Positions 1-25,910 of a stretch of DNA of 25,910 nt are shown here, piece by piece. The translations under genes were made by a program, and so were the position numbers. Numbering within the stretch: the first letter of the stretch is position 1; every line of letters begins with the position of its first letter. The notes beneath the pieces were generated by a model, which saw only the letters and a program-made list of their open reading frames with translations, was not told the origin of the DNA and did no database searches. Source of the stretch: a virus; IMG/VR virus record IMGVR_UViG_3300020392_000811, positions 1-25,910 of that record; one strand, written 5' to 3'.

Positions 1-322
1 ATGCTTGTTCAACATCAACTATTTTAAATCCTTCAACACGCCAAAACTTACCATTACGAAATGCACTGTCGCCTGTGCTGCTAGCATCAAATATTACTTC
101 GCCATCTGCTTTAAAGCATAGGTAATCGGTTGTAGTGGCTGCTACCATTCGTCCAGTATACGTTCCAGCTCCAACTACAATGTCTTGATATCCGCTTCCT
201 CCATCTTCAGCAGCAGCAATTGCTGCTTGTATTGTTTTGAATGGTGCTGTAGATGTTCCTGCATTAGCATCGTCTCCGGCTACTGCGTCTACATAATAAT
301 CACCTGATAATGTCCATGCCAT
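1..322 (-). CDS. Beta-helix (pectin-lyase-like) tail protein, N-terminus only
   Basis: This reading frame starts at the ATG at 320-322 and is still open at the window edge, so about 107 residues are visible. I translated it directly; it begins MAWTLSGDYYVDAVAGDDAN and continues with an APFKTIQAAIAAA segment followed by IVVGAGTYTGR. A GDDANAG turn, then a PFKTIQAAI helix, then a V-x-x-GTY strand is the usual entry into right-handed parallel beta-helix proteins, a fold common in phage tailspikes and in surface polysaccharide lyases. The role as a tail fibre or spike is inferred from that pattern and from the adjacent fibre genes. It starts 2 bases after the stop codon of the 96-residue gene, with no Shine-Dalgarno sequence (upstream AAATAATT). 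Whether it has catalytic residues cannot be judged because the body of the protein lies outside the window. Confidence 0.7.
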   Translation of the reverse strand, partial: MAWTLSGDYYVDAVAGDDANAGTSTAPFKTIQAAIAAAEDGGSGYQDIVVGAGTYTGRMVAATTTDYLCFKADGEVIFDASSTGDSAFRNGKFWRVEGFKIVDVEQA

Positions 323-324
323 AA

Positions 325-615
325 TTATTTACTTTGTATTTCAAATGTTTCTGTTACATGCTGTCTGACGTACGTGTTTCCGTCGTATGTATAATTAGTA
401 GTACGTATATAATTGTAATTGTCATATGAAGACTCAGTCCATTGTTGTTGAGTTATTCTTGGTATATTAACATTAGCTCCAGAAATAAATGTTTTAACGG
501 GAGTGTTTGCTGTTTCTACTTCTTCAATAAATTGATACACGTTTTCGTCGGTTTGTTTAAAATAACTTAAACCGGTGTTCCATGTTGATCCATTTGGTAG
601 TGTGTGTGTTGCCAT
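325..615 (-). CDS. Small unassigned protein between fibre genes (96 aa)
   Basis: A 96-residue soluble protein with no membrane segment or signal peptide, rich in Thr, Asn, Tyr and Gln. It starts MATHTLPNGSTWNTGLSYF and has beta-prone stretches such as the YIRTTNYTYDGNTYVRQHV region near the C-terminus. I do not recognise a family. The gene lies 18 bases after the 904-residue fibre gene and 2 bases before the beta-helix gene, so it is probably cotranscribed with them and may be a small tail or fibre-attachment component; that is inferred from position only. The start is the ATG at 613-615. Its upstream region has no Shine-Dalgarno site but carries the ATATTTAT element 11 bases before the ATG. 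Confidence 0.7.
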   Translation of the reverse strand: MATHTLPNGSTWNTGLSYFKQTDENVYQFIEEVETANTPVKTFISGANVNIPRITQQQWTESSYDNYNYIRTTNYTYDGNTYVRQHVTETFEIQSK

Positions 616-626
616 AATTCTTTATT

Positions 627-634
627 ATAAATAT
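627..634 (-). promoter_or_regulatory. ATATTTAT boundary element
   Basis: On the minus strand the context reads GTTAATATTTATAATAAAG, 11 bases before the ATG of the 96-residue gene. The TAA stop of the upstream fibre gene (634-636) shares one base with the core. It is one of ten such elements at gene boundaries; promoter or translation-start function is inferred. Confidence 0.5.
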
Positions 635-3348
635 TAACTTTGTATTATTTGTGTAACTAAACTTGCGCTATATGTTAGAGTGTATAATTTGTTGATTCCA
701 TCAGAGCCAGTAACTGCTATGCTTAATGGATTTCCATCTGCAAATGACCCGGAGTATAATATGTTTGTTATTTGCTCGGTAGACCCAAAACTTTGTGTTA
801 CTTGTGTAACATTGCTTCCACTATAAACTATACTTGCTGTGGTAAATAAAGTACGTGTTGTACCTTGGTTAGTAATAGAAGCAGGAGTTATTATATCTCC
901 TGTTGTTAATGAAGCAGATATTACTGTTGTGTCTGTATGTCCAATTCTAAGTTGATTAGACATTGCAGCTTCTCCTAAACTACCAGATCCAATAATTATA
1001 TTACCACTACCATTCTGAATATTATATCCAGCATAATAACCTAATCCAATATTATCAGATCCGTCTCGTACTGTATATAATGAGCCAGCTCCTAATGTTG
1101 TATTTTTATGTCCGTCTCTTATAGAGTAAAGTGCAAAACTTCCTACGGCTACACCATAATCAGCATCTGCTCCACCAACGCCTTTTGCTGCTTGATTTCC
1201 TATATAAACATTTTGTGTACCATCTGTTTCATATCCTGCAGTATGACCTATTATTACATTTCTTGTATGTCCTGATCCTCCTGCGCCTTGGCCTGCATCT
1301 GCTCCTATTATTACATTAAACATTGCATTAGTTGAATGTAAAACTTGGCCTGCTCTTCGTCCTATTATTACATTTTCACCAGCTTGTGTAAGTGCTTTTC
1401 CTGCATCTGTTCCTATTAGTACATTACGATCTCCAATAGATAATGCTGATCCAGCATCCTTACCTAAAATTATATTATCTGTTGCTCCACTACCAAGTGA
1501 ACCTCCACTTCCTGATCCTATAACTACATTTGACGTTATACCTTTTCTTCCAGGAAATTCTACTGAACCAGATACTAATAATGAACCAGTTATAACTGCA
1601 TCACCGGTGAATGGAAATGGTGATATTCCTGATAATTGAGATCCATCTCCAATATATGTTCCAAATGATGCTGTTGAATTTGATTTACTACTAGATAATG
1701 ACCCCGAAATTATTATGTCTCCAGTATCTAATGAAGCAGATATTATTACGTTATCAGCATGTCCAATTCTAAGTTGTCTTTCTAATGCTGAAGCTCCTAA
1801 ACTACCAGATCCTATAATTATATTTGCGTTCCCGGTTAATATAGAACGACCGGCATTCATTCCAACTAATATATTTTCATCACCTGCACCAACACCATAC
1901 CCTGCTTCATACCCGATTGCTATGTTGTAATTGCTACCGCCACTATTACCACGCAATGCAGTCATACCAATAGCAACATTGTAATTACCTGTGCCAACTG
2001 CTCCTGCTTGATATCCTAAAAATACATTGTCTGTCCCACCTTGTGTTCCTGCTTGATCTCCAACTAATACAGATCTGTGTCCTACGGAACTAAAGCCAGC
2101 ATTTCTACCTATTGCTACATTGCTTCCTCCAGTACCAACACCATCACCAGCATTTGTACCTATAATAACATTGTTATCACCAGTTGTTAAATTTGATGCA
2201 GCATTATTACCTAACACAACATTATTGTCTGCTCCAGCTTGCATGGATGTACCAGCACTAGGACCTAACACAATGTTATCTGCATCTAATGTAAATGCAT
2301 TGAATGAGCCGGATATTGTTAATGATCCGGTTATAACTGCATCACCGGTAAATGGAAATGCCGGAGGATTATTTAATAAATGTGACGCTGTTACTGCAAA
2401 GCTAGCACTCTCTACTGACATTGAAGCAGTTTGAGAATTAGTTATGAAAGATGATAAATCTTGATCGCCAGTATTTGTTCCGCTTAAATTAGATGCTACG
2501 ATGGTTCCACTTGCACTTATATCGCCTGATGCTTCATATCTGCCAAATGATGCAGTTGAAGATGCACTACCTGATATGTTACCAGCTGGAAATTCTATAT
2601 TGTTTCCATCTATTATAAATTTATCATTAGTACCTAAAGTAGCGCTACTATAACCTCCTTTTGATATTCTAAAAGTATTACCAGTATCATCGGCACCAAA
2701 AACATATGCATAATTTTCATTACTATCACCGACTTTAACATACACATCTTTCCCACTACCCCCATTAATGGACTCTAATTCTAAAATAGGACCTGGTGAT
2801 GCTGATTGTCCTCTTAAATGTATTTTACTACCTGATATTAATAATGATCCTGTTATTTGAGTATCTGTATTGATTTGTAATCCTTTATCAGGAGATATAG
2901 ATGCAGTAACGCTACCACTTGCAATTCTAGATAAATTTAATCCAGTTATTCCTGATGCTGGTATATTGATTAAACTAGAACCATCTCCAACAAAACTTCC
3001 ACTAAATGTTCCTGTTCCTGATGAAGCAAAACTTGAGCTTAGTACTGACATTGAAGCAGTTTGAGAATTTGTTACAAATGACGCTGTTGCACTATTATTT
3101 ACGAAAGATGCTGTTGCTGAACTTGTTACAAAACCTAATGCAGTTATCTGACCCGATCCGGATACTGTGCCAGCTGGTATTGTTGGTGTGTTTAATGCGT
3201 GTGATGCTGTTATGGCAAAGCTAGCAGTTTCTGCATAACTAGAAGATAATTCATGAGTAATTTCATGTGATGCTGATATCGCAAAACTTGCAGATATATT
3301 ATACAACACGTTTTCTTGAAGTTGTCCAGGCCTTATTTGTCTTGCCAT
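634..3348 (-). CDS. Tail fibre with two duplicated YadA-head-like beta-roll modules (904 aa)
   Basis: A very long, low-complexity fibre protein rich in Ser, Gly, Ala, Thr and Ile. The N-terminus (MARQIRPGQLQENVLYNISA) leads into TASFAITASHA/TASFVTNSQTASM repeats. Two large modules follow (about residues 331-546 and 577-820). Each starts with FPFTGDAVITGSL, contains roughly ten NV-x-IG-x-x-AG repeats and ends with IIIGSGSLG, then LRIGH-x-D, VISASL and TGDII. The xVxIGxxAG pattern resembles the left-handed beta-roll head of YadA-type trimeric adhesins, so a trimeric host-binding fibre is likely. There is no S74 chaperone at its C-terminus. I prefer the ATG at 3346-3348 to an in-frame ATG nine bases upstream, because GGGAG lies 9 bases before it and it overlaps the upstream TAA by one base. 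It follows a gp15-like gene. Confidence 0.85.
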   Translation of the reverse strand: MARQIRPGQLQENVLYNISASFAISASHEITHELSSSYAETASFAITASHALNTPTIPAGTVSGSGQITALGFVTSSATASFVNNSATASFVTNSQTASMSVLSSSFASSGTGTFSGSFVGDGSSLINIPASGITGLNLSRIASGSVTASISPDKGLQINTDTQITGSLLISGSKIHLRGQSASPGPILELESINGGSGKDVYVKVGDSNENYAYVFGADDTGNTFRISKGGYSSATLGTNDKFIIDGNNIEFPAGNISGSASSTASFGRYEASGDISASGTIVASNLSGTNTGDQDLSSFITNSQTASMSVESASFAVTASHLLNNPPAFPFTGDAVITGSLTISGSFNAFTLDADNIVLGPSAGTSMQAGADNNVVLGNNAASNLTTGDNNVIIGTNAGDGVGTGGSNVAIGRNAGFSSVGHRSVLVGDQAGTQGGTDNVFLGYQAGAVGTGNYNVAIGMTALRGNSGGSNYNIAIGYEAGYGVGAGDENILVGMNAGRSILTGNANIIIGSGSLGASALERQLRIGHADNVIISASLDTGDIIISGSLSSSKSNSTASFGTYIGDGSQLSGISPFPFTGDAVITGSLLVSGSVEFPGRKGITSNVVIGSGSGGSLGSGATDNIILGKDAGSALSIGDRNVLIGTDAGKALTQAGENVIIGRRAGQVLHSTNAMFNVIIGADAGQGAGGSGHTRNVIIGHTAGYETDGTQNVYIGNQAAKGVGGADADYGVAVGSFALYSIRDGHKNTTLGAGSLYTVRDGSDNIGLGYYAGYNIQNGSGNIIIGSGSLGEAAMSNQLRIGHTDTTVISASLTTGDIITPASITNQGTTRTLFTTASIVYSGSNVTQVTQSFGSTEQITNILYSGSFADGNPLSIAVTGSDGINKLYTLTYSASLVTQIIQS
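1589..1619. repeat. Fibre module boundary repeat, copy 1
   Basis: A 31-base segment matching 2330-2360 at 30 of 31 positions. It encodes the FPFTGDAVIT strand that opens each beta-roll module, marking the join of an internal duplication in the fibre gene. Confidence 0.85.
2330..2360. repeat. Fibre module boundary repeat, copy 2
   Basis: Partner of 1589-1619 with one mismatch; opens the first beta-roll module of the fibre gene. Confidence 0.85.
2413..2439. repeat. Fibre NSQTASMSV repeat, copy 1
   Basis: A 27-base segment identical to 3043-3069, encoding NSQTASMSV in the stalk-like part of the fibre. The nucleotide identity, not just protein similarity, indicates recent duplication or gene conversion. 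Confidence 0.85.
3043..3069. repeat. Fibre NSQTASMSV repeat, copy 2
   Basis: Identical partner of 2413-2439. Confidence 0.85.
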
Positions 3349-4571
3349 TATGCCCATCTCCCGTTAACAATAACAGTGTCAGTATTTAAAATATCATATC
3401 CCAATATTGCAGTATCAAATACTATTGTTTGCGTTGTGTTTGCGTCTGGTGTCCATGTGTATGCTGCTTTGTCTATGTATTGTCCGTTTATATATACGTC
3501 AAATTCATTGACAGATGCAAATGTTAAATTACTCGGATTAATTTTAGGTGTTCCGGTAACAGTAACAGTTGTAGCAGAAATAAATGTAGCAGTTTTATCT
3601 ACTAATTCTATTAAGTATGCAAATGAATTACCGTCGACAGTTGTGCTAGCACCTCCACCGTTTACTATTACACTACCTCCTCCAGCAATAGTTTGTGACG
3701 CATTTAAAAGTTGTGCTGGTATTTTTGTTGTTTCAAATATATTATTATCCACATCGATGACCGTTTGAAACACTACTTTTTTAACAGAATACATTTTTTT
3801 AAGAGTTGATTTTCTTGTTTCCTGTTCTGAAAGCAACGTACCCATAACCGTTAACGGAATAGTTGCTCTAACTAATCTGTCTTCGCCTACTGTGTTTACT
3901 GTTTCAAAACTAACGCTACCCATTGAAGTAGCAAATTTATTAGATTCATTGCCCCATGCAAATCTACCATATGGCATTATTTGATCTACTAAGTCATTCA
4001 TTTGTGTAGTAAAATCGCACCAAAGCATCATGTCATATTCTATGTTAACATATTTAGGTACATCTACAACATATATTTTTTTAGATTCAACTGGATCGTT
4101 TGTTGGTATAGGAAACAATTCATCTTCATATCTGTTTCTACTATTATATTTAGCTCGATATATTAATTGATTTCCAGGTTGTGGTCTATTTACATCTAAT
4201 GTTCGTGTGTTATCTCTTTCTTGCATTGAATTGCGTTTAAGCATAATTAAAGGAGATTGAAGCATTCCTTTTTCATCACGAATATATCCAAGACGTCTAA
4301 CATTGTCCCATTTTTCTCCATTAGAAAATATTACAGGAACGTCTATTAAATTTTTATTTGAAGTTATTTGTGGTTGTATTTCGTTTTCAATATACCATTT
4401 TATTGCATAGTCAATATCAAATACAGTTCTTTTTGCAGTACGTATTATATCATCATCACGTCTTACTTGTTCTGCCCTGTTTAAAACAGGATCATCAAAT
4501 AAACCTTCAGTGCGTTTAGGATTTGGTTTATTTGTTTTACGATCTATATTTTGTCTGTTTTGTCTAGGCAT
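3348..4571 (-). CDS. gp15-like tail terminator / sheath stabiliser with C-terminal beta extension (407 aa)
   Basis: Residues about 50-255 follow the layout of T4 gp15, the protein capping the head-proximal end of the tail tube and sheath. There is a DVPVIFSNGEKWDNVRR segment, a PLIMLKRNS strand, then VDVPKYVNIEYDMMLWCDFT and QMNDLVDQIMPYGRFAWG, resembling T4's Y-E-L-S-I-F-T-x-Y and E-Q-I-L-P-Y-F segments. The assignment rests on this pattern and on the 13-14-15-like order. T4 gp15 is about 270 residues; this protein has roughly 110 extra C-terminal residues, including a Gly-rich linker and a beta domain (FDVYINGQYIDKAAYTW through VIVNGRWA) of the kind seen in phage appendages. The ATG overlaps the preceding TAA (TAATG) and is preceded by GGAG seven bases upstream. 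Confidence 0.65.
   Translation of the reverse strand: MPRQNRQNIDRKTNKPNPKRTEGLFDDPVLNRAEQVRRDDDIIRTAKRTVFDIDYAIKWYIENEIQPQITSNKNLIDVPVIFSNGEKWDNVRRLGYIRDEKGMLQSPLIMLKRNSMQERDNTRTLDVNRPQPGNQLIYRAKYNSRNRYEDELFPIPTNDPVESKKIYVVDVPKYVNIEYDMMLWCDFTTQMNDLVDQIMPYGRFAWGNESNKFATSMGSVSFETVNTVGEDRLVRATIPLTVMGTLLSEQETRKSTLKKMYSVKKVVFQTVIDVDNNIFETTKIPAQLLNASQTIAGGGSVIVNGGGASTTVDGNSFAYLIELVDKTATFISATTVTVTGTPKINPSNLTFASVNEFDVYINGQYIDKAAYTWTPDANTTQTIVFDTAILGYDILNTDTVIVNGRWA
3358..3362 (-). promoter_or_regulatory. Ribosome binding site deciding the fibre start
   Basis: GGGAG on the minus strand lies 9 bases before the ATG at 3346-3348. For the alternative ATG at 3355-3357 the same GGGAG would overlap or touch the start codon, so the downstream ATG is preferred. 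Confidence 0.6.
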
Positions 4572-5092
4572 TATTTAGCTCCATATGCTGGAGAATTATT
4601 ATTGCCTCCAAATCTAATATCTTTAATAGCTTGTGGTGTTTGTCTTGTTGCATGAGCATCAACTACAATTGAAACACTGTATCCGTGACTTTCTCCATTT
4701 GGCCACGTATCTGGATTCTTACCTGCAAAATATTGATTTGCGTCTACATTGTCTACTTCAAAATATTCATTGTCCCAAAACACAATATCTCCAACTTCAG
4801 GATAAAAATCTGCTTTAACTAATATATCGCGAGATATTGCAAATTTAGAAGAACGTGTATATGTATGACCATAATCATCCATTGCAGAATTTTTATCGTC
4901 TTTGGTAATTAAACAAGGTATCAATATAGAATCGTAATATGATTTATTTTCAGACTCACCATATATGTTAGAATTAGAAGATTCTACTACTAGTTTATAG
5001 AATTCAATTTCTGTGTCAATTACAGCGTTTAATAATTCTGAATTTATAGCAGCTAAAAATTTAGCATCTCGTTGTCCTCCAAACAGTGCCAT
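4571..5092 (-). CDS. gp14-like neck protein (173 aa)
   Basis: A small soluble protein whose pattern matches the neck proteins of T4-like marine phages: an N-terminal LLNAVIDTEIEFYKLVVES helix, then NIYGESENKSYYDS, LIPCLITKDDKNSAMDDYG and DFYPEVGDIVFWDNEYFEVDNV followed by FAGKNPDTW. In T4, gp14 binds gp13 to form the neck that seals the packaged head and docks the tail. T4 gp14 is larger (256 residues), so this is a shorter version and the family call is moderate. The start has the strongest ribosome binding site of the window, AGGAGGT five bases before the ATG, overlapping the stop codon of the upstream gp13-like gene. Its own TAA overlaps the next ATG by one base, so the three neck genes are translationally coupled. 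Confidence 0.65.
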   Translation of the reverse strand: MALFGGQRDAKFLAAINSELLNAVIDTEIEFYKLVVESSNSNIYGESENKSYYDSILIPCLITKDDKNSAMDDYGHTYTRSSKFAISRDILVKADFYPEVGDIVFWDNEYFEVDNVDANQYFAGKNPDTWPNGESHGYSVSIVVDAHATRQTPQAIKDIRFGGNNNSPAYGAK

Positions 5093-5097
5093 ATTTT

Positions 5098-5104
5098 ACC
5101 TCCT
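5098..5104 (-). promoter_or_regulatory. Strong ribosome binding site of the gp14-like gene
   Basis: AGGAGGT on the minus strand, five bases before the ATG at 5090-5092 and overlapping the TAG stop of the gp13-like gene. It is the closest match to a full Shine-Dalgarno sequence in the window. Confidence 0.75.
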
Positions 5105-6326
5105 ATCCTACATATATTTTTAATGGAACTTTTCCTAGTATTTCCATTTGTTGTGTTGCTTCTGCATTTTGTCTTGTTAACATTTGTTCTTTAGTTAACT
5201 TGTCTAAAAACTCTTTAAGTTGTGTTATTAACGCTTCTTTCTCTGATTGACCTTGTGATACTAAATCTCCTCCATTTAGTGTTACCTCGCCATTTGGAAT
5301 TGGAACATTTGAATATTTGCTTCTAACATATCCTAATGTTTCTTTGATAATGGCTGCACCATATCTATATATCCAACTACGCCCCATATCATTAATGTTA
5401 GCGTACTTTTGATATGAGTATGGTATATTAGATGCGTCCGTAACTACATTGTTTAAAAGTGCGCTATTACCAAATAACAAGCCACTGTTTCGTTTATCTT
5501 TTTCATATATAAACTCAAACCAAACTCTATCAAAAAATGGAGTAGATATAGTTCCTTGTGTTCCTGGTACCGGATATATTTTTAAATCATCTCCGTGTAT
5601 TTCAAATGAAAATGCAGATTTACGTATTCTGTCATTGAATTCAATAGTTTGTATGCGGAACAAATCCATATGCAATGGCATCATCATAAAGTTTACACTA
5701 GGAGAAAATCCTCCAAAATCAAATGCGTCTAATAATTGTTGTGACCCTAATCCTGTACCAACAAATGGATCAAAGTATCTAACAATTGCTGGTGGAGTGT
5801 TATGAAGTACTCTGCGTATTTCTATACCATCTGTATTTTCAACTTCGATTCCTAATGATGCAGATACTGCTTTTCTAATACTATATGTTTGATGTCCATC
5901 CTGTACATCAATTGACGCCGTATACCATTTAACGTCTCCTCCACTGTCTGCTTCAGTTCCATATGCTTTTGATAACTCTGAAATGTAATTTAAATTACCT
6001 TTTACTAATGCTCCAGTAAATCCATCATCAGTTAAAAAACTAGAACCAGTGTCTACGCCTAGGGTATTTATTAAATTATTAACAATATTAATCTGATTCA
6101 CTTGATTAGAATATTCTATAACCGCTGCTTCAAATGCCGTGTAAAAATTAATATCAACTAGTTCAACATCCATAATTGGATAACCAACATGATTGGCAGC
6201 AAATTTTGCAAAACTATCTGCTTCACTTTGAAAGGACGTGTCAGCATCAAAAAAACCAAATGGTGTTTTTCCTGCACTAAATGAAGAGCTTCCGGGCCAA
6301 ATTGGTTTGTTTTCTGAGTAGTCCAT
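5103..6326 (-). CDS. gp13-like neck protein (407 aa)
   Basis: A soluble structural protein starting MDYSENKPIWPGSSSFSAGK. Residues about 50-85 (YPIMDVELVDINFYTAFEAAVIEYSNQVN) form an acidic helix typical of neck and connector proteins; the middle is beta-rich (HQTYSIRKAV, RIQTIEFNDRIRKSAFSFEIHGDDLKIYPVP), and the C-terminus is helical (EALITQLKEFLDKLTKEQMLTRQ). I assign gp13 because it directly precedes gp14- and gp15-like genes in the same order as T4 13-14-15; it is longer than T4 gp13 (309 residues). A generic virion structural protein remains possible. The gene begins 21 bases after PhoH. The start at 6326 has AAAGGA five bases upstream plus the ATATTTAT element, so this may be the head of a neck-fibre transcription unit. 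Confidence 0.55.
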   Translation of the reverse strand: MDYSENKPIWPGSSSFSAGKTPFGFFDADTSFQSEADSFAKFAANHVGYPIMDVELVDINFYTAFEAAVIEYSNQVNQINIVNNLINTLGVDTGSSFLTDDGFTGALVKGNLNYISELSKAYGTEADSGGDVKWYTASIDVQDGHQTYSIRKAVSASLGIEVENTDGIEIRRVLHNTPPAIVRYFDPFVGTGLGSQQLLDAFDFGGFSPSVNFMMMPLHMDLFRIQTIEFNDRIRKSAFSFEIHGDDLKIYPVPGTQGTISTPFFDRVWFEFIYEKDKRNSGLLFGNSALLNNVVTDASNIPYSYQKYANINDMGRSWIYRYGAAIIKETLGYVRSKYSNVPIPNGEVTLNGGDLVSQGQSEKEALITQLKEFLDKLTKEQMLTRQNAEATQQMEILGKVPLKIYVG

Positions 6327-6340
6327 TAATATCCTTTAAT

Positions 6341-6348
6341 ATAAATAT
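6341..6348 (-). promoter_or_regulatory. ATATTTAT boundary element
   Basis: Minus-strand context TTGATATTTATATTAAAGG, 14 bases before the gp13-like ATG. The TGA stop of PhoH (6348-6350) shares a base with the core. Confidence 0.5.
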
Positions 6349-7013
6349 CAATACTTTTCATTTAGGAGGTTCAAAATTTCTTCTAATGACTCATGCCTAT
6401 GATTATCTGTTAAGATTATTTCATTAACATATTTAGATTCCTTTATTTTTGGCACTTCGTGTATTGCAGAATCATTGCTAAATTTTAAATCAATTTGATA
6501 TCTATCACCACATAAAATCATAGTGCTATGTTTGCCTAGCCGACTCACAACCATTTGTAATTGTTGTTTAGTTAAGTTTTGAAATTCATCTACAATGCAT
6601 ATAGAATGATCAAAAGTCCGGCCTCTAAAATGTGCAAGACTTACTAATTCTATGTTTTCTTCCTTTTCCATTTTTTCTAATAAATCCGGCTTATTGTAAA
6701 CTTTTCTCATATTGCTTCGTATAGGAACAAGCCATTCGCTCATTTTTTCTTCTAATGAGCCAGGAAGAAATCCATTATCTTCTGTAGACACTGTTGGACG
6801 AGTAATAATGATTTTATCTATTTCTCGTTTAAAGTATTTGTCTAATGCTACTTGAACTGCTAACAATGTTTTACCCGATCCAGCTTTTCCTAATATAAAA
6901 TTAAACGGCGTTGTTAGTATTTTGCTTTTGGCTCGTTTTTGCTCTTCTGATAATGTTATAGAAAATTTGATACTGTTTTTTGGAGGGGTCTTGACCCGAT
7001 TTGATGTTGCCAT
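6348..7013 (-). CDS. phoH: PhoH-like P-loop ATPase (221 aa)
   Basis: A compact PhoH-family ATPase. Walker A is GKAGSGKT at residues 42-49, followed by ITRPTVSTEDNGFLPGSLEEKM (about 70-91), which is diagnostic of the family. Walker B is ICIVDEFQN (138-146), and CGDRYQID (168-175) is the sensor-type strand. PhoH is named for phosphate-starvation control in Escherichia coli, but phage homologues are widespread and not strictly tied to phosphate; RNA-related or general ATPase roles have been suggested. Length matches the short phage form without a PIN domain. The gene lies between the capsid and neck genes, 12 bases after the 91-residue gene and without a Shine-Dalgarno site, so it is probably expressed late with the virion genes. 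The family call is secure; the role in this phage is unknown. Confidence 0.95.
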   Translation of the reverse strand: MATSNRVKTPPKNSIKFSITLSEEQKRAKSKILTTPFNFILGKAGSGKTLLAVQVALDKYFKREIDKIIITRPTVSTEDNGFLPGSLEEKMSEWLVPIRSNMRKVYNKPDLLEKMEKEENIELVSLAHFRGRTFDHSICIVDEFQNLTKQQLQMVVSRLGKHSTMILCGDRYQIDLKFSNDSAIHEVPKIKESKYVNEIILTDNHRHESLEEILNLLNEKY

Positions 7014-7025
7014 GTTATAAACTTT

Positions 7026-7301
7026 TTAACCTAATTTTGTGAGGGTTGGTCTTCTATAAGACAAATCTTTAAGTGTTTCTATTTTACCTAAACACATTCG
7101 TCTAATTGCTTCAAATGATTTATTTGGTGGATATGGTGTTAATATTTTTATTTTTACTAACTCTTTGTTTGGACCTAAATCTTGTTCGATATGAACCATT
7201 AAAACTAAACGAACGGCCCTTATACGATCTAATACATCTACAAGTCGTCCGTCATACCGTATGTCTGCAAACATTTCGTATTTCGTTCTTGGTACTGCCA
7301 T
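7026..7301 (-). CDS. Small unassigned protein upstream of PhoH (91 aa)
   Basis: A 91-residue soluble, basic protein (MAVPRTKYEMFADIRYDGRL). It shows alternating strands and helices, with an LVDVLDRIRAVRLVLMVHIEQD segment, a KELVKIKILTPYPP strand, and a C-terminal IRRMCLGKIETLKDLSYRRP. I cannot name a family. It is the first gene after the hairpin terminator behind the major capsid gene and has the ATATTTAT element 16 bases before its ATG, with no Shine-Dalgarno sequence. It therefore probably opens a new transcription unit that includes PhoH and perhaps the neck genes. A partnership with PhoH is suggested only by adjacency and the 12-base spacing. Confidence 0.75.
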   Translation of the reverse strand: MAVPRTKYEMFADIRYDGRLVDVLDRIRAVRLVLMVHIEQDLGPNKELVKIKILTPYPPNKSFEAIRRMCLGKIETLKDLSYRRPTLTKLG

Positions 7302-7317
7302 AGTATTGCTTTTTTAT

Positions 7318-7325
7318 ATAAATAT
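7318..7325 (-). promoter_or_regulatory. ATATTTAT boundary element
   Basis: Minus-strand context TTTTGATATTTATATAAAAA, 16 bases before the ATG of the 91-residue gene and just downstream of the capsid-gene terminator. A fresh start site directly after a terminator favours a promoter role. Confidence 0.6.
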
Positions 7326-7334
7326 CAAAACAGT

Positions 7335-7360
7335 AAAAAAGGGAGCCGAAGCTCCCTTTT
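7335..7360 (-). terminator. Intrinsic terminator after the major capsid gene
   Basis: On the minus strand GGGAGC-TTCG-GCTCCC forms a perfect six-pair stem closed by a UUCG tetraloop, with four flanking A-U pairs and a run of six T. It lies about 50 bases after the gp23 stop codon at 7412 and is the strongest hairpin I see in the window. Confidence 0.92.
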
Positions 7361-7411
7361 CCCATTCAATCGTTAATTCTTTAAATTAAAAAGTGTTTAA
7401 CTATTTAACTA

Positions 7412-9097
7412 TTAAAGAGTTTCCAATCCTTTCACGTATACTTTTCCGTAGAATTCTGGACGAACTACTTTTTTCGCGTAACGTGTCATGACACCTTTTC
7501 TTGGTGTGAAGTTTACTGGATCGTAAACTAATGGAGTCATGATGAGAGGAACATATGGAGAGAATACCGCACCTGTTTCTAGGAACTGTGCACCCCTGAA
7601 GCCCATTAATATAATGTTCTCTTTCATGTATGGATTTTTGTATACAGTGTATCTGTTATTGATTGCACCAATCTTTTGTACACCTGCTGCAAATTCCATT
7701 TTAGTTCCATCAGTGTCTGCAGCAAATCCAGGAATAGATTCTAGGATAGTTGCGACTGCCGGAGATGTAACTAAGAAGTTAGCACCACCACGCAATGTTT
7801 TCTGATGAATTTTATTTGAAACTTTCTGCAGTTTAGTACCAAGTGTTTGGAACCATCCACCTTGCGTGTTATAGAACCCGCCAGTAGTAGCAGACGTTTG
7901 TGTAAACGCATTTCCACTGTAAATTTCATTGTTTACTGCTGACCAATACTCAGTAGTTGGAGCAGAAGCAATCAACATGTCAAGAATCTCTAAATCAATC
8001 TCCATTGATACATACTCAGATAACATTGAAGTTAATTCTGCCTCAGCATCAATTGAGTGATAAGCGTTAAGGTCTTGCGCGAACTCAGGAGTCCATACAG
8101 CCTTTAACTTACGAGTCTTAGCAACGATTGGCTCAGACTGAAGTTCCAAGTTAACTTCTGGAATATCAATATCTGTACCGTCATTGATACCATTGCCGGC
8201 GCTAGCTGGGTTACCCTTAAATGGATCAGCATCTTCAAAGTCACCTCTTGTGATATCAGTAGGCTGTTTGCTATAGTTGAGTTTCAACCCACCTACAATA
8301 CCTTTAGCTTGATGAATATTTGCTGCTTCAGAAATTGCAACAACAAATGATGCAGTATAGTTAGCATCAATAGTTGAGAATGCTTGCACAGGAACAATTT
8401 CTGTAGATCCAGATACCAATGTAAATGATCTAACTGCTAATTTATCTGCGTCAGTTGGCACGTTAACAGTTAAGTTAAAGTAGGTGCTTGATACTGAAGT
8501 AAATGCAGAATCAAAATTTAATGATGCACTTGATGCTGCTTCTGCTGCTGCAGCTGAACCGGTGCTTACTGCAGTTGCTGCTAATGTTGCTGCAACAGTT
8601 GGAATAGAATATCCAAATCGACCAGCACCATAAAGACCACCTGAAGGATCACCTGATGTGTTAGTGACACCAAACATAGAGTCATCAGCTTCAGGAGTTC
8701 CAAATGGATGACCATTGTCTCCATCAACATCTGCATTGTCATCATCAAATCCTGGAACTGCTGTACCATATTTGAAGTCTAAATAAAATACTAGACCTGA
8801 TGGCAAGTTCATTGGTTGTACAGAAACAAATTCTTTAGCTGCAAATTCAGCAAAGATTCTTCTTACCAATGGAAGTGCTACACCAGCCCATTCTTCAGAA
8901 CCAGCTGCAGTACCTGTAGCAGATGATTCTTTTACTAGTTGTCTTGCTTGGTTTTCAAGCAATTGTGCCATTCCGGCTTTTTCAGTCTCACTAGAAAGAC
9001 CTTCTAATAGACCCGTTCTTTCCCATTTGTTAACGTGAGCTTTCGCTGCACTTCTTTGAGAATCGTTAGGATCTTGTAATAATGAATTAAGGCTCAT
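7412..9097 (-). CDS. 23: Major capsid protein gp23 (561 aa)
   Basis: The hexamer-forming shell protein of T4-like heads. The diagnostic block is EEWAGVALPLVRRIFAEFAAKEFVSVQPMNLPSGLVFYLDFKYG (residues about 68-111). Later come DIPEVNLELQSEPIVAKTRKLKAVWTPEFAQDLNAYHSIDAEAELTSMLSEYVSMEIDLEILD and a C-terminal FTPRKGVMTRYAKKVVRPEFYGKVYVKGLETL. The first about 60 residues form a charged helical pro-region as in T4, where gp21 removes the N-terminus; LLE at residues 30-32 and 46-48 fits the (L/I)-x-E cleavage rule, but the actual site is uncertain. A Ser/Ala-rich and beta-rich stretch at about 155-270 probably corresponds to the insertion domain. The start follows the gp22 stop by 13 bases with AAGGG upstream, and an intrinsic terminator follows the gene. 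Confidence 0.97.
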   Translation of the reverse strand: MSLNSLLQDPNDSQRSAAKAHVNKWERTGLLEGLSSETEKAGMAQLLENQARQLVKESSATGTAAGSEEWAGVALPLVRRIFAEFAAKEFVSVQPMNLPSGLVFYLDFKYGTAVPGFDDDNADVDGDNGHPFGTPEADDSMFGVTNTSGDPSGGLYGAGRFGYSIPTVAATLAATAVSTGSAAAAEAASSASLNFDSAFTSVSSTYFNLTVNVPTDADKLAVRSFTLVSGSTEIVPVQAFSTIDANYTASFVVAISEAANIHQAKGIVGGLKLNYSKQPTDITRGDFEDADPFKGNPASAGNGINDGTDIDIPEVNLELQSEPIVAKTRKLKAVWTPEFAQDLNAYHSIDAEAELTSMLSEYVSMEIDLEILDMLIASAPTTEYWSAVNNEIYSGNAFTQTSATTGGFYNTQGGWFQTLGTKLQKVSNKIHQKTLRGGANFLVTSPAVATILESIPGFAADTDGTKMEFAAGVQKIGAINNRYTVYKNPYMKENIILMGFRGAQFLETGAVFSPYVPLIMTPLVYDPVNFTPRKGVMTRYAKKVVRPEFYGKVYVKGLETL

Positions 9098-9110
9098 TTT
9101 CTTTTTTCCC

Positions 9111-10301
9111 TTATTTAATTAAACCCGCTAGTTTTTTCCAACGGTTGGCTTGTTCAAAGCCTTCAGTTAATACTTGTGTTGTTTCTTTGCTTGGAGCAGT
9201 TGATGCAACAGGTTTTGATGCCATTGATTTTGACTCTTTAACTACACGCTTTCCTGCCGTAGGCTTATGGAAAGATTCTGCTAAAGTTGTGAATACCAAT
9301 TTTGCTTCTCTTGTGTTACCCGCTCTGTCAAAGTTTTCAATTACTTTCATTTTTTGACCTTCGTTAAGATCAAAATTTCGGAACAATTTGTTTGTGTAAA
9401 GAAGTTTTGCATTTAAAAGATTAACTTCGTTGATGACTGATTTAAGATGAGACACAGTATCATAAGCTTCTTCAAGAGCTTCTTTTGCTTCGTTGCAATT
9501 AGATTCTTTTTTAGCGGCTTTCTTCATCTCTTCATCTTTCTTCATCTCTTCATCTTTCTTCATCTCTTCATCTTTCTTCATCTCTTCATCGTTCATGCCT
9601 CGCTTCTTTTCTGCAACAAGATCTTCTTCTGCTAAGATTGCTTCAATGAGTTCGTCGATTGATGAATTTTCATTAACGCGGAAGTTGTCTGCTCGATCGC
9701 CAATATAATCGGCTCCTCGTTTTTCAGCTGAATACATTTCATTTCGCATCATTTCTTCGTCGTTCATTTCTTCGTCAGCTATGTACATTTCGTTAGATTC
9801 TTCATCTGACATCATGCTGCCTCGCTTCTTTTCTGCAACTAGATCTTCTTCTAACTCTTTGATGATTTCTTCGATGCCCATTTCGTCACCCATGTCATCA
9901 CCATCCATAGCGTCACCCATGTCGTCCATTTCAGCATCCATGTCGTCCATTGGTTCATCCATGTCAGCTTCAGCGCCTGGTTTACTCATAATGTCACCAG
10001 TAAAGTCAATTTCACCGTCCATGTCAGTATCAATTTCGATATCACCAACATCCATTGGTTCACCTTCTGCGCCCATGTCGTCACCCATATCATCCATGGC
10101 CATTTCTCCGTCCATGTCATCCATTGGTTCATCCATAGCCATTTCATCATCTTCAAGCTCACCGATTAACTCAGTTTCGAGCATGCTTTTGATTCTTGGT
10201 TGAAACGCTTCTTGAAGAGCAATCTTTGCATTAGCCAACGCAGTTTCTTTAACAGCTTTAGCGTCCGCAATCGCTTCTTTTAGCAAATCTGATTTTGCCA
10301 T
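9111..10301 (-). CDS. 22: Prohead core scaffold protein gp22 (396 aa)
   Basis: The internal scaffold on which gp23 assembles, digested by the prohead protease afterwards. The N-terminus MAKSDLLKEAIADAKAVKE is helical. Residues about 50-175 are extremely rich in Asp, Glu and Met (DDMDGEMAMDDMGDDM type). A linker follows in which EEDLVAEKKRG occurs twice, then four exact DEEMKK repeats. The C-terminal third has the gp22-like block LNAKLLYTNKLFRNFDLNEGQKMKVIENFDRA and EAKLVFTTLAESF, ending in KKLAGLIK. The frame stays open 48 codons further upstream, but the ATG at 10299-10301 is chosen because a perfect AAGGAG lies seven bases before it, and the upstream extension would run through the AT-rich leader. 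The position directly before gp23 fits T4 order. Confidence 0.93.
   Translation of the reverse strand: MAKSDLLKEAIADAKAVKETALANAKIALQEAFQPRIKSMLETELIGELEDDEMAMDEPMDDMDGEMAMDDMGDDMGAEGEPMDVGDIEIDTDMDGEIDFTGDIMSKPGAEADMDEPMDDMDAEMDDMGDAMDGDDMGDEMGIEEIIKELEEDLVAEKKRGSMMSDEESNEMYIADEEMNDEEMMRNEMYSAEKRGADYIGDRADNFRVNENSSIDELIEAILAEEDLVAEKKRGMNDEEMKKDEEMKKDEEMKKDEEMKKAAKKESNCNEAKEALEEAYDTVSHLKSVINEVNLLNAKLLYTNKLFRNFDLNEGQKMKVIENFDRAGNTREAKLVFTTLAESFHKPTAGKRVVKESKSMASKPVASTAPSKETTQVLTEGFEQANRWKKLAGLIK
9519..9590. repeat. Four exact 18-bp tandem repeats in gp22
   Basis: The 18-base unit TTTCTTCATCTCTTCATC (plus strand) occurs four times without mismatch and encodes DEEMKK four times in the gp22 scaffold. 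Perfect nucleotide identity suggests a recent or slippage-prone expansion. Confidence 0.95.
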
Positions 10302-10308
10302 TTGTTTT

Positions 10309-10314
10309 CTCCTT
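10309..10314 (-). promoter_or_regulatory. Ribosome binding site deciding the gp22 start
   Basis: AAGGAG on the minus strand, seven bases before the ATG at 10299-10301. It fixes the gp22 start and excludes the 48-codon upstream extension of the frame. Confidence 0.85.
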
Positions 10315-10401
10315 AAATTTGTTTTTGGAAATAAGATTATTTGAAATCTTAATAGAATATTATTTTTTATAGACACTATATAGAGATAGCGTATTTCCTT
10401 A

Positions 10402-10409
10402 ATAAATAT
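10402..10409 (-). promoter_or_regulatory. ATATTTAT boundary element in the gp22 leader
   Basis: Minus-strand context GCGCTATATTTATTAAGG, 100 bases before the gp22 ATG and just downstream of the bS21 terminator. This is the only copy with a long leader behind it, consistent with a promoter driving the gp22-gp23 unit. The 178-base gap 10302-10479 otherwise holds only the terminator and an AT-rich leader. Confidence 0.6.
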
Positions 10410-10429
10410 AGCGCTACGTAAAAAACAGT

Positions 10430-10459
10430 AAAAAAGCCCTAACATTTCTGCTAGGACTT
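10430..10459 (-). terminator. Intrinsic terminator after bS21
   Basis: On the minus strand AAGTCCTAGCA-GAAA-TGTTAGGGCTT can form an 11-pair stem with two G-U pairs and a GAAA loop, followed by six T. It lies about 20 bases after the bS21 stop and shares with the capsid terminator the downstream string TTTTTTACTGTTTT. Confidence 0.85.
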
Positions 10460-10479
10460 AAAAAAAAATATATTATTTA

Positions 10480-10719
10480 TTAATCGTATTGATGCATATC
10501 TCTTATTTTCTGCATGTATTTTGCTTTGATAAGTTGTGCTCTACGCTTTACACTAGGTTTTGTAAACGTACGGTTTTCTTTTAAAGCGTCTAATGTTCCT
10601 AGTTGCTTGATTTTTCTTTTAAACGATCTCAATGCAAATGAAATGTCTCCGTCTACTACTGCTACTGCAGATGGTGTACCTGATACGATACTTTTGTGAT
10701 GTTTGTGTTTTTTACTCAT
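10480..10719 (-). CDS. rpsU: Phage-encoded ribosomal protein bS21 (79 aa)
   Basis: A small basic protein matching small-subunit ribosomal protein bS21. A His/Lys-rich start (MSKKHKHHKS) is followed by VAVVDGDISFALRSFKRKIKQLGTL (residues about 19-43), where bacterial bS21 has a V-x-x-x-x-ALRRFKR core, then FTKPSVKRRAQLIKAKYMQKIRD (52-74). The KPSV-x-x-RA-x-x-x-KA-x-Y-x-Q-x-x-RD pattern is typical of Bacteroidota bS21, including the Tyr at 68. bS21 sits on the 30S platform near the 3' end of 16S rRNA and affects mRNA selection; in Flavobacterium it helps hide the anti-Shine-Dalgarno sequence. Phage bS21 genes are known, for example in pelagiphages. I chose the ATG at 10717-10719, ten bases after the upstream stop, over a 41-residue-longer GTG start inside the preceding gene. 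There is no Shine-Dalgarno site. A terminator follows. Confidence 0.9.
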   Translation of the reverse strand: MSKKHKHHKSIVSGTPSAVAVVDGDISFALRSFKRKIKQLGTLDALKENRTFTKPSVKRRAQLIKAKYMQKIRDMHQYD

Positions 10720-10729
10720 ATAACTTGTT

Positions 10730-11200
10730 TTAAAATTTTCTGCTTGGGCGTCTTCTAGGATTATTACTTCTTGGAGCTTTAAATGCAAATTTACTAAGCT
10801 CTGGTAGTTGTGCAAAATATCCTTGAATCTTTTGTGATTCACTTCCTGGATCTTCTCCTACACGAAAGTAAAAATATCCTGTGCGACCTGATTTGGATTT
10901 TTCATGCTTGATAATAGTAAATCCTTTTTTAGTAGTCCAACGTTGTATTTCTTTGGCTACTGCCATTGCTTCTTGTGGGTCACGTAATTGATATATAACA
11001 TGTCCTGCATAGTCTGTTAAATTGTTTACTAGTTGAGCTTCGTCTATAAATTCTTCTGCAGTAAGTTCTTTTTTTGCTTTAGCTAGATCTTCCATATTTT
11101 TTGTTAGATCTGGAAGTACTGCATTTAATTCTGATGCTTCTGCAGACGAAATTTCATTCAACCCAAAAAAGTCTCGATACATTTTTTTAAACTTACTCAT
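10730..11200 (-). CDS. Unassigned late protein upstream of bS21 (156 aa)
   Basis: A soluble protein with a helical N-terminal half (MSKFKKMYRDFFGLNEISSAEASELNAVLPDLTKNMEDLAKAKKEL) and a compact alpha/beta C-terminal half: AGHVIYQLRDPQEAMAVAKEIQRW, TTKKGFTIIKHEKSKSGRTGYFYFRVG, then a very basic tail NNPRRRPSRKF. I do not recognise the family. It lies between the prohead protease group and bS21, so a role in the prohead core or late RNA/DNA binding is possible; the basic tail would suit nucleic acid contact, which is inference. I prefer the ATG at 11198-11200 over one two codons upstream because AAGAG then has seven-base spacing. The ATATTTAT element lies 19 bases before it. Confidence 0.75.
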   Translation of the reverse strand: MSKFKKMYRDFFGLNEISSAEASELNAVLPDLTKNMEDLAKAKKELTAEEFIDEAQLVNNLTDYAGHVIYQLRDPQEAMAVAKEIQRWTTKKGFTIIKHEKSKSGRTGYFYFRVGEDPGSESQKIQGYFAQLPELSKFAFKAPRSNNPRRRPSRKF

Positions 11201-11219
11201 TATCATGCTCTTATATTAT

Positions 11220-11227
11220 ATAAATAT
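11220..11227 (-). promoter_or_regulatory. ATATTTAT boundary element
   Basis: Minus-strand context GTATATATTTATATAATATA, 19 bases before the ATG at 11200. It could start a short transcript carrying the 156-residue gene and bS21 up to the terminator at 10430-10459. Confidence 0.5.
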
Positions 11228-11244
11228 ATACGTTAAATTCCAAA

Positions 11245-11658
11245 TTATCCTACTTCAAAATATCTACCAACGCCATGTGCTATATCTTCAAATGCTGCTT
11301 CCATTCTACGTTCATGTATTAACACTTCATTTGCAGATTTTTGAAATTGTTTGAGTGCTTCATTAATGCCTTTTATTTGACGACTTGCATTTATTGAATC
11401 AATCATATCTTCTTTTTCTGTAACAAGTTGTGAAGCAGTTTCAACAATGCTAGTAATTTTTTCTACTACTTCTTTTAACTGTCCTTTACCATATACAGAT
11501 TCGCCCATTTGCGAAAATGTTTTTACTGCTTCGTGAAATTCACGTTTTTGTTGAGTGGTTAATGGAGCAGGACCTTCTGAAAATACTGTCTGCTTTTCGT
11601 TGACATTTTCATTTAATATGTCATGTATTGCGTTTAAATTTTTGCTTTTAAATTTCAT
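11245..11658 (-). CDS. Putative prohead core component, coiled coil (137 aa)
   Basis: A mostly helical protein starting MKFKSKNLNAIHDILNENVNEKQ. Long heptad-like stretches (QKREFHEAVKTFSQM, LKEVVEKITSIVETASQLVTEKEDMIDSINASRQIKGINEALKQFQKSANEVLIHERRMEAAFEDIAHGV) suggest a coiled coil. I cannot name a family. It lies directly after the prohead protease gene, where T4 has core genes (67, 68, 21, 22), so a small internal scaffold protein is a reasonable inference. The frame could begin at a GTG nine codons earlier, inside gp21, but the ATG at 11656-11658 has AGGA six bases upstream and follows the gp21 stop by one base. Translation is therefore coupled to gp21. Confidence 0.75.
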   Translation of the reverse strand: MKFKSKNLNAIHDILNENVNEKQTVFSEGPAPLTTQQKREFHEAVKTFSQMGESVYGKGQLKEVVEKITSIVETASQLVTEKEDMIDSINASRQIKGINEALKQFQKSANEVLIHERRMEAAFEDIAHGVGRYFEVG

Positions 11659-11659
11659 G

Positions 11660-12304
11660 TTATATCCTACATTTACCATCTTCACATAATATTGACGTGA
11701 TTAGGTTGTTAACTTTATCATATTTATTTGTTGTTTGTCGTTGAACCGATTCATTTATTCCAGCACTTTCAAATCTACCTTTTATTGGTCTTACATATGC
11801 TCCATGTGTTGATGGATTACTAACAAAGTCCCAACAAATCAATTCAAAATCTTCTTGAACCTCTACTGTGCCTTCGTTTCGGAGTTCTTTTACGCTGCCT
11901 AAGCCTCTGCTAGATATTCCCAATGTAATACCAGCTTCAAACAAAGACTTTAATATTTTACCAGACGGAGTATCTAAAACTTGTATTGTTCCTTTAAGAT
12001 CATCTCCTTCCCAAAATATTTTTAAAATGTTGTGAGACACATTGTTCAAGTTAACTACACTTGACTCTGGATGATCTAATTCTCCAAGAGCTCTGTTTTG
12101 ATCTATGTATTCTTTTTGATATCGTTGACATTCTCGCGCCAAAATATTTTTAGGATATACTCTTCCGTTTTGATTTTTAGCTCCCGCTCTTTGCAAAACT
12201 CCTTGAACTATCAATGCTCCCGGAACACCATATTTTGCTCCATGTGATTCGTTTATAGAACCAATAGGCTTAAATGGCATATATTCTACTAATAATTTTG
12301 ACAT
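11660..12304 (-). CDS. 21: Prohead core protease gp21 (214 aa)
   Basis: The serine-type protease that matures the T4-like head by cleaving scaffold and capsid proteins after (L/I)-x-E sites, and then itself. The expected blocks are present: GVLQRAGAKNQNGRVYP (about 35-51), the catalytic His in GELDHPE (His78), GTIQVLDTPSGK, the catalytic Ser in GITLGISSRGLGSV (Ser131 or Ser132), and the conserved DFVSNPSTHGAYV (159-171). Length matches T4 gp21 (212 residues). The C-terminal tail (ESVQRQTTNKYDKVNNLITSILCEDGKCRI) is probably the autocleaved segment, as in relatives. The start is the ATG at 12302-12304, preceded by AGGAG with six-base spacing that overlaps the end of the upstream gene. Confidence 0.95.
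   Translation of the reverse strand: MSKLLVEYMPFKPIGSINESHGAKYGVPGALIVQGVLQRAGAKNQNGRVYPKNILARECQRYQKEYIDQNRALGELDHPESSVVNLNNVSHNILKIFWEGDDLKGTIQVLDTPSGKILKSLFEAGITLGISSRGLGSVKELRNEGTVEVQEDFELICWDFVSNPSTHGAYVRPIKGRFESAGINESVQRQTTNKYDKVNNLITSILCEDGKCRI
11665..11668 (-). promoter_or_regulatory. Ribosome binding site deciding the start at 11658
   Basis: AGGA on the minus strand, six bases before the ATG at 11656-11658 and inside the last codons of gp21. It favours this ATG over a GTG nine codons upstream. Confidence 0.55.
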
Positions 12305-12305
12305 C

Positions 12306-12878
12306 TTACTCTCCTAATGATCTAACTCGCTCTGATATTTTAATTAATCGTTCTGATATTTTTCTTAATGCGTTATGCGTCCCACTACTAAAACCAGAAT
12401 GTGCTATTCCAGATTCAGTTTTTAATCTACCAGTATATTTAACAGTCTCTTCAATTTCTTTTAATTTTTTAGCTACTTCTCGAATAGCACTGTTAACAGT
12501 CTGTTTAGGATTTGAATTTGGTTTTCCTAAAGCAAAATCACGATATCCTTCTATAAGTTGTTCATACTTACGATCCATTGCTTCTGCAACGCCAGGATAT
12601 TTCATTTCCTTTTTTTCTTTTTTAGAAAATGAATATTTTGTAGGAACCGGAGCTACTCCTGCTGTAGTAGACATTTCATCTAACTCTTCTCCATTACATG
12701 GCACATGATCACATTTTTCATCTTTACCATCTCCATCATCATATTTACCTTTTGCTTCTGCTTTCACATCATCGCCTGGCTCATACCATATACCATCTCC
12801 ATCATTGTCCTGCCATCTTTTTTCTTTTTCATCTAGCGCTTGAAAATTTTCAACTATTTGTTCTAAGAATGATTTCAT
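12306..12878 (-). CDS. Putative prohead core protein with calcium-loop motif (190 aa)
   Basis: An acidic N-terminal third contains a canonical D-x-D-x-D-G loop (DNDGDGIWYEPGDDV, residues 24-38) and a weaker second one (DDGDGKDE, 47-54), with Cys56 and Cys61 nearby. This layout resembles calcium-binding loops of EF-hand or dockerin type; binding is not proven. A linker MSTTAGVAPVPTKYSFSKK (69-87) resembles segments seen in core proteins of T4-like marine phages. The C-terminal part is helical and basic (VNSAIREVAKKLKEIEETV, ALRKISERLIKISERVRSLGE). It overlaps the upstream 283-residue gene by four bases (ATGA), has AGGG before its ATG, and precedes gp21 by one base. A head-core role is inferred from position between gp20 and gp21, where T4 carries genes 67 and 68. 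Confidence 0.75.
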   Translation of the reverse strand: MKSFLEQIVENFQALDEKEKRWQDNDGDGIWYEPGDDVKAEAKGKYDDGDGKDEKCDHVPCNGEELDEMSTTAGVAPVPTKYSFSKKEKKEMKYPGVAEAMDRKYEQLIEGYRDFALGKPNSNPKQTVNSAIREVAKKLKEIEETVKYTGRLKTESGIAHSGFSSGTHNALRKISERLIKISERVRSLGE

Positions 12879-13726
12879 TTGTGTACCCTATTTAATTCGT
12901 CAATCAAATCCATATAACGCATCAATGATACTATATGCGATTCTTTTAATCGTTTCATTGTTTCTACGTTGCAAAGCATTTCAGAAAGTCGTTCAACTTT
13001 TATTTTAGTTACTTTATCTGTTATGTGTTTAGCATGTTCTGCTAAACGCGTTTTCAACGTAGGAATAACTTCACTAACATATTCACGCAATGCTTCTGTG
13101 TCATTAACATTGGTAATATATTTGTTCAACAACTGTTTCTGTGATTCTGAAAGCACTGAATACTTGTCGTTGAATTTGTCTATCATTATTTTATATGTTA
13201 ACAATCTTGTTGCTTTTTCTTGTTTTGAAAATTCTTCAACAAGCGTAGGTTTTGCCGTCTCTTTCTTTTCTGTTAACAGCGTGTGTTCCAGTATTGCATT
13301 TTTACATTCCATTAATCGTTTAGGATTATCAGAGTCTTTATATTCAAACAACATGTATATTGAAGCTAAAGCTTTGTAGTTGTTTATGTGTATTTTAGCA
13401 ACACGTTCAAACACAAAGTTTTCAGATATTTCTTTTACCAGATTGTATCGTTGCCGTTTCAAAACACTTTGATTGAGACGAGCATATGATTCTCTAATGG
13501 TTCTGATAAAATCTAAAGCACGTGCCTCAGTTTTGTGTTGTTCTTTTATCAATGAATTATATAATTGAAGTTCTTTTGCTAACTCTGTGTTTTTGCCGAA
13601 ATATTTTTTTATAATATCAACAGTTACAGTTTTATCAGAAGACATTGTTTCTGAAGTTAACTTTCTAACAAGCATCTCGAAAAGTATTCCGGTATTCTTG
13701 TATTTTGAATGTTTTAGTTTTTTCAT
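12875..13726 (-). CDS. Unassigned protein between portal and protease, helical (283 aa)
   Basis: A basic, almost entirely helical protein starting MKKLKHSKYKNTGILFEMLVRKLTSE. It continues with KKYFGKNTELAKELQLYNSLIKEQ, RLNQSVLKRQRYNLVKEISENF and LTEKKETAKPTLVEEFSKQEKATRLLTYKIMIDKFN, and ends in repeated helices (LKTRLAEHAKHITDKVTKIKVERLSEMLCNVETMKRLKES). There is no signal peptide or membrane segment. I do not recognise a characterised family. Sitting directly after the portal gene and before the core and protease genes, it may be part of the prohead core or the portal initiation complex; this is position-based inference. The ATG at 13724-13726 lacks a Shine-Dalgarno site and may be partly folded into a small hairpin (TACTG-GCTG-CAGTA). 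The ATATTTAT element is 26 bases upstream. Confidence 0.75.
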   Translation of the reverse strand: MKKLKHSKYKNTGILFEMLVRKLTSETMSSDKTVTVDIIKKYFGKNTELAKELQLYNSLIKEQHKTEARALDFIRTIRESYARLNQSVLKRQRYNLVKEISENFVFERVAKIHINNYKALASIYMLFEYKDSDNPKRLMECKNAILEHTLLTEKKETAKPTLVEEFSKQEKATRLLTYKIMIDKFNDKYSVLSESQKQLLNKYITNVNDTEALREYVSEVIPTLKTRLAEHAKHITDKVTKIKVERLSEMLCNVETMKRLKESHIVSLMRYMDLIDELNRVHK

Positions 13727-13752
13727 ACTGCAGCCAGTAGTTTTCTTTATTA

Positions 13753-13760
13753 ATAAATAT
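13753..13760 (-). promoter_or_regulatory. ATATTTAT boundary element
   Basis: Minus-strand context AACTATATTTATTAATAAAG, beginning two bases after the portal TAA stop and 26 bases before the next ATG. Confidence 0.5.
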
Positions 13761-13762
13761 AG

Positions 13763-15598
13763 TTAAGACGATAAAAGATTGTTTTCATCTAACATGGATC
13801 CTGAATCTCTATCTTCAGAAGAAGAATTCATAGTTTCTGTGATGATTTTTTGTCCTTTTTGCTTTCTATAATAATTTAAAACGTTTTGAGCTTCTGCAGT
13901 CATCGGCCGTTTACGTTTAGTAAGATCCGGCTGAAAAGCAGTCTTCTGATTTTCAGGGTCAAACGCTTGTTTCAACGTTTTCTTACCAGTTGGATCCCAT
14001 CCAAATTCGTTTGCATGTTGTCCTGATTTGATTCCCTCTTTAGGTCGACCGCCTGGGTCTTTTTCTTCAACTTCGTCTGAACTCATATGTAATGAAGCCA
14101 AGTCGTGTGGCGTACCATATGACACTCCAGTTATAGTAGGATCGTTGCCCTCTTGTTCAATTTGATTTTGACGGAATCTTAATTTTAAATCTTCAATAAC
14201 ATTGGTTCTTTCCTGCAACCATTGTTCTTCGGACATGTTAAATATAAACTCGTATATGTATTTATCTGACACTAATTTGCTGTCTTTCATTGTGTTAGCT
14301 AAATTTATTTTTTCATTCATCAATGCAACTTTTTGTTGATCGTAAATGATTGACGGAGCAGTTAATGATAAGTCAAATCCTATTAGATCTTCTCCTTCAT
14401 AGCCTTGTGTTGCTAGATGCACAACACCTATTTTATACAGTTCTGAAATTACTATTTTTTGTATTCTTTCTATGGTTCGAGCAAATCTAATATCCATTGA
14501 AGCCAACGTGGTTTTGCCTTCAACACCTTCATCATATCCTAAAAATGGCTTTGGTATCTTTAGTGCAGCCATCATTTTATTTTTAACATACTCAATGTCA
14601 TCAGTACCGGTCCATGTCATACCAGGTAGTGTGTCTATGGTGGTTGATGATTGTCCTCCGCGCACCGGTAAAAAGTAATCTTCAAGCATATTATTGATGT
14701 TAAACTTGAGATTGTAGTTACCTGTTTTTTGATCTACGTGAGGAATTTTTTTCATCTTGTTGATAATTTGCTGCATAAATGTATCAACTTCATTGGGAGG
14801 TATATTCCCAATGTCTACCTTGAATATACGCTTTTCTGGTGCTCGCATTATTCTGTGAATAAGCATTGCATCTTCAAGCATTGTTAATTTTTGAAATTCT
14901 TGTCTTGCTCCTTCAAGCATAGAACGACCATATGGTAAAAAGTTTGAGTCGGATAGCAAACGAAAGTGCGCCATTTCATATACTTCATACTTTTCATCAT
15001 ACCCAGAAATATGTTTAAACTCAATTTTATATTCACCAGTCTCTTCATCATATTCTTCGTAACGCTCTATTTCATAACTAGAAAATGGTCGAGCATTAAT
15101 GATTCCAATTTCATCTGCAATGTCTAGTTTCAAGAAGAAATCGCCATACTTAGTTATGTTTCTAATCCATGCCCACATATTAAAATCAATATTCAAAATG
15201 TCATAATATAAATTGTATAGTATTTTTTGAATCTTAGTGTTATTGGTTTTAATAGTTAGTATATCGCCGAACTGATCTTCGAGTGTCGACTCATCTGAGT
15301 ATATATCTAATGCAGAATGTATAATGGGGTCTCGGTCCATCATTTCATAATCAGTATACAATTGTATACGATTTTGATGCATATAATAGTTTGAGTCATA
15401 GCCTCCATGAATGCCACCTACTTTGTGTTTATTCGAGCCATGAAGTCTGGTATATCGGTCTGCTAATTTGGTTTGAGCCAAGTTTCCAACAGACTGTAAA
15501 CGATTTGTGTCAACAACTTTTAATTTGTTTTTACCATAAGTTCGTACGATAACATTGGTACTAAACAAATTTTGCAAACGTTTTCTTAAAGATGCCAT
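13763..15598 (-). CDS. 20: Portal vertex protein gp20 (611 aa)
   Basis: The dodecameric portal through which DNA enters and leaves the head, and the initiator of prohead assembly. Length and features match T4-like gp20: KVGGIHGGYDSNYYMHQNRIQLYTDYEMMDRDPIIHSALDIYSDEST (about 60-105), MWAWIRNITKYGDFFLKLDI, then FRLLSDSNFLPYGRSMLEGARQEFQKLTMLEDAMLIHRIMRAPEKRIFKVDIGNIPPNEVDTFMQ (about 218-282). These are followed by DYFLPVRGGQSSTTIDTLPG and MAALKIPKPFLGYDEGVEGKTTLASMDIRFARTIERIQ (about 340-378), the portal stem and clip region. A hydrophilic tail of about 110 residues ends in EDRDSGSMLDENNLLSS. It lies 50 bases after gp17; T4 genes 18 and 19, which separate 17 and 20 in T4, are not here. The start has no Shine-Dalgarno site but has the ATATTTAT element 17 bases upstream. 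Confidence 0.96.
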   Translation of the reverse strand: MASLRKRLQNLFSTNVIVRTYGKNKLKVVDTNRLQSVGNLAQTKLADRYTRLHGSNKHKVGGIHGGYDSNYYMHQNRIQLYTDYEMMDRDPIIHSALDIYSDESTLEDQFGDILTIKTNNTKIQKILYNLYYDILNIDFNMWAWIRNITKYGDFFLKLDIADEIGIINARPFSSYEIERYEEYDEETGEYKIEFKHISGYDEKYEVYEMAHFRLLSDSNFLPYGRSMLEGARQEFQKLTMLEDAMLIHRIMRAPEKRIFKVDIGNIPPNEVDTFMQQIINKMKKIPHVDQKTGNYNLKFNINNMLEDYFLPVRGGQSSTTIDTLPGMTWTGTDDIEYVKNKMMAALKIPKPFLGYDEGVEGKTTLASMDIRFARTIERIQKIVISELYKIGVVHLATQGYEGEDLIGFDLSLTAPSIIYDQQKVALMNEKINLANTMKDSKLVSDKYIYEFIFNMSEEQWLQERTNVIEDLKLRFRQNQIEQEGNDPTITGVSYGTPHDLASLHMSSDEVEEKDPGGRPKEGIKSGQHANEFGWDPTGKKTLKQAFDPENQKTAFQPDLTKRKRPMTAEAQNVLNYYRKQKGQKIITETMNSSSEDRDSGSMLDENNLLSS

Positions 15599-15615
15599 AT
15601 AGTATTTCTTTTATT

Positions 15616-15623
15616 ATAAATAT
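15616..15623 (-). promoter_or_regulatory. ATATTTAT boundary element
   Basis: Minus-strand context CTTATATTTATAATAAAAG in the 50-base gap between gp17 and gp20, 17 bases before the portal ATG. Confidence 0.5.
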
Positions 15624-15648
15624 AAGACGTTAAAGATCCAAGTAAAAT

Positions 15649-17229
15649 TTATAACAACCAAGTCAAGCCTTCATCGTTTTGACCGTTATTCCAATCCCAT
15701 CCAAAATCTTTTGGTTTGTTTTTTCCTGTATAAATAACGTTATCTGATTTTTGAAAACCTGATAATGCTCGTTTATTTAAATCAATTCCTTGTTGTCTTA
15801 ATTTTAAAGATGTGTCTCGCAGCCAAAGTCCAATACAAAAACTCATAACAAGGTCATCATTATAACCTATTTGTGATTGTGCTTTACCATTCAACCATAT
15901 AAACACAAACAGCTCTTGTATGAGTCGTTTACTTCGTATAACAGGAGTATTCTCACGCATATACATTTCTAATGCAGATATCATTAATGGACGTGTTCTG
16001 CTTGTTGTGGACACTCCAGGAACCATTTTAGATTTATCTTTCATGTCATATCCTTTTTGTAATTGAACATCGACATCTACATATCCGTCATCCTTATATG
16101 TATAAAATAAATTTTCATAGTTTCTGTCTAATGCTGGCTGAATTGCAGCCCAACCTATATTTGCATTTTCAATTGCAAGTAAAGCATTGTTCCATTCTGT
16201 TGCAACTGTTACTAACATGTTTCCAAAATCTTTAGGCGGAAGTTTGCCTTTATACTCTGCTACTTGCGTAACCGTTTCAACTTCTATTACGTGAAATGCA
16301 GACCAATCCGCACTATCTCCCCGGGCGACGTCAGCTACTACTATGTAATTTTTTGAATAGTCTGGATATTCCCATACCCAATAAGCATTGTCATATCCTC
16401 GTTTTTCTATAGGTTCACAACATTTTTCTTCATATTCCAATAAAACTTTACCGTCGACTACAGTATGACCAGAGCTTACAAAATCACAGTCACACTCTTG
16501 TGCTGCACCCCTTTCGCCTAGTAATTGTGTTTGTTCTTGACGCCAATCATTGTCTCGTTCTGGATGCACTGTCCAATGCAGTTTAATGTTGTGCCATTGT
16601 GTTTGTGCATTAGTTTCTCCGTCGACCCAAGTTTTATGAAACCAATTACCTACACCATTTGGAGTAGATAAAACTATTGCACCACCGCCAGTTGATAGTG
16701 TTGCTTGCGATGCTATCCATATCTCTTCAATGTTTCTAATAAACGCAGCTTCGTCAATTATTAATAATGACAACGCTTCTGAACGTGCTCCCGTTCCTGC
16801 ACTTGACACGGCTTTTATTTGAGAACCATTTTTAAATTTTAAAGATAATTTATTGTCTGCTTCTATAGTACCTTTAAGCCAACTTGGCAAATTGTCGTGC
16901 ATTACACGAACTTTAGTAACCAAGTTTTTTGCTACTTCTTGTGTAGTTGCAATAACCAACACGTTAAAGTCTTCGTTAAACAACATGCTCCACAAAGCAA
17001 ATCCAGCTGCTAAGGTTGAAATACCTAACTGTCGAGACTTCAATATAACACTGTATCGATTGTTTTGTAACTGTGTTAATGAATCTTCTTGAAAGTCATA
17101 CAAATTAAATTTTATTTTACCTCGTTTTGGATGTTGTATGTAACAATATTGTCGCATAAAGAATACAGGGTCTCCAGCACACATTTGATATTGCTGCTGA
17201 ATGATTTCTTTTATGCTTGGATTTGCCAT
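15649..17229 (-). CDS. 17: Large terminase subunit gp17 (526 aa)
   Basis: The DNA-packaging motor: an N-terminal ATPase pumps DNA through the portal and a C-terminal RNase H-like nuclease cuts the concatemer. The ATPase has an adenine-motif region FNLYDFQEDSL (41-51), Walker A KSRQLGIST (64-72, the terminase variant), Walker B LLIIDEAAF (155-163) with catalytic Glu160, and the coupling motif STPNG (188-192). The nuclease acidic residues are in IVVADVARGDSADWSAF (Asp300 and neighbours), LLAIENANIGW (Glu353) and YNDDLVMSF (Asp458/459). Length is in the normal range for marine T4-like gp17. It starts at the ATG at 17227-17229 with AGGAG ten bases upstream and shares one base with the preceding stop. 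No recognisable small terminase gp16 precedes it. Confidence 0.97.
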   Translation of the reverse strand: MANPSIKEIIQQQYQMCAGDPVFFMRQYCYIQHPKRGKIKFNLYDFQEDSLTQLQNNRYSVILKSRQLGISTLAAGFALWSMLFNEDFNVLVIATTQEVAKNLVTKVRVMHDNLPSWLKGTIEADNKLSLKFKNGSQIKAVSSAGTGARSEALSLLIIDEAAFIRNIEEIWIASQATLSTGGGAIVLSTPNGVGNWFHKTWVDGETNAQTQWHNIKLHWTVHPERDNDWRQEQTQLLGERGAAQECDCDFVSSGHTVVDGKVLLEYEEKCCEPIEKRGYDNAYWVWEYPDYSKNYIVVADVARGDSADWSAFHVIEVETVTQVAEYKGKLPPKDFGNMLVTVATEWNNALLAIENANIGWAAIQPALDRNYENLFYTYKDDGYVDVDVQLQKGYDMKDKSKMVPGVSTTSRTRPLMISALEMYMRENTPVIRSKRLIQELFVFIWLNGKAQSQIGYNDDLVMSFCIGLWLRDTSLKLRQQGIDLNKRALSGFQKSDNVIYTGKNKPKDFGWDWNNGQNDEGLTWLL

Positions 17230-17609
17230 TAATTAATTGCTCCTACTATCAATTTACCAGTTAATACTGTAGTTAGTATGCCGCTACTAAACCAAATAAT
17301 TTTGTTGTTGTACCATTTAGGTTGTAACTTTTTTTGTTGTTTGACATATAAATCTATGTTTTCTTCAAGCAAATCTATTTGTTGTTGTTTGTATTGTAAC
17401 TGTAAACTATCTAGTCGTAATAATTCGTCTTGTTTTTCAATAACTGCTTCTTGTTGAGATATTAACGCATTGTTAACTGAATCTTGATAATATAATTCGT
17501 CTAATGTTTCTGATATATCATGTATTTGTTGTTCTGTAAAACAAGTATCAGTTACTGTTTGTCCGAATATAGTTATTGGAAATAGTAATATAAAAATTAA
17601 TTGTTTCAT
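17229..17609 (-). CDS. Secreted coiled-coil protein with C-terminal membrane anchor (126 aa)
   Basis: An N-terminal signal peptide (MKQLIFILLFPITIFGQ, cleavage probably near FGQ, a style common in Bacteroidota) is followed by a Gln/Leu/Asp-rich coiled coil (about residues 25-95: DISETLDELYYQ, QEAVIEKQDELLRLDSLQLQ, QIDLLEENIDLYVKQQKKL). A C-terminal hydrophobic segment (about 104-124: IIWFSSGILTTVLTGKLIVGAI) would anchor the protein. The predicted topology is a periplasmic coiled coil with a C-terminal inner-membrane helix. That resembles spanin-like lysis proteins, but there is no clear lipobox (Cys23 sits in DTC). Spanin, holin accessory or envelope remodelling are all possible; no family is recognised. 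It overlaps the upstream membrane gene by four bases (ATGA) and the terminase ATG by one base, so all three are translationally coupled. Confidence 0.75.
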   Translation of the reverse strand: MKQLIFILLFPITIFGQTVTDTCFTEQQIHDISETLDELYYQDSVNNALISQQEAVIEKQDELLRLDSLQLQYKQQQIDLLEENIDLYVKQQKKLQPKWYNNKIIWFSSGILTTVLTGKLIVGAIN

Positions 17610-17956
17610 TTTTTTCTTTTTGTTTTAGAAACAATATTTTTCTTTGCTGAACTTGTATTTTTCTTTTTTGCAGGGACTTTTTTTGGTGCAGGCTTACGTT
17701 TTTTGTTTTTTGTTTTTTTAACCGTTTCTTTTAAATCAGTTAATTCTTTTTTAACTTTACGCTTTTGTGTTTTTAATTGATCTTCTTTGCCTTTGACTCT
17801 TTCAATCTTTTTTTCGTTGTCGTCAATTTTGTCTTGAATTTTATCTGTAGACTTACGTGTAAACAGCTTTCCGATTGCGGCAATAATTCCTAGCACTCCG
17901 ATTATGCTAACTCCGATCCATAATATTGATGATTTAATCTTGTTCCAAATTTTCAT
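17606..17956 (-). CDS. Membrane protein with coiled coil and lysine-rich tail (116 aa)
   Basis: An N-terminal transmembrane helix (about residues 9-31, SILWIGVSIIGVLGIIAAIGKLF) is followed by a charged coiled coil (STDKIQDKIDDNEKKIERVKGKEDQLKTQKRKVKKELTDLKETV, about 36-80). A tail of about 35 residues made mostly of Lys, Pro, Ala and Ser (KKRKPAPKKVPAKKK type) resembles histone H1-like tails. One hypothesis is an inner-membrane protein whose basic tail contacts nucleic acid or anionic lipid; a holin or lysis partner is another. It overlaps the end of the four-cysteine gene by 23 bases, has AGGAG six bases before its ATG, and overlaps the next membrane gene by four bases. The tight pairing of the two membrane genes suggests they act together. 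Confidence 0.75.
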   Translation of the reverse strand: MKIWNKIKSSILWIGVSIIGVLGIIAAIGKLFTRKSTDKIQDKIDDNEKKIERVKGKEDQLKTQKRKVKKELTDLKETVKKTKNKKRKPAPKKVPAKKKNTSSAKKNIVSKTKRKK

Positions 17957-18605
17957 TTTTTTCTCCTATAACGTGTTTATTTAATTTATTTAAAAAGTCT
18001 TTTTTGTAAGACTCGAATCCTTGTGTAACTTTTTCTTCAAATTCTTCTGGAGTCATTTGCGCTGCCCATGACTCAGTATCTCCTTTTCCGTTGATAACTA
18101 GTTTAGATGCTTTTGTGTATGCTTCTCGAAGCATTTCTACATCTTGCTCTGCTTTTTCTAACCAAGCCAATGCATTGGTTTCAATTCGCTTTCGAGCATA
18201 TTCTTCAAATTTTCCTTGTTTTTTTAATTCATGCTCCATGTCAATTACACAGTTAAAACACATACCGTGTATTGCTCGCATTTTTTTATTTAAATAATGA
18301 TTAGGATCTACGTCTGTGCATGTAGATTTACAATTTGGAAACAGTCTTAACTCTTCTCGAACTTCGCTCAATACTTCAGAATTTTTTGGCTTGCGTGTGC
18401 GAAAACCATCGTGTTGTTCTACAACGGTTATGTTTCCATTTGCGTCTACAGTTTCCCACTTATCACCAATTTCATGATGTTCATTGCGTTTTTGTGTTGC
18501 ATCAGCATCACTAAATCCTACTGTTTTTTTGGTTTGAAATTTATGTGTGCCGTCAAGCATTTGCTCGAGGGCTTTGATGTTTTGTAACTTGTTTGTTTTT
18601 GCCAT
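17934..18605 (-). CDS. Unassigned protein with four-cysteine zinc-ribbon-like motif (223 aa)
   Basis: A hydrophilic protein starting MAKTNKLQNIKALEQMLDGTHKFQTKKTVGF. The middle has four cysteines in a C-x3-C-x19-C-x2-C arrangement (Cys92, 96, 116, 119; the second pair within HGMCFNCVIDMEHEL), consistent with a structural zinc site. A long helical C-terminal region follows (YARKRIETNALAWLEKAEQDVEMLREAYTKASKLV, then MTPEEFEEKVTQGFESYKKDFLNKLNKHV). I do not recognise a named family. It comes five bases after the 346-residue gene and overlaps the next gene by 23 bases. As the last soluble protein before gp17 apart from two membrane proteins, it could occupy the place of a small terminase or a head-completion factor, but nothing in the sequence proves this. 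No Shine-Dalgarno site is visible. Confidence 0.75.
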   Translation of the reverse strand: MAKTNKLQNIKALEQMLDGTHKFQTKKTVGFSDADATQKRNEHHEIGDKWETVDANGNITVVEQHDGFRTRKPKNSEVLSEVREELRLFPNCKSTCTDVDPNHYLNKKMRAIHGMCFNCVIDMEHELKKQGKFEEYARKRIETNALAWLEKAEQDVEMLREAYTKASKLVINGKGDTESWAAQMTPEEFEEKVTQGFESYKKDFLNKLNKHVIGEKNENLEQD

Positions 18606-18610
18606 AATGT

Positions 18611-19651
18611 TTATGCTTGATCAGATATATCTGATGTTGGTACATCTTGTATATCTTGTTCCGGTTTATCGTTTTTTGTGTGATCTGTCGTGCTAGGTTC
18701 TACATATTCTATACCTGCATTAGCTAATGTAGTATAAATAGCTTGTTTTGCTTCTTCTTTTTGATCTTTATTATGTTCAAATTGTGCAATTACTGGTTTT
18801 AATGCAGTCTCTACACCTAATGCTATACTTTCTCGATATACATCATCTAATGCTTTTGTAAAAGTTTCCGTGTCCTTTTCAATGTTACTACCAGATGTAT
18901 CTTCTGCCGGTGGTGTGGCACCTGCGTCTGCAGGTGGCGTAGCTCCTGCATCTGGTGCTGCAGTAGGATCAGCCATTGGATCTGTCATTGGATCTGCTAG
19001 AGGAGCATCTGTTTCTCCTTGTTCTTGTATTGGGTTATACAATTTTAATAAAACTTTACGTCCCAATTGCTGTGCTACACGAGCATAATCTATATTGCCG
19101 TCTTTGTATTGTGGACTGTTTTTTATTCGTTCAATATTAGAATATAAGATTGGACTTTTTAAATCATCAGCTGATGCACTCATCGCCCACTTTCCTAATT
19201 CTACGTCGCTCGGTTCTGTTTGTTCTCGTAAAACTTTAACAATTTTCTTTCGCACATACATTCTCACAAGTTTTTCTTTTTGTGATTCGGATAATCTGTT
19301 AATAGATTCTTTGATACTATAAACACCGTTTTCCATAGCATCTAAATATCCTTCGCTATCTTCGATTTGTAATTTTTTAAATACTTTACGAGCATGCTCA
19401 GGAGAATAATCTCCTTCTTCAACTTTTTTATAAATATGATCTTTGATTTTTGGAACCATATTTTCTACGTCATCAATAACTTCACCGTTAATATTTCTTG
19501 GAACAAGTTCTTGAATGCCTTTTGATAAATTAGGAACCATACCGTCTGCGTCTGGTGCTGTGTAGTCTTTAATATCTTTACGTGTTTCAGGCTTTTGAGA
19601 CTTTGCTTCGTCTTTTGGTGCTGTGTATTTAGTTTTATGTTTTTCTGCCAT
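18611..19651 (-). CDS. Unassigned virion-type protein with Pro/Ala/Asp-rich linker (346 aa)
   Basis: A hydrophilic protein with three parts. The N-terminal part is charged and disordered (MAEKHKTKYTAPKDEAKSQK, with YTAPKDE and YTAPDAD as near repeats). Helical residues about 65-205 include INRLSESQKEKLVRMYVRKKIVKVLREQ and YARVAQQLGRKVLLKLYNP. A low-complexity linker (about 213-252) is built from DPM and AGATPPAD repeats, followed by a helical C-terminal segment (FTKALDDVYRESIALGVETALKPVIAQFEHNKDQ) and an acidic tail. The LSESQK helix recurs in the 283-residue protein (SVLSESQKQLL). I cannot name a family; a head or tail accessory protein is inferred from context. The start at 19651 has a weak GGAT upstream and the ATATTTAT element 21 bases before it. 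Confidence 0.75.
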   Translation of the reverse strand: MAEKHKTKYTAPKDEAKSQKPETRKDIKDYTAPDADGMVPNLSKGIQELVPRNINGEVIDDVENMVPKIKDHIYKKVEEGDYSPEHARKVFKKLQIEDSEGYLDAMENGVYSIKESINRLSESQKEKLVRMYVRKKIVKVLREQTEPSDVELGKWAMSASADDLKSPILYSNIERIKNSPQYKDGNIDYARVAQQLGRKVLLKLYNPIQEQGETDAPLADPMTDPMADPTAAPDAGATPPADAGATPPAEDTSGSNIEKDTETFTKALDDVYRESIALGVETALKPVIAQFEHNKDQKEEAKQAIYTTLANAGIEYVEPSTTDHTKNDKPEQDIQDVPTSDISDQA

Positions 19652-19672
19652 AGTTTTATCCGTTTATTTTAT

Positions 19673-19680
19673 ATAAATAT
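19673..19680 (-). promoter_or_regulatory. ATATTTAT boundary element
   Basis: Minus-strand context GGTAATATTTATATAAAAT, 21 bases before the ATG at 19651. The TAA stop of the upstream fusion gene (19680-19682) shares one base with the core. Confidence 0.5.
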
Positions 19681-22142
19681 TACCTTGCGTATTTTAACAC
19701 TCCTAGTATCTGATTCACTGGAGCAAACGATCCTGTTAGCTTGTATGTGTTACCTCCATATGTAAACACTATGCCTTCAATTGGAACTATAGTATCAAAG
19801 CCACCCATTCGTTCTATTTTTTTTAATTGAGTTTCTAATTTTTGAAGTGTATCAGGATTATCTGATGTTTGCAAATCTTTAATTAACAACATTAAATCTT
19901 TTTTGATTTGTTTAACTGCTTTGTCTGGACTAGCTGCTAAAAAGTTTTTTATGTTTTTTAACACCACCGCGCCAAGTTTTAAAAATATAGATTCAAATGG
20001 TTCTATATTTTGTTTTTGATATGCTCGAAAATCTTTTTTATCAAATGCTGAAGTCCACTCTGCAAATGATTCATTTTCAATCATTTTTACAACGTTGTTT
20101 ATTCTAGTAGACTTATCATTAAATGCCCAACGATTAGTTAGTATTTCTAAAACATTTTCTGGTATAGCATAATCTAATTGATATGCTTTTTCTCGAACAA
20201 CATCTTTCCACCATGCTCTGTGATATTCAGATACTCGGTCTGTTTCTTTGAGTCCAAATTGATCTTTTAAACTGTCTATTTCAGCAAAGAATGCTGATTG
20301 TTGATCTTCAAAATCTTCTATACGACCCAATTTTAATTTGTTAGGCGGAATAAATGAAAATGTATTTTGCATATGTGCATTAGCATCTTGTATTACTTGT
20401 TGAAGCATGGTGCCACCGGTTAAGTCAGTTTCAATTACTCTTCCTTTTTCATCATATTCAACTAAGTTATGAAATTGAAGCACTGCTTGTTCATATGCAA
20501 TAACATTGGTAGTAGCAGGATATATAATTTCCATGTTTGCAAACACTTTACCGTTTTTAAATATACGCATAAGCGTTTCCGGAGACAATTTGCTTAATGC
20601 TGCGGTCAAATCTTCTGCTGTTGCTCGAAAAGCGTCGACTACTAGTTTGTATCCTTCTGCTCCTTTTACTCCGTTTGCTTCTACTGATTTTTGATATTTT
20701 GCTTCAAACTCTGCAACAATTTCGTCTGGTGTAAGTGGATTGATTCTGGTTTTAATACCACGAGCAAAACCAGGCCTACCGTTTTTCCAAGTTACTTGAA
20801 TGTTTTGTCCGTCTGTCTTTTCAGTAACAGCTTCTTCCATGTCAAGACGTCCTTCTAATGCTCTTGACACTATTTCTTTCATGTCATTGAAAGTTAACCC
20901 ATGAGAATCATAAGGATGATTCATGTGACCTGCGGCACCACCTTCTGTCAATACGTTTTCTATTGTGTATATTCTATCAGACGGATTATTTGATCTCCAA
21001 GGACGTCGTTGCGCTTTAACTGTTCTCGGTATCAATTTAATTTGTCCTTTACTTTGATCAAAACGTAATTGAAACGGCATATGAATAGGAACGTCAAATT
21101 GATAGTCTGATGTTACTGCCGATGGATTTCGTTGTTGAAATTGTTGAACTATTTCTTCGCCATATTCAGACGATAAATCTGAAAATAAATTTTCTAAATC
21201 GTCTAATGTAATTGTTCCTTCATTTCTAGGATCATTTAAGCGATCTATAAAATGTGTAGTATATCCTTGAAAGTCTACGTCTATTCCGTAACGTTTAAAA
21301 AATCTGTCTATGGTTGGTTCTATTGATCTTAATTCATCGCGTGTAATATAATTTTCATATAATGGTGCACCGAACACAGTTTTACCAAAATTAGCAAAAT
21401 CATATACAAATTCTTCTCCACGACTTCGATCTAAATGTTTTCTTAATTTTTTTATTTTTTTGTCGTGAGACTTGGCCATTTTAGTAGTTTGATAGCCTTC
21501 TGCTACTTCGTCTACATCTTCTGCTAATTGATTGCTCCACCATGATTTGCTGAACATTGATTCTTGTACACCGGTAAGCATTTGCCATATGTTTTTTATA
21601 ACAGCTGGTTTTGCTCCTGGGTATGATGCTGCAAATGTTTCATAGTCGTTGTTAGCAATTGCTTGTCGCACAGTGCTAGCAGAAATAGGTTCACCAGTGC
21701 TATATGCTAATGGATCTACATCGATTTCTAACGGATTTACTTCTACGCCGGCAGGTATTTTTCTGCCTTTCTTGTCTCCGACTGTTTTGTATTTTTCTAC
21801 GTTTCCGGCAAAGCTCAATGTTCTGGCATAATCATCTCCTTTTTTAGAAGCTGCCATGGCATATGTTCCTTGATCATCTTCTGGTAGTGCAAATAAAAAT
21901 TCATACGCAGCCATTATGGGACTGTTAAAATCTGTAGCACGAAGTTCAATTTTAGAATTATTGTTGATTAATCTGAATATTTCATCACTATCAGCACGAC
22001 TTACGCCGTCTCGTTCTTTTGGTCCTATGAGCATGATTACTCGTTCTACGTTAGAAGAATTTGCATAGCGTTGAGCTAATGCTAAATGGGCACCGGTGAT
22101 TGGTTTGAACCCGCCTGGAAAAAGTACTGTAGTTTTATTCAT
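19680..22142 (-). CDS. Fusion of NMNAT-like nucleotidyltransferase and polynucleotide-ligase-like adenylation domain (820 aa)
   Basis: Residues 1-190 have features of the NMNAT/cytidylyltransferase superfamily: TVLFPGGFKPITGAHLALAQRY (5-26), with T-G-A-H where H-x-G-H is usual, and ISASTVRQAI (153-162), matching the family's IS-x-x-x-x-R motif. Residues about 245-395 form a middle region I cannot name (THFIDRLNDPRNEGTITLDDLENLF). From about 399 the protein looks like an ATP-dependent DNA/RNA ligase or mRNA-capping type adenylation domain: EGGAAGHMNHPYD, motif I EKTDG (441-445, Lys442 the predicted AMP-bound residue), ARGIKTRI, motif III-like FANMEII (534-540), motif IV PIEGIVFTY (787-795) and motif V YKLTGSFAPVNQ (800-811). 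About 250 residues separate motifs III and IV, implying a large helical insertion. It lies among structural genes. Activities are predicted only. The ATG is five bases after an ATATTTAT element, with no Shine-Dalgarno site. Confidence 0.75.
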   Translation of the reverse strand: MNKTTVLFPGGFKPITGAHLALAQRYANSSNVERVIMLIGPKERDGVSRADSDEIFRLINNNSKIELRATDFNSPIMAAYEFLFALPEDDQGTYAMAASKKGDDYARTLSFAGNVEKYKTVGDKKGRKIPAGVEVNPLEIDVDPLAYSTGEPISASTVRQAIANNDYETFAASYPGAKPAVIKNIWQMLTGVQESMFSKSWWSNQLAEDVDEVAEGYQTTKMAKSHDKKIKKLRKHLDRSRGEEFVYDFANFGKTVFGAPLYENYITRDELRSIEPTIDRFFKRYGIDVDFQGYTTHFIDRLNDPRNEGTITLDDLENLFSDLSSEYGEEIVQQFQQRNPSAVTSDYQFDVPIHMPFQLRFDQSKGQIKLIPRTVKAQRRPWRSNNPSDRIYTIENVLTEGGAAGHMNHPYDSHGLTFNDMKEIVSRALEGRLDMEEAVTEKTDGQNIQVTWKNGRPGFARGIKTRINPLTPDEIVAEFEAKYQKSVEANGVKGAEGYKLVVDAFRATAEDLTAALSKLSPETLMRIFKNGKVFANMEIIYPATTNVIAYEQAVLQFHNLVEYDEKGRVIETDLTGGTMLQQVIQDANAHMQNTFSFIPPNKLKLGRIEDFEDQQSAFFAEIDSLKDQFGLKETDRVSEYHRAWWKDVVREKAYQLDYAIPENVLEILTNRWAFNDKSTRINNVVKMIENESFAEWTSAFDKKDFRAYQKQNIEPFESIFLKLGAVVLKNIKNFLAASPDKAVKQIKKDLMLLIKDLQTSDNPDTLQKLETQLKKIERMGGFDTIVPIEGIVFTYGGNTYKLTGSFAPVNQILGVLKYAR

Positions 22143-22147
22143 TTTAT

Positions 22148-22155
22148 ATAAATAT
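22148..22155 (-). promoter_or_regulatory. ATATTTAT boundary element adjoining the ATG
   Basis: Minus-strand context ATGATATTTATATAAAATG, where the last ATG is the start codon. Only five bases separate core and start, so if this is a promoter the mRNA would be nearly leaderless. Confidence 0.5.
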
Positions 22156-22158
22156 CAT

Positions 22159-25100
22159 TTATTTGTTTTCTAGTTGTTTTAAACGTGATTCTAAATCTTG
22201 TATCTTTCCAACTAGTGCAGCAATTATAGCTCTATCATCAATATCTATAGGTACTTGTTTATCGCTTAACATTTCTTGATTTTTTTGAAATCCGTTGTCA
22301 TCATACGCCCAATCTGGACCATATGTTGCAAATTTAGGCGATACATCTGCAGTTTCTTCTGCAATAAAACTTAAAAATTGTTTGCCATTATCTTTTGGAT
22401 TTTTCATTTCAAAATATCTAGGCTGTAATGCTAAAATGCTATCATAAACTTTTGAAGGCGGTGACGTAATGTTTTTCTTTGTTTTTTGAGTCGATGTTGC
22501 ATATGTTACTTCTTTTGTACTACTATCATATTTTAAAAAATGACTACCAACTGCATTATCAATGCCTGGTAAATATATTTCTCTATCTTCTGTTAATACA
22601 AATCCAACTCCGCTATCAAAAGGAGGAAAACTAGCGTCTAAGTTAAAACTACGAGCAATTTGTAATGAGTTTGTGTCTGTTTCAACACCAATTGTATATG
22701 GAACAGTTTCTGTTCCTTGTAATGAAATTTTTGGGTCTAGACTACTAGATAGACGTATAATTCCTCCATCACTATCACCATCACCTACACGTAAATTTCT
22801 ACGAACAAGAAATCCGTTGGTTGACAGTCCACTAATGTTTTCCGATCCGCCAATTGGGTACATTGTCTGAACAGCGTTGGGGATCGCGCCTCTTATTGCT
22901 AATATTAAAATTGAACCATTAGTAACGTCTATTTGGTCATATTCATTTGGGGCACCTGTCCCTTTTGCTAAAAATCCATTAAGAATTTTTGTGTTACTTC
23001 CATTATTTTCAATACGTATATCTGTTGATTCTGCCCCCGATCCATAATCTGGTAACGCAACTTTAAAAATAGGTCGTACTAATGAACAAGCAATATTTAC
23101 CGAGAGTCCAATTTCTCCCCCTTGTGAGCCATCGAGTATTAAATTATATGCTGGAGTATTAGATGAATCATCTGCAGTAACGTTATCAAAATATGAACTT
23201 GAGTTATGTTTTGTTATTTCGATAGTATTATTGAGTATTGCATTAGCTAATGCAGTACCTGAAAATAATGCATTACTCGCAGTAACATTTCCTTCAGGCG
23301 ATAACACAAAATTACTAGATGATATTTCTATGTTACCATTACTACCACTTATAAATACAGTATTAGGATCTCCTAGAAAGAAATTTTGTGTTGCGATGTA
23401 TAGTTCATTGTCTGTAGTAGAATATCTAAAATAAGTATCATTATTTAAGTATAATTCTAATCCAACTCCACTGTAATCGGCATTACCTTTTGTTTTTTGT
23501 CCTTTTAATGCACTTCCGCTAAAAAGCAAAAATCCAGGAAACCCAGATTCAAATCCTTGATATCCTAATGATCTTATAAATCCAGTTCCGCCGTCTCCCG
23601 TTATAGCTACTCCACTTTCTATACTATCTGCTACATACAAAGATCCAGTAAGCATTGAAAAATCACCATCTACATAACGATTACCACCTTCCCAATCTAG
23701 ATTATCGACAAATGTTACTTGTTTACTTGCAACACCATCTATGTTATAATATTCTAATTTAAATGATATTTGATTGTCTATTTTATGTGTAGTTTCAATA
23801 AATGTTTTTAATCTGGTATAGTTAGGGGTATATCCAATATCATTGTCTGTAGTTGTTCTTACGTCAGCAATTTGCCAGACTCCGCTTTCTACTACAAATA
23901 TAATAGTTCCGTGTCCGTTATTATCAGATTCAAATTCAATTACTTGATCGTCAAATCTTTGCGACTCGCCAGTAGCTCGAAGTTCTCCTACTCGTTTACC
24001 TAATGTTACCGGTAAGTCTTGATTTAACACATCAGTTGCATCAAAATTAAAAGCACTACCAGACAAGTATACGCCTAGTACAGGATCATTGTTTCCACTA
24101 ACACTGCTACGAGTACCTAATGCATCAATAGTAACTTTGTATGAACTAGTTGCAATAAATACACCTTTATATGCATCTTTAGTTTGAAAAGTTAAAACGT
24201 GATTTTTTGCAGTTATATCTGTCGAGCTACCAATTAAAACTGCTTGATCTAATGATGAAGAAATAGATGCAGTTGTAGGTGCAGTGGCTTCGGTTGGTCC
24301 TAAATACGTATGTGCTTCCCAATATGTATCAATTATGTCTTGAGATGTAAAAATACCAACGCTAACGTCAGGTAACAATGAAGATGTACTAGGAACAAAT
24401 ATTTCTGTTTCTTCTAATTCAACATCATTAACCAGTTCAAATGCCCCAACGGTACCGTTATTGTTAGTGTATACTTTTACACGATTAACATCACCAGTTG
24501 CTGGTTCTAATCCGTTAACTTGTATATAAGCATATGATTGTGAATTTTCAGTTGCTATATATGTTGGAGTAGCTTCATATGTCAATGAATAAGTAGAAGG
24601 CTCGAAAGCGTTAAATGTATGTGGAAATATACTTTGGCTACTAAACACCGTATACTCTTTGTCTAATAATGCCGTAGTTGGAGTTAATATCTTTTTTATC
24701 GTAGACACGTAAGGCGTGGTAACAACCGTATACTCCGGTATAGGAGAAGGATTAACAGGTGCGGCTACTGTTATAGTTCCTGTTTTCATGTCAGAGATAA
24801 ATTCGCCTCCAGTTAATTCAACAACTGGTTGTCCATTCTGTGTAATTAATTTTACTTTACCAGTATTATATGTTGGAAACTGTACAGTTGCATATTGTCT
24901 ATCTAATTGAACTCCTACTTGTTCTGAAATAGTTACTTCGGGTAATTTATCAAATATAATTTCTGAATTATTAGAAACATTAGGATTAACTGGTACGGAT
25001 CTTGACCAGCGCACGTTTACTTTGCCTTGATATTCTAATGGAGGCGTTGCGCCTTCTACTACTGATGCTTCTGCTACTAATGTTACTGTGCAATCTCCTG

Positions 25101-25392
25101 GCGATGTATCATCGTAAATATAAATAGCAATAACACGACTTTTATCTTCTTCAATAAAATTTATTACTTCTGAATATATTGGATTTCCATTGTAATCTAA
25201 AACTTCTATTCCGAGTGCGCCTCCAACTTTTAAATTTGTAGGATGTCCACGCAGTTTAAATAAATTTTTACCTGCAGTTAATTTTGTAGGAAATTCTGAT
25301 ATTTGAAAATAATCCGGAGATGTTAATGAAGGATCTTCATATAAAACCGGGATAAATTCTAAACCTTTATATACAGCTTCTTTACGTTGCAT
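22159..25392 (-). CDS. Tail fibre/structural protein with C-terminal peptidase S74 chaperone (1077 aa)
   Basis: A large beta-rich virion protein. The N-terminus (EFPTKLTAGKNLFKLRGHPTNLKVGGALGIEVLDYNGNPIYSEVINFIEEDKSRVIAIYIYDDTSPGDCTVTLVAEA, about 33-110) looks like a conserved attachment domain seen in uncultured T4-like phages. A long beta region follows, with Ser/Gly-rich fibre repeats (GSLYVADSIESG, LSSSLDPKISLQGT). The last 111 residues form a peptidase S74 (endosialidase-type) intramolecular chaperone: the predicted Ser-Lys dyad is Ser967 and Lys972 in TSTQKTKKNI, with downstream LQPRYFEMKN, FLSFIAEE and a terminal coiled coil IQDLESRLKQLENK. Autocleavage would release this part after trimerisation. 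The frame could start at a TTG two codons earlier; I prefer the ATG at 25390-25392. There is no Shine-Dalgarno site, and the ATATTTAT element is 19 bases upstream. Confidence 0.85.
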   Translation of the reverse strand: MQRKEAVYKGLEFIPVLYEDPSLTSPDYFQISEFPTKLTAGKNLFKLRGHPTNLKVGGALGIEVLDYNGNPIYSEVINFIEEDKSRVIAIYIYDDTSPGDCTVTLVAEASVVEGATPPLEYQGKVNVRWSRSVPVNPNVSNNSEIIFDKLPEVTISEQVGVQLDRQYATVQFPTYNTGKVKLITQNGQPVVELTGGEFISDMKTGTITVAAPVNPSPIPEYTVVTTPYVSTIKKILTPTTALLDKEYTVFSSQSIFPHTFNAFEPSTYSLTYEATPTYIATENSQSYAYIQVNGLEPATGDVNRVKVYTNNNGTVGAFELVNDVELEETEIFVPSTSSLLPDVSVGIFTSQDIIDTYWEAHTYLGPTEATAPTTASISSSLDQAVLIGSSTDITAKNHVLTFQTKDAYKGVFIATSSYKVTIDALGTRSSVSGNNDPVLGVYLSGSAFNFDATDVLNQDLPVTLGKRVGELRATGESQRFDDQVIEFESDNNGHGTIIFVVESGVWQIADVRTTTDNDIGYTPNYTRLKTFIETTHKIDNQISFKLEYYNIDGVASKQVTFVDNLDWEGGNRYVDGDFSMLTGSLYVADSIESGVAITGDGGTGFIRSLGYQGFESGFPGFLLFSGSALKGQKTKGNADYSGVGLELYLNNDTYFRYSTTDNELYIATQNFFLGDPNTVFISGSNGNIEISSSNFVLSPEGNVTASNALFSGTALANAILNNTIEITKHNSSSYFDNVTADDSSNTPAYNLILDGSQGGEIGLSVNIACSLVRPIFKVALPDYGSGAESTDIRIENNGSNTKILNGFLAKGTGAPNEYDQIDVTNGSILILAIRGAIPNAVQTMYPIGGSENISGLSTNGFLVRRNLRVGDGDSDGGIIRLSSSLDPKISLQGTETVPYTIGVETDTNSLQIARSFNLDASFPPFDSGVGFVLTEDREIYLPGIDNAVGSHFLKYDSSTKEVTYATSTQKTKKNITSPPSKVYDSILALQPRYFEMKNPKDNGKQFLSFIAEETADVSPKFATYGPDWAYDDNGFQKNQEMLSDKQVPIDIDDRAIIAALVGKIQDLESRLKQLENK

Positions 25393-25411
25393 TGACAAGT
25401 ATACTTTTTAT

Positions 25412-25419
25412 ATAAATAT
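25412..25419 (-). promoter_or_regulatory. ATATTTAT boundary element
   Basis: Minus-strand context TTTGATATTTATATAAAAAG, 19 bases before the S74 fibre ATG. The TGA stop of gp46 (25419-25421) shares one base with the core. Confidence 0.5.
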
Positions 25420-25910
25420 CAAACATGAAGAATCTGGCTGAATCCGTTTGTTTTGTTTACTTCTATTAAATTGTCTACCATATCACGCATTGTGTCTACG
25501 TGAGATATAATAATTGAAAAGTCAAATTTAGTTCGGAAATAATCAAATAGATTGCTAACTGCTGAAATATGTTCTGCATCTAAACTTCCCCAACCTTCAT
25601 CGATTGCAATAAAATTTGGTCGTGGTAAAGCAGAAACGTTGATGAGTGCTATGCGTATTGCTAAACTAGATATAAATCTTTCCATACCACTTGTTAATTC
25701 TAATGGCCAATAATTTTCTTGATCGTATATAATATATCCATTAATATTTTTACCATCAGTATTCATAACCATGTTGAAATCTACTACTTGATTTAAAACG
25801 TTGTTTATTTCAGTTTCAATTTTAGGAATAGCTTTTGATACCAATTCATATGGTATTCCGTCTCTTTTAACTGACTTTAAATAATATTCATATGCTTTAT
25901 ATTCTGTTTC
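25419..25910 (-). CDS. 46: Recombination endonuclease ATPase subunit gp46 (SbcC/Rad50-like), C-terminus only
   Basis: The frame is open to the right window edge, so only the last 163 residues are visible; the true start lies outside. The visible part begins in the returning coiled-coil arm (YEYYLKSVKRDGIPYELVSKAIPKIETEINNVLNQV), typical of SbcC/Rad50/gp46. It then shows the ABC signature variant LTSGMERFISSLAIRIAL, Walker B with D-loop NFIAIDEGWGSLD, and the switch His in IIISHVD. In T4, gp46 with the nuclease gp47 processes DNA ends for recombination-dependent replication. gp46 is normally an early or middle gene, so this boundary probably marks the transition from replication/recombination genes to the late module. 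The next gene starts 26 bases after its TGA. Confidence 0.92.
   Translation of the reverse strand, partial: ETEYKAYEYYLKSVKRDGIPYELVSKAIPKIETEINNVLNQVVDFNMVMNTDGKNINGYIIYDQENYWPLELTSGMERFISSLAIRIALINVSALPRPNFIAIDEGWGSLDAEHISAVSNLFDYFRTKFDFSIIISHVDTMRDMVDNLIEVNKTNGFSQILHV

Follow-up and report, generated by a model that had tools for sequence, protein, structure and literature searches.

The window, the whole stretch of 25,910 nucleotides analysed here, is a T4-like structural cluster on the minus strand, with the gene order terminase, portal, protease, two small genes, bS21, scaffold, gp23 capsid, PhoH, neck and tail genes. It contains a T4-like head module, consisting of the gp23 capsid, the gp20 portal, the S77 protease and a T4-type terminase. 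The features surrounding the bS21 gene are the following:

11660-12304, minus strand: prohead protease (Peptidase_S77, Pfam)
10480-10719, minus strand: bS21 gene, with the ATG at 10719 and the stop ending at 10480, 79 aa
10434-10459, minus strand: terminator-like hairpin directly 3′ of bS21 (a stem of 11 pairs followed by a T run)
9111-10301, minus strand: scaffold-like gene (assigned from its position and its homology to immuto gp067)
7412-9097, minus strand: major capsid protein gp23 (PF07068, 4.4e-75)

The original prediction placed bS21 just before the scaffold and capsid genes, a position that suggests late timing, and overlooked the hairpin. The adjacency holds; bS21 as the first gene of a capsid operon was rejected because the hairpin (10459-10434) stands between them. 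Since this terminator-like hairpin lies directly 3′ of the gene, bS21 seems, from the layout of the cluster, to close the packaging/protease unit, with scaffold-capsid opening a new one.

As a tblastn search of phage records with the bS21 protein gave matches in two metagenomic huge phages only, cultured relatives were sought via the capsid and the terminase. The closest are Flavobacterium phage immuto (54/53% capsid/terminase identity) and Microcystis phage Mel-JY01 (55/57%). A search of the immuto genome for S21 found none, and 395 Bacteroidota genomes, searched for capsid genes of such phages as a clue to the host, yielded no match. Elsewhere in the window, 19680-22142 (minus strand) encodes an 820-aa protein with a nucleotidyltransferase-like start (FPGGFKPITGAHLALAQRY) and no significant Pfam match; in Mel-JY01, a gene annotated as cytidylyltransferase-like lies upstream of the terminase. 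Two long proteins at 634-3348 and 22159-25398 (both minus strand), again with no Pfam match, are probably tail fibres, and the first of them is rich in repeated NVIIGxxAG-like units.

We then examined the bS21 product (MSKKHKHHKSIVSG...KPSVKRRAQLIKAKYMQKIRDMHQYD, 79 aa). It passes the Pfam family PF01165 (Ribosomal_S21; E 2.5e-11, 43.6 bits versus a cut-off of 27), and 14 relatives in viral contigs, at 76-96% identity, all keep the frame, the ATG and an SD-less leader, confirming that the predicted reading frame, for which the original prediction named no strand, is real and lies on the minus strand. The closest solved structure is the bS21 of F. johnsoniae (7jil, E 1.3e-8), and in the alignment phage Tyr68 corresponds to Fjo Tyr54. 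With Tyr at position 54 and a KPSV..R.. C-terminal half, the phage protein carries the Bacteroidia-type signature, and Tyr68 is kept across the window's bS21 family, with His in two alignment rows. When 84,980 genomes of bacteria and archaea were scanned by pattern, the sole match was a Flavobacteriaceae MAG rpsU (50% across 59 residues), whose C-terminal half (FTKPSVKRRAQLIKAEYIQ) is nearly that of the phage (FTKPSVKRRAQLIKAKYMQ) and whose first helix differs. The predicted Bacteroidota type with Tyr68 is thus supported, as judged by residue signature and best matches, the ~50 residues shared with pelagiphages being too few for a tree. The phage protein also has a basic N-terminal extension of ~16 residues, in which the KKHKHHK run varies (KKQKQH in relatives). 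An AF2 model (pLDDT 70, pTM 0.32) places helices at 26-40, 42-49 and 57-78 and predicts, with low confidence, an unstructured extension; a fold search with this low-confidence model gave no significant match and three weak ones, all mitoribosomal entries.

We next scored Shine-Dalgarno (SD) sites as the duplex energy with CACCUCCUUU over the 19 nt ending 4 nt before the start, with a cut-off of -4.9 kcal/mol; cut-offs were chosen after a two-peaked energy distribution was seen. Starts were set by alignment or by first ATG, and the resulting noise should be equal in both groups; because first-ATG starts misplace some genes, the main tests used starts aligned to orthologues. About 9 of the 23 window genes reach -4.9 kcal/mol, and the leaders that matter here are:

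17963-17967, minus strand: SD AGGAG of the small gene g17606 (window leader)
17240-17244, minus strand: SD AGGAG of the terminase large subunit, TerL (4/4 family leaders)
12311-12315, minus strand: SD AGGAG of the prohead protease (14/14 distinct family leaders)
10720-10741, minus strand: A/T-rich bS21 leader (AGAAAATTTTAAAACAAGTTAT) with no SD, conserved across the family
10309-10314, minus strand: SD AAGGAG of the scaffold, -8.2 kcal/mol (5/5 distinct family leaders)
9107-9111, minus strand: weak SD AGGGA of the capsid, -5.4 kcal/mol (15/15 distinct family leaders)
6332-6337, minus strand: SD AAAGGA of the neck gene (9/9 distinct family leaders)
5098-5104, minus strand: SD AGGAGGT of g4571, -11.6 kcal/mol, the strongest of the window (10/11 family leaders)

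The claim of strong AGGAG/AGGAGGT sites at many late genes is therefore correct for five genes (g17606, TerL, protease, scaffold and g4571) and too broad for the rest: the sites are weaker at the capsid, the neck and others, and the portal, g7026 and bS21 have none. The same three genes lack an SD throughout the family (portal 0/11, g7026 0/11, bS21 0/17 leaders). None of the immuto orthologues has an SD.

The bS21 leader of the window has an energy of ~0 kcal/mol, a feature that the original prediction overlooked. An SD was found in 0/59 distinct phage bS21 leaders (Mel-JY01 group excluded), whereas every capsid leader from that clade (50/50) has one. The extended SD typical of Bacteroidia rpsU, through which the host gene is autoregulated in F. 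johnsoniae (McNutt et al. 2023, PMC9976891), is absent before phage bS21. The median for 30 Bacteroidota rpsU leaders was -15.7 kcal/mol with the extended anti-SD, in a sample that favours high Pfam scores, includes many non-Bacteroidia and was measured over a longer stretch. Hence the phage gene, which shares the predicted bS21 fold, the Tyr54 equivalent and the C-terminal half with F. johnsoniae bS21 (PMC9976891) but differs in its N-terminal extension and SD-less leader, would escape the autoregulation acting on host rpsU, and its message would be readable by SD-blind ribosomes.

To compare relatives, phages were gathered by capsid or bS21 protein similarity, i.e., blind to their leaders; among the matches listed, the slot could be read in 116 distinct phages. 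Among these, the presence of bS21 and of a capsid SD was concordant in 116/116 (53 with both, 63 with neither and none mixed). Capsid-leader energies among the matches listed ranged from -4.9 to -10.7 kcal/mol in bS21 carriers and from -3.9 to +2.9 kcal/mol in non-carriers; the fraction at or below -4.9 was 1.00 before and 0.13 after the carriers' leaders were shuffled. Motif and ATG are a canonical 5-11 nt apart. The capsid tree requires five changes of each trait, all in step, at least three of them forced by well-supported branches, and the protease and PhoH trees are likewise concordant with four changes each. Four to five changes do not suffice for significance in a sign test; even so, the fair comparison is by these tree counts, since Fisher p-values ignore kinship. 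An S21 gene was sought in 13 non-carrier records (up to 183 kb) and was absent from 13/13, and no divergent copy was found in the non-carrier clades nested among carriers. Protease leaders agreed with the bS21 state in 90/98 phages among the matches listed, with eight discordant. Together with the enrichment of SDs at late genes described below, the capsid concordance supports the predicted tie of bS21 to SD-bearing late genes, and does so far more strongly than a single window would allow.

Several groups depart from the simple pattern. One non-carrier clade (L183, L193, L240, L252 and L262) keeps AAATTTAAGGAGAA (AAGGAG) before the scaffold, with SD-less capsid and protease genes; this motif could be a relic, another motif or the mark of one gene read by bS21-depleted ribosomes. 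The scaffold leader was consequently dropped as a second SD marker. A subclade of carriers with Arg at the Tyr54-type position (L146, L150, L153, L177, L180, L185, L186, L190, L195 and L201) has capsid genes with an SD and an SD-less bS21 gene. In the bS21 phages of the L095-L116 type, which have no extension, SD use was not above that of shuffles in the four contigs sampled (G227, G228, G229 and G231), which implies that bS21 alone is insufficient. The distant L117, L118 and L122 have another S21 type (KKCGILDEV, no Tyr), capsid SDs of -10.7 kcal/mol and an SD at the S21 gene itself, and are probably phages of SD-using hosts.

We then looked at how SDs are distributed between early (replication/nucleotide) and late (structural) genes, the genes of long contigs being sorted by homology to immuto with chaperonins excluded. 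In bS21-carrying genomes, SDs were found at 6/57 early and 61/123 late genes (p 3e-10, Fisher, ignoring kinship), while non-carriers showed no difference (1/75 early, 5/93 late). The four large genomes G213-G216 had SDs at 8% of early and 59% of late genes, and the four readable early leaders of the window's own family are all SD-less. Roughly half of the carriers' late genes lack an SD, and in the carrier G212 SDs are scarce among late genes other than capsid and scaffold. The groES/groEL genes of the carriers G213 and G214 have SDs, in this respect resembling late genes, and the chaperonin genes of non-carriers do not. As T4, whose host uses SDs, has them at 14/21 early genes, the SD-less early genes of carriers point to an SD-blind host ribosome. 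From their leaders, carriers look as if they meet an SD-blind ribosome early and an SD-reading one late.

The same comparison bears on the possibility that the contrast merely mirrors the hosts, with carriers growing on SD-using bacteria and non-carriers on SD-blind Flavobacteriia. The hosts of the carriers are known only by inference, except for Mel-JY01, whose record names Microcystis, and the Bacteroidia Tyr is missing in some carrier subclades. The Mel-JY01 RpsU (PP395634; L018 10184-10411) occupies the same slot in a related structural cluster with a 55% identical capsid; unlike the window protein, it has no Tyr and a shorter N-terminus, its own gene has an SD, and the early genes have SD-like leaders. 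Early and late medians there are -4.2 and -5.2, a difference that is not significant with six early genes only. (The Mel-JY01 capsid is closest to those of Bacteroidota phages, though the record names a Microcystis host.) However, a host difference predicts early-gene SDs at the T4 level rather than in one in ten genes, leaves the SD-less bS21 gene amid SD-bearing neighbours unexplained, and sits poorly with the Bacteroidia signature of the window protein and its Flavobacteriaceae best match. We consider this explanation unlikely, though it fares best among the alternatives.

The reading that we favour, with a probability of about 0.55 and built on sequence comparisons, is that phage bS21 would replace host bS21 on the 30S subunit and thereby switch which mRNAs are read. 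In uninfected Bacteroidia, the 16S anti-SD is hidden in a pocket of bS21, bS18 and bS6, as in F. johnsoniae, where these proteins hold the 16S tail (PMC9976891), and ribosomes start on SD-less, A-rich leaders. Such unmodified host ribosomes would translate the mostly SD-less replication genes and the SD-less phage bS21. During infection by this T4-like phage, presumably of a Bacteroidota host, the phage protein would then displace the host's copy on the 30S; a phage bS21 is known to enter E. coli ribosomes (PMC6375957). Ribosomes with phage bS21 would pair the SD with the freed anti-SD, so that capsid, scaffold, protease, neck and baseplate mRNAs, a class that has SDs only in the carriers of this clade, would be favoured. 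We give about even odds to the full two-step switch, in which SD-less mRNAs would yield a modified bS21 and regained SD reading, silenced in the host lineage, would open a private class of late viral messages. An exchange for an anti-SD-freeing bS21 would account for the occurrence of SDs only with bS21, for their position at late genes and for the SD-less bS21 gene.

The release of the anti-SD is the weakest step of this exchange. In F. johnsoniae, Y54A or truncated bS21 raises the translation of strong-SD mRNAs three- to five-fold in vitro (PMC9976891), and the Arg at the Tyr position in L146, L150, L153, L185 and kin agrees with such a release. The window family keeps the Tyr, and release there would need the extension or other contacts. 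The correlation in the L095-L116 type, which lacks both the extension and SD use, points to the extension as the releasing element. Taken alone, the conserved Tyr68, at the position that stacks against the 16S tail, would predict that the anti-SD stays sequestered, which is how Chen 2022 interprets it (PMC9723584), and this residue and the SD-free bS21 phages of the L095-L116 group are the main objections to our proposal.

Tyr68 and the conserved C-terminal half also favour a plainer replacement, in which a host-like phage bS21 leaves the anti-SD hidden and keeps ribosomes replete for SD-less mRNAs while host rpsU is shut, the SDs having another cause. Ribosomes without bS21 are poorer on SD-less mRNA (PMC9976891), and Chen 2022 sees its phage bS21 as essentially host-like (PMC9723584). 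This leaves unexplained both the confinement of late-gene SDs to the bS21 carriers of this clade and the SD-using subclades with Arg at the Tyr position, and we regard it as somewhat more doubtful than a difference in hosts. Least probable of all is that another phage factor, e.g., a protease acting on host bS21, frees the anti-SD with phage bS21 as a linked companion: bS21-depleted ribosomes favour SD mRNAs, McNutt 2023 speculates on such products (PMC9976891) and four further genes occur in 4/5 carriers and 0/5 non-carriers among partial long contigs, but when the gene content of G213 was compared with 10 other long genomes, several of them partial contigs, bS21 alone was in 5/5 carriers and 0/5 non-carriers, in groups that bS21 itself defines.

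Parts of this picture have been described before, in work that the original prediction did not cite. Chen 2022 (PMC9723584) had already placed bS21 of Bacteroidetes phages close to structural genes, described its Tyr and late expression, and proposed that it selects phage transcripts; the myophage protein of that study is likewise of Bacteroidetes type, with an aromatic residue at Tyr54, and lies beside terminase, portal, protease and capsid. There, bS21 is on the strand opposite to the structural genes, whereas here, as the last gene before a terminator-like hairpin, it is co-oriented with them, an arrangement shared by every relative having both. No SD comparison is reported in that study (PMC9723584). 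The bS21 of pelagiphage HTVC008M (Mizuno et al. 2019, PMC6375957), also phage-borne and the one that enters E. coli ribosomes, is of alphaproteobacterial type and was absent from the tblastn matches of the window bS21 in cultured phages. The rpS21 of huge phages also has a basic N-terminal extension (Al-Shayeb et al. 2020, PMC7162821), and those authors linked SD scarcity to rpS1, not rpS21. What is new here is the link of phage bS21 carriage to SD sites; in the main texts of the openly readable literature searched, we found no report of a bS21-SD association or of an SD-less phage bS21 gene.

The preferred exchange of host for phage bS21 bears on a general question. Ribosomal protein bS21 is by far the commonest ribosomal protein carried by phages, and to our knowledge no feature that lets phage mRNAs benefit from phage bS21 has been established. 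One concrete candidate is the SD at late genes, which as a class have it only in the bS21 carriers of this clade and which contrast with the SD-less bS21 gene and most replication genes. If true, this would offer a clear example from nature of virus-made specialised ribosomes, and it could provide an orthogonal translation tool for Bacteroidota.
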